In this document: positions 1 through 64,000 of the stretch, in pieces
Layout of the letters: the number at the start of each line of letters is the position of its first letter
Position numbering within the stretch: position 1 is the stretch's first letter
DNA from: Exiguobacterium mexicanum
GTDB taxonomy: Bacteria; Bacillota; Bacilli; Exiguobacteriales; Exiguobacteriaceae
Direction: 5' to 3'
Assembly: GCF_005960665.1 (NCBI RefSeq)
Contig: NZ_CP040676.1
Location: 1,374,501-1,438,500 of the forward strand
Length of the DNA stretch: 64,000 bases
Position numbers and translations under genes: made by a program
Notes under the pieces: generated by a model
The model's database searches: none
Seen by the model: the letters and a program-made list of their open reading frames with translations, nothing else
What the model was told of the DNA's origin: nothing

Positions 1-287
1 AAGAGACGTCTAGCCTCTGCGACGTCTTCGTTCGAAAAGTTGCCTTCACGGAACGGACCGCCATAGCCATACGCCGTCACGAGATCATCATGACGATGTG
101 CAATTGGACGACGGATGTACGGATACAGCAAGATGCCGTCCTCTTTGGCCGCGATATACAACTCAGGCTGCTCGCCTGGTTCACAGTTGGCCAATACATA
201 ATCGTAATGATCGTACGAGTCACAACTGACCTCCCGTAACCAGTTCTCCCACTCCCATCGATTTTTCACAATCTGATTGAACATCAT
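1..287 (-). CDS. FemAB/GNAT-fold acyltransferase-like protein, N-terminal part
   Basis: An open frame starts at an ATG pair (282-287, first ATG at 285-287) behind the purine-rich site AGGAAGAGGGG and runs off the left edge, giving about 95 residues without a stop. The peptide contains ELYIAAKEDGILLYPYIRRP and a later TAYGYGGPFREG stretch. These resemble the N-terminal half of FemAB/BioF2-like GNAT proteins found with cell-surface polysaccharide or peptidoglycan modification, where a Tyr-Gly-Gly-Pro turn is common. Only the first third is present, so the catalytic half cannot be seen and the substrate is unknown. The family call rests on memory of these motifs. Confidence 0.5.
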   Translation of the reverse strand, partial: MMFNQIVKNRWEWENWLREVSCDSYDHYDYVLANCEPGEQPELYIAAKEDGILLYPYIRRPIAHRHDDLVTAYGYGGPFREGNFSNEDVAEARRL

Positions 288-472
288 CCGTTCCCCTCTT
301 CCTATAAGTCGTCATTGTTTGAAGTGTGACAGGACAGTCTGGAGTCGTTTCCTATGTCCTGTTCCCATTCAACGCTGACTATTTGAAGGAGGGGAATAGC
401 TTTTTGTTGTTAACAAACATGAAGCGAGTTTGTTCGTTCACAATAAAATCATAACGATTTCTTTGAGATTTT

Positions 473-510
473 AAAAAGGACGACCTCGCCAATGGCATCA
501 GGTCGTCCTT
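473..510 (-). terminator. Intrinsic terminator of the Gfo/Idh/MocA gene
   Basis: On the minus strand an 11-bp stem AAGGACGACCT / AGGTCGTCCTT with a 16-nt loop is followed by a T-run, just after the stop at 516-518. Confidence 0.8.
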
Positions 511-515
511 CATGA

Positions 516-1514
516 TTATGACTTGAAGTCGAGGACACGTTGTAGCCGTGATGCTTCACGAGCCGTTTCGATGACTCTCGTCGTCAAGAGCGCTTCCCGA
601 AGCGGCACGAGCGGATGACGTGTCATATAACTATCCGCCAGCGCCCGGTAGAAGGACAAATACTCACCTGCTTCGATGTCGATTGTCGATTCAACGTCTG
701 TGACGACCGTTCCACTCTCACGGTCGGGACATCGCACTTCCCCGTTCCGGAGACACGCCTCTTGCGGATCGAGTCCAAACTTCAAGAAACTGCCTTCCGT
801 CCCGTGCACTTCGAACCGCGGCGCCTCGACGGCTATGAACGGGTTCGAACGCAGATATACCCGTTTTTCTCCATAATACAGGGTCAGATGGAAGCCGTCG
901 TCAGACTGACCTCCTTTACGTTGAATCATAACATCTGCCGACACTTTGTCGGGTGCACCGAACAAGACGAGCGCTTGATCGATCAAATGGCTACCAAGGT
1001 CAAACAATATCCCTGCTCCCGGCCCCGCATTCTCGCGCCACCGATCCCGGACGACCGGACGGAACCGGTCGAACCGTGACTCGATCACTTTCCAATCGCC
1101 GAGTCGTTTTTCCTCGAGCAGTCGTTTGACCGTCATGAAGTCTCCGTCCGTCCGTCGATTATGGAAGACGTTGACGATTCCGGCACTGGCCTGTTCGCGT
1201 GCAATCAACGCCTCTCCTTCCTCCGTCGTCAAGAACGCGGGCTTCTCGACGAGAACATCCTTCCCTTCCTGTAAACAACGTTCCACCATGTCCTTATGTA
1301 AATGGGACGGCGTCGTGACGATAAACAAGGTCGCCTCAGTCGCGAGAGCCTCGTCTAGCGTCGCATATACCGCGACATCGCCAAGTACGGCTAGTACGTC
1401 CTCAGGTCTTGATGAGACGACACCGGCGATCTGGAAGTCATCCAGCTCCTGTAAAAATGGTAAATGAAATGTCGTCGCGGAAAAACCGAAGCCGACAAGA
1501 ATCGTTTGAATCAT
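516..1514 (-). CDS. Gfo/Idh/MocA-family oxidoreductase, scyllo-inositol 2-dehydrogenase-like
   Basis: A 332-residue NAD(P)-dependent sugar or inositol dehydrogenase. The N-terminus carries a Rossmann fold starting ILVGFGFSATTFHLPFL, which resembles B. subtilis IolW/YvaA (scyllo-inosose reductase). The family signature EKP (in VLVEKPAFL, near residue 91) is present; its Lys lies at the active site. The C-terminal GFO/IDH domain includes the DLGSHLIDQ segment, whose His is usually catalytic. The ATG is preceded by GGAGGAGAA, an excellent ribosome site. It is monocistronic, with its own terminator. No inositol catabolic genes are in the window, so the exact polyol is not settled. Confidence 0.8.
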   Translation of the reverse strand: MIQTILVGFGFSATTFHLPFLQELDDFQIAGVVSSRPEDVLAVLGDVAVYATLDEALATEATLFIVTTPSHLHKDMVERCLQEGKDVLVEKPAFLTTEEGEALIAREQASAGIVNVFHNRRTDGDFMTVKRLLEEKRLGDWKVIESRFDRFRPVVRDRWRENAGPGAGILFDLGSHLIDQALVLFGAPDKVSADVMIQRKGGQSDDGFHLTLYYGEKRVYLRSNPFIAVEAPRFEVHGTEGSFLKFGLDPQEACLRNGEVRCPDRESGTVVTDVESTIDIEAGEYLSFYRALADSYMTRHPLVPLREALLTTRVIETAREASRLQRVLDFKS

Positions 1515-1551
1515 ACCGTTCTCCTCCTATCCATTCGCTTCCCAGTATATC

Positions 1552-1576
1552 AAAAAAAGGAGTCAATCGACCCCTT
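1552..1576 (-). terminator. Intrinsic terminator of the GNAT gene
   Basis: Minus-strand stem AAGGGGTC / GACTCCTT (one G-T pair), four-base loop, then seven T; it overlaps the stop of the gene at 1575. Confidence 0.7.
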
Positions 1577-2063
1577 ATGCACTGACACTCTCATCCATGC
1601 TGTATTCAAACGTGTTATACCCGTCCCGTGAGTCCACGAAGACGAAGCCAAACCGTGGATAATAACTGTTCAAGAAATCATTATCAGCCACACAATCAAG
1701 CCGGACCGGCTCCTGTGTGTCGGCTTCACGTAAGACGTGCTCCATCAGTTGTTGACCGACGCCCCGCCCCTTCAGCCGTTCACTGACAACGATTCGATGG
1801 ATGTATTGACCGCGCTCGCCATCTTCCCATAAGCTATGGTCCCAGTCATCTGCCGGAAGTAAGGCGATCGAGGCCAATACCGATCCATCTTGCTCGTACA
1901 CATATACATATCCCGAGGTGATGTCTGTCTGCACCCGATCTATGAGGTCTTGCTCCAAATATTCCGCCCATTGATCGCTACCTTGTTGTTTTAGCGCTAC
2001 GGCTCGTTGTTCGATAAGGTCCGCGATGTGTTTGGCATCGCGTTTCGTCGCGAGTCGAATCAT
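1575..2063 (-). CDS. GNAT-family N-acetyltransferase
   Basis: A 162-residue GNAT protein that would transfer an acyl group from CoA to an amine. The start chosen is the ATG at 2061-2063, behind AAAGGAGGACGTT; a longer open frame upstream has no ribosome site. The acetyl-CoA loop is seen in IVVSERLKGRGVGQQLMEHV (motif A, about residues 91-110), followed by a YYPRFGF segment typical of the C-terminal part. It lies 79 bases downstream of the OsmC gene on the same strand, so co-transcription is likely. The substrate cannot be deduced. Confidence 0.8.
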   Translation of the reverse strand: MIRLATKRDAKHIADLIEQRAVALKQQGSDQWAEYLEQDLIDRVQTDITSGYVYVYEQDGSVLASIALLPADDWDHSLWEDGERGQYIHRIVVSERLKGRGVGQQLMEHVLREADTQEPVRLDCVADNDFLNSYYPRFGFVFVDSRDGYNTFEYSMDESVSA

Positions 2064-2142
2064 AACGTCCTCCTTTGTATTACAGTATTTGAAATACAAA
2101 TATAACGGACCGTTTCGACTCTTTTCAACCATCCTGCTCACA

Positions 2143-2568
2143 TCATGTGAACGGGACGACCTCGCCGCTGTTCAATTGATAGCTGTACGTCATCGTCGCG
2201 TTCAGACTGTGCGACACGGAACAATAGCGGTCGACCGACAACTCGATGGCACGGCGGACCCGTTCTTCCGGCATATCTCCGTCGAGGACGTACAAGATAT
2301 GAATCGCCGTGAACTTCTTCGGATGTTCCGTCGCCCGGACGCCGTCGATTTTCATCTCGAACCGCTCGAGCGGCAAACGCATCTTATGCAGAATTGAGAC
2401 GATATCGATGCCTGTACAGGCGGCCGTCGCCTGCAACAGCATCTCGGTCGGTCGTGGACCCGTGTTGAGACCACCGACGTCCTCCCCGGCATCGAGCGTC
2501 ACGTCATGACCTGACGGCGTCGTCGTCTGGAACGCCATCCCTTGTTTCCAATTCACTTGTAAATGCAT
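2143..2568 (-). CDS. OsmC-family peroxiredoxin-like protein
   Basis: A 141-residue OsmC/Ohr-superfamily protein. These small dimeric proteins reduce organic hydroperoxides with two cysteines. Both are visible: Cys51 in TAACTGIDI and Cys116 in DRYCSVSH. The N-terminal GHDVTLDAG and the GPRPTEMLLQA block are typical of the YhfA/OsmC branch rather than Ohr. The ATG sits behind a purine-rich AGGAGGAGACAAAG. It probably shares a transcript with the GNAT gene downstream. Role in oxidative defence is inferred from family; the exact peroxide substrate is unknown. Confidence 0.85.
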   Translation of the reverse strand: MHLQVNWKQGMAFQTTTPSGHDVTLDAGEDVGGLNTGPRPTEMLLQATAACTGIDIVSILHKMRLPLERFEMKIDGVRATEHPKKFTAIHILYVLDGDMPEERVRRAIELSVDRYCSVSHSLNATMTYSYQLNSGEVVPFT

Positions 2569-2663
2569 CTTTGTCTCCTCCTTATGTTTCGATAGCTTAC
2601 TATTCCCTTGAATGAGGTATTATTAATCTATGCACTGAAATTGTCGTTTAGGGAGTTGGTCGC

Positions 2664-4121
2664 TTGGATTGGTCGGTCATTATTAGTTGGGGACTGTATA
2701 TCGTCCTCGGGTTGAATTTATTGTTCGCGTTAGCCGTCATTTTCGCGGAGCGCCGTGATGTCGGGGCGACGTGGGCGTGGCTTCTCGTCTTGTTCTTCTT
2801 GCCAATTATCGGGTTCATCATCTATCTCTTTCTCGGCCGACAGTTGAAGAAGGACAACTTCTTCAACTTGAGCGTCGAAGAGCGCTCGTTCCACGCCCTT
2901 CAAGTCGACAGTCAAATCGAACAGATTCGCCGGAAAGAGACCGCTTTGGCTCAACCGGTGTTCGAAAAGTACGAGCAACTGCTCGAGATGAACTTGCGAT
3001 CGTCGAAGTCACTCATCAGCGTCCATAACAAATCTGCCATCATGCATGATGGCGAACAGAAGTTCAAAGCGCTCATGGACGATATCCGCAGCGCCGAAAC
3101 CGAGATCAACATCCAGTACTACATCATTCAACGCGACGCGCTCGGGAAGGCGCTGATCCACGAACTAATCGAACGCGCCAAGGCGGGCGTCAAAGTCCGG
3201 CTGTTATATGATGCGGTCGGTTCGCGCAGCCTCCGTGACTCCGATTTTAAAGAATTGATCGCACACGATGGCGAGGTCCGCGTCTTCTTCCCGCCGACGC
3301 TCGGATTGATCAACTTCAAGTTAAACAACCGCAATCACCGTAAAGTCGTCATTATCGACGGCAAGATTGGTTATGTCGGTGGCTTCAACGTCGGCACCGA
3401 GTATCTCGGCCTGGTCGAGAAGTTCGGATACTGGCGTGACACACACCTCCGCGTCGAAGGGGACGTCGTCTACCATTTGCAACATCGATTCATTCTCGAT
3501 TGGAACTATTCAGGCAGCAAACGTCATGACCCGGAGAACTCATTCTGTTTCGCACGCCACGACATCAAGGACAAGTCGCCGATGCAAATCGTGACGAGCG
3601 GACCGAACTCCGACACGGAACATTTGAAAAACATGATGATCAAGATGATCATGTCGGCGAAACATCGTGTCATCATCCAGACGCCTTATTTCATCCCGGA
3701 CACGAGCTTCATGGACGCCTGTAAGATGGCACTTTTGTCCGGCGTCAAGATGGACATCATGATTCCAGGAAAGCCCGACCACCCGTTCGTCATGTGGGCG
3801 TCGCTATCGTTCCTCGGCGAATTGCTCGACTACGGGGCGAACGTCTATATGTACGGGCAAGGCTTCCTACACGCCAAGACGCTCGTCGTCGATGATGAGA
3901 TTTCGACCGTCGGGACGACGAACTTGGATGCCCGCAGTTTCCGATTGAACTTTGAAGTGAACGCCGTCATTTATGATCAGCGGGTCGCGCTCGAACTCGC
4001 ATCACTGTTCGAGTCAGACGTCGCCGTCAGCCGCAAATACACGGTCGACGACTATGCGGCCCGGAAATGGACCGTCCGGATGCGCGAAGGCGTGTCACGA
4101 TTGCTCAGTCCAATCTTATAA
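2664..4121 (+). CDS. cls: Cardiolipin synthase
   Basis: A 485-residue phospholipase-D superfamily enzyme that condenses two phosphatidylglycerols into cardiolipin and glycerol. Two N-terminal membrane segments (about residues 8-28 and 37-57) are followed by a linker and two catalytic HKD motifs: His225-Lys227-Asp232 in HRKVVIIDG and His403-Lys405-Asp410 in HAKTLVVDD. Length is normal for bacterial Cls. The start is TTG at 2664, eight bases after GGGAG; no better ATG exists. It is monocistronic, with a candidate terminator downstream. The upstream 95 bases are shared head-to-head with the OsmC gene. Confidence 0.93.
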   Translation: MDWSVIISWGLYIVLGLNLLFALAVIFAERRDVGATWAWLLVLFFLPIIGFIIYLFLGRQLKKDNFFNLSVEERSFHALQVDSQIEQIRRKETALAQPVFEKYEQLLEMNLRSSKSLISVHNKSAIMHDGEQKFKALMDDIRSAETEINIQYYIIQRDALGKALIHELIERAKAGVKVRLLYDAVGSRSLRDSDFKELIAHDGEVRVFFPPTLGLINFKLNNRNHRKVVIIDGKIGYVGGFNVGTEYLGLVEKFGYWRDTHLRVEGDVVYHLQHRFILDWNYSGSKRHDPENSFCFARHDIKDKSPMQIVTSGPNSDTEHLKNMMIKMIMSAKHRVIIQTPYFIPDTSFMDACKMALLSGVKMDIMIPGKPDHPFVMWASLSFLGELLDYGANVYMYGQGFLHAKTLVVDDEISTVGTTNLDARSFRLNFEVNAVIYDQRVALELASLFESDVAVSRKYTVDDYAARKWTVRMREGVSRLLSPIL

Positions 4122-4138
4122 GTTCTGATCACGCTAAC

Positions 4139-4184
4139 TACCCCATCGTATCGGCCAAGTATGCCAACGCGATGGGGTATCTTT
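4139..4184 (+). terminator. Candidate terminator after cls
   Basis: A 10-bp perfect stem TACCCCATCG / CGATGGGGTA with a 21-base loop, followed by TCTTTAT. The U-tract is weak, so efficiency is uncertain. Confidence 0.55.
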
Positions 4185-4354
4185 ATATTCGTAAGTCGAG
4201 AGCTATGTACTCACACCAAGCTGTGTCGATTTCTCGTCATATTCTAAAATTTGCTAGCATTTAAAAGAATACTCGCTAGTTTCTTCCCGAATTAGGGTAT
4301 AAAGTATCAGTACGAACGTCCTACACTACCGCTTCGGCTAGGAAAGGAGGAAGT

Positions 4355-5260
4355 ATGCGTTCACGCATATGTCATACAATGGCTGATCAAGAACGGACTC
4401 ATCATGACACTCACACCACGAAACCCGATCCTTCCTCATGGGACCAGCTCCCGATCGGCCTGTTCGCATTCAATCGTGACGGGCAGATCGTCAGCTATAA
4501 CGAATCATTCGTTCATTTACTCGGGATGCTTCCGACCTCGATTGTGATGTTCGAGCGATGTAGTTCTTCTTCGTTCGACTTCTCAGGCGCCATTCGGAAC
4601 GTCTTGAACGGGGAGACGATTCGCATGGCCGGCTGGTATAAAGCACCAGAACGGCAGGCTCGCTTCATCCAAACGACGATGTCTCCGAGTTTTTCCGCGG
4701 ACGGACAACTTGACGGCGGCGTCGGCATTTTAGAAGACGCGACCGAGCAACGTCGTTATGAAGAACGCATGGAACACCTGTCCTCACTCGATCCGCTGAC
4801 AGAGCTATATAACCGGAAGAAAGTCGGGGACGTTCTCTCGTCGACGGCTCAGGAGACGGTCGACACAAGGGCGCCCGCCGCTGTCATCATGCTCGATATC
4901 GACTATTTCAAACTTGTCAACGATACGTTCGGCCATCCGACCGGAGACCTCGTCTTACGTTCGATTGCCCAACTGCTCAGGCGCAACATCCGCAAGTCGG
5001 ACTCGATCGGCCGCTGGGGTGGTGAGGAATTTTTAATCGTCGCCCCGCAGTCAACGCTTGCTGACGGTGTGCAACTCGCCGATAAGCTCCGACAAAAGAT
5101 TAACGCCGAGCCGTTCGGTCCCGTCCCGCGCGTCACTTGTTCGTTCGGCGTCAGCGCCCTTGAAGATGGGAAGACGGTCGAACAGGCGCTTCAAGATGCC
5201 GATGAGGCACTGTATATTGCCAAGAACCGCGGCCGGAATCAAGTGTCGAGCAAGCGATAG
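4355..5260 (+). CDS. PAS-GGDEF diguanylate cyclase
   Basis: A 301-residue protein predicted to make cyclic di-GMP from two GTP. A PAS sensor domain (about 28-135, starting WDQLPIGLFAFNRDG) is followed by a GGDEF domain (about 140-298). The active-site motif is GGEEF at 222-226, intact, and an RxxD inhibitory site (RKSD, 213-216) lies exactly five residues before it, so product feedback inhibition is expected. There is no transmembrane segment; the enzyme should be cytosolic and respond to a small ligand, redox or light cue through PAS. ATG follows GGAAAGGAGGAAGT. It is followed by a hairpin at 5264-5295 and then by the remnant of a chemoreceptor gene. Confidence 0.9.
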   Translation: MRSRICHTMADQERTHHDTHTTKPDPSSWDQLPIGLFAFNRDGQIVSYNESFVHLLGMLPTSIVMFERCSSSSFDFSGAIRNVLNGETIRMAGWYKAPERQARFIQTTMSPSFSADGQLDGGVGILEDATEQRRYEERMEHLSSLDPLTELYNRKKVGDVLSSTAQETVDTRAPAAVIMLDIDYFKLVNDTFGHPTGDLVLRSIAQLLRRNIRKSDSIGRWGGEEFLIVAPQSTLADGVQLADKLRQKINAEPFGPVPRVTCSFGVSALEDGKTVEQALQDADEALYIAKNRGRNQVSSKR

Positions 5261-5263
5261 TTT

Positions 5264-5295
5264 TGAAAAAGGATGCGTTCGTGCACCCTTTTTTT
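5264..5295 (+). terminator. Candidate terminator after the PAS-GGDEF gene
   Basis: Short imperfect stem GGATGC / GCACCC extended by A-T pairs, with seven T downstream (AAAAAGG ... CCCTTTTTTT). Confidence 0.55.
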
Positions 5296-5371
5296 GTGGA
5301 CAGACGATTCCGTCAAGTTGGCTTGCCTTTACAAACTTGAGGTAGATGATGCCAGAGCATTCAATCGGTCA

Positions 5372-5602
5372 TCAGTCAGTGAAACATATTTGTGAAAAAA
5401 ACAAAAAGGGATGATCGTCTGCCTCGAACAGATTCTCATCCCTTTTTCTCATTCGTATGTTAAAGCGTGATACGAACTCCTTCAACTCTTCTGCCATATG
5501 CGCAAGTGAGTTCGCAGATTGCGCAATCTCTTCCATCGAACCGAGTTGGTTCTCCGTCGTCGCCACTTGCTTCGAGGCTACTGAGTTCTCATCGGCGATA
5601 GG
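5372..5602 (-). pseudogene. Remnant of a methyl-accepting chemotaxis protein C-terminus
   Basis: The minus frame from 5599 down encodes IADENSVASKQVATTENQLG followed by SMEEIAQSANSLAHMAEELK and EFVSRF. This is the signature C-terminal end of the MCP signalling domain. An in-frame TGA lies at 5603-5605 and nothing chemoreceptor-like is visible above it, so the sensor, HAMP and most of the coiled coil are missing. The frame also runs past the usual end and reads through the terminator hairpin at 5403-5447, so the native stop is gone too. It is a relic, not a working gene. A GTG at 5566 could serve as a start but has no ribosome site. Confidence 0.75.
5403..5447. terminator. Bidirectional terminator inside the MCP remnant
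   Basis: A perfect 12-bp stem AAAAAGGGATGA / TCATCCCTTTTT with a 21-base loop; A and T tracts on both sides allow function on either strand. It probably once ended the chemoreceptor transcript. Confidence 0.75.
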
Positions 5603-5644
5603 TCAACTTGCTTGCTGTCCTTGCACGGTCATCCCCCTTATCCA

Positions 5645-5679
5645 TAAAAACGGACGCGACCCCTCAGGCCGCGTCCGTT
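5645..5679 (-). terminator. Intrinsic terminator of the GNAT gene at 5679
   Basis: Minus-strand stem AACGGACGCG / CGCGTCCGTT followed by TTTTTA; the first stem base overlaps the stop codon. Confidence 0.8.
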
Positions 5680-6200
5680 CATGCGCCGACGATGGCGTCG
5701 TGATTCCCTTTCGTCCATCCGTAGGCGACTTCACGGAGGGCAAGTTCCCCGAACAAGCGCTCTTTCGCATCGATGACTTGCCCGTCACGTTGCTCATAGA
5801 ACGTGCGGTAAGGGTTCAATTCGAGCGCCCAAATGATGAGCCCGTGATTCGACATCGCTTGAATCGCTTGCTCCAGCAATAGCGAACCAATCCCGTTACG
5901 CTGATGGTCCTCTAGAATGTAAATCGCATAAATCTCATTCGGATGGTCCGGATATTCGCCCGTCCGTTCTTCCCCGTAAAGAACGAACCCGACGATTTCC
6001 TCTTCGACGATGGCGACAAACCCTTCGACTTCTCGTTTCGCGAGGGCGCTGCGGACCTTTTCAGACCACTCGATCGCGTTTGAACCGAGCTTCAAGAGAA
6101 AGTCGGCCGGCACAATTCCCCGATAGGTTGTGCGCCATCCGTTCACCCTCACCCGCGCAATCCCGTAAGCGTCTTTTGGCTCGGCTTTCCGTATGAGCAT
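5679..6200 (-). CDS. GNAT-family N-acetyltransferase
   Basis: A 173-residue acetyltransferase. It opens with MLIRKAEPKDAYGIARVRVN, the typical first strand of the fold, and has the CoA-binding loop HQRNGIGSLLLEQA near residue 99-112. A FYEQRDGQV segment near the end corresponds to the usual YEKxGF motif. The ATG at 6198-6200 follows AAGGAGGGGGTACGG. It is monocistronic with its own terminator. It is most like the YhhY/RimI-type group of unknown target; no neighbour points to a substrate. Confidence 0.82.
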   Translation of the reverse strand: MLIRKAEPKDAYGIARVRVNGWRTTYRGIVPADFLLKLGSNAIEWSEKVRSALAKREVEGFVAIVEEEIVGFVLYGEERTGEYPDHPNEIYAIYILEDHQRNGIGSLLLEQAIQAMSNHGLIIWALELNPYRTFYEQRDGQVIDAKERLFGELALREVAYGWTKGNHDAIVGA

Positions 6201-6296
6201 CCGTACCCCCTCCTTAGCGTAAGTTTTACAAGTATTTTACCACAAATCACCCAATCGAAATCAGACTTCTTCCAGATTTGACTGACAATCATTTGA

Positions 6297-6328
6297 CAAA
6301 AAACGACCGTAGGAAATCCTACGGCCGT
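6297..6328 (-). terminator. Terminator of the fruRKA operon
   Basis: Minus-strand 11-bp stem ACGGCCGTAGG / CCTACGGTCGT (one G-T pair), 4-base loop, followed by a T-run. It lies directly after the fruA stop. Confidence 0.85.
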
Positions 6329-6333
6329 ACTGG

Positions 6334-8241
6334 TCAAGCGACGTCACGCGTTGTTGTAGCTTGCGTCTCCGTCAACGGTTTTTTCAAGAATGACAAGAGC
6401 AGTGCTCCAATCAAGGCTCCGGCAAGAATCGCGAGGGCGTAAAGTCCCATGCTCATGACGACGTTTCCAGCTCCTTCAAGGAGTGGGAAGACGAAGATTC
6501 CACCGTGTGGCGCTGGCAATTGGATCGCGAAGAAGGCGGACAATCCACCAGCGATGGCTGATCCGAGAATCGCTGACGGCAATACCCGAATCGGGTCGGC
6601 CGCTGCAAACGGGATAGCCGCTTCCGTGATGAACGAGGCACCCATGATATATGCTGTCTTCCCGGCTTCACGTTCTTGTTTCGAGAACTTTTGACGGGCG
6701 AACACAGTCGAAGCGAATGCGACGAGAAGCGGTGGTACCATCCCACCGGCCATGACAGCTGCCATGATTTCTTGGTTACCGGCAGTGAGTGCAGCTGTAC
6801 CAAAGACGTAGGCTGTCTTGTTAATCGGACCACCCATATCGACGGCCATCATGCCACCGACGATGATACCAAGCAAGATGGCGTTGGCGCCGCTCAGGCT
6901 GTTCATGACATCCATCAACCATGTCATGAAGGCTGCGATTGGTTTATTGACAACAAGTAACATGATCATACCGGAAATAAATGACCCAAGTAACGGATAG
7001 AGCAATACCGGTTTAATTCCTTCAAGCGAGGCCGGTAGTTTAGAAAGTGCTTTAACCAAGAAGAGGACGACATATCCGGCAAGGAAACCAGCGATGAGTC
7101 CGCCGAGGAATCCGGCGCCACCTTGGCTGGCTAATAAACCAGCGACAAGACCTGGTGCGAGACCTGGACGGTCGGCGATTGACATCGCGATGAAACCCGC
7201 AAGAATCGGGACGAGGAAGCTAAAGGCTGCCCCACCGATTGTGTTGAGTTGCGCCGCAAATTCATTGAATGACGGGTCATCCGGATTTGCCGAGTTGATG
7301 CCCCAGAAGAAGCTGATGGCGATCAAGAGACCACCAGCGACGACGAGTGGGAGCATCGCGGATACACCGCTCATCAAGTGCTTGTAGATGCCTGTGCGCT
7401 GTTCTTTCGTACCACCTGACGAACCGGTTCCCCGATACACCGGTGCGTCTTGTTTGACGGCCCGGTTGATCAACTCTTCTGGCTTCCGGATGCCTTGGGC
7501 GACCGGGACTTCGATGACATGTTTTCCGGCGAACCGGTCCATCTCGACGGCTTTATCAGCCGCGACGATGATGGCAGTCGCTTTCGCGATATCGGCCGCT
7601 GTCAATTCATTCTTGACACCGGTCGAACCGTTCGTCTCGACTTTGATGTCAACTCCCATCGCCTCTGCTTTTTGCTTCAAGCTATCGGCAGCCATGTACG
7701 TGTGCGCGATACCCGTTGGACAAGCCGTGACAGCAAGGATGTAAGGCGCGTCCGCTTGAACCGGTTTCGAAGCAACAGGAGCCGCCTCAGCCGCTTCTTT
7801 TTCTTCGATGGCCCGGATGACATCATCTTCTGATGTGGCCGCATAGAGACGTTCTTGGAACGCTGGATCCATAAGGAAGACAGATAATTTCGAGAGTGTT
7901 TCCAAGTGTTCGTTATTGGCGTGCTCTCCGGCGGCAATCATGAAGAACAAGCGGCTGTCTTGGCCGTCGAGTGCTTCGTAATCGATGCCTTCCGAGCGCC
8001 CGAAGGCGATGGCCGGTTGTTTGACGGCTTTCGTCTTTGCGTGCGGGATGGCGATCCCTTCACCGAGTCCGGTCGTACTTTGTGCTTCACGTGCGAGAAT
8101 GGCGTCGCGGTAGCCGTTACGGTCCGATAGTTTGCCAGCGCGGTCGAGCACGTCGACGAGTTCTTCGATGACTTCGGCTTTCGAACGGCTGCGGAGATTC
8201 AGTTGAATCGTGTCCTTTTTAAGAAGGTCCGTGATGTTCAT
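6334..8241 (-). CDS. fruA: PTS fructose transporter subunit EIIABC
   Basis: A 635-residue fused permease that takes up fructose and phosphorylates it to fructose 1-phosphate. EIIA comes first, with phospho-accepting His67 in GIAIPHAKT. EIIB follows with Cys174 in VTACPTGIAHTYMAAD. The EIIC membrane domain (about 290-620) has eight or more hydrophobic segments and ends in a short polar tail. The start used is the ATG at 8239-8241 behind GGAGGAAAGAAC; it overlaps the fruK stop as ATGA, so translation is coupled. A longer in-frame extension into fruK is rejected. It is the last gene of fruR-fruK-fruA. Confidence 0.95.
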   Translation of the reverse strand: MNITDLLKKDTIQLNLRSRSKAEVIEELVDVLDRAGKLSDRNGYRDAILAREAQSTTGLGEGIAIPHAKTKAVKQPAIAFGRSEGIDYEALDGQDSRLFFMIAAGEHANNEHLETLSKLSVFLMDPAFQERLYAATSEDDVIRAIEEKEAAEAAPVASKPVQADAPYILAVTACPTGIAHTYMAADSLKQKAEAMGVDIKVETNGSTGVKNELTAADIAKATAIIVAADKAVEMDRFAGKHVIEVPVAQGIRKPEELINRAVKQDAPVYRGTGSSGGTKEQRTGIYKHLMSGVSAMLPLVVAGGLLIAISFFWGINSANPDDPSFNEFAAQLNTIGGAAFSFLVPILAGFIAMSIADRPGLAPGLVAGLLASQGGAGFLGGLIAGFLAGYVVLFLVKALSKLPASLEGIKPVLLYPLLGSFISGMIMLLVVNKPIAAFMTWLMDVMNSLSGANAILLGIIVGGMMAVDMGGPINKTAYVFGTAALTAGNQEIMAAVMAGGMVPPLLVAFASTVFARQKFSKQEREAGKTAYIMGASFITEAAIPFAAADPIRVLPSAILGSAIAGGLSAFFAIQLPAPHGGIFVFPLLEGAGNVVMSMGLYALAILAGALIGALLLSFLKKPLTETQATTTRDVA

Positions 8242-9167
8242 GTTCTTTCCTCCAATCGAGATAGTGGGGTGACGCTGACTTCGCCGACCAAGCGGTCCAC
8301 GTCTTCTTTTGTGCACAGCCCGAACGTATATGCAGACGCGCTGCCGGTCGTAACCGCATAGCGGAACGCTTCGGTTGCGTCGTGGTCGAGAATGTTGGCG
8401 ACGAATCCGGCGACGAGTGAATCGCCTGCGCCGACCGAGTTGACGAGTTTGCCACGCGGTGTGTTCGCCTTATAAGCGCCTGAAGCGTTCACGAGCATGG
8501 CACCGTCACCGGCGAATGAGACGATGACGTTTTGAGCACCGCGTTCGACCAACTGCTCCGCATATGGAAGTGCCTGCTCGAATGTCTCGATGTCTGTATC
8601 GAACAGTTCACCGAGTTCATGGTGGTTCGGTTTAATCATGAGCGGTTTGAGTGAGAGGACTTCGAGCATCGCTTCCTTCGTCGTATCGACGACGAACTCG
8701 GCACCGTTTGCCCGAACCGTCTCAGCGAGCGTGCGGTAGAGTGTATCCGGCAGATTGCCCGGAATGCTTCCGGCGAGGACGACGATGTCGCCTGATTGAA
8801 CGTGATCGAACTGACGCGTCAACCGTTCAAGTTCCGTGTCCGAGATGACCGGTCCGCTCGCATTCAATTCCGTCTCTTCTTGCGCTCGAATCTTGACGTT
8901 GATGCGCGTCTGACCATCGACTTCGACGAAATCGGTTTGGACGCCCTTGTCGGTCAGCGCCTTCTTGATAAAGTCTTTCGTCGTGCCGCCGACGAATCCT
9001 AACGCGACTGTGTCGACGTCATATTCACGTAAGACGAACGCGACGTTGATGCCTTTTCCTCCGGCCCGCTGCGTCGTCTCTTGAATCCGGTTGACTTCAC
9101 CGAGGACGACTTCAGGGAGCGTCACGTAATAATCGATTGAGGGGTTCAGTGTTAACGTGTAAATCAT
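8238..9167 (-). CDS. fruK: 1-phosphofructokinase
   Basis: A 309-residue PfkB-family kinase that converts fructose 1-phosphate to fructose 1,6-bisphosphate in the cytosol, the step after FruA. It starts MIYTLTLNPSIDYYV, the classical N-terminus of FruK/LacC, and has the sugar-binding GGKGINVA block and the catalytic NSVGAGDSLVAGF motif, whose Asp is the base. The ATG at 9165-9167 overlaps the fruR stop (ATGA), and its own stop overlaps the fruA start in the same way; three genes are translationally chained. Ribosome site AAAGGTGGTGAA. Confidence 0.95.
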   Translation of the reverse strand: MIYTLTLNPSIDYYVTLPEVVLGEVNRIQETTQRAGGKGINVAFVLREYDVDTVALGFVGGTTKDFIKKALTDKGVQTDFVEVDGQTRINVKIRAQEETELNASGPVISDTELERLTRQFDHVQSGDIVVLAGSIPGNLPDTLYRTLAETVRANGAEFVVDTTKEAMLEVLSLKPLMIKPNHHELGELFDTDIETFEQALPYAEQLVERGAQNVIVSFAGDGAMLVNASGAYKANTPRGKLVNSVGAGDSLVAGFVANILDHDATEAFRYAVTTGSASAYTFGLCTKEDVDRLVGEVSVTPLSRLEERT

Positions 9168-9910
9168 TGGGCGTTCACCACCTTTGTGATTGATTGAAAT
9201 GAACTGACGCTTGTCGAGTCGCTCCATGTGACGAGTGTAGCCGCTTCGAGCGGAGCCACCCGACTGAACGAACGTTTCCCGAATTTTGAATCGTCCGCCA
9301 AAATGTACGCCTCGCGAGCCAGTTCGATTGCTGTTTTTTTGACGAGTGCCTCTTCCGGGTCTGGGGTTGTGTACCCGGCCTCTAGGTCGACGCCATTGAT
9401 GCCAAGAAAAGCGAGGTCGACCCGATAGTTCATCATGCTCTCCCGAGCGTTATAGCCGACGAGTGCCTGTGTCGACCGTTTCAACTCACCGCCGATCACG
9501 AACGTCTTAATATCGAGGTCGAACAAGTCGTTGGCGATCGGTAAACTATTCGTTACGACGATGACGTCTTTTCCATCTAAGAAAGGAACCATCGCTTGCG
9601 TCGTCGTCCCGGCATCGAGATAGACGGACATCCCGTCTTCGATGAATGTCGCGGCCTTCCGTGCGATCGCGACTTTTTCATCGACGTGTTGATCTCGTTT
9701 CTCCTCGAACGTCGGCTCTTCTTCGTAGCGGGCCACGAGCGTTGCGCCGCCGTGTACCCGATCGAGATAACCTTCGGCTTCGAGGTCGGTCAAATCCCGG
9801 CGAATCGTCGACTCCGACGATGCCGTCAACTCGACCAATTCTTTCAATTTGACAATCTTTTGCTCCGACAGACGTTGCAAAATCAGTTGATGTCGTTGCT
9901 TCGTTAACAT
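9164..9910 (-). CDS. fruR: DeoR-family transcriptional repressor of the fructose operon
   Basis: A DeoR-type regulator of 248 residues (249 if the preceding ATG is used). The N-terminal HTH (KQRHQLILQRLSEQKIVKLK, then SSESTIRRDLTDLEAEGYL) is followed by the RVHGGATL hinge and a sugar-phosphate-sensing domain with DAGTTT and the VIGGELK segment. It is expected to bind repeated operators in its own promoter and release them on fructose 1-phosphate. Two ATGs occur in tandem (9911-9913 and 9908-9910); the second has better spacing from GGAGGG. First gene of the operon. Confidence 0.93.
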   Translation of the reverse strand: MLTKQRHQLILQRLSEQKIVKLKELVELTASSESTIRRDLTDLEAEGYLDRVHGGATLVARYEEEPTFEEKRDQHVDEKVAIARKAATFIEDGMSVYLDAGTTTQAMVPFLDGKDVIVVTNSLPIANDLFDLDIKTFVIGGELKRSTQALVGYNARESMMNYRVDLAFLGINGVDLEAGYTTPDPEEALVKKTAIELAREAYILADDSKFGKRSFSRVAPLEAATLVTWSDSTSVSSFQSITKVVNAQ

Positions 9911-9930
9911 CATATTCCCTCCGTAGCTCT

Positions 9931-9959
9931 AATATAAAGCGTTTTCATTTAAAAAACAA
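9931..9959 (-). promoter_or_regulatory. Sigma-A promoter of fruRKA
   Basis: Minus strand: -35 TTGTTT (9954-9959), 17-base spacer, -10 TATATT (9931-9936). It sits 21 to 49 bases before the fruR start and is the only good promoter in the gap. Confidence 0.75.
9932..9948 (-). promoter_or_regulatory. cre-like CcpA site in the fruRKA promoter
   Basis: Minus-strand ATGAAAACGCTTTATAT matches the left arm and centre of the cre consensus WTGNNARCGNWWWCAW and misses the CA of the right arm. It fills the spacer between -35 and -10, a repressing position. Confidence 0.5.
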
Positions 9960-9983
9960 TCATAAACATTCAAAAACATTCAT
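9954..9983 (-). repeat. Three tandem 10-bp repeats, candidate FruR operator
   Basis: Plus strand reads AAACAATCAT, AAACATTCAA, AAACATTCAT, exactly 10 bp apart. The first copy coincides with the -35 box of the fruRKA promoter. Direct repeats on one face of the helix are typical of DeoR-family operators. Confidence 0.65.
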
Positions 9984-10013
9984 CTTTTTTTACGTTGTCA
10001 CAATTATAACATA

Positions 10014-10040
10014 AAAAACGGTCACTTAGTGACCGTTTTT
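10014..10040. terminator. Bidirectional-looking terminator after the hydrolase gene
   Basis: A perfect 12-bp stem AAAAACGGTCAC / GTGACCGTTTTT with a 3-base loop; it ends the minus-strand hydrolase gene at 10050. Confidence 0.85.
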
Positions 10041-10049
10041 GACAGTTCA

Positions 10050-10961
10050 TTATCGTTTCATCAACCAATCGTTCAATCGGCGGATGAGTTCGGGATGAAG
10101 CGGCGCCTCAATGGCGTCCCGATATTCCTTATGCAACGTGAGGAGCGCGTGCGGACTGGTTCGTTCGACGAGCAAGTGGTTCATGTCGTGGATGATGTGG
10201 CTGTCGACGTCCCCTTTCGTCCGAATCGAATGGACGTGCTCCGGTGGGACTTGGACGTCGCGGTCGCCGGTCAGGGCGAGCACGGGAACACGCACATGTT
10301 CGAGCCGCTCCCGGACGTCATAGGATGCATGCTCGCGAATCCACTTGGCGTTGACGACTTGGCCGCGGTACTTGAAAGCGGCGACATTCGTCCGCAGTGA
10401 CCGTTCGAGCAGATCGTCTTGGCGCAGACGAATCTTCTTCGGGACGCCGGTCAATCGATAGAACACGCCCTTGAGTCCTTTCACCGAACCGACTTCAGTT
10501 GCAAGTGCGTCGGCTTGCAGCAAAAACATCTTCTTCGAGGAATCGTTGAATCCGGCGAGAAGAATCAGTCCGGCCGCGTTCGTCTCGAGCTGGACCGCCG
10601 GGGCGATGACGGCCCCTTCGCTGTGGCCGAGCACATACATGTCCCCTGCGTCCGGCTCCTGTTTGATGGCGTTGACGACGGTGATCGCATCTGTCACCAA
10701 GTCGTGCAGCCCGACTTTATTGAAATCACCGTCCGATTCACCGATGCCTTGTTTGTCATACCGGTAGACGTTGACACCCATCTTAAAGAGCGCCTCGGCC
10801 AGTTTTTTATACGTGCCGAATTGGGATGGTCCAAGATTGCCGTCCCGGTCGCTCGGCCCGCTCCCGCTGAGCAGGACGACCGTCTTACGGGGTTCGCCGT
10901 GGGTCATCCACGTACCGGCCAGTTGTCCATAATTCGTTGTCACGTTCAGTTGTCGTTCCAT
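10050..10961 (-). CDS. Alpha/beta hydrolase (S33-like, acylhydrolase or esterase)
   Basis: A 303-residue alpha/beta-hydrolase. The start used is the ATG at 10959-10961 behind GGGGAGGCGATACG; the longer open frame has no ribosome site. An oxyanion segment SGSGPSDRDGN and a YDKQGIGESDGD turn precede the nucleophile elbow GHSEGA (Ser114). The acid is probably Asp in LTGDRDVQVP and the histidine that in HDMNHLL. This arrangement is shared by YqkD/acyl-peptide-like hydrolases. There is no signal peptide, so a cytosolic esterase or peptidase role is likely. It is monocistronic; substrate unknown. Confidence 0.82.
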   Translation of the reverse strand: MERQLNVTTNYGQLAGTWMTHGEPRKTVVLLSGSGPSDRDGNLGPSQFGTYKKLAEALFKMGVNVYRYDKQGIGESDGDFNKVGLHDLVTDAITVVNAIKQEPDAGDMYVLGHSEGAVIAPAVQLETNAAGLILLAGFNDSSKKMFLLQADALATEVGSVKGLKGVFYRLTGVPKKIRLRQDDLLERSLRTNVAAFKYRGQVVNAKWIREHASYDVRERLEHVRVPVLALTGDRDVQVPPEHVHSIRTKGDVDSHIIHDMNHLLVERTSPHALLTLHKEYRDAIEAPLHPELIRRLNDWLMKR

Positions 10962-11048
10962 CGTATCGCCTCCCCTTTCATCATACCGAAGTAATGGATC
11001 CGTTTCGAGTAAAAGAATAGACCGCCCCATATGTGACGGTCTTACTTC

Positions 11049-12251
11049 TTATTGGAGAGTTAACCACTCGCTGAGCCATTTAACGTGATCACGCATCGCC
11101 TCGTCAGAAAGACGACTGATTGTGTCTTTATCTGTATAAACGTCGTTATGGGCTGTGACAGAATCATTGACGGAGATGACTGGGAACCCGGCTTGCTTGT
11201 ACTCATCTAAGATTGACACGCCTAGACTCTTCACTTCGACAGGGCCAAAACCAATCCCCTCCATAAACGGATATGTCGTCATCCCACTTGTTTTGAAGAA
11301 TCGATTCGTCTCCCCTGTACCAAGTATATCAAGTAACATGATGACACGCGGCGTCGTACCTCGATCTTGAAGCATCTGCAAATAGTGCGTACTTGATTCG
11401 TATCCATCCCCAGTTCCATTCAAGAAAACGTAACGGACCGTTGCATCCGTCTCTACGTCATCCATCGCTTGAAGCGTATGGTAGAGCACGGATGCACCAC
11501 CTAACCCAGTGAGAGCGTGATCGCCATACCAGCTTCCCTCAAGTCGGGCCATGACAATCACTTCTTTGTCAGTCGTGCCAGGTTGCGTAAACTCTACGTA
11601 AGGAATTTCGTCTGTGAACGGCTCAATCGCAACCGTTTGACCGTCTTGGAAAGACTCGGCTGTTATTCGGTCGACCCCGGCCCCATTCAAGCGAAGTGCA
11701 GCTGAAACGTAAGCGAATCCATATTCTTCCGGAGCATCCGGGTGTGGCGTAATGAGATAACCTGCCGCATTCGCTTCGGCTAATTTTGTAAGATAGCGAT
11801 TCGCCGCCTCGTCATTAAGGACTTCTCCGTAATAATCGATTTCATACGCATCTTCCATTGCTTCATAAGATACGTCGGTCGTCGGTAGGACGATGACTCT
11901 TCCAGCCACATCAGGTATCGGGGCATCCCATTCCAAATGAAGCAGTTCCCCTTCAATTGTCTCTTCAAATGGAATTGTCGCGTACCCATCGTAAAATTCA
12001 TCATCAATCGTTATAGTCGGCCAATTCGTGTTGAGCGGAGCGTAATGAATCTCACGTTTCATATCGACTGAAGTCTCGTCAGAAACACCAATACCTAACG
12101 ACTCGAACAGTTCGACATTTTCATGGCTTTCTGCGACCCGATCGTATGAAGCAAAATATTCAGCCGTCTCATAAGGACTTGTTGCCGAGGCCGGATTGAA
12201 ATAAAGAAAAATAGTAAATAGGGCCGACAGTAGGCTGTACATAATGGTCAT
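11049..12251 (-). CDS. Secreted M28-like protein with degenerate zinc site
   Basis: A 400-residue exported protein. The first 24 residues form a signal peptide ending FNPASA. The later half follows the fold of M28 aminopeptidases: VIVMARLEGSWYGDHALTGL, then GGASVLYHTLQAMDD, then VRYVFLNGTGDGYESS. In active M28 enzymes these segments hold HxD, the bridging Asp and the Glu-Glu pair; here they read RLE, G and TG, so the zinc ligands are gone. One Asp (MLLDILG) and the TAHNDVYTDKDTI tail remain. It is therefore probably a binding or structural pseudoenzyme. The middle segment looks like a PA-type insert. ATG follows GGAGATACGTAG. Fold assignment is from motif order only. Confidence 0.65.
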   Translation of the reverse strand: MTIMYSLLSALFTIFLYFNPASATSPYETAEYFASYDRVAESHENVELFESLGIGVSDETSVDMKREIHYAPLNTNWPTITIDDEFYDGYATIPFEETIEGELLHLEWDAPIPDVAGRVIVLPTTDVSYEAMEDAYEIDYYGEVLNDEAANRYLTKLAEANAAGYLITPHPDAPEEYGFAYVSAALRLNGAGVDRITAESFQDGQTVAIEPFTDEIPYVEFTQPGTTDKEVIVMARLEGSWYGDHALTGLGGASVLYHTLQAMDDVETDATVRYVFLNGTGDGYESSTHYLQMLQDRGTTPRVIMLLDILGTGETNRFFKTSGMTTYPFMEGIGFGPVEVKSLGVSILDEYKQAGFPVISVNDSVTAHNDVYTDKDTISRLSDEAMRDHVKWLSEWLTLQ

Positions 12252-12345
12252 CTACGTATCTCCATAAAAAAAACTCACCAATAAATGGTTGTATTATCCT
12301 ATTATATTAAGTGATCTGACAATTGTATATTTATTTTTCAAGAAA

Positions 12346-12377
12346 AAACGGCCTCCCTCTTAGGAGGGAAACCGTTT
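12346..12377 (-). terminator. Terminator of adhE
   Basis: Minus-strand hairpin with outer stem AAACGG / CCGTTT and inner CCCTC / GAGGG, followed by a T-run. Confidence 0.75.
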
Positions 12378-12391
12378 AGATATTGTAAGAC

Positions 12392-14983
12392 TTATACGCC
12401 TTCGTAAGCAGCGTACATGATTTCTTTCAATTCTTCGACGAGCGGCATTTTCGGGTTAGCCGTCGTACATTGGTCTTCGAACGCGTCGACTGCCATCTTG
12501 TCGACTTTCGCGTCGAGGTCCGCTTTCTTGATGCCTTGGGCTTTGAACGAGAGCTTGATGTTCAAGCGCTGACCGAGCTCGATGATCGCTTGGATGAGCG
12601 ACTCGACGCCTTCTTCCGTCGTGCTTGCTGGAAGTCCGAGATAGCGCGCGATTTCAGCGTAACGCTCGTCGGCGATGAATGACTCATATTTCGGGAACGC
12701 CGCGAGTTTCGATGGGCGTGTCGCGTTGTAGCGGATGACGTGCGGCATAAGGATCGCGTTCGTCCGTCCGTGTGGGACATGGAACTCGCCACCGATTTTG
12801 TGTGCGATCGAGTGGTTGATACCGAGGAACGCGTTCGCGAACGCCATACCAGCCATTGTCGATGCGTTGTGGACTTTCTGACGCGCTTCGGCGTCATTGC
12901 CGTTCTCATACGCTTTCGGGAGGTAATCGAAGATCATCTTCATCGAACGAAGCGCGAGTCCATCCGTATAGTCGTTTGCCATGACCGAAACGTACGCTTC
13001 GATGGCATGTGTCAACACGTCCATACCTGTATCGGCCGTGATTGAAGCTGGGACCGTCATGACGAACTCAGGGTCGACGATGGCGACGTCCGGAGTGATC
13101 GCGTAGTCGGCAATCGGGTATTTGACGTTGCGTTTCTTATCCGTGATGACCGTGAACGGTGTCACTTCAGAACCCGTACCTGATGTTGTCGGGATCGCGA
13201 CGAACATCGACTTGTTGCCGAGCGTCGGGAACTTGTACGTCCGTTTGCGGATATCCATGAATTTCTGACGAAGGTTCGAGAACTTCTCTTCTGGGCGTTC
13301 GTAGAAGAGCCACATGCCTTTCGCGGCATCCATCGGTGATCCACCACCGAGTGCGATAATCATATCCGGTTGGAAGTGACGCATCGCTTCGGCACCGCGC
13401 ATGACTGTCTCAACTGACGGGTCTGGCTCGACTTGGTCGAAGATGCGGTACTCGACGCCAGCTGGCAAGTTTTTGACGACTTTATCGGCAAATCCGAGTT
13501 TGACCATCATTTCATCCGTGACGATCATCGCCCGTTTTTTCGATGTGAGCGATTGAAGGTATTGGACCGAGTTTTTCTCAAAGTAAATCTTTTCAGGGAC
13601 TTTAAACCATTGCATGTTCACGCGACGTCTCGCCACCTTTTTCACGTTGAGTAGATGTTTCGCCGTCACGTTCTCAGAGACGGAGTTTTTACCGTACGAC
13701 CCACAACCGAGTGTGAGTGATGGAGTCATTTCGTTGTAGAGGTCACCGATGCCGCCGTGTGCCGTTGGCGAGTTGACGATGATGCGGCAAGCTTTCATCC
13801 GGAGTCCGAACGCGAGGATGGCGTCGTCGTCAGTCGAGTGGATGGCTGCCGTATGACCGAGACCACCGATTTCAAGCATCTTCTCAGCGATGGCGAATCC
13901 TTCTTCACGCGATTGAACTTTGTACGCACCGAGCACCGGGCTGAGTTTCTCGTGTGAGAGCAACTCTGTCGCACCGACCGTCTCGAGTTCGGCAATCAAA
14001 ATTTTCGTGTCGGCTGGGACTGTGAGTCCAGCTCGTTCGGCGATCCAGGCTGCCGGCTTCCCGACGATTTCAGGGTTGACCGCACATGAGTCAGTTTTGA
14101 TGACGAGTGTCTCTAGTTTCGCCTTCTCTTCTGGTGAGCAGAAGTAGCAACCGAGCGCCGTCATTTCTGCTTTCACTTCTTCGTACACTTCTTGGTCGAC
14201 GATGATCGCTTGTTCCGATGCACAGATCATGCCGTTGTCGAATGTTTTCGACAAGATGACGTCCGAGATGGCACGTTTCACTTTTGCCGTTTTGTCGATG
14301 TAGGCCGGTACGTTACCAGGACCGACACCGAGGGCAGGTTTACCAGTCGAATACGCTGATTTGACCATCGCCGCTCCACCAGTCGCGAGGACCATGGCGA
14401 CTCCTGGGTGGTTCATGAGCGCTTTCGTCGCGTCGAGTGACGGTTTTTCAACCCATTGAATCAAATGTTCCGGAGCGCCTGCTTCGATGGCTGCGTCACG
14501 AAGGATGCGTGCCGCTTCACTTGAACACTGTTGAGCCGATGGGTGGAAACCGAAGATGATCGGGTTACGTGTTTTGATGGCGATGATCGCTTTGAACATC
14601 GTCGTTGACGTCGGGTTCGTGACCGGTGTGACCCCGGCGACGACGCCGACAGGTTCGGCGATGTACGTAATACCGTTTTGCTCGTCGTCTTCGATGACGC
14701 CGACCGTCTTCTCGCCACGGAGTGAGTTATAAATATATTCTGTCGCAAAGATGTTTTTGATCATTTTATCTTCAAACACACCGCGACCTGTTTCTTCATA
14801 TGCATGTTTCGCGAGGGCGACGTGTTGTTCGAGACCGGCTAACGCCATTGCCTGAACGATCGCATCGATTTTCTCTTGGTCGAACGTCATCAACGTCTCG
14901 AGCGCTGTGTGAGCTCGGGTGACGAGCGTGTCGACCATCTGTTCTGCTGATGTTTCTACTACTGCTTTCTCTTTAACTGCCAT
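12392..14983 (-). CDS. adhE: Bifunctional acetaldehyde-CoA/alcohol dehydrogenase
   Basis: An 863-residue fusion that reduces acetyl-CoA to acetaldehyde and then ethanol, regenerating two NAD+ in fermentation. The N-terminal aldehyde dehydrogenase domain (about 10-440) carries catalytic Cys254 in GMICASEQA and the TGGAAMV nucleotide segment. The C-terminal iron alcohol dehydrogenase domain (about 455-863) has GGGSPMDAAKGMW and the metal-binding LGINHSIAHKIGGEFHVPHG. Length is normal; AdhE forms long spirosome filaments. ATG follows GAGGAGGAAACCAAC. The 380-base upstream region holds candidate Rex and cre sites. A MarR gene is divergent from it. Confidence 0.97.
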   Translation of the reverse strand: MAVKEKAVVETSAEQMVDTLVTRAHTALETLMTFDQEKIDAIVQAMALAGLEQHVALAKHAYEETGRGVFEDKMIKNIFATEYIYNSLRGEKTVGVIEDDEQNGITYIAEPVGVVAGVTPVTNPTSTTMFKAIIAIKTRNPIIFGFHPSAQQCSSEAARILRDAAIEAGAPEHLIQWVEKPSLDATKALMNHPGVAMVLATGGAAMVKSAYSTGKPALGVGPGNVPAYIDKTAKVKRAISDVILSKTFDNGMICASEQAIIVDQEVYEEVKAEMTALGCYFCSPEEKAKLETLVIKTDSCAVNPEIVGKPAAWIAERAGLTVPADTKILIAELETVGATELLSHEKLSPVLGAYKVQSREEGFAIAEKMLEIGGLGHTAAIHSTDDDAILAFGLRMKACRIIVNSPTAHGGIGDLYNEMTPSLTLGCGSYGKNSVSENVTAKHLLNVKKVARRRVNMQWFKVPEKIYFEKNSVQYLQSLTSKKRAMIVTDEMMVKLGFADKVVKNLPAGVEYRIFDQVEPDPSVETVMRGAEAMRHFQPDMIIALGGGSPMDAAKGMWLFYERPEEKFSNLRQKFMDIRKRTYKFPTLGNKSMFVAIPTTSGTGSEVTPFTVITDKKRNVKYPIADYAITPDVAIVDPEFVMTVPASITADTGMDVLTHAIEAYVSVMANDYTDGLALRSMKMIFDYLPKAYENGNDAEARQKVHNASTMAGMAFANAFLGINHSIAHKIGGEFHVPHGRTNAILMPHVIRYNATRPSKLAAFPKYESFIADERYAEIARYLGLPASTTEEGVESLIQAIIELGQRLNIKLSFKAQGIKKADLDAKVDKMAVDAFEDQCTTANPKMPLVEELKEIMYAAYEGV

Positions 14984-15064
14984 GTTGGTTTCCTCCTCAT
15001 GAATGAGAGCTTATACTGTTGACTTGATGGAGAGCACGGGGCAATCAGTTGGTTTGAGAAGAGT

Positions 15065-15082
15065 TTGTGCTTTCCTTCACAT
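15065..15082 (-). promoter_or_regulatory. Second, weaker Rex-type box upstream of adhE
   Basis: TTGTGCTTTCCTTCACAT against the Rex consensus TTGTGAAnnnnTTCACAA: 11 of the 14 specified positions match. Confidence 0.4.
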
Positions 15083-15123
15083 TCATAGAATACAACGTTT
15101 CTCATAGTTTGTGCGTGACAACA

Positions 15124-15141
15124 ATGTGAACTCTTTCACAA
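15124..15141 (-). promoter_or_regulatory. Rex-type box upstream of adhE
   Basis: ATGTGAACTCTTTCACAA contains the perfect inverted repeat TGTGAA-n4-TTCACA and differs from the Rex consensus at one outer base. Rex senses the NADH/NAD+ ratio and commonly represses adhE. Confidence 0.7.
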
Positions 15142-15196
15142 TATTTTTTTGAAGAATGAGGATAGGTCTTGCTTTTTGATAGGACGCTCAGTAAAA

Positions 15197-15212
15197 TCGT
15201 ATGCGTTTTCAT
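15197..15212 (-). promoter_or_regulatory. cre-like site (second) upstream of adhE
   Basis: Minus strand ATGAAAACGCATACGA has one mismatch from the cre consensus. It lies 36 bp from the perfect site at 15233. Confidence 0.45.
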
Positions 15213-15232
15213 GAAAAGATGAAGTCTAAAAA

Positions 15233-15248
15233 ATGTAAACGCTTACAT
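15233..15248. promoter_or_regulatory. Perfect cre (CcpA) site between adhE and the MarR gene
   Basis: ATGTAAACGCTTACAT fits WTGNNARCGNWWWCAW at every position. It lies in the shared upstream region, about 250 bases from adhE and 116 from the MarR gene. Confidence 0.75.
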
Positions 15249-15363
15249 GTATTGTGACGCCTGTTTGTCTGATGTGCTGTGCAATTTGTCACGCAACAAG
15301 GATTGGTCGTCCACCCCGTCCTCGGTCGTGTATAATGAAGAAAGAACCTAATTAGGAAGTGAC

Positions 15364-15816
15364 ATGATTATGCCGAGACAAGACGCAGCCGATCAGTTCG
15401 TGAAACTGATCCCATTTATTCGCCGGAAGTTGTTACGCCGTTCCGACCTCCCGCAAATCCCAAACTTGAACTTTTCCCACTTTCATCTCCTCATGTTGAT
15501 TGAGGATGAAGGTGCCGTGACGAACGGACACATCAGCGAGACGCTATCGATCGCCCCGCCAAACGTGACGCCGCTCATCACGAAGCTCGTCGATGAGGGC
15601 TACATCACCCGCGTGCCGGACGAACGCGATCGCCGCGTCATCTGGAATCAACTGACCGAAAAGGGCGAACTCGTCCTCCGCGAGCGTCGCGATTCGTTCC
15701 GTCGCCTGTTCGAGGACCGTCTCGCGTTTCTGAACGAGGAAGAGACGGACCGCCTGATTGACAGTTTGAAGACGTTGACGGAGATCGTCGAGAAGATGGA
15801 TAAAAGCGAGGGATGA
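15364..15816 (+). CDS. MarR-family transcriptional regulator
   Basis: A 150-residue MarR-type dimeric DNA-binding protein. The winged helix spans about residues 38-105: HFHLLMLIEDEGAVTNGHIS leads into recognition helix PPNVTPLITKLVDEGYI, and the wing holds the conserved DERDRRV. Helices at both ends form the dimer interface. ATG follows AGGAAGTGAC; a second ATG three codons in is also possible. A -10-like TATAAT lies at about 15330. It is divergent from adhE, so it may sense a fermentation-related ligand and act on adhE or on itself, but that is inference. Confidence 0.88.
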   Translation: MIMPRQDAADQFVKLIPFIRRKLLRRSDLPQIPNLNFSHFHLLMLIEDEGAVTNGHISETLSIAPPNVTPLITKLVDEGYITRVPDERDRRVIWNQLTEKGELVLRERRDSFRRLFEDRLAFLNEEETDRLIDSLKTLTEIVEKMDKSEG

Positions 15817-15895
15817 TTTTTGCTCGTCAACATCCACGTCTTCTTATATAATCGAGGATGAATCAATCGAACAATGGAAAGAGAGATGACATGTA

Positions 15896-16609
15896 ATGGG
15901 TCGTAAATGGAACAACATTAAAGAGAAAAAGGCGTCAAAAGACGCCAATACGAGTCGCATCTATGCGAAGTTCGGCCGTGAAATCTACGTAGTCGCCCGT
16001 CAAGGGGAACCAGATCCAGAATCAAACCAAGCACTCAAGTTCGTCGTCGAACGAGCGAAAACGTACAACGTCCCGCGCGCAATCATCGACCGTGCTATCG
16101 ACAAAGCGAAGGGCGGCGACGAAGAGAATTTCGACGAGCTCCGCTATGAAGGATTCGGACCGAACGGCTCGATGCTCATCGTCGACACGCTCACGAACAA
16201 CGTCAACCGGACAGCGTCCGAAGTCCGCGCCGCTTTCGGTAAAAACGGCGGCAACATGGGTGTCAGCGGGTCGGTCGCTTACATGTTCGACGCGACGGCT
16301 GTCATCGGTGTCAACGGCATGTCTGCCGACGATGTACTCGAACTCATGATGGAGCACGACCTCGACGTCCGTGATGTCATCGAAGAAGATGAGACGGTGA
16401 TCGTCTATGCGGAACCAGAAGCGTTCCATGCCGTCCAGACTGCCTTCAAAGCAGCAGGCATCGAGACGTTTGAAGTCGCCGAGTTGACGATGCTGCCCCA
16501 AAACGAGATTACCCTCGACGACGAGTCGAAAGAACAGTTTGAAAAACTACTCGACGTCCTCGAAGACCTCGAAGACGTGCGCCAGGTATACCATAACGTT
16601 GAAGGATGA
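15896..16609 (+). CDS. YebC/PmpR/TACO1-family protein
   Basis: A 237-residue YebC-family protein, of normal length. It opens [20 protein letters not shown], the hallmark of the shorter YeeN/YeeI branch in Bacilli, followed by [15 protein letters not shown] and the [14 protein letters not shown] block in the central domain. Family members are either DNA-binding regulators or ribosome-associated factors that relieve stalling at proline runs. It is followed by a good terminator, so it is monocistronic. Which of the two roles applies cannot be told from sequence. Confidence 0.9.
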
Positions 16610-16615
16610 CGAACG

Positions 16616-16647
16616 AGCGATAACTTTTCGGAGTTATCGCTTTTTTT
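16616..16647 (+). terminator. Terminator of the YebC-family gene
   Basis: Perfect 10-bp stem AGCGATAACT / AGTTATCGCT with a 6-base loop and six T. Confidence 0.88.
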
Positions 16648-16751
16648 GAACAATCGATTTGACAACCCGAAACACGTATGTTAAATTTCAAAAGTCTTTA
16701 TCATATTAAAGTGATAACAAGAGAAAGAGTTTTGAATGAAAGGTGTTGGAA

Positions 16752-18074
16752 ATGATGAATGCTGTCTTATTAGCTGTTATCGTATTATTCGCGCTCGCGA
16801 TCAGTCGCGTGCACATCGTCTTGTCACTCATCCTTGCCGCCGTCGTCGGTGGTCTAGTCGGAGGTCTCGGATTCAATGAGACGTTGACCGCCTTCAGTGA
16901 CGGGCTCGGCGGAGGTGCGACAATCGCCCTCAGTTACGCGTTGCTCGGCGCCTTCGCCGTCGGTCTATCAAAAACTGGACTCCCAGACATCCTGGCTGAA
17001 AAGTTAATCAGCATGTCAGGACGCGACGTCACCGGTAAGAGCGTGGCGCGCGTCAAGGCGTTGTTGCTATCGTTCCTCTTATTACTAGCAATCAGTTCGC
17101 AGAACGCTTTACCGATTCACATCGCGTTCATCCCAATCGTCATCCCACCGCTCCTCGTGCTCTTTAACGAGTTGAAGCTCGACCGCCGGCTCGTGGCGAC
17201 GATCCTCACGTTCGGTCTCGTCACGCCGTATATGTTACTTCCGGTCGGATTCGGCGGGATTTACTTGAATGAGATTTTGCTGCCAAACGTGGAAACGAAC
17301 GGCATGGCCGTCGGTGATGTCAATATTGTCAGCATCATGGCCATCCCAGCCCTCGGTATGCTCGTCGGTCTCGTCACCGCCTTCTTCCACTACCGGAAGC
17401 CGCGGACGTACGATACGATTCAACTCGGGCCTACTGATTACGAGATTCGGACGTTGAGCCCGCTCAAAATCTGGCTCACAGCTGCCGTCGTCCTCGTCGT
17501 GCTCGTCGTTCAACTTCAGACCGAATCGATGATCGCATCGGCCGTCTCAGGACTCATCCTGTTGACGCTGCTTCGTCTCATCCCTTGGTCAGAGGCAGAC
17601 GACATCTTCACGAGCGGGATGCGCATGATGGCTTTCATCGGCTTCGTCATGATCGCAGCAAGCGGTTTTGCCGCCGTCATCCGCGCGACCGGTGCCATCG
17701 ATCCGCTCGTCAGTGGTGCAAGCGGCATCATGGGCGACTCACAATTTGTCGCCGCGCTCGTCATGCTCCTCGTCGGACTCGTGATCACGCTCGGTATCGG
17801 TTCGAGTTTCTCGACGATTCCAATCATCGCGGCCATCTTCGTCCCGCTTTGCATCCAATACGGTTTCTCGGTCGAGGCGACAATCGCCATCATCGGGACG
17901 GCCGGTGCACTCGGTGATGCTGGTAGCCCGGCAAGTGACTCGACACTCGGACCGACGAGCGGCTTGAACGCCGACGGTCAACACGACCACTTGCGTGAGA
18001 CGGTGTGGCCGACGTTCCTCCACTACAATATTCCGCTCATCGTCTTCGGTTTGATCGCCGCCATGGTGTTGTAA
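16752..18074 (+). CDS. YuiF-type Na+/H+ antiporter or amino-acid transporter
   Basis: A 440-residue polytopic membrane protein, about 11-12 hydrophobic segments. It resembles B. subtilis YuiF, a member of the NhaC/ion-transporter superfamily annotated as an amino-acid permease. Conserved-looking patches include SSQNALPIHIAFIPI (about 115-130) and GDAGSPASDSTLGPTSG (about 390-406), which has the Ser/Gly-rich unwound helix typical of the fold. The ATG at 16752 is chosen since AAAGGTG lies six bases upstream; a GTG at 16743 overlaps that site. Transported ion or solute is unknown. Confidence 0.8.
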   Translation: MMNAVLLAVIVLFALAISRVHIVLSLILAAVVGGLVGGLGFNETLTAFSDGLGGGATIALSYALLGAFAVGLSKTGLPDILAEKLISMSGRDVTGKSVARVKALLLSFLLLLAISSQNALPIHIAFIPIVIPPLLVLFNELKLDRRLVATILTFGLVTPYMLLPVGFGGIYLNEILLPNVETNGMAVGDVNIVSIMAIPALGMLVGLVTAFFHYRKPRTYDTIQLGPTDYEIRTLSPLKIWLTAAVVLVVLVVQLQTESMIASAVSGLILLTLLRLIPWSEADDIFTSGMRMMAFIGFVMIAASGFAAVIRATGAIDPLVSGASGIMGDSQFVAALVMLLVGLVITLGIGSSFSTIPIIAAIFVPLCIQYGFSVEATIAIIGTAGALGDAGSPASDSTLGPTSGLNADGQHDHLRETVWPTFLHYNIPLIVFGLIAAMVL

Positions 18075-18167
18075 TCACTTCCGATTGCGCCGAGCGTAAA
18101 TCGTGCCGAGCAAGACGAGCACGAGTAAAAACCAAACCCCGGTGTACATGAGGATTTCGATAATCAT
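18075..18167 (-). CDS. Small single-span membrane peptide (30 residues)
   Basis: A 30-codon frame not previously listed. It starts at ATG 18165-18167 behind TTAGGAGGAGTCAGAA, an almost ideal ribosome site. The peptide begins MIIEILMYTGVWF, has one hydrophobic helix (about residues 4-24) and ends in a strongly basic ARRNRK tail, so the C-terminus should stay inside. Its stop codon abuts the stop of the convergent transporter gene. It lies just after the gltD terminator (18194-18224) and no separate promoter fits in the gap, so it may be expressed by read-through. Function unknown; no homologue recalled. Confidence 0.55.
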   Translation of the reverse strand: MIIEILMYTGVWFLLVLVLLGTIYARRNRK

Positions 18168-18193
18168 TTCTGACTCCTCCTAAATGTCCATGT

Positions 18194-18224
18194 AAAAAGG
18201 AGCGACATCGCGTCGCTCCTTTTT
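18194..18224 (-). terminator. Terminator of gltBD
   Basis: Perfect 13-bp stem AAAAAGGAGCGAC / GTCGCTCCTTTTT with a 5-base loop; works on either strand and overlaps the gltD stop. Confidence 0.87.
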
Positions 18225-19674
18225 ATGATGAAGTTTTTAGCTGTTGTTGACAAGTGTTCAAGTATCCGTCGACGGTCTCCGCGACTTCGCGGCCTTCCCG
18301 GATCGCCCAAACGATCAAACTTTGTCCCCGTCTCGCATCCCCTGCGACAAACACACCCTCGATGTTCGACGTATAGTCATGGTTCGCCTCGATGCCGACT
18401 TTCCGAAGTTCACGCTCCGGTCGTTCGAATCCGATGGCGACAAGTACGAGATCAGCTGGATACGTCTCGACCGAACCGTCGACGACGAAGAACGTCGCCT
18501 GTCCGTCCGGTTTGACGATTTTCTCCATCCGTTCCGTCTCAATTCCGACGACCCGGTCCCCTTGTTTAATGACCCGGTTCGAACGAATCAAATATGTGCG
18601 CGGGTCACGGTCGAAGTGTTCGATTGCTTCCGCATAGGCGTAATCGGTCGACAACGTGTCCGGCTGGAGCGGCCATGGCTTCTCCGGTGCCCGGAACATA
18701 CCTTTCTCCGGGTGTTTCCCGAACTGTGTCACTGACTTGGCGCCTTGACGGATTGCCGTCGCCACACAGTCCGCGCCCGTGTCCCCGCCACCGATGACGA
18801 TGACGTCTTTCCCGTTCGCGTCGTATCGGGCGTCGAGCGATTTCCCGCCGAGTACCCGCGTCGATTCCGTCAAATAATCCATCGCCGGCTCGACGCCTGT
18901 CGCATCATCTCCATCGATGCCGAGCGTCCGTTGTTTTTGAGCCCCCGTCGCTAGAATGACGGCATCGTATGTGTGACGGAGTGACTCGATGGTCACATCG
19001 GTCCCGACGTTGACGCCCGTCTTGAAGCGGATCCCCTCCGCCTCAAGCAGACGGACACGACGCCGGACGACATCTTTCTCGAGCTTCATGTTCGGGATGC
19101 CATAGAACAACAGGCCGCCCGCCTCATCCGCTTTCTCATAAATCGTGACCGCATGGCCGAGCTGGTTCAACTGATCGGCCGCCGCGAGCCCGGCCGGCCC
19201 GCTGCCGATGATGGCGACACGGCGGCCGGTCCGCTTCATAATGTGACGAGGTTTGACCCAGCCTTCCTCGAAGGCGCGATCGATAATCGTCCGCTCAATC
19301 GATTTGATGGCGACCGGGTCCTCACTGATGCCGAGCGTACACGAGCCTTCACACGGAGCCGGACAGACACGACCCGTGAACTCCGGGAAGTTGTTCGTCT
19401 CCATCAAGCGCTCATAGGCCCGATACCAGTCCTGATCCGTCACGAGTTTGTTCCACTCGGGAATCAAGTTGTGAATCGGACAGCCGATCGTCTCTTGTCC
19501 GATCATGTCCCCGACGTGACAGAACGGGGTGCCGCAATCCATGCAACGCTCGGCTTGTTTGACGATCGGTCCGTCTTCCATCCGTGAAGCGTATTCACTG
19601 TAATCATGAATCCGTTCGAGGACGGAACGTTCTGGCAATGTCTCCCGTGGGATATCAATAAATTTATGTCTCAT
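18223..19674 (-). CDS. gltD: Glutamate synthase, small (beta) subunit
   Basis: A 483-residue flavoprotein that passes electrons from NADPH to the large GOGAT subunit. An N-terminal cysteine-rich region (CMDCGTPFCH at 42-51, CPAPCEGSCTLG near 104-115) ligates [4Fe-4S] clusters. An FAD-binding GSGPAGLAAADQL follows near residue 157 and an NADPH-binding GGGDTGADC near 295. It ends with the GDARRGQSLIVWAI motif that contacts FAD. The ATG overlaps the gltB stop as ATGA, so the two are coupled. Length is normal. Confidence 0.96.
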   Translation of the reverse strand: MRHKFIDIPRETLPERSVLERIHDYSEYASRMEDGPIVKQAERCMDCGTPFCHVGDMIGQETIGCPIHNLIPEWNKLVTDQDWYRAYERLMETNNFPEFTGRVCPAPCEGSCTLGISEDPVAIKSIERTIIDRAFEEGWVKPRHIMKRTGRRVAIIGSGPAGLAAADQLNQLGHAVTIYEKADEAGGLLFYGIPNMKLEKDVVRRRVRLLEAEGIRFKTGVNVGTDVTIESLRHTYDAVILATGAQKQRTLGIDGDDATGVEPAMDYLTESTRVLGGKSLDARYDANGKDVIVIGGGDTGADCVATAIRQGAKSVTQFGKHPEKGMFRAPEKPWPLQPDTLSTDYAYAEAIEHFDRDPRTYLIRSNRVIKQGDRVVGIETERMEKIVKPDGQATFFVVDGSVETYPADLVLVAIGFERPERELRKVGIEANHDYTSNIEGVFVAGDARRGQSLIVWAIREGREVAETVDGYLNTCQQQLKTSS

Positions 19675-22600
19675 GCTCCCCCTCCTTCAGTCACGACGCG
19701 GAATAGTTCGAGGGCGCGGTCGGCGTCACTCAATTCCGGCCGCGTCGCCTCGATGTGACGCATGACGTCAAGTACGTTCGCATAATCACGCGGTACGACT
19801 TTGACGAAGCGTTTTCGTTCTTGCTCAAACGCCTCAAGTACGGCTCTCGCTTTCACACTGTCAGTATGGAACTGGTGCATCTCGAGCAACGCGTAAATCT
19901 GTTCGGCATCTTCATCGGTCAACTCTCGATCAATCGAGACGAGCTCTTCGTTGACAAGTTGTTCGTACGCCTGGTCCCCGTAAAGGTAGGCGACTCCGCC
20001 CGACATCCCGGCCCCAAAGTTACGACCGACCGTACCGAGGACGACGACCGTCCCACCAGTCATGTACTCACAGCCGTGATCGCCGACGCCTTCTGTCACA
20101 GCGACCGCACCCGAGTTACGGACGGCAAATCGTTCTCCGGCATGACCGTTGAAGAACGCCATCCCAGACGTCGCGCCGTAGAGACAGACGTTCCCAGCGA
20201 TGACTTGTTCGCTCTCTTCAAACGGGGCATGTTTCTCGGCGATGACGGCGAGTTTCCCACCGCTCAAGCCTTTCCCGACGTAATCGTTCGCGTCGCCGAT
20301 GACAGAGATCGTGATCCCGCTCGGCAGGAACGCCCCTAAACTTTGGCCGGCCGATCCGCTGAGGCGAAGTGAAATCGTATCCTCGGCGAGACCGACGTTG
20401 CCATGCACTTTCGTCACTTCATGCCCGAGCATCGTCCCGACGGCGCGGTCCGTGTTGCGGACGCGGCCGACGAAGAACGTCGGTTGAAGCGACTTGATCG
20501 AGCGTGATACGGCCGGGATCAATTTTCGGTGGTCATACGACTGATAGGCCGGATGCGGCAGCTCTTCTTTTTCCGGCAACGCTGTCGGAATCGATAGCAT
20601 CGGCGCCAAATCAAGTGTTCTCGCTTTCGGATGTTCTTGTTTCCAGACGCTTTCCTCTAACAAGTCGGTCCGGCCGATGACGTCACGGAGCGATTTCGCA
20701 CCGAGCGAGGCTAAAATCTCTCGCACGTCTTCGGCGAGGAACGTCATCAAGTTGACGACGTGTTCGGGTTTGCCCATGAACTTTGCGCGCAAGGCCGGGT
20801 CTTGTGTGGCGACACCGACCGGACACGTGTCGAGGTGACACGCCCGCATCATGATACAACCGAGCACGACGAGCGGCGCCGTCGCGAACGCGTATTCTTC
20901 GGCGCCGAAGATGGCGGCGAGGACGATATCACGCCCGGTCATGAGCTTACCGTCGGTCTCGAGCGTGACGCGGCCCCGGAGTCCGTTCAACGCGAGCGTC
21001 TGATGCGTCTCGAGCAGACCGAGCTCCCACGGGAGTCCCGTATGCTTGATTGATGTCCGTGGTGACGCCCCGGTTCCTCCGTCATAGCCACTGATGACAA
21101 TCGTGTCGGCGTTCGCTTTGGCGACACCGGCCGCAATCGTCCCGACGCCTGACTTCGAGACGAGTTTGACGCTGATTTTCGCGTTCGGGTTGACGTGCTT
21201 CAAGTCGAAGATCAGCTGAGCCAAATCTTCAATCGAATAGATGTCGTGGTGCGGCGGTGGCGAGATGAGTCCGACACCTGGGACTGAGCCGCGCACTTCG
21301 GCGACCCATGGATATACTTTGTTCCCTGGCAATTGTCCACCCTCACCCGGCTTCGCACCTTGCGCCATCTTGATTTGAATCTCATCGGCGTGATACAAAT
21401 ATTCGGCCGTCACACCGAAACGACCACTTGCGACTTGCTTGATGCGACTGACGCGTTCACTGCCGTCCTCATCAGACGTGAACCGATTCCGGTCCTCCCC
21501 GCCTTCCCCGGAGTTGCTCTTGCCGCCGATTTGGTTCATGGCGATGGCGAGCGTCTCGTGGGCTTCTTTCGAAAGGGAACCGAATGACATCGCCCCCGTC
21601 TTGAAGCGGCTAACAATCGAGGCGACCGATTCGACTTCGTCGAGCGGGACGGCATCCTGCTGTTTAAACGCGAACAATTGACGCAAGAATTGGCCTGACG
21701 ATTCGTGGAGTTTGACGTAGGCGTCATAATACCGGCGCTCATTCTCACGGCAGGCACGCTGGAGCAAATGAATCGTCTTCGGGTTAAAGGCGTGCTCTTC
21801 CCCATCAGCGCGCCACTGGAAATCGGCTCCGGCCTCGAGCGGTCGTTCCCGCTCGTAGGCAGCTTCATGCTGGCGGCGCGACTCTTCCTCGAGTTCGGTA
21901 AAACCGACACCGGACAATTGTGACGTCGTCCCTCGGAAATGACGTTCAATCAAGTCACGGTCAATGCCGACCGCCTCAAAGATTTGTGCCCCGCGATAAC
22001 TTTGCACAGTCGAGATCCCCATCTTCGACATGATCTTGACGATACCGTCGACCGACGCCGTCTGATAGCGGCGGACCGACTCGTCGAACGAATAGGACAG
22101 TTGACCGGCCTCGACCGCCTCGGCAATCGTCGCATAGGCGAGATACGGATAGACGGCGTCAGCGCCGTACCCAATCAAGGCGGCCGCTTGGTGGACTTCT
22201 CGTACTTCGCCACTTTCGGCTACAAGACTGCACGACGCGCGAAGGTTGACGCGAAGCAAGTGTTGGTGGACGGCGCTCAAGACGAGGAGCGACGGCATCG
22301 CCAACAGGTTTTCGTTCATGTCACGATCCGACAAGACGATGACTTCAGCCCCATCGCGGACGAGCCCTTCGACACGTTCGAACAACGTCTCAAGGGCAGC
22401 CTCGAGGTCGTGTTCGTATGTCGTATCGACCCGTTCGACGCGAAGCGTCTCGTTCACTTGTTCGATCGCGGCCCCATCAAGGAACGGATGTTTGAGCCAG
22501 ACACGACGGGCGTGACCGCGACCGGTGTGGACCGGGTTCGCGAGTGGTCCGAGCCACGTGAACGTGGCCGTGACGATCTTCTCACGCAATGCATCGATTG

Positions 22601-24110
22601 GTGGGTTCGTGACTTGGGCGAAGTGCTGTTTGAAGTAATGGAACAACGAACGTGGTCGTTCAGACAAGACCGCGACCGGTTGGTCATGACCCATCGAACC
22701 AATCGGGTCTTTCTTCTCAAGGATGAGTGGGACGAGATATTGTTCGATATCTTCTTTCGTGTAACCGAACGCCCGCTGTTTCCGGTGCAGGTCGGCGACG
22801 AACGGCTCTTCGACCGGAGACTCTTCAAGCTTAGTCATCTGCTTCAACCATTTACCGTACGGCTCGGCGCGCGCGATCGTCTGTTTGATTTCCGCGTCAG
22901 GGATGAGGCGTTTCGACTCTAAGTCGATCAATAGGAGCTGGCCTGGACGAAGTCGCTGTTTCGACTTCACGTTCTCGGCTTGTACGGGAATGACGCCGCT
23001 CTCAGACGACAAGATGAGTTCGCCATCAAGCGTCTCGATATAACGCATCGGTCGCAGTCCGTTCCGATCCAAGATGGCGCCGATTTGACGGCCGTCCGTG
23101 AAAACGACACCAGTCGGTCCATCCCAAGGCTCCATGATCGATGAATGATATTGGTAGAAGTCTTTTTTGAACGGATCTATTTTCACTTCTGCGAACGGCT
23201 CAGGGATGAGCATCATCGCCGTATGAGCGATGGAACGTCCGGTCCGTGTGAAGAACTCGAAGGCGTTATCGAGCATCGACGAATCGCTGCCCGTCTCTTG
23301 AAGGACTGGGAACAGCTGATTCACGTCCTCGAACAAATCGGTCGATGTCACGCCTTCGCGCGCTCGCATCGCGTCGATATTGCCGCGGAGTGTGTTAATT
23401 TCTCCGTTGTGCACAATCATGCGGTTCGGATGGGCCCGCTCCCATGATGGGAACGTGTTCGTCGAGAAGCGAGAATGGACGATACCGAACGTGCTCTTAT
23501 AGGCCGGCGCCTGCAAATCGAGATAAAATCGCTCAATCTGTTCAGGCGTCAGCATCCCTTTATAGACGATCGTCTTCGTCGATAAACTCGGCATGTATAG
23601 ATTCAAGTCTTCGGTCTTCTCAATCGTCCGTCTGAGTTGGTAGAGTGTCCGCTCGTTCGAGTCGTAGTCTGCGAATGGGCAAGAAACGAACCATTGATAA
23701 ATCGTCGGCTGTGTCACCCGGGCGTGTTCCCCAATGGCCAAACTATCGACCGGGACCTCACGCCAGGCGATGGTCGCATAGTCAAACTCATCGGCAATCG
23801 CTTCCATCTGCCGTTGCTTTTCTTGCAGCCGTGATTCGTCAGGTTGGAAAAAGACCATCCCGACCGCGTAGCGACCTGGTGTCGGCAAATTCATCGTCTC
23901 GAGGAACAGTTCGTGCGGTAGCTCGGTCATGATCCCCGCGCCGTCTCCGGCATCGATGACGCCTTGCCCGCCCCGGTGCTCCAGCTTACAGAGCATCGAT
24001 AATGATTTACTGACAATGTCGTGTTTCTTCTCTCCGTTTAGGTTGACATATAGCCCAATGCCACATGCGTCTTTTTCGAATCGTGAATCGTACAAGCCTG
24101 TTCGCTTCAT
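19671..24110 (-). CDS. gltB: Glutamate synthase, large (alpha) subunit
   Basis: A 1479-residue enzyme that converts glutamine and 2-oxoglutarate to two glutamates. A 15-residue propeptide precedes Cys16 (FEKDACGIG), the nucleophile of the class-II glutaminase domain. A central domain and the FMN-binding synthase domain follow; KPGEGGQLPGNKV and SGYDGGTGASP mark the (beta/alpha)8 barrel, and CIMMRACHLDTCPVG near residues 1082-1096 binds [3Fe-4S]. The C-terminal part is the GXGXG beta-helix (GNVCLYGATSG, GGVAYLYGD). It forms an operon with gltD. No GltC-type LysR gene is adjacent. Confidence 0.97.
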   Translation of the reverse strand: MKRTGLYDSRFEKDACGIGLYVNLNGEKKHDIVSKSLSMLCKLEHRGGQGVIDAGDGAGIMTELPHELFLETMNLPTPGRYAVGMVFFQPDESRLQEKQRQMEAIADEFDYATIAWREVPVDSLAIGEHARVTQPTIYQWFVSCPFADYDSNERTLYQLRRTIEKTEDLNLYMPSLSTKTIVYKGMLTPEQIERFYLDLQAPAYKSTFGIVHSRFSTNTFPSWERAHPNRMIVHNGEINTLRGNIDAMRAREGVTSTDLFEDVNQLFPVLQETGSDSSMLDNAFEFFTRTGRSIAHTAMMLIPEPFAEVKIDPFKKDFYQYHSSIMEPWDGPTGVVFTDGRQIGAILDRNGLRPMRYIETLDGELILSSESGVIPVQAENVKSKQRLRPGQLLLIDLESKRLIPDAEIKQTIARAEPYGKWLKQMTKLEESPVEEPFVADLHRKQRAFGYTKEDIEQYLVPLILEKKDPIGSMGHDQPVAVLSERPRSLFHYFKQHFAQVTNPPIDALREKIVTATFTWLGPLANPVHTGRGHARRVWLKHPFLDGAAIEQVNETLRVERVDTTYEHDLEAALETLFERVEGLVRDGAEVIVLSDRDMNENLLAMPSLLVLSAVHQHLLRVNLRASCSLVAESGEVREVHQAAALIGYGADAVYPYLAYATIAEAVEAGQLSYSFDESVRRYQTASVDGIVKIMSKMGISTVQSYRGAQIFEAVGIDRDLIERHFRGTTSQLSGVGFTELEEESRRQHEAAYERERPLEAGADFQWRADGEEHAFNPKTIHLLQRACRENERRYYDAYVKLHESSGQFLRQLFAFKQQDAVPLDEVESVASIVSRFKTGAMSFGSLSKEAHETLAIAMNQIGGKSNSGEGGEDRNRFTSDEDGSERVSRIKQVASGRFGVTAEYLYHADEIQIKMAQGAKPGEGGQLPGNKVYPWVAEVRGSVPGVGLISPPPHHDIYSIEDLAQLIFDLKHVNPNAKISVKLVSKSGVGTIAAGVAKANADTIVISGYDGGTGASPRTSIKHTGLPWELGLLETHQTLALNGLRGRVTLETDGKLMTGRDIVLAAIFGAEEYAFATAPLVVLGCIMMRACHLDTCPVGVATQDPALRAKFMGKPEHVVNLMTFLAEDVREILASLGAKSLRDVIGRTDLLEESVWKQEHPKARTLDLAPMLSIPTALPEKEELPHPAYQSYDHRKLIPAVSRSIKSLQPTFFVGRVRNTDRAVGTMLGHEVTKVHGNVGLAEDTISLRLSGSAGQSLGAFLPSGITISVIGDANDYVGKGLSGGKLAVIAEKHAPFEESEQVIAGNVCLYGATSGMAFFNGHAGERFAVRNSGAVAVTEGVGDHGCEYMTGGTVVVLGTVGRNFGAGMSGGVAYLYGDQAYEQLVNEELVSIDRELTDEDAEQIYALLEMHQFHTDSVKARAVLEAFEQERKRFVKVVPRDYANVLDVMRHIEATRPELSDADRALELFRVVTEGGGA

Positions 24111-24225
24111 CGAATCAACCCCTCTCTCTCGATCTTGTTTCGTAAATTTTATTTTGTTCTAAATATTCTGATAAATCAAGGGGCTTGTATACCATTCTGC
24201 ATAATTCACGTCCATCACCATATCG

Positions 24226-24241
24226 ATGTAAGCGTATTCAT
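24226..24241 (-). promoter_or_regulatory. cre-like site upstream of gltB
   Basis: Minus strand ATGAATACGCTTACAT differs from the cre consensus at one base (A to T at position 6). It lies about 115 bases before gltB. Confidence 0.4.
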
Positions 24242-24344
24242 TAGCGTTATCAAGCAATTTTTGAAAACATGTTATAATGCATAAAGAATAATTATCCATA
24301 AAATATATTGATGTATAGGTTCATAAGAACTCAAATAAACTCAC

Positions 24345-24375
24345 AAAAAAAGCGGTAGTCCTACGAGCTACCGCT
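24345..24375 (-). terminator. Terminator of the TspO-like gene
   Basis: Perfect 8-bp stem AGCGGTAG / CTACCGCT with a 9-base loop; seven T follow on the minus strand. Confidence 0.8.
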
Positions 24376-24388
24376 TCTGCTTTCGACC

Positions 24389-25138
24389 TTATTCAACCGT
24401 TTTTCGTGAGTGATGCAAAAATGCCCGGGGTTTTTTCCAAATGATCAAGCCGACATATCCGAGAGTGAGCAAAATCAAGGCACTGACGAGGACGACGTAA
24501 AGCGTCGCATTGTCAATTCGTGCAAAGATGGCGATGTAGGCCCAGACGAAGACGAGCGGATAGATGAAGTCACGATGCCACCACATGAAGACGAGCGCCA
24601 GGACAACACCGACCATGAGCATGAGCGATGTCCAAGCCAGTTCGTCGAGCCCGAGCAACGTGGTGACATTTTCTCGGTTCATGACGACGAACACGTTGAC
24701 AATCGTCGCGACAGACACCCAGCCGATATAAATCGAGAACGGGAACCGGTCGAGCCAACTTGTCGACGTCCGGAAGGCGATGTAATAGAGCCAGGCGAGC
24801 GTCGCGAGAAATGCGACCATGACGACGAGCGAAGCGATGAACCATTCGTTCGTGAACGTGAGCAACCAGAGGCCGTTCAAGATACACGAGACGAGAAAGC
24901 CCGCTTTCATCCGATTCGCCTGCCGGTTCGCAACCGACCCTTTCTTCAGTTGCAAGACGAGCCAGACGGCGAGCGCGATATAAATCACGCCCCAAATCGA
25001 GAATGCGTAGCCGGCCGGTTTGAAGTAAATATCGATTCGGTCCGACACGGCCGCATTTTCACCGCTCGCGAAGTAGTTGATGACGACCGTCGCCAAAAAC
25101 GCCAGCCAGTTGATTAAAGGCCATTTTGATAAGTCCAT
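24389..25138 (-). CDS. Tryptophan-rich TspO/MBR-like membrane protein
   Basis: A 249-residue integral membrane protein with about seven hydrophobic segments and many Trp and Tyr residues (for example LNGLWLLTFTNEW and MLMVGVVLALVFMWWHRDF). The segment FKPAGYAFSIWGVIY is characteristic of the long TspO-related family (COG3476), larger than the five-helix TspO itself. Such proteins are thought to bind porphyrins or other hydrophobic ligands, but this branch is uncharacterised. The start is ATG 25136-25138 behind GGAGGATCGTACTT. Monocistronic. Confidence 0.75.
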   Translation of the reverse strand: MDLSKWPLINWLAFLATVVINYFASGENAAVSDRIDIYFKPAGYAFSIWGVIYIALAVWLVLQLKKGSVANRQANRMKAGFLVSCILNGLWLLTFTNEWFIASLVVMVAFLATLAWLYYIAFRTSTSWLDRFPFSIYIGWVSVATIVNVFVVMNRENVTTLLGLDELAWTSLMLMVGVVLALVFMWWHRDFIYPLVFVWAYIAIFARIDNATLYVVLVSALILLTLGYVGLIIWKKPRAFLHHSRKTVE

Positions 25139-25256
25139 AAGTACGATCCTCCGAAGAAGACCTGACACCTCCTTTATTAGCATAGTTTTCTATACCCATG
25201 TGCCAACGCTCATACACATCCGGACTAGCTCCTGAATAACTCGCTGGACACATAAT

Positions 25257-25284
25257 AAAACGACTCCGGCCTTAACCGGAGTCG
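25257..25284 (-). terminator. Terminator of the aldo/keto reductase gene
   Basis: Perfect 9-bp stem CGACTCCGG / CCGGAGTCG, 6-base loop, then TTTTATTAT on the minus strand; 71 bases after the stop. Confidence 0.8.
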
Positions 25285-25355
25285 TGTCGAAGAAGCGGCA
25301 GTGTCACCGCATTCGGGATCGTCCACCTAAGTAGATGGGCGACAACATCAATTGT

Positions 25356-26168
25356 TTAGAAGTCGATCTCGTCCGGGTCGGGACCGAGACGGTCATGTGT
25401 CGCCACGGCATCGATTTTCGCCAAGTCGTCCGCATCGAGCGCAAAGTCGAACACTTCGAAGTTCTCTTGAATGCGGTGCGGTGTGACGGATTTCGGAAGC
25501 GCGACATTCCCCGTGTCCAAATGCCAGCGAAGCACGACTTGCGCCGGCGTCTTACCGTGTTTCTCCGCGATTTCAGCGAAAGTCGGGATGTCGAGGAACT
25601 TCCCTTGCATGAGCGGGCTCCAAGCCTCAACTTGAATGCCCTCGTCTTGGCAATACTCGACGAGGTCCGGTTGCGGCAGTTGCGGGTGCAACTCGATTTG
25701 ATTGATGAGGGGCGTCATGAGACCCGCTTCTTTCAACGTTTCGAGATGGTGTTCTTTGAAGTTCGACACCCCGATCGCCTTGATTTTACCGGCCTCATAG
25801 AGGTCAATCAAATCTTTCCACGCCTCGACGAACCCGTCGACTGGCCAGTGGAGCAGACAAAGATCTAAATAGTCAGTCTCGAGTCGAGCGAGTGATTCGT
25901 CGAACGCTTCTTTCGTCCGGCGCTGGCGAATGTCTTCGTTCCAAATCTTCGACGTCAAAAAGATATCTTCACGAGCGACGCCAGATGTTTGAATCCCTTT
26001 GGCGACGCCTTCTTCATTCTTATAAACGGCTGCCGTATCGATATGGCGATATCCGACTTTCAGTGCCTCGGCGACGGCCTGTGGCGCCTCCGTCTCGTTG
26101 TCGACTTGCCATACCCCAAAGCCGATCATTGGAATTTTGACACCGTTGCGTAACGTTGCGAGTTGCAT
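25356..26168 (-). CDS. Aldo/keto reductase (2,5-diketo-D-gluconate reductase-like)
   Basis: A 270-residue NADPH-dependent carbonyl reductase of the AKR5 type. The catalytic tetrad is complete: Asp44 and Tyr49 (RHIDTAAVYKNE), Lys74 (TSKIW) and His107 (LLHWP). The GVSNF block and the NADP-binding PKSVTPHRIQEN segment near residue 225 are present. It resembles B. subtilis YvgN/YtbE, methylglyoxal and general aldehyde reductases. Monocistronic; its terminator lies at 25261-25284. A role in aldehyde detoxification is inferred. Confidence 0.92.
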   Translation of the reverse strand: MQLATLRNGVKIPMIGFGVWQVDNETEAPQAVAEALKVGYRHIDTAAVYKNEEGVAKGIQTSGVAREDIFLTSKIWNEDIRQRRTKEAFDESLARLETDYLDLCLLHWPVDGFVEAWKDLIDLYEAGKIKAIGVSNFKEHHLETLKEAGLMTPLINQIELHPQLPQPDLVEYCQDEGIQVEAWSPLMQGKFLDIPTFAEIAEKHGKTPAQVVLRWHLDTGNVALPKSVTPHRIQENFEVFDFALDADDLAKIDAVATHDRLGPDPDEIDF

Positions 26169-26242
26169 ACAATCATTCCCCTTTCAAAACTGTTCGAGCT
26201 GATTGTATCATACCCGTCATTCTATTTCGAAAAACTAAATCG

Positions 26243-27364
26243 TCAGACTTTATCGGTGTTTCGGAACACAGACTCAGCGATGGGATAGAGAGACATATCG
26301 AGCTCGCAGTCCCCTGTCAGAACGAGATCGGCGAGCACTTTCCCGATGAACGGGCCGACCGTCAAACCTGATGACCCGAGACCGTTCGCGACGAGCAACT
26401 GCTCCGCTCCCGGTACGCGGCCTAGAATTGGAATCGAGTTCGGCGTGACCGGACGGAAGCCGACACGCGTCTCAATCAGTTCGGCTTCGGCAAGTCCCGG
26501 GGCCGATTCTAGCCCTTTCGAAAGCACTTCATGAATCCCGATCGCCGTCGGCCGTGCGTCGAACGCCTTGTCCCGTTCGTGCGTCGAGCCGATGACGATT
26601 CGTCCTTCTTCAAATCCGAGCAAATAGCGGCGCCGCGGCGGCATGACGACCGGCCAGTCGGACGCGTCCGTATCAGGCAGCTGTACGTGAACGATTTGTG
26701 CCTTCTCCCCAGCGACACGGGCCGTATACCCGATCGGTTCCATCAACTCGGGCAACCACGCCCCGCAGGCGAGTACGATTTCATCCGCCTCAAAGCGGAC
26801 ACCATCACATTCGACGTGATAGCCGTTTTCTTCAACGAGCACGGCCGAACCGTCAATCAAGGTCACACCGCGTTTTACGGCGACCCGTTCGAGCGCCGCT
26901 CTTAACTTCTCCCCATCGACGCGTGCCCCTCCTTCGACGAGAAGGGCGTCATATTCGTCCGAGAGCGGCGGGAACAGCGCTCTCGCTTCTTCTGCCGTCA
27001 TCCGGGTCAAATCGCCGATTTCCGGGGCTTCTTCACGGCGTAGCGCCGTCCGCTCTTGCATCTCGTTCAATTTTTTGTCTTCGTGCAAGGCGAGCGTCCC
27101 GACGCGTTTATAGCCGGTCTCCGTCTCACCTTCTCGCTTCAAATCGTCCACGACGGTCGCGTAGTAGTGAGCGCCCCCTTTGGCGAGCGCGTACCACGCC
27201 TTGTTCCGGCGCTGGGCGATCCACGGGCAGACGATGCCTGCTGCCGCGTCAGTCGCACGGCCCTTCTCTTTACGGTCGATGACGGTGACGTCGGCTTTCC
27301 CGGCCAGATGGTACGCGGTCGAGATGCCGACGATTCCTGATCCAATCACAATCACTTTTTTCAT
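26243..27364 (-). CDS. FAD-dependent amino-acid oxidase-like protein (DAO family)
   Basis: A 373-residue DAO-family flavoprotein related to glycine oxidase/ThiO and D-amino-acid dehydrogenases. The N-terminal dinucleotide fold is VIVIGSGIVGISTAYHLAG; DAAAGIVCPW is the flavin-contacting segment, and the C-terminal GLGSSGLTVGP turn closes the FAD site. It would oxidise a secondary or D-amino acid. No thi gene is nearby. Unusually, ATG at 27362-27364 has no ribosome site immediately upstream; the nearest (AAAGGAAAGG) is about 40 bases away with a strong hairpin between. It is transcribed after the Bax-inhibitor gene but behind a terminator. Confidence 0.78.
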   Translation of the reverse strand: MKKVIVIGSGIVGISTAYHLAGKADVTVIDRKEKGRATDAAAGIVCPWIAQRRNKAWYALAKGGAHYYATVVDDLKREGETETGYKRVGTLALHEDKKLNEMQERTALRREEAPEIGDLTRMTAEEARALFPPLSDEYDALLVEGGARVDGEKLRAALERVAVKRGVTLIDGSAVLVEENGYHVECDGVRFEADEIVLACGAWLPELMEPIGYTARVAGEKAQIVHVQLPDTDASDWPVVMPPRRRYLLGFEEGRIVIGSTHERDKAFDARPTAIGIHEVLSKGLESAPGLAEAELIETRVGFRPVTPNSIPILGRVPGAEQLLVANGLGSSGLTVGPFIGKVLADLVLTGDCELDMSLYPIAESVFRNTDKV

Positions 27365-27373
27365 AACAGTAGC

Positions 27374-27396
27374 GCCATCATCGGTTCGATGACGGC
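27374..27396 (-). promoter_or_regulatory. Leader hairpin between ribosome site and start of the DAO-family gene
   Basis: Minus strand GCCGTCATCG-AAC-CGATGATGGC forms a 10-bp stem (one G-T pair) with a 3-base loop. It separates AAAGGAAAGG from the ATG, and two mini-frames (VKPSSNR and MMALLL) end inside or overlapping the main start as ATGA. Confidence 0.5.
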
Positions 27397-27413
27397 TTCA
27401 CATCCTTTCCTTT

Positions 27414-27445
27414 CATAAAAAATCACCGGCCCGAAGGCCGATGAT
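27414..27445 (-). terminator. Terminator of the Bax-inhibitor-1 gene
   Basis: Minus-strand 10-bp stem ATCATCGGCC / GGCCGGTGAT closed by a TTCG tetraloop, then six T. Confidence 0.87.
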
Positions 27446-28179
27446 CAGTCGCGCATGGCGAGGCGATACAGTAAATCAAGAATTTCAATATAGAGCCAGA
27501 TGAGCGTCACAATCAACCCGAACGCCGCGACCCATTCGAGCTCTTTCGGAGCCCGGCTCTCGACTTGACGAGCGATATAGTCGAAATCAAGCACGAGCGC
27601 GAGTGAGGCGATGATGACAATTACAAATTGCACGCCGATGGCAAGCGGTGACGAGCCCGTCATGAACGGGAGTCCTGAACCAAAGAAGCTCATCCCGATT
27701 TGAACGAGATAAAGCAACATGACCGTAAAGATCGCGGCCGTGACACCGGCGCGGAACTTTTGCGTCACTTTGACGAGACCCGTCGAGTAGACGAACCACA
27801 TCGCGAACGCGACGATGAACGTCGTCAAGACGGCACGGCCGACGATGCCCGGAAGCATCGCTTCGAAGAAGTACGAGATCAACCCGACGAACACCCCTTC
27901 GACAATACCATACAATGGCGCGACGACAGGTGCCGTTCTCGGTTTGAACGTGATGACGAGTGCTAAGACCAAGCCGAGGATGAGCGAGCCGATCATGAGC
28001 GGGAACAATAACGCCTCCCCGATTGTCGGCACGAGCATCCACGTCGTCCCGGCGGCTGCCGTGACGAGCAAGAGCAGCGTGAACACTTTCGACCACGTAC
28101 CGGCTTTCGTCATCGGCGTGGTGCTATAAGCTGTTGTCTCCATTGATTTACGGAGAACTGGATTCGATTTAAGTCTCAA
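27445..28179 (-). CDS. Bax inhibitor-1/YccA-family membrane protein
   Basis: A 244-residue integral membrane protein, about seven transmembrane helices. It starts at TTG (28177-28179) behind AAGGGG; the resulting MRLKSNPVL N-terminus is the family hallmark. The pore-proximal acidic residues expected in BI-1 proteins are suggested by LDFDYIARQVESRAPKELEW near residues 198-217. Relatives act as pH-gated calcium leak channels or modulate FtsH; the function in Firmicutes is not defined. It ends at a UUCG hairpin terminator. Upstream DJ-1 gene is 26 bases away, so the two may be co-transcribed. Confidence 0.82.
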   Translation of the reverse strand: MRLKSNPVLRKSMETTAYSTTPMTKAGTWSKVFTLLLLVTAAAGTTWMLVPTIGEALLFPLMIGSLILGLVLALVITFKPRTAPVVAPLYGIVEGVFVGLISYFFEAMLPGIVGRAVLTTFIVAFAMWFVYSTGLVKVTQKFRAGVTAAIFTVMLLYLVQIGMSFFGSGLPFMTGSSPLAIGVQFVIVIIASLALVLDFDYIARQVESRAPKELEWVAAFGLIVTLIWLYIEILDLLYRLAMRD

Positions 28180-28205
28180 CTGTCGTTAACCCCTTTATTC
28201 TATTT

Positions 28206-28730
28206 TCAGTTCTTGGCCATGACTTTAATGAATTCCCGCATATAGTCAGGCAGGTCAGGCGGACGGCGGCTCGAGACGATATGACCGTCGACGACGACCG
28301 GCTCATCGTGCCAAATCGCACCCGCGTTTTCCATATCATCTTTAATACCCGGTGTGCTCGTGACGTTGACACCATCAAGAATCTTCGCTGAAATCAATAC
28401 CCAGCCAGCGTGACAGATTTGACCGATTGGCCGTTTCTCGTCATGCATATAGCGGACGAACCCTTTCACCGAATCGAAGCGGCGCAACAAGTCGGGTGAC
28501 CAGCCACCTGGGACGAGGATAGCGTCGTATGATGAGATGTCGACGTCATCGAACGCGATGTCCGATTTGGCTGGAACGCCGTACTTACCGATATAGGCGT
28601 GATCCGCCTTCTCGCCGGCGAGGATGACGTTTGCACCTTCCTCGCGTAACCGATGGACCGGATACCATAATTCTAAGTCTTCAAAGTCGTCACTGACGAT
28701 TTGCAAAATATTTTTACCTTGTAATTGCAT
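28206..28730 (-). CDS. DJ-1/PfpI-family protein
   Basis: A 174-residue DJ-1/PfpI superfamily protein. The nucleophile elbow is GQICHAGW with Cys106-His107, and Glu17 (DDFEDLE) supplies the acidic partner, so the catalytic set of the PfpI/YhbO branch is complete. Relatives are glyoxalase-III-like or deglycase/protective enzymes. The ATG is followed by MQLQGKNILQIVSDDFED. The Bax-inhibitor gene follows after 26 bases, which together suggests a stress-related pair. Precise activity is unproven. Confidence 0.87.
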   Translation of the reverse strand: MQLQGKNILQIVSDDFEDLELWYPVHRLREEGANVILAGEKADHAYIGKYGVPAKSDIAFDDVDISSYDAILVPGGWSPDLLRRFDSVKGFVRYMHDEKRPIGQICHAGWVLISAKILDGVNVTSTPGIKDDMENAGAIWHDEPVVVDGHIVSSRRPPDLPDYMREFIKVMAKN

Positions 28731-28826
28731 CGAATCCCTCCCTTTATTTGTCTTTCACAAGTATACCCCATAAGCCACGTGGCGAAAACAGGGACGATCG
28801 ATGAAACGCACGTCGCTTAACTTGAA

Positions 28827-29747
28827 TCAATTTGCTTGTGTCACGGGCACAATCACATTTCCAGCCTTTCCTCCGGCATCAACGTAACGGTGCTCCGCGA
28901 CGATGTCCTCGAGCGGATAAACCGAATCGATGACGGCCTTTAATCGGCCGGCTTCAAACAGATCGTTCAGGAAAGTCAAATCCTCTTTCCGTTCACTCGC
29001 AGGTCCTTGTCCGGCGACAGAACTGAATTTCCCGTGTTCGGCGACATGTTTCCGGGCCAACCGCTTATCGATTTTCCCGGCCGCATCGAACACGGCAACG
29101 TATGTGGTCAGTTTCTTATCATAGCCTGCTTTCGTGTAATCGACCACGACGTCTGCGCCAAGACTTCTGACGAGTTCGAAGTTCCGTTCTCGACAGACTG
29201 CCGTTACGTGAGCCCCGTAATAGTTCGCGATTTGAACGGCCATCGAACCGACTGCTCCGGAGGCCCCGTAAATTAATACGGTCTTCGCTTGTTCGATGTT
29301 CACTTTACGCAAAAAGTGAAGAGTCGTCGTTCCGCCAAACGGCAAGCTGGCTGCTTCGACAAAACTAGCGTTGTTCGGCATGCGTTCGACACATTTATTC
29401 GCTTTGACACACGCATATTCAGCGTAGCCGCCGAACCGCATCCCGGTCAGCGCATAGACACGGTCACCGACCTTGAAGTCTTCAACGCGACTACCCGTCT
29501 CGACGATCTCCCCTGCCAAGACGACACCAAGAATCGGTTGGCGCGGCGCCTTGAAACCGACGATGACTCGCATCGGGAGCTTACCTAGAACCGGTACATC
29601 AAGAGCCCGTAATCGAAGGTCGCCGGAATGGACGGCAGAGGTGTGAACTTTGATCAACAACTCATCCGATTTTGGCACAGGCTTGTCGACCTCTCGGAGC
29701 TGCAACACGTCAGGTGGCCCATATCCGGTACAAATCACTGCTCTCAT
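28827..29747 (-). CDS. Zinc-independent quinone-oxidoreductase-like alcohol dehydrogenase
   Basis: A 306-residue MDR-superfamily enzyme. It starts at ATG 29745-29747 behind GAGGAGGGTTACG. The N-terminal GroES-like domain lacks the zinc cysteines of alcohol dehydrogenases; the Rossmann part has YGASGAVGSMAVQIANYYGA. This matches NADPH:quinone reductases or enoyl reductases that protect against quinones and unsaturated aldehydes. No obvious terminator follows. Substrate unknown. Confidence 0.88.
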   Translation of the reverse strand: MRAVICTGYGPPDVLQLREVDKPVPKSDELLIKVHTSAVHSGDLRLRALDVPVLGKLPMRVIVGFKAPRQPILGVVLAGEIVETGSRVEDFKVGDRVYALTGMRFGGYAEYACVKANKCVERMPNNASFVEAASLPFGGTTTLHFLRKVNIEQAKTVLIYGASGAVGSMAVQIANYYGAHVTAVCRERNFELVRSLGADVVVDYTKAGYDKKLTTYVAVFDAAGKIDKRLARKHVAEHGKFSSVAGQGPASERKEDLTFLNDLFEAGRLKAVIDSVYPLEDIVAEHRYVDAGGKAGNVIVPVTQAN

Positions 29748-29851
29748 CGTAACCCTCCTCTTAAGACGTGCAGTAGTTACTAATGAATTCACCGTCTCAA
29801 TAAAATAAAACTAGATGGAAAAGTCATCTGGTTCCTGGAATGAGTTTTTCA

Positions 29852-30133
29852 TCAAACAAGCTGAGGAATAAGAATGACCGCCAACAGAAAAACGGAAGTG
29901 ATTTTTACTTTGTTACGATTCAATGCGAAAGGAAGCAGGAATAACCCAAGAAAAGTAATGGCAAGGGCGATAAGTCCATGGATGAAGTACCCTTCAGTGG
30001 ATGCGATTGGGATGCTGATCACCTGAATGGTTGGATTTAAGAAAAAGCCCATTGTTTCAAAAACAAGATTTCCGATTAGGCCAAGGCTCAGTAAGCATAC
30101 GGATAATAAGAAAATTAATGATTGCTTCTTCAC
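29852..30133 (-). CDS. Small membrane protein of unknown function
   Basis: A 93-residue hydrophobic protein with three likely transmembrane helices (about 5-28, 48-72 and 76-92). It starts at GTG 30131-30133 behind AAAGGAGGATTATC. The base composition is visibly more AT-rich than neighbours, as is the decayed peptidase gene beside it, so this patch may be acquired or relaxed DNA. I do not recognise a family. A weak hairpin lies at 29808-29832. Confidence 0.6.
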   Translation of the reverse strand: MKKQSLIFLLSVCLLSLGLIGNLVFETMGFFLNPTIQVISIPIASTEGYFIHGLIALAITFLGLFLLPFALNRNKVKITSVFLLAVILIPQLV

Positions 30134-30245
30134 GATAATCCTCCTTTTGAACGTACATCAATCAACATGACAAGGTAGACTCGTTTGTCTTCTTCATTAT
30201 AAACAATCACATATTATTTATGGAAAAAATTTCAACCAGTTCGGT

Positions 30246-30270
30246 TATAATGAGATTGATTCTAATCAAT
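30246..30270 (+). promoter_or_regulatory. -10 box with adjacent palindrome before the peptidase E remnant
   Basis: TATAAT at 30246-30251 is followed by the perfect palindrome ATTGATTCTAATCAAT (30255-30270), a plausible repressor operator at the transcription start. No convincing -35 is seen. Confidence 0.4.
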
Positions 30271-30305
30271 TTATTGAAAGAACTTTCATACGAAGGAGGC
30301 TCACT

Positions 30306-30811
30306 ATGAAGACGTGCTACTATCTTGGATGGTTCAACGATTTTTTCCCAACTCATTTGGCAGATGCCTTGTCACGAGACGTGACAAATCGGCAGTCCCT
30401 CGTAATGATCAGCTCGGACCCTGCCTCAACTGCGGAAAATGGTGTTATCGAGCTATCGTGGTTACAGGAAGCCGGCATCTTGTTCAACGTGACCTAATCC
30501 AATCGATTCAACAAAGCGACGCCATCGTCGTAGGCGCTAGTGCAGGCGCAATCAATATGTCTTTGTCTTGGTTATGCTCGCCAAACATGGGTTATGAGGT
30601 TTCAACCCCAACGATTTCACAGGGCGTGGCCCTCAACGATTTTTCGGTGCTCTCCCACTTCGATCTCGAACATCACATGCACATCGTCAAGCAAGAGCTC
30701 GCCCTCTTATCCGTAGAATTACCAATCTATTTGTCGAACAAAGATTGTGCACTTCGTGTTCAAGGTGATCAAGTCGATATCTTCGGAGACGTTTATTTGT
30801 ACGCGAATTGA
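30306..30811 (+). pseudogene. Peptidase E (S51) gene with internal deletion and frameshift
   Basis: Two frames together make a broken dipeptidase. The first (30306-30497, 63 residues, after AAGGAGGCTCACT) matches the N-terminus, with YYLGWFNDFFP and ending GILFNVT. The second resumes at about 30461 in another frame with VQRDLIQSIQQSDAIVVGAS, the nucleophile motif GASAGAINM, and then LSHFDLEHH and SNKDCALRVQGD to a stop at 30811. Between the two, the segment holding the Gly-Gly block is absent, about 35-40 codons by comparison with the family as I remember it (about 220-230 residues). A simple one-base error cannot explain this. The Ser nucleophile survives but no complete protein can be made. 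Confidence 0.75.
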
Positions 30812-31010
30812 AACATAACGAAGCTACCTGAGACCACATCTTTCCATACAGATTAGTACTTCCCATTACGATATGGTTTCATGTTAAATCCGAGATAATT
30901 ATCGCTTGCAAAATCTGTATGTAGAAATCGAAACGTTATGTCGTCAATATATTGTGTTATAATGAGTGCGACTTTTTGTAATTTTTTGAACGAGAAAGGA
31001 GACTTCCCAC

Positions 31011-31805
31011 ATGAAACAATACCATGATTTATGCACCCATATCCTCGAGAACGGGGTCGTCAAAGAAGACCGCACCGGGACCGGGACGACGAGCGTGTTC
31101 GGCTACCAGATGCGTTTCAACCTTCAGGACGGGTTCCCCCTGATCACGACGAAGAAATTACATACGCGCTCCATCATCCATGAACTGCTCTGGTTCATCA
31201 CCGGCGACACGAACGTCAAATACCTTCAAGACAATGGGGTTCGTATTTGGAACGAGTGGGCCGATGAGGACGGTAATCTCGGTCCTGTCTACGGGGCGCA
31301 GTGGCGCTCGTTTCCGAAACCAGACGGCACGACTGTCGACCAGTTCGCGCAAGTAATCGAGCAAATCAAAACGAACCCTGACTCGCGCCGACTCATCGTC
31401 TCGGCCTGGAATCCAGGGCAACTTGAAGACATGGCGTTGCCGCCGTGCCATCTCATGTTCCAGTTTTACGTCGCGGACGGAAAATTGTCGTGCCAGCTCT
31501 ATCAACGAAGCGCTGACACGTTCCTCGGTGTCCCGTTCAATATCGCGTCTTACGCTTTGCTCACGCATATGGTCGCCCATGTGACCGGGCTTGAAGTCGG
31601 AGACTTCGTCCATACGCTCGGCGACGCCCACATTTACCATAACCACCTCGAACAAGTGAAGCTGCAATTGACGCGTGAGACCCGACCGCTCCCGACATTG
31701 AACATCCTGCGTGACGTGTCATCCATCGAGGACTTCCGGTTTGAAGACTTCGAGATTGTCGGCTATGACCCTCATCCACACATTAAAGGAGAAGTGAGCG
31801 TATGA
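31011..31805 (+). CDS. thyA: Thymidylate synthase
   Basis: A 264-residue ThyA that methylates dUMP to dTMP with methylene-tetrahydrofolate. It contains the phosphate-binding RTGTGT (residues 21-26), catalytic Cys146 in [12 protein letters not shown], and the substrate-binding [17 protein letters not shown]. Length is normal for the E. coli-type enzyme. ATG follows GAAAGGAGACTTCCCAC. The stop overlaps the dfrA start as ATGA; the pair recycles folate together. A TATAAT box lies at about 30958. Confidence 0.98.
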
Positions 31806-32281
31806 TCATCCATGTCGTCGCCATCGGGAGCAATCGGGAAATCGGGAAAGATAACGCCTTGTTGTGGCGCCTGCCCGATGACTTGAAACAGTTCAAAGCT
31901 GTCACGACGGGTCAAACGGTCGTCATGGGACGAAAGACGTTTGAATCGATTGGTCGGCCGCTGCCGAACCGACGCAATATCGTCGTCACGTCGGACCGCA
32001 CCTTCTCAGCTGAAGGTGTCGATGTGTGGCACGACCTCGAGTCGCTTAAAGACGAGACGACAGACCTTTATATCATCGGTGGCGCGACGCTCTATGAGCA
32101 GACACTTTCGATAACGGACCGGTTCTTCGTCACCGAGGTCGATGGCACGTTCGAGGCGGACACGTTTTATCCATCCCTTCCGGACGGTCTTATCGTGACG
32201 AACGAACAGTTTCATCCGGCCGACGAACGGCATGCCTATAGCTTCACATTCCGTCAATATGACAAAAGGGACATCGACTGA
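31802..32281 (+). CDS. dfrA: Dihydrofolate reductase
   Basis: A 159-residue DHFR that regenerates tetrahydrofolate from the dihydrofolate made by ThyA, using NADPH. The active-site block [13 protein letters not shown] carries the catalytic acidic residue (Asp26 or Asp27), and [20 protein letters not shown] and [11 protein letters not shown] form the NADPH and folate pockets. It begins within the thyA stop codon and ends at a perfect bidirectional terminator. Confidence 0.97.
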
Positions 32282-32296
32282 GTCGACGTCCCTTTT
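32264..32296. terminator. Bidirectional terminator between dfrA and the GGDEF gene
   Basis: AAAAGGGAC / GTCCCTTTT outer stem with inner CGACT/AGTCG extension. It serves thyA-dfrA on plus and the GGDEF gene on minus. Confidence 0.87.
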
Positions 32297-33787
32297 TTAA
32301 TCGGGTAATTTTTCGAGCCATTGCTCGATTTTTTCAGTGATCGTGTCCTGATGGTCCTGCTCGGCCAAGTCATCATACAGCGCCCCGAGCTCGAGCGCGG
32401 TTCGTTTCGATACGGCCAAGATATGGCTGTACTTGCCGCGTTGCTCTTTGACGGCTGATAAGGTCCCTCTCGTCTCGTTCGTGCCCGAGTCATCGAGAAT
32501 AAACATTTCCATATGATCGTTACAGGCGTAACGATCGTATGGGCGATAGATGACCTCGTAGCGACGATGCTGCTTCGGCAAGCGCTCAGCGAGCAAAGCG
32601 TACTTCTCAGGACTCATCGTCACGTAAGCGAGCCGTTTCTCCTCGCGGACGGCTGACGAGTAGCGGATGATTCGATTGCGTCCATCGCGCTTCGCCTTGT
32701 AGAGCGCCTCATCGGCATAAGCACACCACTCGCCGAGCGTCATACCGGTCTGACAGACCCGTGTATAGCCGATCGATACGGTGACGTGATGTTCATATGT
32801 AAATGTCATCTCCTCGATGCGCCTACGGACCCGTTCAAGCACCGCATCGACGACGTGACGCTCCGACACGTTGAGGATGATGAGAAATTCTTCCCCGCCA
32901 TAACGAATCAATTCGTCACTCGAGCGGATGGCGAGACGGACTTCCTCGGCGACGCGATGCAACACCTCGTCCCCGTAAGCATGACCGAACGTATCGTTCA
33001 ACTGTTTGAAATGATCGATGTCGAGCAGGGCGAGCGTGAAGCTCTCACCGGAGCGCTCAAGTCGGGACATGAAACGGCTAAACGTCGCTTTCAAATATTT
33101 TCGGTTGAACGCGCCTGTCAATTCATCGACGAGGAGCGCGTTCGAGACGAGACGAGCCTTCTCGATATGATGTCCGAGACGAACGAGCCGTTCTTCCATC
33201 GGTACCCATTCCTCCCAATAGTCATCGAAGCCGTAAGAATAGGCGGCGAGGCGATAATGTTCATTCGTGCCGATCACGATGAGCGGGACATACAGCTTCT
33301 TCATCTTGCTGACGAACGATTGAATCGACCGCTCCGGGAAGCGGGCCCACAACTCGACGTCCATGATGATGGCTTTCGGGACATCTTCATAGTCATATTC
33401 GACGGCCTCTTCTAACGTCTGCAAGAAGACAGGACGCGCCCCGAGCTTTTCGACGCGCGGTTTATACCGGCTATACGTAGAAAAACTGTTAGCTAAAACA
33501 AGGACGAGATCCTCGTCTTCCTGCTCGATGCCTAAGACGGTATGGATATAACGTTTCACTGGGGCAATCAAAGCCATCGCCTCCGCTTGCGTCAAGACCG
33601 GTGGCAATTCACGAACATCAGACTCGACACGACTGAAAATCTCAAGCAAGTGCATCAAGCGGCGACGCTTCACTTCTTGCTTCATCCAATCTAATAAAAA
33701 CTCGATCTCTGATGTTTGAATCTGTCTCGCGCTCGTGATTTGCGTCAAAATAGTATGTATACGATCTGTGAGTTGCTGCTGCTTCAT
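32297..33787 (-). CDS. Diguanylate cyclase with receiver-like N-terminal domain
   Basis: A 496-residue GGDEF protein. Residues about 1-85 are helical; about 93-205 look like a receiver-type domain with a beta-3 Asp (Asp143 in IIMDVELW) but the Lys of beta-5 is not evident, so phosphorylation is doubtful. The GGDEF domain (about 215-370) has GGEEF at 297-301 and an RSSD inhibitory site at 288-291, five residues before it. A further 120-residue C-terminal domain (from about 376) is unfamiliar. It has a good promoter at 33835-33863 and starts behind GGGGGGTCGGGA. It should make cyclic di-GMP under product control. Confidence 0.88.
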   Translation of the reverse strand: MKQQQLTDRIHTILTQITSARQIQTSEIEFLLDWMKQEVKRRRLMHLLEIFSRVESDVRELPPVLTQAEAMALIAPVKRYIHTVLGIEQEDEDLVLVLANSFSTYSRYKPRVEKLGARPVFLQTLEEAVEYDYEDVPKAIIMDVELWARFPERSIQSFVSKMKKLYVPLIVIGTNEHYRLAAYSYGFDDYWEEWVPMEERLVRLGHHIEKARLVSNALLVDELTGAFNRKYLKATFSRFMSRLERSGESFTLALLDIDHFKQLNDTFGHAYGDEVLHRVAEEVRLAIRSSDELIRYGGEEFLIILNVSERHVVDAVLERVRRRIEEMTFTYEHHVTVSIGYTRVCQTGMTLGEWCAYADEALYKAKRDGRNRIIRYSSAVREEKRLAYVTMSPEKYALLAERLPKQHRRYEVIYRPYDRYACNDHMEMFILDDSGTNETRGTLSAVKEQRGKYSHILAVSKRTALELGALYDDLAEQDHQDTITEKIEQWLEKLPD

Positions 33788-33834
33788 TCCCGACCCCCCA
33801 GTTTCGTTCTCCCCGATATGTTCTTCTGTCTATG

Positions 33835-33863
33835 ATTATGCGACTTTATCCACGAAAATACAA
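33835..33863 (-). promoter_or_regulatory. Sigma-A promoter of the GGDEF gene
   Basis: Minus strand -35 TTGTAT, 17-base spacer, -10 CATAAT; about 48 bases before the start codon. Confidence 0.65.
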
Positions 33864-33928
33864 CTATTTACTTATTTTCTGCCCATTGTTTGACAGTAAG
33901 ATAGTGCTTATGACCCATTACATCATGA

Positions 33929-33955
33929 AAAAGAGCGGTCATCGACCGCTCTTTT
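33929..33955 (-). terminator. Terminator of fumC
   Basis: Perfect 12-bp stem AAAAGAGCGGTC / GACCGCTCTTTT with a 3-base loop and T-runs on both strands. Confidence 0.87.
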
Positions 33956-33956
33956 C

Positions 33957-35357
33957 TTATTTTCCAACTTTTAGGTTAGGAGATGTCATCTCTTCTGGAC
34001 GAATCCATTCGTCAAACTGCTCTTCTGTCAATAGTCCTGTCTCTAGCGCCGCTTCTTTTAAAGACGTCCCATTCTTATGTGCTAGTTTTGCGATTTTAGC
34101 CGCATTCTCGTAGCCGATATGCGGGTTGAGCGCTGTCACGAGCATGAGCGAACGATCAACGTTGTGCGCGATGACGTCCAAGTCTGGTTCGATGCCGACG
34201 GCGCAATGCACGTCGAACGAATGAAGACTGTCCGTCAACAGGCGGCACGTCTGGAGGAAGTTGTACATGATGACGGGTTTGAACACGTTTAACTCGAAGT
34301 TTCCTTGGCTCGCCCCGAATCCAATCGTCGCATCATTGCCGAGCACTTGGGCCGCGACCATCGTCAACGCCTCACTCTGAGTCGGGTTGACTTTACCAGG
34401 CATGATCGAGCTGCCCGGTTCGTTCTCCGGAATCAAGATCTCACCGATACCGGCACGCGGGCCAGAAGCGAGCCAACGGACGTCGTTGGCAATCTTCATC
34501 GCATCCATGGCGAGCGCTTTCAAGGCACCGTGTGTGAACACGAGCTGATCGTGGCTCGTGAGCGCATGGAACTTGTTGACGGCCGTGATAAAACGTTTTC
34601 CGGTCTCTTGCGAGATCTTCTCGGCCACGACTTCTCCGAACCGTGGATGAGCATTGATCCCCGTCCCGACTGCCGTCCCGCCGAGGGCGAGCTCTGTCAA
34701 CGGTTCGAGCGTACGCTCAATCATCTGTTTCGACAGCTCGAGCATCCGGACCCAACCACTGATCTCTTGACCGAGCGTGACTGGCGTCGCGTCTTGCAAG
34801 TGCGTCCGACCGATCTTGACGATGTCCATGAATGACTCGGCCTTCTTCGCGAGCGTCGCGTGGAGCGCCTCGATTGACGGCAACACATGGTCCTCAACCG
34901 CGAGGATGGCGGCGATGTGCATCGCCGTCGGATATGTGTCGTTCGAGCTCTGCGACTTGTTGACGTCGTCGTTCGGATGAATCGTGAGCGTTTGACCACG
35001 CTCTTTCAACTTATCATTCGCCAAATGGGCGATGACTTCGTTGACGTTCATGTTCGACTGTGTCCCTGAACCCGTTTGCCAGACGACGAGTGGAAACTCG
35101 GCGTCATGTTTCCCGGCGACGATCTCATCGGCGACTTCGGCGATGACGTCGGCTTTCGCTTGCTCCAACACACCGAGCTCGGCGTTGGCGAGTGCGGCAC
35201 CTTTTTTCAAAATCGCGAAGGCATGCACGACCTCGAGCGGCATCTTTTCCGTGCCGATTTTAAAGTTCTCTAGACTGCGCTGTGTTTGGGCTCCCCATTT
35301 GGCTGAAGCCGGAACGTTGATTTCCCCCATCGTGTCCCGTTCGATCCGATATTCCAT
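33957..35357 (-). CDS. fumC: Class II fumarate hydratase
   Basis: A 466-residue iron-free fumarase that hydrates fumarate to L-malate in the TCA cycle. The superfamily signature [15 protein letters not shown] (about residues 317-331) is intact; its loop Ser is the catalytic base. The [14 protein letters not shown] and [20 protein letters not shown] blocks form the substrate site. Length and start (ATG after AGAGGGGGAATTTTC) are normal. Upstream, a -35/-10 pair TTTCTT-17-TAAAAT and a one-mismatch cre-like TGAAAGCGTAGTCA are visible around 35379-35415. Confidence 0.97.
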
Positions 35358-35442
35358 GAAAATTCCCCCTCTTTTTTTGACTACGCTTTCATTTTATCGA
35401 AACTTTTGCAAAAAAGAAATCATTCCCCTGCAATTGACAAAA

Positions 35443-35462
35443 AGTCGGGCCAAAGCCCGACT
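35443..35462 (-). terminator. Terminator of the yhaM-cobW-ypcP-ypeP operon
   Basis: Perfect 8-bp stem AGTCGGGC / GCCCGACT with a 4-base loop, followed by TTTTT; next to the RNase HI-like stop. Confidence 0.85.
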
Positions 35463-35463
35463 C

Positions 35464-35853
35464 TCATCCGATCAACAATGCCTGTTTCGCCACGTCATGG
35501 GCCCGGTTCTCTGCCCGCGGGATCCATTTGATGAACTTGTTTGGCAATTCGTCATACAGCGTCAGCGTCTTGACGAACAAAGGACGCACCGCTTGGTCTT
35601 TTAAGAACCTCTGCTCGAGCGCCCGCACGACCGTCTCGGCGTCCGAATAGAACATGAACGTCGATTCGTCCGTGAGCGTATGCGCTTGTTCGATGGCGAA
35701 CGCGAGCGCGGCGAGTTCGGCCTGAACGCTCGTCAGCCCGACACGTTTGGCGATGTACGTGGATACGGTGCCGTCCGTTGTCTTAATCCAGACACCAAGA
35801 CCGTTCTCACCCGCCTCTTGGTTCGTCGCCGCATCAAAATAAATGTGAACCAA
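35464..35853 (-). CDS. RNase HI-like protein (YpeP family)
   Basis: A 129-residue RNase H-fold protein. The start is TTG at 35851-35853, which follows GGGAGGCGTATCGC and gives MVHIYFDAAT; the longer in-frame extension lies inside the upstream gene. The four acidic residues expected for RNase HI can be seen: Asp in FDAAT, Glu in QAELAAL, Asp in YSDAET and Asp in RAHDVAK. It overlaps the end of the exonuclease gene by 20 bases. Relatives such as B. subtilis YpeP are short and their hydrolytic activity is uncertain. Confidence 0.83.
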   Translation of the reverse strand: MVHIYFDAATNQEAGENGLGVWIKTTDGTVSTYIAKRVGLTSVQAELAALAFAIEQAHTLTDESTFMFYSDAETVVRALEQRFLKDQAVRPLFVKTLTLYDELPNKFIKWIPRAENRAHDVAKQALLIG

Positions 35854-36619
35854 AGCGATACGCCTCCCAATCCGTTTCGATCGGTGCATGGATATCGATG
35901 AGCGAGAGACGTTTCGACAAGAGCGCCACTTCTTCTTGCCCGTCGAGCTTCTTCGCAAACTTCCGATGCGCCTCTTGGAGTGCTTCTTGTCTCAAGATGT
36001 CATACAGCGCTTCAACCGTGTCGTATGACTGGACAAGAATCGTCGCCGTCTTTGGTCCGATGCCGCGGACGCCTGGAATATTGTCCGAGGCATCACCTTG
36101 GAGCGCTTTCACATCGACGAACTGTCCGGGCCGTATTCCATAAGTCGTCTCGAATATGTCCTGGTTCATCATCATCTCTTCCCCCTTTTTCGGGACGATT
36201 TGAAACACGTTCGGGGAAAGCAGCTGATGCAAATCACGGTCTGACGAATACATATACGATTCACCCGGGAACGCGGTCGCGACGGCCCCGATCAAATCGT
36301 CGGCCTCATATCCGGCGAGCTCGGACTGAAAAATGCCGCGCTCGCTCAACGCTGCCCGCAACTTGACGTAATCGTGGAACAACGGTTCCGGTAAGCCGGT
36401 GCGAGTCGCTTTATAGTCCGAAAACAGGGCGTAACGATGCGTCGTCTCGCGTGGTCCGTCCCAAAAGAAGGCGATATGCGTGAAGTCGTTCGTCCACCCG
36501 TCAACTTTACGGAGCAGTCCTTTCAACGTCACATCGGGATCGAGCGCCCGACGACGCTCTGTGGCAAAATAATAACGCGACAGGAGATTAAACCCATCGA
36601 CCAACATCAATTTCATCAT
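35834..36619 (-). CDS. 5'-3' exonuclease (YpcP/ExoR-type FEN)
   Basis: A 261-residue flap-endonuclease-fold exonuclease, equivalent to the N-terminal domain of DNA polymerase I. It starts LMLVDGFNLLSRYYF, has the acidic metal-binding YEADDLIG and SSDRDLHQL, and the helix-hairpin-helix GDASDNIPGVRGIGPKTA. It can remove RNA primers and Okazaki flaps, working alongside Pol I. Its ATG overlaps the stop of the CobW gene. A second ATG three bases on has better spacing from GAGGTGG. The RNase HI-like gene is downstream, so the pair suggests joint removal of RNA from DNA. Confidence 0.92.
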   Translation of the reverse strand: MMKLMLVDGFNLLSRYYFATERRRALDPDVTLKGLLRKVDGWTNDFTHIAFFWDGPRETTHRYALFSDYKATRTGLPEPLFHDYVKLRAALSERGIFQSELAGYEADDLIGAVATAFPGESYMYSSDRDLHQLLSPNVFQIVPKKGEEMMMNQDIFETTYGIRPGQFVDVKALQGDASDNIPGVRGIGPKTATILVQSYDTVEALYDILRQEALQEAHRKFAKKLDGQEEVALLSKRLSLIDIHAPIETDWEAYRFGSHLF

Positions 36620-37545
36620 GCATCCACCTCACAAGCTTGTAATCCGCGCGCTAGCGCGTCTCGGTCGAGATTCTTCCCGATCCAGACGAAGACGGAACGC
36701 GAGTCGTCGCTCGGTTCGTTGGCGAACGTCGCCCCCATCAGTTGATTCGTCGCTTGGACGACGAATTTTGATGTTTCTCCTTCTAAACGGACAATCGCCT
36801 TCAAGCGATAGACATCGTCCTCATAGTGCATGAGCACCTCGCGTACGTATTGCGTGACACGTTCCCGACGTAGTGGGACGTCGGTCGTGAGCGTCACGGC
36901 CCGTAGGGAAGAGACGGACGTGTGCCCTGCTGTCAGTCGACCGAGGAGTTGCTCGTCGACTCGTGAAAGCTGGAACGTATTTTCCGTCAAGTCATAGTCC
37001 CCTACCGTCTGAACCGTCTCGATGACCCGAACGGTCGGATTTAGTGCTTTAATCCGTTCATGCGCTTGTTCGAGCGTGACGTCATCGACGAGGTCGACTT
37101 TGTTCATCAGAATCACATCTGCATAGGCGATTTGATGGATTCCTTCTATAAACAATTCGCGGTCCATTTGACTAGCGTCGACGACCGTCAAAATCGCCGT
37201 CAGCTTGAACCGTGTCCGTAAGTAATCATCGTAATAGATCGTCTGGATGATCGGTGCCGGATCGGCGACACCAGTTGTCTCGATGACGATGCGGTCAAAT
37301 GTATCTTTGGACGCAAGCTGATAGAACGTCTTACTCAAATCGCTTTGAATCGAGCAACAGATGCAACCGTTCGATAACTCGATCTGTTCTTGGTCCATCT
37401 TGACGATCAACTGTTCGTCGATATTGACTGAGCCAAGCTCGTTGACGATGACGAGCAATCGCTCGTCCGTCGCTTCTAGCAAGCGATTCATATAGGTCGT
37501 TTTTCCGGCGCCTAAAAAACCGGTCACCAATTGCACGGGAATCAT
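36616..37545 (-). CDS. CobW/COG0523 G3E GTPase
   Basis: A 309-residue metallochaperone-type GTPase. The Walker A motif is GFLGAGKT (9-16) and the signature metal-binding CxCC is at Cys61-Ile-Cys63-Cys64 (GCICCSI). A Mg/GTP segment VVDASQMDRE and guanine motif NKVDL are present, followed by a CobW C-terminal domain (about 205-300). Relatives deliver zinc or cobalt. The ATG at 37543-37545 is chosen because GAGGTG sits six bases before it. No Zur or zinc gene is near; metal unknown. Third position in a four-gene cluster headed by the HD nuclease. Confidence 0.88.
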   Translation of the reverse strand: MIPVQLVTGFLGAGKTTYMNRLLEATDERLLVIVNELGSVNIDEQLIVKMDQEQIELSNGCICCSIQSDLSKTFYQLASKDTFDRIVIETTGVADPAPIIQTIYYDDYLRTRFKLTAILTVVDASQMDRELFIEGIHQIAYADVILMNKVDLVDDVTLEQAHERIKALNPTVRVIETVQTVGDYDLTENTFQLSRVDEQLLGRLTAGHTSVSSLRAVTLTTDVPLRRERVTQYVREVLMHYEDDVYRLKAIVRLEGETSKFVVQATNQLMGATFANEPSDDSRSVFVWIGKNLDRDALARGLQACEVDA

Positions 37546-37560
37546 GTACTGCACCTCACC

Positions 37561-38739
37561 TTATAAATTTTCGTGGACCCGCGCCCACTTCTCATAACGG
37601 GCATCCAACAAGTCGATTAGATGGAGCATCCATCCTTCCGTCGTGACCGGTAACACGCTCGAGCCCCACTCGCGCTTGCCGTGGTGGGACAAAATCATAT
37701 GCCAAATCCGGTGATGGACATCGAGCGGAAGTGTGACGCCGGCAGCTTGTTGACTCTTCTCGAACAACAGTCCGCCGTACGGCATGTGTCCGATCAAGCT
37801 TCCCATCGGGTTGATGGAGATCCCGGTCGTCTCACTCGTGCCGCTGACCGAGAACAGTTGCTCAAACCGGTTCGGGGACGATAGCAAGTGACTGTACTCG
37901 AACAACTTACCGATATCATGGAACAAAATCCCGAGCGCGAGCTCGTCCCAACGGAGTGGCTCTTTCAACTCGGCGATGGCCTCACAGGCCGCGTAAAGCG
38001 ACTCGAACGTGCCGCGGAACGCCTGTTCAACTTTTACACCGTTCATCGTATTCCATACGTCTACTTTGTGCAACTGCTCGGCTTCTTTGATGACCCGGAA
38101 CGCCATCGCCAAATGGTCGTCTTGTTCTTGGAACCGATAACCAAGTCGAAGCATACAGACCGTGTGCTTCAAGAGGCCGCCGACATAGTTATGATGATGA
38201 TACAGTGCGGCCGGTGCGAGAACGAAATCGTCCCAATAGCGGTCGAGCAGTGACATCGCGATCGCTTGATAGTCTGGCGAGAGCGTCGACAGAATCGCGA
38301 ACAGCTCATCGGCGTATTGTTCCATCGTCTCGTCTCCAGGAAGACCTGGCAACAACGATACCGCTTCGTCCCGGGCAATCGGTTTGGCCCGGTCGATCGT
38401 AATCGATTTGGCGCCGTCCGGTTTTGGGTAGACGTCGATTTTCCCTTCGAGCTCGATGACGCCTGACTCGTAAATCGGCAACAATTGATCTTCATTGCCG
38501 CGCAACCACTGCTTGGCACGGATGAGTCCGCTCGAGGTCGTCAAATTGAGCTGTAACCATTTCGCCCCGGATTTGCCTTCTCGAACTTCGACCGTACTGA
38601 CGAGCGCTTTCGTCTGAACCGGTGTTCCGTCTGTCAGGTCCGATAGCCGTGTCGCCGACTTCTCTACGGTCGGAAGTTGGAACCGTGTTCGGTCGAATCC
38701 GCCCCCTGCAATTGGATCAATCTGTTGGTAATAGTTCAT
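37561..38739 (-). CDS. yhaM: OB-fold/HD-domain 3'-5' exoribonuclease-like protein (YhaM family)
   Basis: A 392-residue YhaM-type exoribonuclease. An OB-fold nucleic-acid-binding domain (about 35-130, TKALVSTVEVREGKSG) precedes an HD domain with HHHNYVGGLLKHT, later LFHDIGKLFEYSH and the metal-binding ILSHHGKREWG. YhaM is usually about 314 residues; here there is extra N-terminal sequence and a roughly 60-residue insert between the first histidine motif and the HD pair. The ATG at 38737-38739 follows AAGGAGGGC. Head of the operon with the CobW GTPase. Confidence 0.88.
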   Translation of the reverse strand: MNYYQQIDPIAGGGFDRTRFQLPTVEKSATRLSDLTDGTPVQTKALVSTVEVREGKSGAKWLQLNLTTSSGLIRAKQWLRGNEDQLLPIYESGVIELEGKIDVYPKPDGAKSITIDRAKPIARDEAVSLLPGLPGDETMEQYADELFAILSTLSPDYQAIAMSLLDRYWDDFVLAPAALYHHHNYVGGLLKHTVCMLRLGYRFQEQDDHLAMAFRVIKEAEQLHKVDVWNTMNGVKVEQAFRGTFESLYAACEAIAELKEPLRWDELALGILFHDIGKLFEYSHLLSSPNRFEQLFSVSGTSETTGISINPMGSLIGHMPYGGLLFEKSQQAAGVTLPLDVHHRIWHMILSHHGKREWGSSVLPVTTEGWMLHLIDLLDARYEKWARVHENL

Positions 38740-38839
38740 GTGCAATGCCCTCCTTCTTCTCTTTGCCCATTGTATCGTGTTTTCCGCTTCGAGGCGAACA
38801 TACTTTCGTTATAGGTCCAGAAGTTTCCTGAATTATATT

Positions 38840-38868
38840 GAAAGCGCTTACTAGAATTGTTACGATAA
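38840..38868 (+). promoter_or_regulatory. Sigma-A promoter with overlapping cre-like site
   Basis: -35 TTGAAA (38840-38845), 17-base spacer, -10 TACGAT (38863-38868). TTGAAAGCGCTTACTA (38840-38855) matches cre with one mismatch and overlaps the -35, so CcpA could repress. It drives the gene at 38896. Confidence 0.65.
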
Positions 38869-38895
38869 AGGCAGTTAGATAAAGGGGGAACTTAC

Positions 38896-39408
38896 ATGAT
38901 TTCATTGGTAGATACGTATGAACGGTTGATCGCAACAGGGGAAGCGACACGTTACGCCACTACGCATTCGACAATCGCAAGCATTTTACAGGCATCGACT
39001 TGCCCGGTCTCGCATCAAGAGCTCGTCACGGCGGTCTCGGGGCATGCCGGTAACCCATATACGCCAGACCAACTCGTCGACTCGGTCATCGAGCATGAAA
39101 TGAAAGGGGCGATGGCCGTCCTGCTCGTCGCCGGTTATCCGATCCAAACACCGCTCGCAAAAGCCGTCGTCTTATCGGCGTTCGCACGCACGAACCGGAT
39201 GAACATCGAGAAACTGAAAGAACTCGGTCATGCTGACTTGCTCGTGCGGATTCAATCGGCAGAACGATCTTGGAAGCGGACATATACCCACTTGTATCGG
39301 TCGGCACCGACACAGCTCTGTGACCAGCTCGACTCACTGCTCGGCGGTTGCGCCGTCCATCGTGTAATTGAAGCACTCGATCTCGACCCGAACGTCAAAA
39401 CGGCATAA
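38896..39408 (+). CDS. Uncharacterised 170-residue soluble protein
   Basis: A 170-residue protein of unknown function, starting MISLVDTYERLIATGEATRY behind AAAGGGGGAACTTAC. It looks largely helical and soluble, without signal peptide or membrane segments, and has only two Cys residues near 36 and 143 and a third near 152. No catalytic motif is recognised. It has its own promoter with a cre-like site and a shared terminator with hfq, so it is an independent unit between the YhaM and hfq-miaA groups. I cannot name a family. Confidence 0.75.
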   Translation: MISLVDTYERLIATGEATRYATTHSTIASILQASTCPVSHQELVTAVSGHAGNPYTPDQLVDSVIEHEMKGAMAVLLVAGYPIQTPLAKAVVLSAFARTNRMNIEKLKELGHADLLVRIQSAERSWKRTYTHLYRSAPTQLCDQLDSLLGGCAVHRVIEALDLDPNVKTA

Positions 39409-39440
39409 AAAAAGAGCGGTCCCCGGGCCGCCCTTTTTTT
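39407..39440. terminator. Bidirectional terminator between the unknown gene and hfq
   Basis: Stem GAGCGG / CCGCCC (G-T pairing on the minus strand) flanked by A and T tracts of seven. Confidence 0.75.
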
Positions 39441-39450
39441 ATGCCTTGAA

Positions 39451-39699
39451 TTATCCTTCTGTCACTTCGACCGCTTCCGGTTCGAACAACGTGACGTTCC
39501 GCGCTGGTGAGAACGTTGAAATCGCATGTTTATAGATCAACTGTTGGCGCCCTTCTGATTCGACGATGACCGTGAAGTTGTCAAACGATTTGATGACTCC
39601 CCGAATTTGAAATCCGCTGACTAAAAAGACGGTCGTCGGCACCATTTCTTTACGTAATTGATTCAAAAAATGGTCTTGGATGTTATAGCTAGCCTTCAT
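39451..39699 (-). CDS. hfq: RNA chaperone Hfq
   Basis: An 82-residue Hfq. It starts with the [12 protein letters not shown] helix, has the Sm1 loop [20 protein letters not shown] and the Sm2 motif YKHAIST that lines the RNA pore. The hexamer binds A- and U-rich RNA. ATG follows GGGGGAATGCAAC and lies 12 bases after miaA, so the two share a transcript, as in many bacteria. The short acidic C-terminus is typical for Firmicutes. Confidence 0.96.
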
Positions 39700-39711
39700 G
39701 TTGCATTCCCC

Positions 39712-40662
39712 CTAGTCTATGTCTCTTTCAAATAATCGGAATTTTCGAAAAAACTCCTCAACTTCATCATAAATATTTTGATACGATAGTTCAAATGATT
39801 TTCGTCCCATATCAACCCAAATCCCATTAAATTGATGACGGAACCATGTTAATTGACGCTTCGCGAACTTGCGCGTGTGCTGTTTGAGCGTCTCGGTCAT
39901 CTGCTCTCGGGTCATCAATCCATCAAGGTACGGAACGACCTCCTTGTAACCGATGGCCCGCATTGCCTGCGTATCCCGATAACCAGCCGTGAGTAAGCGC
40001 TCGACTTCTTCGATGAGACCCGCTTCGAGCATCAAGTCGACACGATGGTTGATGCGCGAGTAGAGCACGTCCCGGTCCGCATGCAAGACGAACAATTTAT
40101 AGGCGTAATGCTCCGACGGGAGGCTATCCATCGCCTGGGCGTCGCCTTGGAGCGCGACTTCAAGAGCACGGATGACGCGGCGGACATTATTTGGATGAAT
40201 GCTCTCGGCCCGTTTTGGGTCGAGCGACTGCAGGCGGGCGTGCAGCGCTTCAGGACCATTCGTCTCCGCCTCTAACTCGAGCGATTCGCGCAATGCATGA
40301 TCGACCGGTCGCTCCGTGAACTCATAGTCATATAAGATTGCTCTGATGTAGAGACCGGTCCCGCCGACCAGAATCGGCAATTTCCCGCGCGCGTAGATGT
40401 CATCGATCGCCGCCCGGGCCAACGTCTGGAATGTGGCGACGCTCATCGCCTCGTCCGGGTCACAGATATCGATTAAATGATGCGGAACCCCTTCCGCCTC
40501 CTCGACCGTCACTTTTGCCGAACCGATATCCATCCCGCGATACACTTGGACCGAGTCGCCCGATACGATTTCACCGTTGAACGCTTTCGCGAGCTCGATT
40601 CCTGTCTTCGTCTTCCCGACAGCGGTCGGTCCGACGAGGACGATGACTGGTGTTTGTTCCAT
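39712..40662 (-). CDS. miaA: tRNA dimethylallyltransferase
   Basis: A 316-residue enzyme that isopentenylates A37 of tRNAs reading UNN codons. The P-loop GPTAVGKT is at 11-18; SGDSVQVYRGMDIGSAKV and QTLARAAIDDIYARGKLPIL are the substrate-binding blocks. The ATG at 40660-40662 is preceded by GAGGAGTGACAAGG; the GTG three codons earlier overlaps that site. It forms an operon with hfq downstream; mutSL, often adjacent to miaA in Bacilli, is about 19 kb away here. Confidence 0.96.
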   Translation of the reverse strand: MEQTPVIVLVGPTAVGKTKTGIELAKAFNGEIVSGDSVQVYRGMDIGSAKVTVEEAEGVPHHLIDICDPDEAMSVATFQTLARAAIDDIYARGKLPILVGGTGLYIRAILYDYEFTERPVDHALRESLELEAETNGPEALHARLQSLDPKRAESIHPNNVRRVIRALEVALQGDAQAMDSLPSEHYAYKLFVLHADRDVLYSRINHRVDLMLEAGLIEEVERLLTAGYRDTQAMRAIGYKEVVPYLDGLMTREQMTETLKQHTRKFAKRQLTWFRHQFNGIWVDMGRKSFELSYQNIYDEVEEFFRKFRLFERDID

Positions 40663-40684
40663 CCTTGTCACTCCTCAAACGAAA

Positions 40685-40708
40685 GACCGTTCCAAAAAGG
40701 AAACGGTC
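40685..40708 (-). terminator. Candidate terminator between the small membrane peptide and miaA
   Basis: Minus-strand stem GACCGTTTCC / GGAACGGTC with one bulged base and five-T loop, followed by TTTCGTTT. Modest U-tract. Confidence 0.5.
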
Positions 40709-40710
40709 CG

Positions 40711-40806
40711 TTAAATTCTTCTTTTAATTGTATCATCAAACACGACCGCAAACAGCATCCATCCGCATAATAATAGTCCCATCAATAAAATTAAGCCATC
40801 ACTCAT
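40711..40806 (-). CDS. Small single-span membrane peptide (31 residues)
   Basis: A 31-codon frame in the gap before miaA. The ATG at 40804-40806 follows AAAGGAGGCGACCACGG. The sequence MSDGLILLMGLLLC leads one hydrophobic helix (about 5-23), then FDDTIKRRI as a polar tail. Stop TAA at 40711-40713. The context between a terminator and the AmiS-type gene suggests its own unit. No family recognised; like the peptide at 18075 it is short, hydrophobic and basic at the end, but the sequences are not similar beyond that. Confidence 0.55.
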   Translation of the reverse strand: MSDGLILLMGLLLCGWMLFAVVFDDTIKRRI

Positions 40807-40870
40807 CCGTGGTCGCCTCCTTTACGTACCTCATTCCCACTTTTCACACTTTAGACACAATTGAATACGT

Positions 40871-40896
40871 AAAAAAAGACGCTCACGAAGAGCGTC
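40871..40896 (-). terminator. Terminator of the AmiS/UreI gene
   Basis: Minus-strand perfect 7-bp stem GACGCTC / GAGCGTC with a 5-base loop, then seven T. Confidence 0.8.
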
Positions 40897-40898
40897 AT

Positions 40899-41492
40899 TC
40901 ATTGTGTCACTTCAAGAACTCGGCGGCCTCGCCACATCGTGAACCCAATGTAGAGAACCGTCGTGCCGCTCGCTGCCCACCAGATCACGTCATAGAGCGG
41001 TGTCATCAAGTTGGCCAGTCCAAACAGCGCCGGGACGATCAGTGTCAACCAAGCGAGCACGAATGCGACTCGGGCCGTCAACCCATCAATTTGGCGCCCA
41101 AGACCCATCCCTACATAGAACAGTCCCCACAGGAACGACCAGAACAACCAGGTTATGGCGCCCATCACATCGCCCATCGTGAACGAGATGGTGGCATAAA
41201 AAACGGCTGAAATCGAAACAAATAGCGAGAACCAACCGACGCCACGTCCGTCGAGGTCGAACAAAAATGTCACACCGACGTACAAATAGGTGAAAGCGAA
41301 CAAATAGATGCTCGCATATCCGAACACTTCCGCCGAACTCGCCCCGATGACGAGCCACGTCGCGATGAACGTCTGCAACAGTCCTGTGAAGAGACTGAAT
41401 ACACCCGCACTCTTGACGTCCACTTTCCCGAATAAGACGAGGCTGTTAATGAACAGTGCCACGCCACCAAATAATAAACTAATATTCCCCAC
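40899..41492 (-). CDS. AmiS/UreI-family urea or amide channel
   Basis: A 197-residue membrane protein with six to seven hydrophobic helices. It matches the AmiS/UreI family: MGNISLLFGGVALFINSLVL at the start and the Trp-rich SFLWGLFYVGMGLGRQ late in the chain. UreI is an acid-gated urea channel; AmiS carries short amides. The start is GTG at 41490-41492, eight bases after AAGGAG. No urease or amidase gene is in the window. A perfect-core cre site lies upstream at 41550. Monocistronic. Confidence 0.85.
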   Translation of the reverse strand: MGNISLLFGGVALFINSLVLFGKVDVKSAGVFSLFTGLLQTFIATWLVIGASSAEVFGYASIYLFAFTYLYVGVTFLFDLDGRGVGWFSLFVSISAVFYATISFTMGDVMGAITWLFWSFLWGLFYVGMGLGRQIDGLTARVAFVLAWLTLIVPALFGLANLMTPLYDVIWWAASGTTVLYIGFTMWRGRRVLEVTQ

Positions 41493-41549
41493 TCTCAGTG
41501 CTCCTTCGTACAGATGTCTGACGTCTTATTTTATACGTCCACTGTAACG

Positions 41550-41563
41550 TGAATTCGTTTTCA
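41550..41563 (-). promoter_or_regulatory. cre (CcpA) site upstream of the AmiS/UreI gene
   Basis: TGAATTCGTTTTCA (plus), i.e. TGAAAACGAATTCA on minus, fits the cre core TGNNARCGNWWWCA at every position. It sits 58 bases before the start codon. Confidence 0.65.
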
Positions 41564-41603
41564 GTGCAAGTGGGGAAATGGATGTTCACGGAGTCGACAA
41601 AGG

Positions 41604-42464
41604 TCACTCATTCTCGAGCGTTTCAATCGCTTCATCAATCCGGTCCTGTTCGTCCTCCGTAAATGTCGGGAATTTAGGATCGATGTCTTCAAGGACGTCA
41701 ATCATAATCGTGGAGACGATATATCTGGCGTACCAGTCATCATCTGCCGGGAGCACAAACCAGGGTGCATGTTTCGACGCCGTGTTCGATAACATATCCT
41801 CAAAGATATCCTGATAATCATCCCAATGCTTTCGCTCTTCGACGTCATTAAATGAAAACTCCCAGTTCTTACTTGGATCTTTCAGTCGTTCAAGCAAGCG
41901 GTCACGCTGGACTTCTTTTGACACGTTAAAGAAAAATTTGATGACTTTGAATCCGTTCTCATCTAAATATTGTTCAAAGTCATTGATTTGGCGATAACGG
42001 ACCTTCCATACCGACTCTTTGTCCTCTTCATCAGGGATGACCTCTTCCCCGAGCAGGTCATGGACGCGCGGAGCGATCACTTCTTCATAATGCGACCGGT
42101 TCAAGATGCCTACCTGCCCACGCTCTGGCATGAGGTCATGCATTCGCCACAAGTAATCGTGTTTCTTTTCCGTGTCCGACGGTTTTTGGAACGCGTTCGT
42201 CTTCAACCCTTGCGCGTTCAAGTTCGAAAAGATATAACTGATCGCCTCATCTTTGCCGCCGGCATCGAGCGCTTGCAAGACGACAACGATCCCTTTCTTC
42301 GATTCGGCGTACAGCTTCCAATGCAACTCTTTCAATCGCTCCACGCTCTTTGGAATCAACTCGTTTTGTAACGTCTCGTCAGATGGGCGATCTTGTAGCG
42401 TGGTCGGGAAATCGCTGAGACGAATCCCATTTTTATGGTCAATGCGAAAAGTTTGAATATCCAT
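41604..42464 (-). CDS. Polyphosphate kinase 2 family protein
   Basis: A 286-residue PPK2-family kinase that moves phosphate between polyphosphate and nucleotides. Walker A is LQALDAGGKDE (about 63-73), with the acidic and lid motifs ILNRSHYEEV (119-129, Asn in place of the usual Asp in DRSHYE) and DRLLERLKDPSKNWEFS. Its length fits a single-domain class I or III enzyme, which favours polyP-dependent phosphorylation of ADP or AMP. It is monocistronic. The direction of reaction cannot be read from sequence. Confidence 0.9.
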   Translation of the reverse strand: MDIQTFRIDHKNGIRLSDFPTTLQDRPSDETLQNELIPKSVERLKELHWKLYAESKKGIVVVLQALDAGGKDEAISYIFSNLNAQGLKTNAFQKPSDTEKKHDYLWRMHDLMPERGQVGILNRSHYEEVIAPRVHDLLGEEVIPDEEDKESVWKVRYRQINDFEQYLDENGFKVIKFFFNVSKEVQRDRLLERLKDPSKNWEFSFNDVEERKHWDDYQDIFEDMLSNTASKHAPWFVLPADDDWYARYIVSTIMIDVLEDIDPKFPTFTEDEQDRIDEAIETLENE

Positions 42465-42535
42465 GTGTCCTCCTTGACTCGATTGAATTCTAAGTACAAC
42501 ATCTATTTACCCTATTCTTTCAAAAAAATAGCGAC

Positions 42536-42566
42536 AAAAAATCCTTTCCGCCGAAACGGAAAGGAT
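42536..42566 (-). terminator. Terminator of the M4 protease gene
   Basis: Perfect 10-bp stem ATCCTTTCCG / CGGAAAGGAT with a 6-base loop, then TTTTTT on the minus strand. Confidence 0.85.
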
Positions 42567-42583
42567 GTTTGAATGGACTCGGC

Positions 42584-44146
<1,563 letters not shown>

Positions 44147-44256
44147 TTACATAGTTTCCCACAATGAAGGTATCCAACTATCTAATTATTTTGACAATTC
44201 AAATTATTAAGGCATTCGCCCTATTCCCACTACTTATCTAGTCATTTCAACCATGA

Positions 44257-44286
44257 CAAAAAAAGCGTCACCACGGAAGGTGACGC
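44257..44286 (-). terminator. Terminator of the ABC-2 operon
   Basis: Minus-strand 8-bp stem GCGTCACC / GGTGACGC with a 6-base loop and seven T. Confidence 0.82.
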
Positions 44287-44292
44287 CAGTCA

Positions 44293-45291
44293 TCAATAGA
44301 CATCTTTTTGTGTAAAATGGTAGAACGCATACGCGAGAGCCGCTAGCGACCAGACGAATATGACGATGAGCGAGAATGGCAACGTCATCCCCTCGATTGG
44401 TGGGGCTTGCCCCTCGAGATAGGTATGAAGACCGAAATTGACGTTGACCAAATATTTCGAGCTGTCCCAATTCGACCCGAGCGACGTGAGGAGCGGTCCT
44501 GAAATCAGGACGGCCATCATGATCCCAATCCCTGTCGCCGTGTTTTTGACGATGACCGAGATCATGAGCGCAATCGTCCCGACGGCTGCGACGACGAACC
44601 AAGATAGTCCGACCGACATGAGCAAGTATTGCCACATCGGCAGCGTATGGACGAAGTCGGTCGAGAACGTCCCGGTCGCCGAGGCTTGGAACCCTGTCAA
44701 AATCGGGGCGGTCCATCCGTCCCAGCCGAGCACGATGCCGGAGATGGCATAACTGACGAGTGCGGTGATGAAGATGAGAATCGACGTATATAGGAGCGTC
44801 GTCATCCATTTGGCGAGCAAAATCTTGAAGCGTCGGACCGGACGGGACAACAGTGTCTTGATTGTCCCGTCATTGTGTTCACCGGAGACGATATCCGCCA
44901 TCAAGACGATGATAAAGAGCGGCAGCACGAGCGTCGTCCCTTGCGAGAAGAAGACTCGCATGAACGTCGGAGCCCCAGGATAGTTCGGGTTGATGTCATT
45001 ATCTAAGTAGTATTGATTCTGTTGGACCTGGAACTCCAAAATTTGACGGAACTCGTCCTGAACGTTCGCCGAGGCGAGCCGGTTTTGCGTATCGACGATC
45101 TCTTGCTGTAAATCGACGCGCCAATCGATCGTCCCTTGTTCTTCGCGCTGTTTCTCGATCTGACGATAGTTCGCATACGTGAACATCGAAACGAGCACAA
45201 TCAAGATGATCGAGACGACGAGGAGTCGTCGCTTCTTATGGATTTTTAAGACTTCGTTCCGAATAAGACCAAGTATTGACGGATTAGACAA
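44293..45291 (-). CDS. ABC-2 type membrane permease
   Basis: An approximately 332-residue integral membrane subunit with six transmembrane helices. An N-terminal helix (about 20-40) is followed by a 90-residue extracytoplasmic loop, then five clustered helices with the ABC-2 signature VSGEHNDGTIKTLLSRPVRR, whose Arg/Pro region meets the ATPase. The TTG at 45289-45291 has GGGGGTGA six bases before it; a GTG nine bases further upstream (45298-45300) is the alternative. It overlaps the ATPase gene. Cargo unknown. Confidence 0.88.
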   Translation of the reverse strand: MSNPSILGLIRNEVLKIHKKRRLLVVSIILIVLVSMFTYANYRQIEKQREEQGTIDWRVDLQQEIVDTQNRLASANVQDEFRQILEFQVQQNQYYLDNDINPNYPGAPTFMRVFFSQGTTLVLPLFIIVLMADIVSGEHNDGTIKTLLSRPVRRFKILLAKWMTTLLYTSILIFITALVSYAISGIVLGWDGWTAPILTGFQASATGTFSTDFVHTLPMWQYLLMSVGLSWFVVAAVGTIALMISVIVKNTATGIGIMMAVLISGPLLTSLGSNWDSSKYLVNVNFGLHTYLEGQAPPIEGMTLPFSLIVIFVWSLAALAYAFYHFTQKDVY

Positions 45292-46207
45292 TATGGTCAC
45301 CCCCGGTCAATGAGATGAATAATTCTTCGAGTGTCTGGACGCGTCGTTCAAGCCCGAATACGTCGACTCCCCGGTCAAGCAAATAGCGGTTCAAGCGGGC
45401 CGTCTCTTCAAGATTCATCGACACGCGAATCGTGCGTTCGTCGACGACGTCGGCGTGCTCAATCGATTCGAAACCGCGCACAATCGGCAAGACTTCAAAA
45501 CTGTCGGCCACATGAACATCGACCGTCGACGCCAACTCATGAATCAATTCGTCTACCGTCCCGACTTTCACGATTTTCCCGCGCGACATGATGGCGACGC
45601 GGTCCGCGAGCAGTTCAATCTCAGCCAAAATGTGGCTCGAGACGAGGACGCTCAGTCCAGTCTCTTCGACGAGACGGCGGATGAAGAGTCGAAGATCGCG
45701 AATCCCCATCGGGTCGAGCCCGTTCGTCGGTTCGTCGAGAATCAAGACACGGGGGTTGTTCAACATGGCCTGGGCGATGCCGAGACGTTGCCGCATCCCG
45801 AGCGAGTAGGTCTTCACTTTATCATCGATCCGCGCCGTCAAGTCGACGAGATCGATCACTTCTTGAATCCGGGCCTCATCTACCCCGGGCAACATCCGCG
45901 CGAAGGCGTTCAAGTTCTCACGCCCGCTCATGAACTTGTACAGTTCCGGATTCTCAACGATGGCGCCGATTTGATTCATCGCCTGAACGAATTGACGTTC
46001 GACGCTGAACCCACAAATCGAGACGGTCCCGTTCGTCGGCTTAATCAAACCGACAATCATCCGAATCGTCGTCGTTTTGCCGGCCCCGTTCGGTCCTAAG
46101 AAGCCGAACACTTCACCGGGAAACACATCGAACGAGATGTCATCGATGATTGTTTTCTTACCGATTACTTTTGTCAAATGGTCTATTTTCAATGTTGGTT
46201 GCATCAT
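45284..46207 (-). CDS. ABC transporter ATP-binding subunit
   Basis: A 307-residue ATPase. The nucleotide domain (about 5-235) has Walker A GPNGAGKTTT, the signature YSLGMRQRLGIAQA, Walker B RVLILDEPTNGLDP and the switch His (VSSHILAE). A C-terminal DUF4162-like tail (about 240-305) is present, as in bacitracin and lantibiotic exporters. The ATG at 46205-46207 lies seven bases after AGGAG. It pairs with the permease that overlaps its stop by 8 bases, so the product is likely a small-molecule or peptide exporter. Confidence 0.93.
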   Translation of the reverse strand: MMQPTLKIDHLTKVIGKKTIIDDISFDVFPGEVFGFLGPNGAGKTTTIRMIVGLIKPTNGTVSICGFSVERQFVQAMNQIGAIVENPELYKFMSGRENLNAFARMLPGVDEARIQEVIDLVDLTARIDDKVKTYSLGMRQRLGIAQAMLNNPRVLILDEPTNGLDPMGIRDLRLFIRRLVEETGLSVLVSSHILAEIELLADRVAIMSRGKIVKVGTVDELIHELASTVDVHVADSFEVLPIVRGFESIEHADVVDERTIRVSMNLEETARLNRYLLDRGVDVFGLERRVQTLEELFISLTGGDHIV

Positions 46208-46321
46208 CTCACCTCTCCTACATTCTATCGGACTCGACCGCATCTGTCCTATTCGAACATTCACATAGGGCAGGTTCAAACTTATTTGATATGATAGTTC
46301 TATAGAAAGTGAGGGAATCAC

Positions 46322-47071
46322 ATGAAAAATGGGAAATGGTATTCGTTTTTAATCGGTTCGGTCTTCTTGACGGGCATCGCCTTATACGGTTTATGGATCG
46401 GCTATCAAGATATCGTCAACCCACCGGATCGCACACTCTCGATTAGTGAAGATTCGAGACCCGAACCGGTCGGTGACGTTTACGTCGCTTTAGGTGACTC
46501 CCTGACACGCGGCGTCGGGTCGACGTCAGGTGCTGGCTACGTTCAGCCGGTCGGTGAAACGCTCGACGAAGACGGCATTCGTACGCAGAACTTGGCCGTC
46601 TCCGGTGCCCGGACTGAGGATTTGTTGGCCCAACTCGAACAACCGGAAGTACGGCGAACGATTGAGAACGCCCGCTACATCACACTCACGATTGGCGGTA
46701 ACGACCTGTTCAATCGCGGCGAGAACGTCGATAACTTTGAATCGGTCGATATCGAACAAGTTGTGACCGATGCCAAGACGAATTTGAATGACATCTTTGA
46801 ACAAGTTCGCGGATTGAACGATACGGCACAAATCGTTTATATCGCGCTCTATAATCCATTCCAAGAGAACGAAAACGGTGAGGCGTTCAATCAACTGATT
46901 CTCGATTGGAACGCCTCGGCGGCCACGTTCGGAAACGCACAACGCATCGACGTAATCGACCCGTTCGCATACGTCTCTGACGTCTCGCGTGACCTCGCGA
47001 CCGACCAGTTCCATCCGAGCGATCGGACGTACGAGAAGTTAGCCGAGGACGTCCTGTTCATCCTCGAATAA
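46322..47071 (+). CDS. Membrane-anchored SGNH/GDSL esterase
   Basis: A 249-residue lipase-like enzyme. A signal anchor (about 5-27) holds it outside the membrane. The SGNH residues are Ser60 (block I, ALGDSLTRG), Gly95-region (block II), Asn127 (block III GGND) and Asp228/His231 (block V, DQFHPS). This matches B. subtilis YpmR. The fold cleaves ester or O-acetyl bonds; the substrate may be a surface lipid or glycan. It is divergent from the ABC operon and followed by a strong hairpin. Confidence 0.88.
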   Translation: MKNGKWYSFLIGSVFLTGIALYGLWIGYQDIVNPPDRTLSISEDSRPEPVGDVYVALGDSLTRGVGSTSGAGYVQPVGETLDEDGIRTQNLAVSGARTEDLLAQLEQPEVRRTIENARYITLTIGGNDLFNRGENVDNFESVDIEQVVTDAKTNLNDIFEQVRGLNDTAQIVYIALYNPFQENENGEAFNQLILDWNASAATFGNAQRIDVIDPFAYVSDVSRDLATDQFHPSDRTYEKLAEDVLFILE

Positions 47072-47076
47072 GTAAG

Positions 47077-47108
47077 ATGGCCTGATCATCGCGATCAGGC
47101 CATTTTTT
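47077..47108 (+). terminator. Terminator of the SGNH esterase gene
   Basis: Perfect 11-bp stem ATGGCCTGATC / GATCAGGCCAT with a 5-base loop, then five T. The minus-strand GNAT gene ends at 47108. Confidence 0.87.
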
Positions 47109-47779
47109 CATCGTTCATATTTGACGAGCCAGCGCTCCCCGTCGCGCGTCATGGACGTTCCGTACCAACCCGCCTTCAACAAGGCGCCCTGTTGCTCCGT
47201 CTCGCCCATCTCGAGCCATGTCGCTTCTCCGGCCGGTCGCCAGTCGCTGTGCAGTTCCTTCATAAAGATGTAGCGCAACTTCCCGCCATACTTCGGTTTA
47301 AGGGCACCGATGCGAAGCCCGAGGGCAAACTTGTCTTTCAAGCTCGGGATGTTGAATGGTGCCACGGTCGCACAGACGAGGTCGAATCGGCTACCATGTT
47401 CCAGCTCTCTCATCAGAAGCCTGCCGAGATGCTGTTGCAGGCCGTAGCCGCGGTAGTCCGGATGGACGTTCGTCACTTCTTGATAAATGATGCGTTTCAG
47501 TCCCTCTGATGGATAACCGATATCACAGCCGAGATGCTCGTCATCGAGCGGTGGGATGAGGAGCGCGCGGAACGCGATCAACGTTCCCTTGTGATATGCC
47601 CCGATGAGCGTCCGGTCCGTCAACAACTTGACGAACTCCTCTGTCGACAAGGATTGATACTGGCTCCCTTCCGTCAGTGTATCCATGACATCCTGTTGCA
47701 CCGCCTCGATTTGTTCCAGGTCGGTCATCGCCAAATAGGTGACCTCGATGTCGAGGCCGTTACAATCACCGCGCCACAT
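47108..47779 (-). CDS. GNAT acyltransferase partnered with the racemase
   Basis: A 223-residue GNAT protein. The CoA-binding motif is VTNVHPDYRGYGLQQHLGRL (about 103-122); a FNIPSLKDKFALGLRIG segment near 142-158 and a C-terminal GWYGTSM tail complete a fold longer than typical. The ATG lies inside the last codons of the racemase gene and follows GGAGGGACCGATC, so the two are translationally coupled. The close coupling suggests that it acylates an amino acid that the racemase handles. That is inference; a direct substrate is not evident. Confidence 0.85.
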   Translation of the reverse strand: MWRGDCNGLDIEVTYLAMTDLEQIEAVQQDVMDTLTEGSQYQSLSTEEFVKLLTDRTLIGAYHKGTLIAFRALLIPPLDDEHLGCDIGYPSEGLKRIIYQEVTNVHPDYRGYGLQQHLGRLLMRELEHGSRFDLVCATVAPFNIPSLKDKFALGLRIGALKPKYGGKLRYIFMKELHSDWRPAGEATWLEMGETEQQGALLKAGWYGTSMTRDGERWLVKYER

Positions 47780-48896
47780 GATCGGTCCCTCCGACGACGT
47801 ACGTCGCGGTCGTCAGACGTAATAAGACAGATTCATCGACGTCGACACCGAGTCCTGGTCGTTCAGACAATCGAATGAACGGAAGGTCGTACGTCAAATT
47901 GCCGATGTCTTCTGCAAAGCGGAGCGGCCCTGTCAATTCGACCGATTGGACGATTTTGCTCGAGAACGCGACGTGGAAACCTGCACTCGAGGCGACCGAC
48001 GACTCGACCATCGACCCGATTTGGCACTCGATACCTGACATCTCGGCCATATGGACAAGTTTTTTCGCCGGGTAGATGCCGCCGCACTTCATCAGTTTAA
48101 TGTTCACTTTGTGGGCGGCCTGCATCATCGTCAGACGACGCATTTCGGTTACACCCCGCACGCCTTCATCAATCATGAGCGGGACCGAGATTTTTCCTTT
48201 TACTTCTACCATGCCTTCAAAATCGTCGGCTTTGACCGGCTGTTCGACCCAATCGATATGGAATGGCTCGAGTAACTTCATCGCTTGGAGCGTCTTGGCA
48301 GCATTGACCCAACCTTGATTGACATCGACCCGAATCGGAACGTCCGGTCCGACGGCTCGACGAACCGCCTCGACACGTCGTACGTCCGAGGCGACATCGA
48401 CGCCGACTTTCATCTTGACGGCTGTATAGCCTTGTTCGATTTGTTCGCGCGCCTCGTCCGCCATCGCTTCCGGATCTCCGATGCTTAACACGTGCGTGAC
48501 CGGGAAGGCATCGTGATAACGGCCGCCAAGCAACTCATACACAGGCAAGCCAAGTTTTTTCCCAACAACGTCGTGGCAGGCAATATCAAGCGCCGCCTTC
48601 GCCGCCGGCACGTCCCGGATGGCTCGGTCCATCACGTCATGGATTCGTTCCATATGCATCGGGTTTTGCCCGATCAAAAGTGGTCCTAGCACATGTCGGA
48701 TGACGCTAATCGTACTGTCGAGCGATTCGCCCGTGACGTGCTCATCAGCGACGGCCTCGCCGTAACCGACATGTCCGCACTCGGTCGTCAGTTTCACGAT
48801 TACCGACGGCATGTCGTCATAGCGGTGATAACTGACGATGAACGGTACTTTCAGTGGTAGACGTATCGCAAACAGCTCGATTTTCTTTATTCTCAT
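47766..48896 (-). CDS. Enolase-superfamily racemase/epimerase (dipeptide-epimerase-like, altered DxD)
   Basis: A 376-residue muconate-lactonizing-enzyme subgroup protein. The N-terminal capping domain is followed by a barrel with all catalytic positions: Lys161-x-Lys163 (KMK), metal ligands Asp191, Glu218 and Asp243, and the second base Lys267 in NIKLMKCGG. This fits L-Ala-D/L-Glu epimerases (YkfB). However, the DxD that grips the dipeptide N-terminus reads Glu320-Leu-Thr322 (VELTGPL), so a free-amine dipeptide is unlikely to bind in the usual way. An N-acylated amino acid is more plausible. ATG follows AAAGGGGAATAGAT. It is divergent from its likely regulator. Confidence 0.85.
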   Translation of the reverse strand: MRIKKIELFAIRLPLKVPFIVSYHRYDDMPSVIVKLTTECGHVGYGEAVADEHVTGESLDSTISVIRHVLGPLLIGQNPMHMERIHDVMDRAIRDVPAAKAALDIACHDVVGKKLGLPVYELLGGRYHDAFPVTHVLSIGDPEAMADEAREQIEQGYTAVKMKVGVDVASDVRRVEAVRRAVGPDVPIRVDVNQGWVNAAKTLQAMKLLEPFHIDWVEQPVKADDFEGMVEVKGKISVPLMIDEGVRGVTEMRRLTMMQAAHKVNIKLMKCGGIYPAKKLVHMAEMSGIECQIGSMVESSVASSAGFHVAFSSKIVQSVELTGPLRFAEDIGNLTYDLPFIRLSERPGLGVDVDESVLLRLTTATYVVGGTDHVAR

Positions 48897-48907
48897 ATCT
48901 ATTCCCC

Positions 48908-48944
48908 TTTACTTTTTATATATCATTAGCTATATTGTCGTTAA
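48908..48944. promoter_or_regulatory. Divergent promoters with candidate shared operator, racemase/regulator gap
   Basis: Plus promoter: TTTACT (48908-48913), 17-base spacer, TATATT (48931-48936). Minus promoter: TTTAAC (48940-48945), 17 bases, TATATA (48917-48922). The 16-bp element GCTATATTGTCGTTAA (48929-48944) covers parts of both and recurs with two changes in the nhaC promoter. Confidence 0.6.
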
Positions 48945-48963
48945 ATTGCAAGGAGGAGTTTTG

Positions 48964-50154
48964 ATGTCCATCCATATCGCCATCGTCGGGTCGCACGAAT
49001 TTGTGGCTACTATCCGTACCCTCGGTGCCCCAGAAGGTGTTCGGTTCGCGTATCACCCTTACGAGCATCCCCATGAAGCAGCCGTTATCGCCAAAACGCT
49101 CGGCTCGTTCGATGGTGTCTTTTTTTCCGGGTCGTTCCCGTTCACTTATGCGGCCCCCTACCTTCAAAACGTAGCGACCCATCACGTCGTCCAAGACGAG
49201 ACTGTCCTATTAACGACACTTCTCTATGCGACGCTCACCCACTCAGTCCCTCTTGATCAACTGTCCATCGATTTGGTCGAGCCGGAGCGCTTGACGTCAA
49301 TCCTCGAATCGTTCCCGAATCATGCCTCGACTCCTGCCGTTATGAAAGTCGAACCGAGTATCGCTTTCGAAGACGTGATTACTTTTCACACGGAGCACGG
49401 GGCCAAGCAGGCGAAACTGGCCGTGACGAGCATCGAACAAGTTCATCGTCAACTCGTCCGTGATGGATATCATAGTCTATTGATGATCGAGCCGCGGACC
49501 ACGGTCGAGCGCCATCTCGATATGTTAATTCAACGAATTCGACGCCAGTTCGCGGACGACGCCCAGTTCGCCATCATTCGTTTCGAGACCGACGACAAGG
49601 CATTACTCGAACATTTGAAAGTGGTCCGCTACCTTGGCGGACACATCGAATCGACCGACGATGGTCGTATCACGCTACTTACGACACGAGGCGAGACGAA
49701 CAACGCCCTCGATACAAGTACGCTCAGCCCAACAGGTGATTATCGAATCGGAATCGGCTATGGCACGCAATATCAACAAGCATACGAAAATGCTGAAATC
49801 GCACTATCGGCCGCAAGCAAGGAGCGCATTCGAATCGTCGACGATTCAAAACGCTTGTCCTTCCCGAACCGTGAGGACCGCATCCCCTATCGAGTGACCG
49901 AAGTAGCGGTCTTTGACGTCATCAAGCAAGCCGGGATCAGTCCGGTCAACATCGGTAAAATTATGCAGTTCTCAAAGCACCATCTTGAATTCACGGCAAA
50001 AGAGTTGACCGACCATCTCGCCGTCTCAAGACGGACGACGGAGCGACTCATCAAAAAATTACATGACGCGCAACTGATCGAAGTGATTGGTGAAGAGATG
50101 AGTTACAACCAAGGACGACCTCGTGCCGTCTATAAATTCAATTTCCCGACCTGA
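48964..50154 (+). CDS. Transcriptional regulator with cyclase-like domain and winged helix
   Basis: A 396-residue putative regulator. An unfamiliar N-terminal domain (about 1-150) opens MSIHIAIVGSHEFVATIR. The middle (about 170-310) resembles a degenerate GGDEF/PucR-like cyclase fold, with RIGIGYGTQYQQAYENAEIA typical of such relics but no GGDEF signature. The C-terminus is a winged helix: LEFTAKELTDHLAVSRRTTE, then RLIKKLHDAQLIEV and NQGRPRAVYKF. The ATG follows AAGGAGGAGTTTTG. It lies divergent from the racemase and convergent with nhaC, so it likely controls both. Autoregulation is suggested by the overlapping operator. Confidence 0.72.
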   Translation: MSIHIAIVGSHEFVATIRTLGAPEGVRFAYHPYEHPHEAAVIAKTLGSFDGVFFSGSFPFTYAAPYLQNVATHHVVQDETVLLTTLLYATLTHSVPLDQLSIDLVEPERLTSILESFPNHASTPAVMKVEPSIAFEDVITFHTEHGAKQAKLAVTSIEQVHRQLVRDGYHSLLMIEPRTTVERHLDMLIQRIRRQFADDAQFAIIRFETDDKALLEHLKVVRYLGGHIESTDDGRITLLTTRGETNNALDTSTLSPTGDYRIGIGYGTQYQQAYENAEIALSAASKERIRIVDDSKRLSFPNREDRIPYRVTEVAVFDVIKQAGISPVNIGKIMQFSKHHLEFTAKELTDHLAVSRRTTERLIKKLHDAQLIEVIGEEMSYNQGRPRAVYKFNFPT

Positions 50155-50173
50155 ATAGGCCGGGAAATTTTTC
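50140..50173. terminator. Bidirectional terminator between the regulator and nhaC
   Basis: Stem AATTTCCCGACC / GGCCGGGAAATT (one mismatch on plus, a G-T pair on minus), 6-base loop, T-tract. Confidence 0.78.
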
Positions 50174-51458
50174 ATTGTGCTGCTTGTTTTTCGAGTGGCG
50201 GTTCCACACTCTGCACAGCAATCCGTGCAATCGTGAAGCCTGTGAACGCATAGATAATCGAGATGACCGGAACGATGAAGTTCAAGATCGCGTATGGCGC
50301 ATATTCGAACGCCCCGACGCCGAGCGTCCCGAGAATGAACACACCGCATGTGTTCCATGGGATGAAGACCGACGTCAGTGTCCCGCCGTCCTCGAGTGCC
50401 CGGGATAAGCTTTTCGACTGAAGCCCCATTTTCTCATAAGCACCTGCAAACATACGAGATGGAACGACGATCGAGATGTATTGTTCGGAACACGTGGCGT
50501 TCGTTGCTACCCCGGCGAGAATCGTCGACGCAATCATCGAACCGGCCGTCTTCGCCAGTTTGACGATTTGATTCATGATCGATTGCAGCATCCCCGAGTA
50601 TTCTAAAATCCCTCCGAACGTAATCCCGACGATCGTCATCGAGACGGTGTACATCATCGCGTCGAGACCGCCCCGACTGAACAAGTTGTCGACGAGTTCA
50701 TTACCGGTGTCGATCACATACCCGCTCTGCAACGCCCCGACGCTGTCGGCGAGCGAACCGCCTTGGACGATGACTTGGGCGAGAAAACCGAGCGTAATCC
50801 CGACGACGAGTGCCGGAATGGCCGGTACTTTTCTCGCGCCGAGCGCGATGACGAGCCCTGGAATCGTCGTGTAGAGCATATGCCGAATATGTTCGAACAA
50901 GTTCGTGTGCGTCAAACCCGCCGCGAGGTTTGTCGTATCCGACAACGGGGACATCTTATCCCCGAAGTATGCCCCTGAGATGACAGCTCCGGCGACCATC
51001 GGTGCTGGTATCCCCATACTCAGTCCGATGCCCATCCCGGCGACGCCGATTGTTCCCATCGTCGACCATGAGCTGCCAATCGAGAGCGCGACGACCGAGC
51101 AGATGATACAAATCGTCACCAAGAAATAGGCCGGTGAAATAATCGTCAATCCGTAATAAATCATCGTCGCGACGACGCCTCCCCCGATCCAGGCACCGAT
51201 CGTTAAACTGACCAAGATGATGATGACGACGGCCGGTAGTGCGAGCCGAATCCCTTTGTACATCATCTCCTCGATCTCTTTCCACTTGTACCCGTGTCGC
51301 CATGCGACGAGCGACGCGACCGCTGTCCCGACGATAAGTGGGATGTGCGGCCCTTGTTCCAATTTGACAATGGCTACGAGCATGACCCCGATCATGACAA
51401 GTAGCGGCAATACCGCCCAGCGAAGCTTCATATCTACCTTGTTCCCCTGTTGTTCCAT
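50172..51458 (-). CDS. NhaC-family Na+/H+ antiporter
   Basis: A 428-residue membrane protein, about 11 hydrophobic segments. SIGSSWSTMGTIGVAGMGIG and SGAYFGDKMSPLSDTTNLAA are the NhaC unwound-helix signatures with conserved Asp residues. NhaC members exchange protons for sodium or, in some cases, carry organic anions (MalN-type malate/lactate exchange). The ATG follows GTGGAGGAAGACAC. Its promoter region holds the same 16-bp element as the racemase/regulator gap and a perfect cre. A role in importing the pathway substrate is possible. Confidence 0.88.
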   Translation of the reverse strand: MEQQGNKVDMKLRWAVLPLLVMIGVMLVAIVKLEQGPHIPLIVGTAVASLVAWRHGYKWKEIEEMMYKGIRLALPAVVIIILVSLTIGAWIGGGVVATMIYYGLTIISPAYFLVTICIICSVVALSIGSSWSTMGTIGVAGMGIGLSMGIPAPMVAGAVISGAYFGDKMSPLSDTTNLAAGLTHTNLFEHIRHMLYTTIPGLVIALGARKVPAIPALVVGITLGFLAQVIVQGGSLADSVGALQSGYVIDTGNELVDNLFSRGGLDAMMYTVSMTIVGITFGGILEYSGMLQSIMNQIVKLAKTAGSMIASTILAGVATNATCSEQYISIVVPSRMFAGAYEKMGLQSKSLSRALEDGGTLTSVFIPWNTCGVFILGTLGVGAFEYAPYAILNFIVPVISIIYAFTGFTIARIAVQSVEPPLEKQAAQ

Positions 51459-51490
51459 GTGTCTTCCTCCACGAAAGCGAAAAATTCAGA

Positions 51491-51512
51491 ATTGTCGTTA
51501 TATTGTCGCTAA
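51491..51512 (-). repeat. Direct repeats, candidate operator of nhaC
   Basis: ATTGTCGTTA (51491-51500) and ATTGTCGCTA (51502-51511), 11 bp apart. GTTATATTGTCGCTAA (51497-51512) matches 14 of 16 bases of the element at 48929-48944. Confidence 0.6.
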
Positions 51513-51519
51513 TAAGTAG

Positions 51520-51535
51520 ATGATAACGCTTACAT
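51520..51535 (-). promoter_or_regulatory. Perfect cre (CcpA) site upstream of nhaC
   Basis: ATGATAACGCTTACAT fits WTGNNARCGNWWWCAW throughout. It covers a -35-like TTATCA (minus strand) 18 bases from TATAAC, so CcpA would block nhaC transcription. Confidence 0.7.
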
Positions 51536-51549
51536 TTAAAGTTGGCAAT

Positions 51550-51579
51550 AAAAAAATGAACGAGCTCGTCCGGCCCGTC
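51550..51579 (-). terminator. Candidate terminator of the M20 amidohydrolase gene
   Basis: Minus-strand GACGGGC / GCTCGTT stem (two G-T pairs) with a 7-base loop, followed by CATTTTTTT. Confidence 0.55.
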
Positions 51580-51595
51580 CATCTAGTCAATCGCT

Positions 51596-52693
51596 TCAAT
51601 TATCGTTTGCGGCCCGGCGCAACGTATCGGCGAGTAAGGCGGCCGCTTCTGGTAAGACGTCCCGATCGAACGACATATGAGGATGATGGAGCCCCGGTGT
51701 CAAGTTCGCGCCGATTCCAATCATCGTCGCATCGAGTCCCGGCTGTTCGACCGTATAGAAATGAAAGTCGTCACTACCTGATGTAATGATCCGGTCGACG
51801 AGCGCGCTTTCCCCGAAGCGGTCGACAATCGCTTCGGCCGCATGTCGGCTCGAGCGTTCGCCGATCTCCGCACCCGGTGTGAAGTCTTGCCAGTCCCAGT
51901 GGATGGTGACATCATGAAGGACGGCGATTTGCTGCAACAGCGTCTCGACGCGGTCACGTAACGCCAGCAGCTCCTTGTTCTGTTGAGCCCGGACGTCGAG
52001 TGAGAACGTCGCGTTCCCGGGGATGATATTCAAATTATCGCTACCGGCCTGGACGCCCGTCAACTTGATCGAATGGGGCTCGAACGGCGACAAGTAGATG
52101 CTTTTGAGCATCTGTTGAATCGTAAAGATGACATCTAACGCGTTTTGACCTTGATGCGGTCGCGCGCCATGAGCATCGTCCCCGATAACGCTTCCTCTTA
52201 GAAAGAATGCGGCTCCGTGTTGAATCGCAGCCGCATATTGTCCGCGCTGCAATTCCTCGAGCGGTCGCAAGTGGATGCCATACAGCTGACTCACTCCTTC
52301 GAGTGCCCCTTTTTGAATCATCGCGAGCGAGCCGTTCCCTTGTTCTTCAGCCGGTTGGAAAATGAAGCGAATCCGCTTCGATAGCATCTCATGTCTCAAC
52401 AGGTCGAGCGCGCCGAGCACCATGCTGATGTTGGCGTCGTGCCCGCATGAGTGATTGGCTTGAAACGTCCCGTCGACTTGTTGCCATAAGGCATCGATAT
52501 CGGCCCGGACAGCGATGACGTCATCACCTTGCCCAATCTCTGCGATGACCCCGGTCACGTCCGCAAACGTCTCGTGACGGACTTGCCATGACGTCAAGAT
52601 GCCGGCAATCGTCTTCGTCGTCTCAACCTCTTTCCAGCTCACTTCCGGATGAGCATGAAAATGCTCAAACCAGTTCAATACGTTCGTCGTCAT
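51596..52693 (-). CDS. M20-family amidohydrolase (N-acyl-amino-acid deacylase-like)
   Basis: A 365-residue M20D metallo-amidohydrolase. The start used is ATG 52691-52693, after GGGGGAATTGATC. Metal ligands are visible: Cys83 and His85 (SCGHDANIS), Glu116-Glu117 (PAEEQGNG, general base and ligand), His in GIHLRP and His in LHHPHMSFD. The lid domain (about 165-280) includes the GDDAHGARPHQG dimerisation motif. Relatives remove acyl groups from amino acids (hippurate, N-acetyl or N-succinyl). It lies 21 bases after the doxX gene. Fits the deacylase step of a racemase pathway. Confidence 0.88.
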   Translation of the reverse strand: MTTNVLNWFEHFHAHPEVSWKEVETTKTIAGILTSWQVRHETFADVTGVIAEIGQGDDVIAVRADIDALWQQVDGTFQANHSCGHDANISMVLGALDLLRHEMLSKRIRFIFQPAEEQGNGSLAMIQKGALEGVSQLYGIHLRPLEELQRGQYAAAIQHGAAFFLRGSVIGDDAHGARPHQGQNALDVIFTIQQMLKSIYLSPFEPHSIKLTGVQAGSDNLNIIPGNATFSLDVRAQQNKELLALRDRVETLLQQIAVLHDVTIHWDWQDFTPGAEIGERSSRHAAEAIVDRFGESALVDRIITSGSDDFHFYTVEQPGLDATMIGIGANLTPGLHHPHMSFDRDVLPEAAALLADTLRRAANDN

Positions 52694-52714
52694 GATCAAT
52701 TCCCCCATATGTAC

Positions 52715-53059
52715 TTATATTTTTTTGACCCCTTTGATTAAGAGCCACTGCAGTGGCAATCGGGCCCACGTGACCCATTTTGGGAGCGGTATCTTGCCTA
52801 GTTTCGACGGTTTGAGCGCCATGTTGATATTGGCTGGGAACACCGCGATTAAGAAAGCGGGTAATGTCCCTTTCACGAAGCGCGTCCCTTTGTTCATGAG
52901 CAACAACACACCATAGACGACCTCGATGACCCCGCTTGCCTGGACCATGAATCGTTTGAACGGCCATGATTTCGGAATAATCAACATGAACGCCCGTTCC
53001 TGAATGAAGTGCATGATGCCGGCCCCTAGAAATAAAATCCCGTATAGTTTACGAATCAA
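52715..53059 (-). CDS. DoxX-family small membrane protein
   Basis: A 114-residue membrane protein with four hydrophobic helices, DoxX-like (MauE/DoxD group). It starts TTG 53057-53059 after AAGGAGGGG and reads MIRKLYGILFLGAGIMHFIQ. A conserved-looking GIMHF motif near 14-18 is typical. The M20 gene follows at 21 bases, and htrA ends 55 bases upstream with a terminator. Function is unknown; some DoxX proteins take part in redox homeostasis. Confidence 0.8.
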   Translation of the reverse strand: MIRKLYGILFLGAGIMHFIQERAFMLIIPKSWPFKRFMVQASGVIEVVYGVLLLMNKGTRFVKGTLPAFLIAVFPANINMALKPSKLGKIPLPKWVTWARLPLQWLLIKGVKKI

Positions 53060-53091
53060 CTGAACCCCTCCTTTTTTCTAAGCATAACAAA

Positions 53092-53116
53092 AAAGATGGG
53101 CTGCGTGCCCATCTTT
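53092..53116 (-). terminator. Terminator of htrA
   Basis: Perfect 10-bp stem AAAGATGGGC / GCCCATCTTT with a 5-base loop, then a T-run on minus. Confidence 0.85.
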
Positions 53117-54377
53117 ACAGTGCGTCTCCATTTGCGTTTTGAATCTCGACATCGACCGTCTCGGTCTTACCGTCACGAACGTATTCGATTGTGACGGTCC
53201 CGTCCGTGTCTCGAATCAGTTCACTCCGCAGGTCGATGAACGATGAGACAGCCTGGTCGTTGATTTTCACGATGACATCGCGTGCCTCAAGTCCTGCCCG
53301 TGCGGCCGAACTGTTCGCTTGCACTTCAACGATGATCGTGCCCGACGTCACCGACTCCGGCAAATTGATTTGCTCGGTCAAGTACCCCGGTGGGAACTCA
53401 GACACGTCTCGGAGCGACACACCGAGCGACGGATGATTCACTTCGCCCGTCTGCTCGATTTGATTGATGAGCGGCAAAGCGATATCGACCGGGATGGAGA
53501 AGCCGACCCCTTCGACCGAGTCGGTCGCGATTTTCATCGAGTTGATCCCAATCAATTGTCCTGATTCGTTGATTAACGCGCCACCGGAGTTACCAGGGTT
53601 GATGGCCGCGTCCGTCTGAATGACTTCGGCGTTGAAGTCGGCTTGTCCGTTCTCATCCGTATCGACCGGGACGAGACGTGACGTCGACGAGACGATGCCG
53701 CGTGTGACCGAGTTCTCAAACTGCCCGAGCGGGTTCCCGATGGCGACGACGGTTTGCCCCGGTTTCAACTCGCTCGACTTTCCAATCGAGATGACGGACG
53801 AGACTTTGTCCGCATCGACTTCGAGCACGGCCAAGTCATACGTGGCGTCGCTACCCATCAATTTGGCGTCCGCTGTCGATCCGTCATTGAATGTCACGGT
53901 CAAACGGTCAGCACCGTTGACGACGTGATGGTTCGTGACGATGTAAGCCGAGTCGCCGTCTTTTTTATAGATGACACCCGAGCCGACCCCGGCTTCGACA
54001 GCTTCACTTGAAAAACCGTTTGACGCGAAATTGTTCACCGTCACGACAGCAGGCTGTGCGGTCGCGACCGCATCGGTGACCGAGCTGTCCGTTGTCGTAG
54101 ACGTCGTCTGGACCGGCGACCCTTCCGACGTCACGTTCGTATCAGACACATTTGTCGGCACTTGATCGATGAACGGAAAAGCGATGGCGCCAGTCAAGAC
54201 GGCACCAATCACGCCGCCGACAAACCCAGGGAACATCCGGCCGACGAACGATGGTCGGGCCGGTTGCTCTGCGCGCGACGGTTCTTGTCGTTGTTCTGAC
54301 GAGCCGAGCTCGGTATCGAGCCAATCCTCGCGGTGATTCTGTTCATTTGATTCTGTTGGACGATCATTGCGTTCCAT
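53115..54377 (-). CDS. htrA: HtrA-like membrane-anchored serine protease
   Basis: A 420-residue trypsin-fold quality-control protease. A cytosolic N-terminal tail (1-42) is followed by one membrane anchor (about 47-70), so the catalytic domain faces outside. The triad is His151 (TNHHVV), Asp181 (YDLAVLEV) and Ser264 (GNSGGAL). One PDZ domain (about 320-415) recognises unfolded C-termini. Length is typical of Bacillus HtrA/YyxA. ATG follows AGGAGATGATTACAC, and it is monocistronic. Confidence 0.95.
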   Translation of the reverse strand: MERNDRPTESNEQNHREDWLDTELGSSEQRQEPSRAEQPARPSFVGRMFPGFVGGVIGAVLTGAIAFPFIDQVPTNVSDTNVTSEGSPVQTTSTTTDSSVTDAVATAQPAVVTVNNFASNGFSSEAVEAGVGSGVIYKKDGDSAYIVTNHHVVNGADRLTVTFNDGSTADAKLMGSDATYDLAVLEVDADKVSSVISIGKSSELKPGQTVVAIGNPLGQFENSVTRGIVSSTSRLVPVDTDENGQADFNAEVIQTDAAINPGNSGGALINESGQLIGINSMKIATDSVEGVGFSIPVDIALPLINQIEQTGEVNHPSLGVSLRDVSEFPPGYLTEQINLPESVTSGTIIVEVQANSSAARAGLEARDVIVKINDQAVSSFIDLRSELIRDTDGTVTIEYVRDGKTETVDVEIQNANGDAL

Positions 54378-54498
54378 GTGTAATCATCTCCTATATGATG
54401 TTTCCTCTTTGTTCTACCCTTAGTATAAGAGGCATAGTCATCGTTTTGCGGAAATGAAGCATCGATTACAAGATTCTTCACAATTTGCGTCAATTGGG

Positions 54499-55317
54499 TC
54501 AGACGATGACGTTACGGAGCGTCCCGAGTCCTGTGATGCTCACTTCGACCGTGTCTCCTGATTGGAGATAGACGGGCGGCTTCATGCCGTGGCCGACGCC
54601 GGCCGGTGTGCCGGTCGCGATGATGTCTCCTGCTTCAAGTGTCATGCCCTTTGACAAAGTCCTAATTAACTCTTCGATCGGGCGAATCATATCCGCCGTC
54701 GACCCATCTTGACGTGTCTCGCCATTGACGACCGTTTGAATCGTGAGTGGGAACGAAAGCTCATCCGGTGTGACGATATATGGCCCCATCGGACAGAACG
54801 TATCGAACGATTTGCCGCGGAAAAACTGGACGTGTTGTTTTTGCACGTCCCGGGCCGTGATATCGTTTAAAATCGTGTAACCGAAGATATGGGCATCGAC
54901 GTCGTCGATGTCTCGTCCTGATTTCCCGATGATGACGGCGAGTTCGCCCTCATAGTCGAGCTGGTCGGTCAATTCGGGGTGACGTTCGACGACAGCCTCA
55001 GGCCCGACGACCGAGGTTGGTGCTTTCGTGAAGATGACGAGCTTACCGGCCCCCGCCGTATCCATCTCTTTCACGTGCTCCTCGTAATTTTTCCCGATAC
55101 AGATGACGTTTTTGAGTGGTCGGTATGGCGCGACGAGCGTGACGTCGGTCAATGCGGTCCGAGGTGCGACGTCCAAATCGACATCCGGTTCAAACTCTCG
55201 CGCGATGACCTCTAACAATGAAGTCGTATGTAATTGGTCACTGACGTCATAGACGAACACTCCTGCCACGACACCGACCCTTTGTTCTCCTTCCACTTGA
55301 AAACTACACCATTTCAT
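54499..55317 (-). CDS. Fumarylacetoacetate hydrolase-family protein
   Basis: A 272-residue FAH-family enzyme. Metal ligands are in DYEGELAVIIG (two Glu) and NDITARDVQ (Asp), with a substrate-binding GKSFDTFCPMGP and the conserved GTPAGVG. Relatives include acylpyruvate hydrolases and oxaloacetate decarboxylases; the latter activity is common in short stand-alone members. The start is ATG 55315-55317 behind AAGGGGGAATTTTG; a longer frame upstream is rejected. Substrate cannot be fixed from sequence, and no degradation pathway lies nearby. Confidence 0.9.
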   Translation of the reverse strand: MKWCSFQVEGEQRVGVVAGVFVYDVSDQLHTTSLLEVIAREFEPDVDLDVAPRTALTDVTLVAPYRPLKNVICIGKNYEEHVKEMDTAGAGKLVIFTKAPTSVVGPEAVVERHPELTDQLDYEGELAVIIGKSGRDIDDVDAHIFGYTILNDITARDVQKQHVQFFRGKSFDTFCPMGPYIVTPDELSFPLTIQTVVNGETRQDGSTADMIRPIEELIRTLSKGMTLEAGDIIATGTPAGVGHGMKPPVYLQSGDTVEVSITGLGTLRNVIV

Positions 55318-55345
55318 CAAAATTCCCCCTTTTTTGCTAGTATAC

Positions 55346-55372
55346 AAAAAATCGGGACACGACGGTCCCGAT
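55346..55372 (-). terminator. Terminator of nrdDG
   Basis: Minus-strand 8-bp stem ATCGGGAC / GTCCCGAT with a 6-base loop and TTTTT; it overlaps the nrdG stop. Confidence 0.83.
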
Positions 55373-55827
55373 TACGCTTTGTTCAAGAAAATAATCCGCT
55401 GGTTGCTCGATCCTCGAAACCGGAGCGACCGGTCCATTAGCGGCTGTTCGAAACGCCCATCGACGAGCACATCGGCACGGTCGAGCACGCTTGTGACGAA
55501 TTCGTTGTGCATGGCTTGCAACTGTTCGAACGTATAGCCCGTATACACCCATACGTTTTTCTGGAGCGCCTTGCACCCGTCGACGAGCCTGGCCAATGCT
55601 TCCGGTTGCAGGAACGGCTCCCCGCCCGAGATGGTGACACCATCCCATCCGGATTGTTCGACACGGGTGAGCAAGTCCTCGATTGCCACTTCTTCTCCGC
55701 CGCGTGGATTCCACGATTCCGGATTGTGACATCCAGGGCATCGATGAGGGCAGCCTGCCATAAAGATAACCGACCGAACACCTGGACCGTCGACGACCGA
55801 TTCGTCAATTACGGATAGGACGCGCAT
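55372..55827 (-). CDS. nrdG: Anaerobic ribonucleotide reductase activating protein
   Basis: A 151-residue radical-SAM enzyme that installs the glycyl radical on NrdD. The CxxxCxxC iron-sulphur motif is in AGCPHRCPGCHNPESW, and GGEPFLQPEAL is the SAM-binding GGE. Length is typical. It overlaps the 3' end of nrdD by 23 bases and starts behind GGTGAAGC, so it is coupled to nrdD. It works only without oxygen. Confidence 0.96.
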   Translation of the reverse strand: MRVLSVIDESVVDGPGVRSVIFMAGCPHRCPGCHNPESWNPRGGEEVAIEDLLTRVEQSGWDGVTISGGEPFLQPEALARLVDGCKALQKNVWVYTGYTFEQLQAMHNEFVTSVLDRADVLVDGRFEQPLMDRSLRFRGSSNQRIIFLNKA

Positions 55828-57655
55828 GATGCTTCACCCTCGCTCGTTCTTCTTCTCGCTTCGCCGAATTCCATCGGTCCATCGTGCCGACCAAATAGCC
55901 GGTGATGCGACGAATCCGTTCAATTTGCTCGCGCTCACCACACGTCGGGCACGCTTCGTCGATGATGCCTTCGAGACCGCAGTTGCCGCAACGGTCGACC
56001 GGATGGTTGATCGACCCGTAACCGACGTCCTCGGCGCGCATGAGCCGGACGATCGCTTCGACCGCCTCCGCATTATGGGCGAGCGATCCGTCGACTTCGA
56101 CATACGTGATATGTCCCGCGTCACAGAGCGCATGGTATGGCGCTTCCAAGCGGACTTTGTCCCGAATCGACACCGACTGATATACCGGCACATGAAACGA
56201 GTTCGTGTAAAAGGCACGGTCGGTCACACCTTCGATTATCCCGAACGTCTGCTGATCCTTTAAGACGAACTTTCCGGACAACCCTTCGGCCGGGGTGGCC
56301 AACAGCGAGAAGTTCAAGTCGTGCCGCTCCGCCGCCTGTCTCATCCGATCACGTAAATGCGTGACGATGGCGAGCCCGAGCCGTTCCGCCTCTCTCGACT
56401 CGGCATGCGTGCCACCTGTGAGTACACGAAGCGCTTCAGCGAGACCGATAAATCCGACCGAGAGCGTCCCTTGCTTCAACACCTCGCGTAAATCATCCTC
56501 TGGACCGAGCGTCTCTCCGCCCCGCCAGACGTGTTGGGCGTAAAGAAACCGAAATTCATCGGCGTGTCGCTTCGCTTGATAGTCGAACCGTTCGAGCAGT
56601 TGATCGATGGCGATGTCGACATAGGCGTCGAGCGTCTCATAAAACGAATGGATGTTCGAAGCGACAAGCGCCATCTTGACCAAGTTCAACGTCGAAAAGG
56701 ATAAGTTGCCGCGTCCAATCGACGTCTCAGCTCCATGCCGATTCCCCATCACCCGTGTCCGACAACCCATGTAGGCGACTTCCGAGGCGTGCGTCCCGTC
56801 GTAGTATTGCAAGTTGAACGGGGCATCGACGAACGAGAAGTTCGGGAATAGCCGTTTGCCCGTCACGCGACAAGCGAGTCGGAACAAGTCGACGTTCGGA
56901 TCATCCTCATGGAAGTTGACCCCTTCTTTCACTTTAAAGATTTGAATCGGAAAAATCGGTGTCTCCCCGTTGCCGAGCCCCCGCTCGGTCGCATGTAACA
57001 ACTCTCGAATGAATACCCTGCCCCAACGACTCGTGTCGGTCCCGTAGTTGATGGAGACGAACGGTACTTGTCCACCACCCCGTGAATGCATCGAATTGGC
57101 GTTATGGATGAACGCCTCACATGCTTGATATGTCGCTGAAACCGTCTCAGCTTCGGCGACTTCTAGGAGTTGCTCGGACGTCCATTCAACCGGCAGCTTT
57201 TTGAGCCGCTCGATTTGACGTTCGTACGTCTTTTCAACGTATGGCGCGAGGTCGACATCAAACATCGGGAACGCTTGACCCCCGTGTTGCATATTCTGGT
57301 TCGCTTGAAGAATAATCGATGCGAGAGCCATCGCTGAGCGGATATCTTGGGGTGGCCGAATCGTCCCGTGTCCGGTGTGAAATCCGTTCGTCAGCAAGTG
57401 GCCGAGCGGGATTTGACAACACGTCGTCGAGCCTGTCACGTAGTAATCGGCGTCATGGATATACAAAAAGTTGTCCGCGACGGCTTGTCGTGAACGTTCT
57501 GATAATAGATAAGCCGTCGACAATTGTTTTGATACTTCTGAGGATAATCGTGCTAGTTTTCCGAGTGGTGATTTCCCGTCGACGTTGGCGTTCTCTTGGA
57601 TGAGATCTTGGTCTGGGAGAACACAGACATCTTCATAAAGCTGGAACATATTCAC
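55805..57655 (-). CDS. nrdD: Anaerobic (class III) ribonucleoside-triphosphate reductase
   Basis: A 616-residue enzyme that reduces NTPs to dNTPs with a glycyl radical. The radical loop is RITGYLVGTMDRW with Gly586. Zinc is bound by Cys556, Cys559, Cys569 and Cys572 (CGNCGLEG ... CPTCGE). The barrel starts near residue 20 (NANVDGKSPLGKLARLS), so the N-terminal ATP-cone of longer NrdD proteins is missing. The start is GTG 57653-57655, seven bases after GAGGTG. Candidate NrdR boxes and an FNR-like palindrome lie upstream. Forms an operon with nrdG. Confidence 0.96.
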   Translation of the reverse strand: MNMFQLYEDVCVLPDQDLIQENANVDGKSPLGKLARLSSEVSKQLSTAYLLSERSRQAVADNFLYIHDADYYVTGSTTCCQIPLGHLLTNGFHTGHGTIRPPQDIRSAMALASIILQANQNMQHGGQAFPMFDVDLAPYVEKTYERQIERLKKLPVEWTSEQLLEVAEAETVSATYQACEAFIHNANSMHSRGGGQVPFVSINYGTDTSRWGRVFIRELLHATERGLGNGETPIFPIQIFKVKEGVNFHEDDPNVDLFRLACRVTGKRLFPNFSFVDAPFNLQYYDGTHASEVAYMGCRTRVMGNRHGAETSIGRGNLSFSTLNLVKMALVASNIHSFYETLDAYVDIAIDQLLERFDYQAKRHADEFRFLYAQHVWRGGETLGPEDDLREVLKQGTLSVGFIGLAEALRVLTGGTHAESREAERLGLAIVTHLRDRMRQAAERHDLNFSLLATPAEGLSGKFVLKDQQTFGIIEGVTDRAFYTNSFHVPVYQSVSIRDKVRLEAPYHALCDAGHITYVEVDGSLAHNAEAVEAIVRLMRAEDVGYGSINHPVDRCGNCGLEGIIDEACPTCGEREQIERIRRITGYLVGTMDRWNSAKREEERARVKHHARPIRN

Positions 57656-57669
57656 TTCATATCACCTCA

Positions 57670-57720
57670 CCATATATTGATTTTTATCAAGACAATCGTT
57701 TGATAAAAACCCATATATAG
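57670..57720 (-). promoter_or_regulatory. nrdDG control region: two NrdR-like boxes and an FNR-like palindrome
   Basis: Minus-strand CTATATATGG (57711-57720) and CAATATATGG (57670-57679) match the NrdR core CWATATATWG at 9 of 10 positions and are 41 bp apart. TTGATTTTTATCAA (57677-57690) is a perfect TTGAT-n4-ATCAA. A 10-bp inverted repeat TTTTTATCAA / TTGATAAAAA spans 57681-57709. Confidence 0.55.
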
Positions 57721-57783
57721 ATTATGTCACGTTTAATCAATAAGATGTGAAGTCTAAATTGTGAGCGTTGATTGTGATATAAA

Positions 57784-57822
57784 CGCAAAAACAGTCGAGC
57801 CCTCATCTGGACTCGACCGTTT
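57784..57822 (-). terminator. Terminator of the formate/nitrite transporter gene
   Basis: Minus-strand 14-bp stem (AAACGGTCGAGTCC / GGGCTCGACTGTTT with two G-T pairs), 6-base loop, T-run. Confidence 0.82.
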
Positions 57823-57871
57823 CTTCATGCGGACCAGCTCATACTTTTTCGGCCGGTTTCACGATTTTCAA

Positions 57872-58690
57872 CTAAATTTCTTCTTTTTCTTCTGACTCTT
57901 GGGCTTCCCGCAAGCCTTTCGCATTTAACCATGTATAAATCGCACCCATGAACAAAGCACCACCGATAATGTTACCGAACGTTGCCGGAATCAAGTTGTG
58001 GATCGCACCGGCAAAGCTGATTGACTCAGGATGTGGGACAACGAGCGTGAGCGCAAACAAGACGAAGTTGGCTATGACGTGATCAAACCCTGACGCAAAG
58101 AAAACAGCGACGAGGAAAATCATTGAAAAGATTTGAGCGAACTCGTTTTTCATTTGCTTCGGCAAGAAGATGGCAAGACAAACCATCCAGTTACAGAAGA
58201 TGGCGCGGAAGAAAATCTCAACCGTCGTGTGATGCATCTTACTCTCGACGACAGCAAACAACCAATTGTCCATCCCGAGTTCTTGGATGACGCCGGTCGG
58301 TGCGAGCAACAAAGCGAACAAAACGCCGCCGAGCGCATTCCCGACGAAACAAAGCAACCAGACGAGCATCGTGTCGCTGAGCGTCGTGTACCCTCGCATC
58401 GTCGAAGTCGTGAAGTACATCGTATTCCCAGTGAACAGTTCGGCTCCGCCATAGATGATCATGACGAGGGCGATCCCGAATGAGAATCCGCCGATGAGCG
58501 TTGTGAACGGAGAATCAATCAAATACATTCCGTTTACGACTTTTAAAGTAAAAATTGAAGCGAATCCGATAAAAATCCCCGCGAGCATTGCTCGTAAAAA
58601 GTACTCCATTGGCCGATAATGAATCATTTGGGAAGACGCCTGCGCTTTCTTCCGCAACGATTCGAGTGCATGGATTTCCATTGATGCCAT
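57872..58690 (-). CDS. Formate/nitrite transporter family channel
   Basis: A 272-residue FNT channel, six transmembrane helices. The start is ATG 58688-58690, after AAGAAGGG; a longer frame upstream is unlikely. FTGNTMYFTT holds the conserved Thr/Asn near the pore, and later NWMVCLAIFLPK and GFDHVIANF are the family's second half, with the central His of the gating motif. Members carry formate, nitrite, lactate or hydrosulphide. The location next to nrdDG, whose reductant is often formate, suggests a formate link, but no pfl is in the window. Confidence 0.9.
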   Translation of the reverse strand: MASMEIHALESLRKKAQASSQMIHYRPMEYFLRAMLAGIFIGFASIFTLKVVNGMYLIDSPFTTLIGGFSFGIALVMIIYGGAELFTGNTMYFTTSTMRGYTTLSDTMLVWLLCFVGNALGGVLFALLLAPTGVIQELGMDNWLFAVVESKMHHTTVEIFFRAIFCNWMVCLAIFLPKQMKNEFAQIFSMIFLVAVFFASGFDHVIANFVLFALTLVVPHPESISFAGAIHNLIPATFGNIIGGALFMGAIYTWLNAKGLREAQESEEKEEI

Positions 58691-58757
58691 GTCACAAACC
58701 CTTCTTTCTGTTTGAATAAACCCATTTAAATAAGAACAAACATGTGAAATCATTAAC

Positions 58758-58786
58758 AATATAAGCCCGAAACGAATAAATTGCAA
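58758..58786 (-). promoter_or_regulatory. Sigma-A promoter of the FNT channel gene
   Basis: Minus strand -35 TTGCAA (58781-58786), 17-base spacer, -10 TATATT (58758-58763); about 70 bases before the start codon. Confidence 0.7.
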
Positions 58787-58819
58787 TCGCCCATTCCACA
58801 TGTTGACACATTTTTCGCA

Positions 58820-58835
58820 TCGTAATCGTTTACAT
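58820..58835 (-). promoter_or_regulatory. cre-like site upstream of the FNT promoter
   Basis: Minus strand ATGTAAACGATTACGA has one mismatch from the cre consensus. It lies about 34 bases above the -35, an activator-type position. Confidence 0.4.
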
Positions 58836-58856
58836 TTGTCGGAATTGTGACTAGAA

Positions 58857-58882
58857 AAAACGACCCTTGGCAAAGGGCCGTT
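58857..58882 (-). terminator. Terminator of the L25/Ctc gene
   Basis: Minus-strand stem AACGGCCCTT / AAGGGTCGTT (one G-T pair), 4-base loop, six T. Confidence 0.83.
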
Positions 58883-58890
58883 CGAAATGA

Positions 58891-59550
58891 TTATTCTTTG
58901 TTTTCAGAAGCCTCTTCCGACTCTTCCGTTGAAGTTTCTGACGCCTCTTCAGTCGCTTCAACTTCGCCTTCTGTCGCTGTATCAGCTTCAAGGTCTTCGA
59001 CCGCCACCGGTTCATTCACCGATGCGATTTGAAGATTACCCTCAGATACGATTTCGTAATCTTTGTTCTCTGGAATATCAGCGACAGTGAGCGAGTCACC
59101 GATGCCGAGTTCAGAAACATCAAGCTCGATACGCTCCGGAATGTTGGCTGGTGTTGCCGAGACCGTTACTTTATAGAGCGTCTGTGCCAAGTAGCCGCCT
59201 TCTTTGACGCCTTTCGCGTCGCCGACAAGTGTGACGTCCGCTTCGACTTCTGTCGCTACGTCCATCTTCACTGCCATAAATTCGACGTGCTTGTATTCGT
59301 TCGTGAATGGGTCGACTTCTGTCCCGTGAACGAGTGTGTTCACTTTCTTACCATCGATATTGAGTTCGATCAAAGCGTTGTCGCCGTGTTCACGAAGAAT
59401 CTTACGAAGTGCCATCTCTTCGAATGCGACCGGTGTGCTTTCAACTTTGTAGCCGTAAACGACACCTAACACTTTTCCTTCTTTACGCAAGTTAGCGCGG
59501 ACCGAACGTGGTCGTAATTCTCGTTTCGTTACTTTAAGCGTGTCTGCCAT
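58891..59550 (-). CDS. rplY: 50S ribosomal protein L25/general stress protein Ctc
   Basis: A 219-residue bL25 of the long Ctc type. The N-terminal L25 domain (about 1-95) binds 5S rRNA; the TL5-like C-terminal domain follows (about 96-180), and the last 35 residues are almost all acidic with Ser and Thr ([20 protein letters not shown]). ATG follows AGTAGGGGGAAAAGACT. B. subtilis ctc is a classical sigma-B gene, and a sigma-B-like promoter lies at 59655-59680. Monocistronic. Confidence 0.95.
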
Positions 59551-59654
59551 AGTCTTTTCCCCCTACTGGTTTATCGATCATGTCTACATCTTGAGGGTGA
59601 GGCAGTGAAAAAGCCACCTCTCAACCTCGATGCGTTGAGTGACATGTGTATATT

Positions 59655-59680
59655 GTTCCCATAGGTACATCTCAATAAAC
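59655..59680 (-). promoter_or_regulatory. Sigma-B-like promoter of rplY/ctc
   Basis: Minus strand GTTTAT (59675-59680), 14-base spacer, GGGAAC (59655-59660); compare GTTTAA-n12-15-GGGWAW. The match fits the known sigma-B control of ctc. Confidence 0.65.
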
Positions 59681-59713
59681 GTTACAGCCGGTTAAAATAA
59701 GATTACAACTGTG

Positions 59714-61516
59714 TCACATGACGCGTTTAAATAGCTTCTCGAGCTCGTACGTGCTCCACTTCACTAAAATCGGACGACCGTGCGGACACGTGTACGGAGA
59801 CATCGTCTGATTCAAATCGTGAAGCAATTGCCGCATCATCTCGTGGTTCAACGGATGGTTCGCTTTAATCGACCGTTTGCACGCCATCAAAATCGACGCA
59901 TCTTCCCGATATTTAGCGATGTCAATGGAGCGATCCCGAATCGCCATCTCTATCAAATCACGGACCGTTCCTTCTAAATCATGTTGCGGGTACCACGTCG
60001 GAATCTCTCTAACGAGGAACGTATTGCCGCCGAACGGCTCCAATTCGAGACCTGCTTCTTTTAAAAGCGGAGTGACTTCTTCAATCGCGAGCGCCTCTTC
60101 TTGCGTGAACTCGAGCGTGAGCGGAAGCAGCAACAACTGGTATTCCTTGTCAGGATTCCCGAGCTGCTCGTAAAACAACTCATATTTGATTCGTTCCTGG
60201 GCCGCATGTTGGTCGATGACGTACATCCCGTCCTCGGCACCACAGACGATATAACTCGCATGCAATTGACCGATGACGTCGAGCGGCGGCAACCGCTCTC
60301 CTTTCGTCTCGATTGTTTCCGATTCGACAATCGAGTCAATCGGTTCGGGCGCTTCGTTGACGAGCGGCGTCGGCGACCATCGACTCGGGGACGTGACGGG
60401 CTCACGTGGAAGCGGATAGTTCCACGTCGGCGCCTCATCCGTAACGGGAGTTCGCTCGACCGTGAAATCAAGTCGCTCTTGTTCGGTCCGCTGGGCCGGG
60501 CGCTCCTTCGGTTTGACCGACGGGATCAACCGTTGTTCCCGAAGCGTCAGTTGGACCGTCTCGCGAATCAATTGACAGAGCTCTTTCTCTTTTGAAAGCC
60601 GAACTTCTCGTTTCGTCGGGTGAACGTTGACATCGATCAGCATCGGGTCCATGTTCACTTCGAGGACAGCGATCGGATAACGACCAATTGGTAGCAGCGT
60701 GTGGTAGCCTTCGAGCACACTTTGGGTCAACGCAAAGTTCTTGATGCTCCGACCGTTCAAGATGAGCGTCACGTACTGCTTGTTCGAACGCGTCACTTCC
60801 GGACGGACGAGATGGGCGCTCAAACTATAGTCGTTCGTCTTACTCGACGCCGTGACAATTTGGGCCGCGACTTGTCGGCCATAGATGGCGAGCATGACTT
60901 GTTTGATGTCTCCGTTCCCGCTCGTCCTGAGCAGCTCCTTGTCTTCATGGAACGCCGTGAGGCGCACTTCCGGGTGGGACAAGGCGATCCGGTTCAACGT
61001 GTCGGTGATGCTCGCCAGTTCCGTCGCGGACGTTTTCAAATACTTCAATCGGGCTGGTGTATTATAGAACAATTGACTGACGGCTATCTCCGTCCCAACG
61101 TTCGCCGCGGCCGGTGTTTGCGCCGTGACAACGCCGCCTTGAAGCGTCATCTCGAACCCGTCTTCCTCGGCCCGGCGTGACTTCAGCGTCACATGGCTGA
61201 CCGAAGCAATCGAGGCGAGCGCCTCCCCACGGAAGCCGAGCGTGCGAATCCGGAACAAGTCGTGCTCGTCCCGAATCTTACTCGTCGCATGACGTAAAAA
61301 GGCGCGCGGGGCGTCCTCTTCATAAAACCCGTGCCCGTTATCGCGGACTTTAATGAGACGGATGCCCGCTTCCTCCAAATCGACTTCGATCTTGGTGGCG
61401 CCGGCGTCAATCGCGTTCTCGACGAGCTCTTTCACGACCGAGGCCGGTCGCTCGACGACTTCGCCAGCCGCGATTCGGTTGGCCAGTTGTTCCGGTAACT
61501 CCTGTATGATTCCCAT
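59714..61516 (-). CDS. mutL: DNA mismatch repair protein MutL
   Basis: A 600-residue mismatch-repair endonuclease. The GHKL ATPase domain has ELVENAIDAG (about 32-41), DNGHGFYEEDAPRAFLRHAT and GFRGEALASI. A proline-rich linker (about 350-430) joins the C-terminal endonuclease domain with the metal-binding DQHAAQERIKYE, ACKRSIKANHPL and CPHGRP, so nicking activity should be intact. The ATG at 61514-61516 lies four bases after the mutS stop and behind AAGGGGTGAG; the longer frame into mutS is rejected. Confidence 0.96.
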   Translation of the reverse strand: MGIIQELPEQLANRIAAGEVVERPASVVKELVENAIDAGATKIEVDLEEAGIRLIKVRDNGHGFYEEDAPRAFLRHATSKIRDEHDLFRIRTLGFRGEALASIASVSHVTLKSRRAEEDGFEMTLQGGVVTAQTPAAANVGTEIAVSQLFYNTPARLKYLKTSATELASITDTLNRIALSHPEVRLTAFHEDKELLRTSGNGDIKQVMLAIYGRQVAAQIVTASSKTNDYSLSAHLVRPEVTRSNKQYVTLILNGRSIKNFALTQSVLEGYHTLLPIGRYPIAVLEVNMDPMLIDVNVHPTKREVRLSKEKELCQLIRETVQLTLREQRLIPSVKPKERPAQRTEQERLDFTVERTPVTDEAPTWNYPLPREPVTSPSRWSPTPLVNEAPEPIDSIVESETIETKGERLPPLDVIGQLHASYIVCGAEDGMYVIDQHAAQERIKYELFYEQLGNPDKEYQLLLLPLTLEFTQEEALAIEEVTPLLKEAGLELEPFGGNTFLVREIPTWYPQHDLEGTVRDLIEMAIRDRSIDIAKYREDASILMACKRSIKANHPLNHEMMRQLLHDLNQTMSPYTCPHGRPILVKWSTYELEKLFKRVM

Positions 61517-61520
61517 CGAC

Positions 61521-64000
<2,480 letters not shown>

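Follow-up and report, generated by a model that had tools for sequence, protein, structure and literature searches.

What does a protein do that has the build of an M28 aminopeptidase and lacks most of the residues with which such an enzyme binds its metal? The question is raised by a gene of Exiguobacterium mexicanum at 11049-12251 of the window, by which we mean the whole stretch of 64,000 nucleotides analysed; the gene and all features of it given below are on the minus strand. The whole open reading frame, 400 amino acids from its ATG, was assigned to a PA-M28 pseudoenzyme by the ORF call, an ortholog-profile search, profile-profile alignment and structural comparison. An in-frame stop lies immediately 5' of the ATG, and therefore the start is not further upstream; a Shine-Dalgarno-like GGAG is located 8 nt upstream of the ATG (12260-12263). 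A promoter-like site with 10 of 12 consensus matches is found at 12301-12329 and a second site overlaps it at 12293-12322; these are consensus matches only, six being found in the region versus 2.9 in shuffles. Given this site on one side and a terminator-like hairpin, also a consensus match only, 3' of the gene on the other (11019-11042), the gene is probably transcribed alone. Its neighbours in the window are adhE (12392-14983) and an alpha/beta hydrolase (10050-11030; Pfam Hydrolase_4), together with genes that we take to encode a DeoR regulator, a phosphofructokinase and a fructose PTS. Deriving a function from these neighbours was rejected: they remain at loci in which the target gene is missing and therefore tell little of what it does.

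Searched by itself, the window protein hits no family in Pfam or NCBIfam with an E of 10 or below, and among PDB sequences it finds just a weak M60 match (E 0.49). Nine of the 12 aligned orthologs, but not the window protein, match Pfam Peptidase_M28 within the same limit, the best with an E of 8.6e-7. A profile built from the 12 orthologs retrieves from the PDB sequences BSAP/YwaD (E 3.9e-7) and an Aneurinibacillus aminopeptidase (E 3.4e-5). Likewise, profile-profile alignment (hhalign) to three intact PA-M28 proteins yields a probability of 95.6%, with an E of 1.1e-8 over 336 columns. These three come from a set, A2, chosen by an intact-ligand motif that 4 of 30 loci passed; the fourth, L066, which has a near-zero score with the ortholog profile, was left out. 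For an AlphaFold2 model predicted from the 12 orthologs (pLDDT 74.5, pTM 0.71), Foldseek ranks 2ek8 first (E 7.7e-19, TM 0.48, rmsd 10.8) and VIA ranks BSAP first (rmsd 8.7, 341 residues aligned). A second model (pLDDT 83.3, pTM 0.76) aligns to BSAP in VIA over 344 residues with an rmsd of 9.2; it leans to the PA-M28 fold because its input included three intact PA-M28 rows. VIA also gives a structural match to 1amp with a Z of 23.3. Over single-domain M28 enzymes the rmsd is 3.0-3.4 versus the high values over both domains, and the models suggest that the two domains of the window protein are placed differently relative to each other than in the BSAP-type matches. The PA-like inserted domain is placed at residues 118-210 (11622-11900) by alignment to the PA region of the intact PA-M28 proteins, and its insertion in the peptidase domain is supported both by that alignment and by the structural alignment with BSAP; Pfam PA is weakly matched by one of the 12 orthologs (E 0.03). 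As judged from profiles and predicted models, the protein is a PA lid joined to an M28 aminopeptidase fold of the BSAP/YwaD type. The first-pass annotation had claimed the M28 segment order, and this is borne out by the profile-profile alignment, the ortholog-profile search of the PDB and both predicted models compared with solved structures; the check that it proposed, structure prediction against aminopeptidase folds, returns BSAP/2ek8-type structures for both models (VIA Z 21.8 and 25.7).

Bacterial M28 members carry their metal ligands in a characteristic order along the chain, and we located the corresponding positions in three alignments made with different programs on common ortholog rows. 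Five zinc ligands (His, bridging Asp, Glu, Asp, His) and a proton-shuttle Glu are named for GCP2 in PMC10794815. In all three alignments, Arg236-Leu237-Glu238 (11538-11546) replaces His-x-Asp, Thr248 (11508-11510) replaces the bridging Asp, Thr280-Gly281 (11409-11414) replaces Glu-Glu, and Tyr372 (11136-11138) replaces the last His ligand, the His of YHT. The sole metal-ligand residue retained is Asp308, the Asp of LDILG (11328-11330). Hence, at the five ligand positions R236, T248, G281, D308 and Y372, the window protein keeps one ligand of five and the protein of a relative, G008, keeps two. The 14 orthologs tell the same story: all have the Arg, the x-Gly and the retained Asp, none has the bridging Asp, and G008 alone has the last His. 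Thus every one of the 14 orthologs, which comprise 13 distinct proteins, shows the first three ligand losses, and 13 of the 14 lack the last His. Residues vary where ligands were lost, with T, I, W or S at the bridging-Asp position and Y, F, L or S (His in G008) at the last-His position across the 14; the catalytic Glu that precedes the Glu ligand has become Thr280 and is T, Y, S or N among the 12 aligned orthologs. In the alignment the SDH motif of intact members is also lost from the window protein. An active enzyme seen through a misplaced alignment was ruled out, since the alignments of the three programs concur at all five ligand positions. The motif changes read earlier from the single sequence, HxD to RLE and Glu-Glu to Thr-Gly, are confirmed; for the bridging Asp, said to be a Gly, the loss stands and the residue does not, the aligned position being T248 with G249 one residue later. 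Orthologs with the same losses, which were to be searched for, do exist for the first three, and the M28-fold pseudoenzyme as a whole is supported by sequence profile, predicted structure and ligand loss across orthologs. We infer that Arg236 and Asp308 pair where the metal formerly sat.

Where the protein acts may be read from its N-terminus. Residues 1-24 (12180-12251) are hydrophobic and would form a signal peptide or signal anchor, of which residues 2-18 are a predicted helix in the second structure model. In 14 of 14 orthologs the N-terminus contains a stretch of 17 residues that is more hydrophobic than the part beyond residue 40, and the remainder of the protein is acidic (pI 4.05-4.25) and free of Cys in the six orthologs checked, which together fits an exported protein of a Gram-positive bacterium. 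The signal peptide proposed earlier is upheld as a hydrophobic N-terminus and not in its typical charge: Lys and Arg are absent from residues 1-22, as they are from the first 22 residues in 11 of the 14 orthologs. With an N-terminus of this atypical kind, the protein is presumably secreted.

A target match is found in 14 of the 19 genomes of the genus, counting the window's own genome and a broken copy in G017; the sister genus has none in 19 genomes. Over 398 genomes of the class, the ortholog profile gives 16 matches, namely the 14 orthologs, one relic, in G013, and one short match, in G197 (E 9.6e-4). Six of the 19 genomes of the genus lack an intact gene: the G017 copy is interrupted by a stop; in G013 (L037) the last 34 codons remain as a relic between adhE and the hydrolase; G001 and G002 show a gap of 140-141 bp in place of the gene; and in G007 and G015 a transporter cluster occupies the site with no target. 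For the nine pairs whose dN is not zero, one of them including the broken G017 copy, dN/dS is 0.11-0.14 for the target in every case and 0.02-0.11 for the hydrolase. The values for the target represent purifying selection, with no whole-gene sign of positive selection. A gene in decay was accordingly rejected for the intact alleles because of their dN/dS, and it is true of G017 and G013. The protein is dispensable in some species and constrained where intact. A tblastn search of the window protein against plasmid and phage records gave no match at E up to 1e-3, and a mobile carrier was rejected on this result. We also considered and rejected an active PA-M28 paralogue as the target of regulation; Pfam PF04389 has five matches in the window's own genome, the two weakest at E 3.7 and 5.8, and the ORFs of the best three of the five, presumably M20/M42-type peptidases, do not look as if they had a PA domain.

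A further question is why the alleles of close relatives differ so strongly. AdhE of G008 and G011 is 99.8 and 99.4% identical to that of the window, versus 51.3 and 52.5% for the target, which is the least conserved of 53 (G008) and of 48 (G011) window ORFs; median ORF identities are 96.0 and 96.1%, and the next lowest values 70.8 and 74.1%. This comparison required more than 80% coverage; of 55 ORFs, two are unmatched in the G008 stretch, and four are unmatched and three under the limit in the G011 stretch. The first approximately 30 codons and both flanks resemble G008 and G011, whereas the remainder resembles alleles of other lineages. In 100-nt steps, identity to these two genomes is 83-100% on both sides, 75 and 78% at 12101-12200 and 45-68% at 11001-12100. 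In 21-nt steps, 6 of 6 pairs among G000, G008, G011 and G017 have 80-100% over codons 1-28 and 52-71% over codons 36-42; pairs with G017 drop earlier, at codons 29-35, and G011-G017 rebounds after that drop to 80-86% for two steps and then falls. Both profiles place the 5' junction of the exchanged part, an identity drop within the window's clade, at codons 29-42 (12126-12167), and the identity profile places the 3' junction between the stop codon region and about 10990-11023. In G011, codons 1-37 are window-like (88% of nucleotides) and the part beyond is G006-like (79%, versus 55% to the window); in G017 the start is window-like (86%) and the later part G005-like (79% versus 64% to the window). 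For G008, a donor-like allele was not found among the three alleles compared (55-60% of nucleotides).

The trees are in conflict as well. Forcing the five genomes of the flank clade into one group in the target tree, as they stand in a tree built from three flanking genes, lowers the log-likelihood by 334 units (p-AU 1.7e-123), the tested clade having been taken from the flanking genes after the identities had been viewed, with G003 and G008 as long branches. G010/G012/G016 and G004/G005/G009 remain grouped in both trees; exchange is therefore clear mainly in the window's clade. Identity profiles and tree conflict together bear out an allele exchange that does not follow the flanking genes, and the gene is a mosaic whose part beyond about codon 30-40 has been exchanged between species. 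In G014 the target protein is identical (dN 0, dS 0.02) though the flanking dS is 0.12-0.25, and identity stays at 98-100% over a tract that begins at the contig edge near 12330 and ends at about 10400. The target has a GC3 of 44-46% in G000, G008, G011 and G014, compared with 63-71% for their hydrolase and pfkB-like genes, whereas in G003, G010, G012 and G016 target, hydrolase and pfkB-like gene alike have 44-53%. One of the 55 window ORFs, a shorter one, has a lower GC3 than the target. We read the low GC3 as probable import from lower-GC relatives. Elsewhere in the window, two short low-GC3 ORFs at 29852-30811 have no match in the syntenic G008 stretch and a partial one in G011, and an ORF at 48838-50154 on the plus strand has 74-75% identity to G008 and G011, where most of the stretch around it exceeds 85%; this ORF partly overlaps a minus-strand ORF and may be spurious.

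The best explanation, to which we give a probability of about one half, is an exported non-catalytic binding protein derived from a PA-domain M28 aminopeptidase, the outer part of which is exchanged between species. An aminopeptidase of the BSAP/YwaD type would have given rise to a non-catalytic descendant, probably exported, either tethered through its N-terminal helix or released. The Arg236-Asp308 pairing would take the place of the lost metal, and the PA lid and the old cleft would hold a peptide or other ligand without cleaving it. Alleles may vary in their ligands or in the agents that bind to them, such that differing alleles would be favoured among close relatives; possible allele-dependent roles are those of a receptor or decoy for phages, bacteriocins or grazers, or of a binder of variable peptides. 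In support are the fold, the ligand losses, the invariant R236 and D308 and the other invariant residues, the low dN/dS, the rank of the target as least conserved ORF, the identity drop at both ends, the mosaic, the tree conflict, the protein shared with G014 despite differing flanks and the low GC3; pointing the other way are the export segment without Lys or Arg in 11 of 14, the lack of a sign of positive selection, the 6 of 19 genomes lacking an intact gene, the two allele groups that go with their flanking genes and the fast evolution common among secreted proteins. A change from protease to binder or regulator, as suggested from the sequence at first, is plausible.

Could the same pattern arise if diversity were not selected for? 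An accessory gene that is non-essential and weakly constrained, descended from an aminopeptidase that lost its metal site, would evolve fast and be lost frequently, and homologous recombination of the usual kind in its conserved flanks would bring in distant alleles. The broken G017 copy, the G013 relic and four genomes without the gene agree with this, as does the finding that in most pairs the target has a higher dN than its neighbours. For secreted proteins as a whole, rapid evolution and a mostly accessory status have been reported (PMC3506625), and it is mainly for this reason that we keep the neutral account as possible, if less likely. It is opposed by the dN/dS between alleles and by invariant polar residues in the old cleft; moreover, no other ORF among the 53 or the 48 in these stretches is as divergent, though the flanks recombine too in principle. 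Rather more doubtful is a genus-specific recognition protein, in which a zinc-free extracellular PA-M28 scaffold would have its outer part traded because its identity decides an encounter, be it as a receptor or decoy for phages or bacteriocins or in self/non-self recognition; such a protein would be a bacterial counterpart of the transferrin receptor as a non-enzymatic M28 scaffold. Improbable, in our judgement, is an enzyme with changed chemistry that would use invariant Arg, Asp, Glu and Asn without a two-zinc site. All 12 aligned orthologs share R236, N278, E285, D308, D363 and S364, as well as G279 and G281, yet four of the five ligands and the catalytic Glu are lost, we recognise no familiar catalytic arrangement in the alignment, and the invariant residues may be structural. 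A peptide-capturing partner of an oligopeptide transporter is very improbable. In its favour, the gene in G005, G006 and G009 adjoins a cluster that includes a family 5 solute-binding protein; against it, adhE is the neighbour in the window and in eight further genomes in which the gene can be seen with the genes on either side, and the cluster is present without the gene in G007 and G015.

The binding protein that we favour resembles BSAP/YwaD of Bacillus subtilis and the Aneurinibacillus AM-1 aminopeptidase (6hc6, 6hc7, 2ek8) in the shared PA-in-M28 fold, with residues 24-400 aligned; the PA domain of BSAP is described as a lid over the catalytic region (PMC3954873). Unlike these enzymes, with which it has 12-17% identity when structurally aligned, it keeps one of the five metal ligands, has neither the catalytic Glu nor the SDH motif, and carries no basic residue in its export segment. 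Transferrin receptors have a PA-M28 fold and no enzymatic function (PMC10794815), and nicastrin is described as aminopeptidase-like (PMC2647162). The transferrin receptor structure 3kas is among the matches of the second model (Z 22.0), but its C-terminal helical domain has no counterpart here, since the window protein ends with the M28 domain. Neither transferrin receptor nor nicastrin is close in sequence, and the window alleles, by contrast, are exchanged through recombination. The VARTIG modules of Thermococcales, as presented in PMC8416519, likewise have a protein part made hypervariable by interspecies recombination and a function not assigned; they have Ig domains and downstream cargo genes, whereas here the variable protein is an M28 pseudoenzyme and no constant partner gene was seen. 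Inactive metallopeptidases have been reviewed, and some use the pseudo-active site for binding (PMC11266112); that review does not use the term M28. Among open-licence PMC papers judged by title and abstract, we found no report of an exchanged bacterial M28 pseudoenzyme family.

To our knowledge, non-enzymatic M28 proteins are familiar mainly from animals. A bacterial non-enzymatic M28 family that is constrained, yet has its outer part traded, would offer, in a genus that grows readily, a way to study the binding of a dead peptidase and to ask what drives the diversity of the outer part. What is new here is the mosaic gene and the exchange of its outer part, which are beyond the reach of a single-sequence reading.

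The surroundings of the gene differ in several genomes. In five genomes (L030, L031, L033, L052 and L053), the interval between the hydrolase or the target and adhE holds a cluster of transporter-like ORFs and a family 5 solute-binding protein (L052 copy). Between the target and the hydrolase, G011 and G018 only carry an ORF of 149 amino acids (L035 5212-5661 and L040 5349-5798, both minus strand), preceded by a Shine-Dalgarno-like sequence and with no Pfam match in the L035 copy, which was scanned. An opposite-strand ORF of 87-109 amino acids occupies the same interval in G004, G005, G009, G011 and G018 (L041 7853-8182, minus strand, with similar ORFs in L030, L033, L035 and L040); the G004 copy has no Pfam match, and the ORF reads as a small membrane protein.

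Follow-up and report, generated by a model that had tools for sequence, protein, structure and literature searches.

A tandem GTCGYTA element at a racemase gene cluster of Exiguobacterium, the probable operator of the regulator encoded beside it

Results

Gene content of the cluster

The analysed window is a stretch of 64,000 nucleotides from the 2.69-Mb genome of Exiguobacterium mexicanum, which was compared with 18 congeneric genomes. The features of the locus are presented in Table 1. The order acyltransferase-racemase / regulator / nhaC, M20 was found in all 18 congeners, except that one (G002, locus L046) had lost nhaC together with its operator, the M20 gene following directly after the regulator.

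The racemase matched PF02746 and PF13378, the N- and C-terminal domains of the MR/MLE group. It matched 2p88, the N-succinyl-Arg/Lys racemase of B. cereus, with an E value of 5e-160, and dipeptide epimerases came next. No significant Pfam match was obtained with the GNAT-like gene, the place of which beside the racemase is conserved. The NhaC protein of the window has 428 residues versus about 475 in congeners; according to the alignment, 47 codons were lost in frame after residue 207. This loss removes a hydrophobic stretch, and the transporter may therefore not work in the window genome.

Table 1. Positions of the genes and regulatory features in the window.
Feature	Positions	Strand	Remarks
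Putative GNAT-like acyltransferase	47108-47779	-	overlaps the racemase end; weak YncA / PAT-type matches
MR/MLE racemase, 376 aa	47766-48896	-	nearest solved relative 2p88
Predicted regulator promoter, TTTACT-17-TATATT	48908-48936	+	-10 at 48931-48936, abuts the operator
Operator unit 1, GTCGTTA	48937-48943	+	racemase/regulator intergenic region, within the 16-mer 48929-48944
Regulator, 396 aa	48964-50154	+	predicted PrpR_N-like sensor (~1-200), nucleotide-cyclase-like domain (~195-310), winged helix (~313-396)
NhaC-family transporter, 428 aa	50172-51458	-	47 residues shorter internally than in congeners
Complete tandem operator, GTCGTTA-TATT-GTCGCTA	51494-51511	+	nhaC promoter; perfect 7+4+7; ~+2 to +19 of the predicted start
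Predicted nhaC promoter, TTGCCA-17-TATCAT	51520-51548	-	related hexamers and equal spacing in congeners
Perfect cre (CcpA) consensus, TGTAAGCGTTATCA	51521-51534	-	over the nhaC -10; conserved in congeners
M20 amidohydrolase	51596-52693	-	predicted terminator (51584-51554) between M20 and nhaC

Predicted structure of the regulator

The closest relative of the regulator, with 94% identity, was found in Exiguobacterium sp. TNDT2. Searches of Pfam, NCBIfam and PDB sequences resulted in weak HTH matches only, and the protein belongs to no Pfam or NCBIfam family. The structure was modelled by AlphaFold2 with 19 sequences, and the mean pLDDT was 84. The modelled residues 1-200 matched the PrpR_N structures 2q5c (Z 17.6 over 183 residues) and 2pju (Z 16.6 over 177 residues). 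In the profile search with PF06506, the window regulator was not among the matches above the gathering score, and six of 20 family members matched weakly, the best with an E value of 0.017. The C-terminal part of the predicted model is a winged helix. With the middle domain modelled alone, the matches were dominated by cyclases, GGDEF domains and Cas10 palms with Z scores of only 7-10, and the GGDEF motif is absent from its sequence; the domain is tentatively assigned as a nucleotide-cyclase/GGDEF-like palm on the basis of this model. No Pfam match to the AAA+ sigma-54 domain was detected in the regulator, the middle part of which folds cyclase-like in the model.

Two 16-mers of a single operator type

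The first-pass annotation had described a shared 16-bp element in two promoters of the cluster. Both copies were found, at 48929-48944 and 51497-51512, and were identical at 14 of 16 positions. The same identity was reached in 0.5% of 3,000 dinucleotide shuffles of both intergenic regions; the pair alone is therefore modest evidence, suggestive only, and for this reason the relatives were compared. Exact ATTGTCGYTA decamers were found in the window at three positions, 48934, 51491 and 51502. The 11-bp period proposed for the nhaC site was confirmed, with 9 of 10 positions repeating. Both 16-mers belong to a single operator type, GTCGYTA-N4-GTCGYTA, in which two 7-bp units are arranged head to tail with an 11-bp period. 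An RNA leader element was ruled out since the orientation of the site is opposite in the regulator and nhaC transcripts.

The site between racemase and regulator

In the intergenic alignment, 18 of 18 congeners had the tandem TATATTGTCGTTAWATNGTCGYTA upstream of the regulator. The second unit followed at a distance of 11 bp and was GTCGYTA in 17 congeners and GACGCTA in one. The window genome alone has no tandem at this site, as it lacks exactly 11 bp, i.e. one unit (unit 2). It had been suggested earlier that the second half of the site at 48929 is degraded. This was not borne out, as unit 2 is situated rightward in the 18 congeners (TATATTGTCGTTAAATAGTCGYTAAATTGCAAGG) and the supposed degradation is a clean deletion of 11 bp on the opposite side from the one examined; the second half had been sought on the wrong side, and the deletion was consequently read as degradation. 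Due to the loss of one operator unit, the autoregulation at this site should be weaker in the window genome, which offers a natural one-unit operator variant for studying how the tandem works. In one metagenome-assembled genome (G015, L038:5747-6931), the regulator is interrupted by a stop codon in frame, possibly an assembly error, with both operators intact.

The hexamers and the 17-bp spacing of the predicted regulator promoter were kept in congeners, and related hexamers were found in Psychrobacillus and others. The overlap of the 16-mers with -10 or -35 elements held for the regulator -10 (TATATT, 48931-48936) and failed for nhaC, where the element starts just downstream of the predicted -10. 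No secure placement was obtained for the racemase -35 and -10. The candidate promoter in congeners, TTGCAA-17-GACAAT, is broken by the 11-bp deletion in the window genome. It is plausible that the first 16-mer covers the racemase promoter as well, for which no position was assigned with confidence.

The nhaC promoter and the direction of control

The nhaC operator TTGTCGTTATATTGTCGCTAA was invariant in all 17 congeners possessing nhaC among the 18 examined. No operator was found at the M20 gene's own promoter in the window. The nhaC promoter also matched the cre consensus TGWAANCGNTNWCA at 51521-51534. Two cre positions were detected in the window versus 0.15 expected matches; the second, also perfect and palindromic (TGTAAACGCTTACA), is located at 15234-15247. 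Cre-like sequences were also observed at nhaC of a distant genus.

The operator extends from the -10 to the start at the regulator and covers about +2 to +19 at nhaC, and this placement favours repression. A regulator that binds the operator, activates the racemase and nhaC and represses itself would fit the divergent layout with one shared site, which is also typical of LysR-like activators, and in the inspected loci the site kept one orientation with respect to the structural genes. However, the nhaC site lies past a complete -35/-10 pair with 17-bp spacing, which is a repressor-typical place, and activation is considered improbable compared with repression.

Rarity of the tandem and its co-occurrence with the regulator family

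When TTGTCGYTAWATWGTCGYTA was searched with up to 3 mismatches, the single match in the window genome was the nhaC site. At up to 1 mismatch, the tandem was found in the 19 Exiguobacterium genomes at the cluster promoters only (regulator/racemase and nhaC); abundance of the element at unrelated genes, which would have spoken against the original proposal, was not seen in this genome-wide search. Across the class, the regulator family was encoded by 155 of the 398 genomes sampled (profile search). The exact 18-mer pattern was present in 37 of the 398, and all 37 were among the 155 with the regulator family; in the 243 sampled Bacilli genomes without the family, the exact tandem was found in none. 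The reversed pattern, used as a control, gave one match in the 398 genomes. At the genus level, the family was present in 61 of 145 genera and the site in 9, all among those 61. The site is thus situated at the regulator's own and adjacent target promoters, is rare elsewhere and co-occurs with the regulator, which are the features of a local autoregulated regulon.

These distributions also bear on whether the tandem could be the site of an OmpR/PhoB-class two-component response regulator of the PhoP or WalR type. Proteins of this class bind two 6-bp repeats with 5-bp spacing, as in the PhoP box TTAACA-N5-TTAACA. The head-to-tail 11-bp grammar is the same, and the minus strand of the tandem reads TTARCG-N5-WTAACG, each half agreeing with the PhoP box at as many as 5 of 6 positions. 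However, the CG core was kept across genera, the exact tandem was absent from the genomes without the regulator family while PhoPR-type systems are widespread, no further sites appeared at up to 1 mismatch in the 19 Exiguobacterium genomes, and none of the ORFs inspected beside the sites was recognised as a response regulator. A response regulator of this class is therefore a very improbable owner of the site.

Conservation beyond Exiguobacterium

The same cluster with a near-identical operator was found in Psychrobacillus (L084-L086, L089) and several other genera, the regulators of which were about 28-35% identical. Outside the genus, the operator was mostly located directly 3' of a -10-like hexamer, and the -35 was TTTAC(T/A)- or TTGGCA-like. 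At the nhaC promoters of these bacteria, a copy of the operator follows closely on the -10 region, and in many species it has two to five mismatches. The contexts in the loci inspected were racemase, M20, transporter or dipeptide-permease-like operons with the regulator nearby. The racemases of the other clusters with the same operator shared 31-53% identity, and some clusters appear to hold peptide-permease genes; we infer from both that the substrate class may be broader, including dipeptides or cell-wall fragments.

In one genome (G180), one copy of the site was found at an M20 gene on another contig, a predicted target in trans. The M20 genes located elsewhere in G266, G360, G376, G150, G226 and G313 had no near-perfect site. 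Variants were observed as well. In L179 and L180, a weaker second GTCG tandem with 2-3 mismatches lies about 40-60 bp from the exact site, upstream of a racemase-like gene. In one genus (L213-L217, L222, L260), a second operator variant with another spacer, GTCGTTA-TAGT-GTCGTTA, was detected upstream of the regulator gene, at a distance of about 6-7 kb.

Covariation of the site with the recognition helix

The 129 distinct regulators were sorted by residues 356, 360 and 364, the class of interest having R/K, E and K, i.e. the helix (R/K)R..ER..K. Among the 62 regulators with this helix, the exact GTCGYTA-N4-GTCGYTA was found at most 7 kb away in 52, and in 57 when one mismatch was allowed. None of the 67 regulators with any other helix had the site within 7 kb. 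For two of the five misses (G328, G237), the site turned up farther out, in wider flanks, so the helix type predicts the users of the operator; L219, L220 and L235 had the right helix and no site within 7 kb. A sister branch (L129-L146 and similar) with the helix PRSARRIL was located near M20 genes and lacked the GTCG operator. No consistent 11-bp repeat was found upstream of 16 distant family members.

In the family tree, the site label required 4 changes versus 20.9 in shuffles, a few labels being affected by short flanking stretches. The site pattern is thus strongly clustered. As the family members are related, the covariation rests on few independent events; the Fisher p-values for the association of helix and site ignore this kinship and are not to be read literally. 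The helix classes were drawn up with both site-bearing and site-less members already in view; therefore, only the later-added members test the rule independently.

The remaining alternative, that the 16-mer is a core promoter common to both genes or a chance likeness of AT-rich intergenic regions, draws on the 14/16 match, which taken alone has a probability of about 0.005 in the shuffles, and on the closeness of the element to the -10 sequences. It is hardly tenable, since the letters were conserved across families while the surrounding promoter bases changed, and it is contradicted by the genome-wide uniqueness, the co-occurrence with the regulator family and the helix covariation.

Discussion

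The early suggestion of an autoregulated operator of the adjacent regulator is supported by the conservation across families, the restriction to genomes with the regulator and the covariation with the recognition helix. The element is very probably the operator of the cluster-encoded regulator, which would repress itself, the racemase-acyltransferase unit and nhaC until relieved by a ligand. The regulator most likely acts as an autorepressor in a regulon of racemase and transporter genes, the repression being lifted by a ligand related to the substrate; the binding, its sign and the ligand are what we infer from the genomes and the model.

Two winged helices of the regulator presumably bind both GTCGYTA half sites side by side, one helical turn apart. 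Head-to-tail sites at this distance would bring a pair of DNA-binding domains onto the same face of the helix, a stoichiometry suggested by the repeat. By occupying the nhaC start as well as the -10 and start region between the divergent regulator and racemase genes, the regulator would block RNA polymerase and so repress its own gene, the racemase-acyltransferase genes and nhaC. The repression may be relieved by a D-amino acid, N-acyl amino acid or dipeptide ligand on the PrpR_N-like domain, and CcpA would add carbon control at nhaC.

The pair of site and regulator recurs in many Bacilli at genes with an apparent role in recycling D-amino acids or dipeptides. Beyond this, it is quite possible, though offered tentatively, that a large Bacilli transcription factor family with a PrpR_N-like sensor, a cyclase-like domain and a winged helix controls the racemase pathways of amino acids and dipeptides, with one of its branches reading GTCGYTA-N4-GTCGYTA via the (R/K)R..ER..K helix and sensing D-amino acids or N-acyl/dipeptide derivatives. 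A DNA code and a gene set are hereby assigned to a regulator family that has no model in Pfam or NCBIfam and is encoded in 155 of the 398 sampled Bacilli genomes. The control of D-amino-acid and dipeptide racemase pathways becomes testable, and the circuit can be recognised by sequence.

No description of the regulator, the operator or the regulation of the cluster was found in the literature searched, which was open-licence only and thus gives weak evidence of novelty. The autoregulated local operator is of a known kind; the regulator family, its domain combination and the 11-bp direct-repeat code were not found described.

The regulator shares a predicted PrpR_N fold in the N-terminal sensor with PrpR (PF06506), the sigma-54 activators of propionate catabolism. 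In contrast to PrpR, no AAA+ sigma-54 domain was seen in it; the predicted middle domain is cyclase-like and is followed by a predicted winged helix at the C-terminus, and the promoters are sigma-A like. In regulators of the CdaR/PucR type, the GGDEF-like middle domain is inactive and the HTH is C-terminal, and the general layout of sensor, cyclase/GGDEF-like palm and HTH is similar. However, the sensor fold and the DNA-binding domain differ, and the Pfam and NCBIfam scans gave no match to the CdaR/PucR families. Compared with the Pho box and the B. subtilis PhoP/WalR boxes, the half-site sequence differs, and the proposed cognate protein is not a response regulator.

The N-succinylamino acid racemase clusters of Geobacillus and Bacillus cereus consist of a GNAT succinyltransferase, a racemase and an M20 desuccinylase, which convert D- to L-amino acids. 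The window cluster is alike in having a 2p88-like racemase with a GNAT-like gene and an M20 amidohydrolase alongside, and judged by this likeness, the set resembles the known pathway of D- to L-amino-acid conversion. In contrast to those clusters, the window cluster also holds an NhaC-family transporter and has a regulator of its own with a putative operator.
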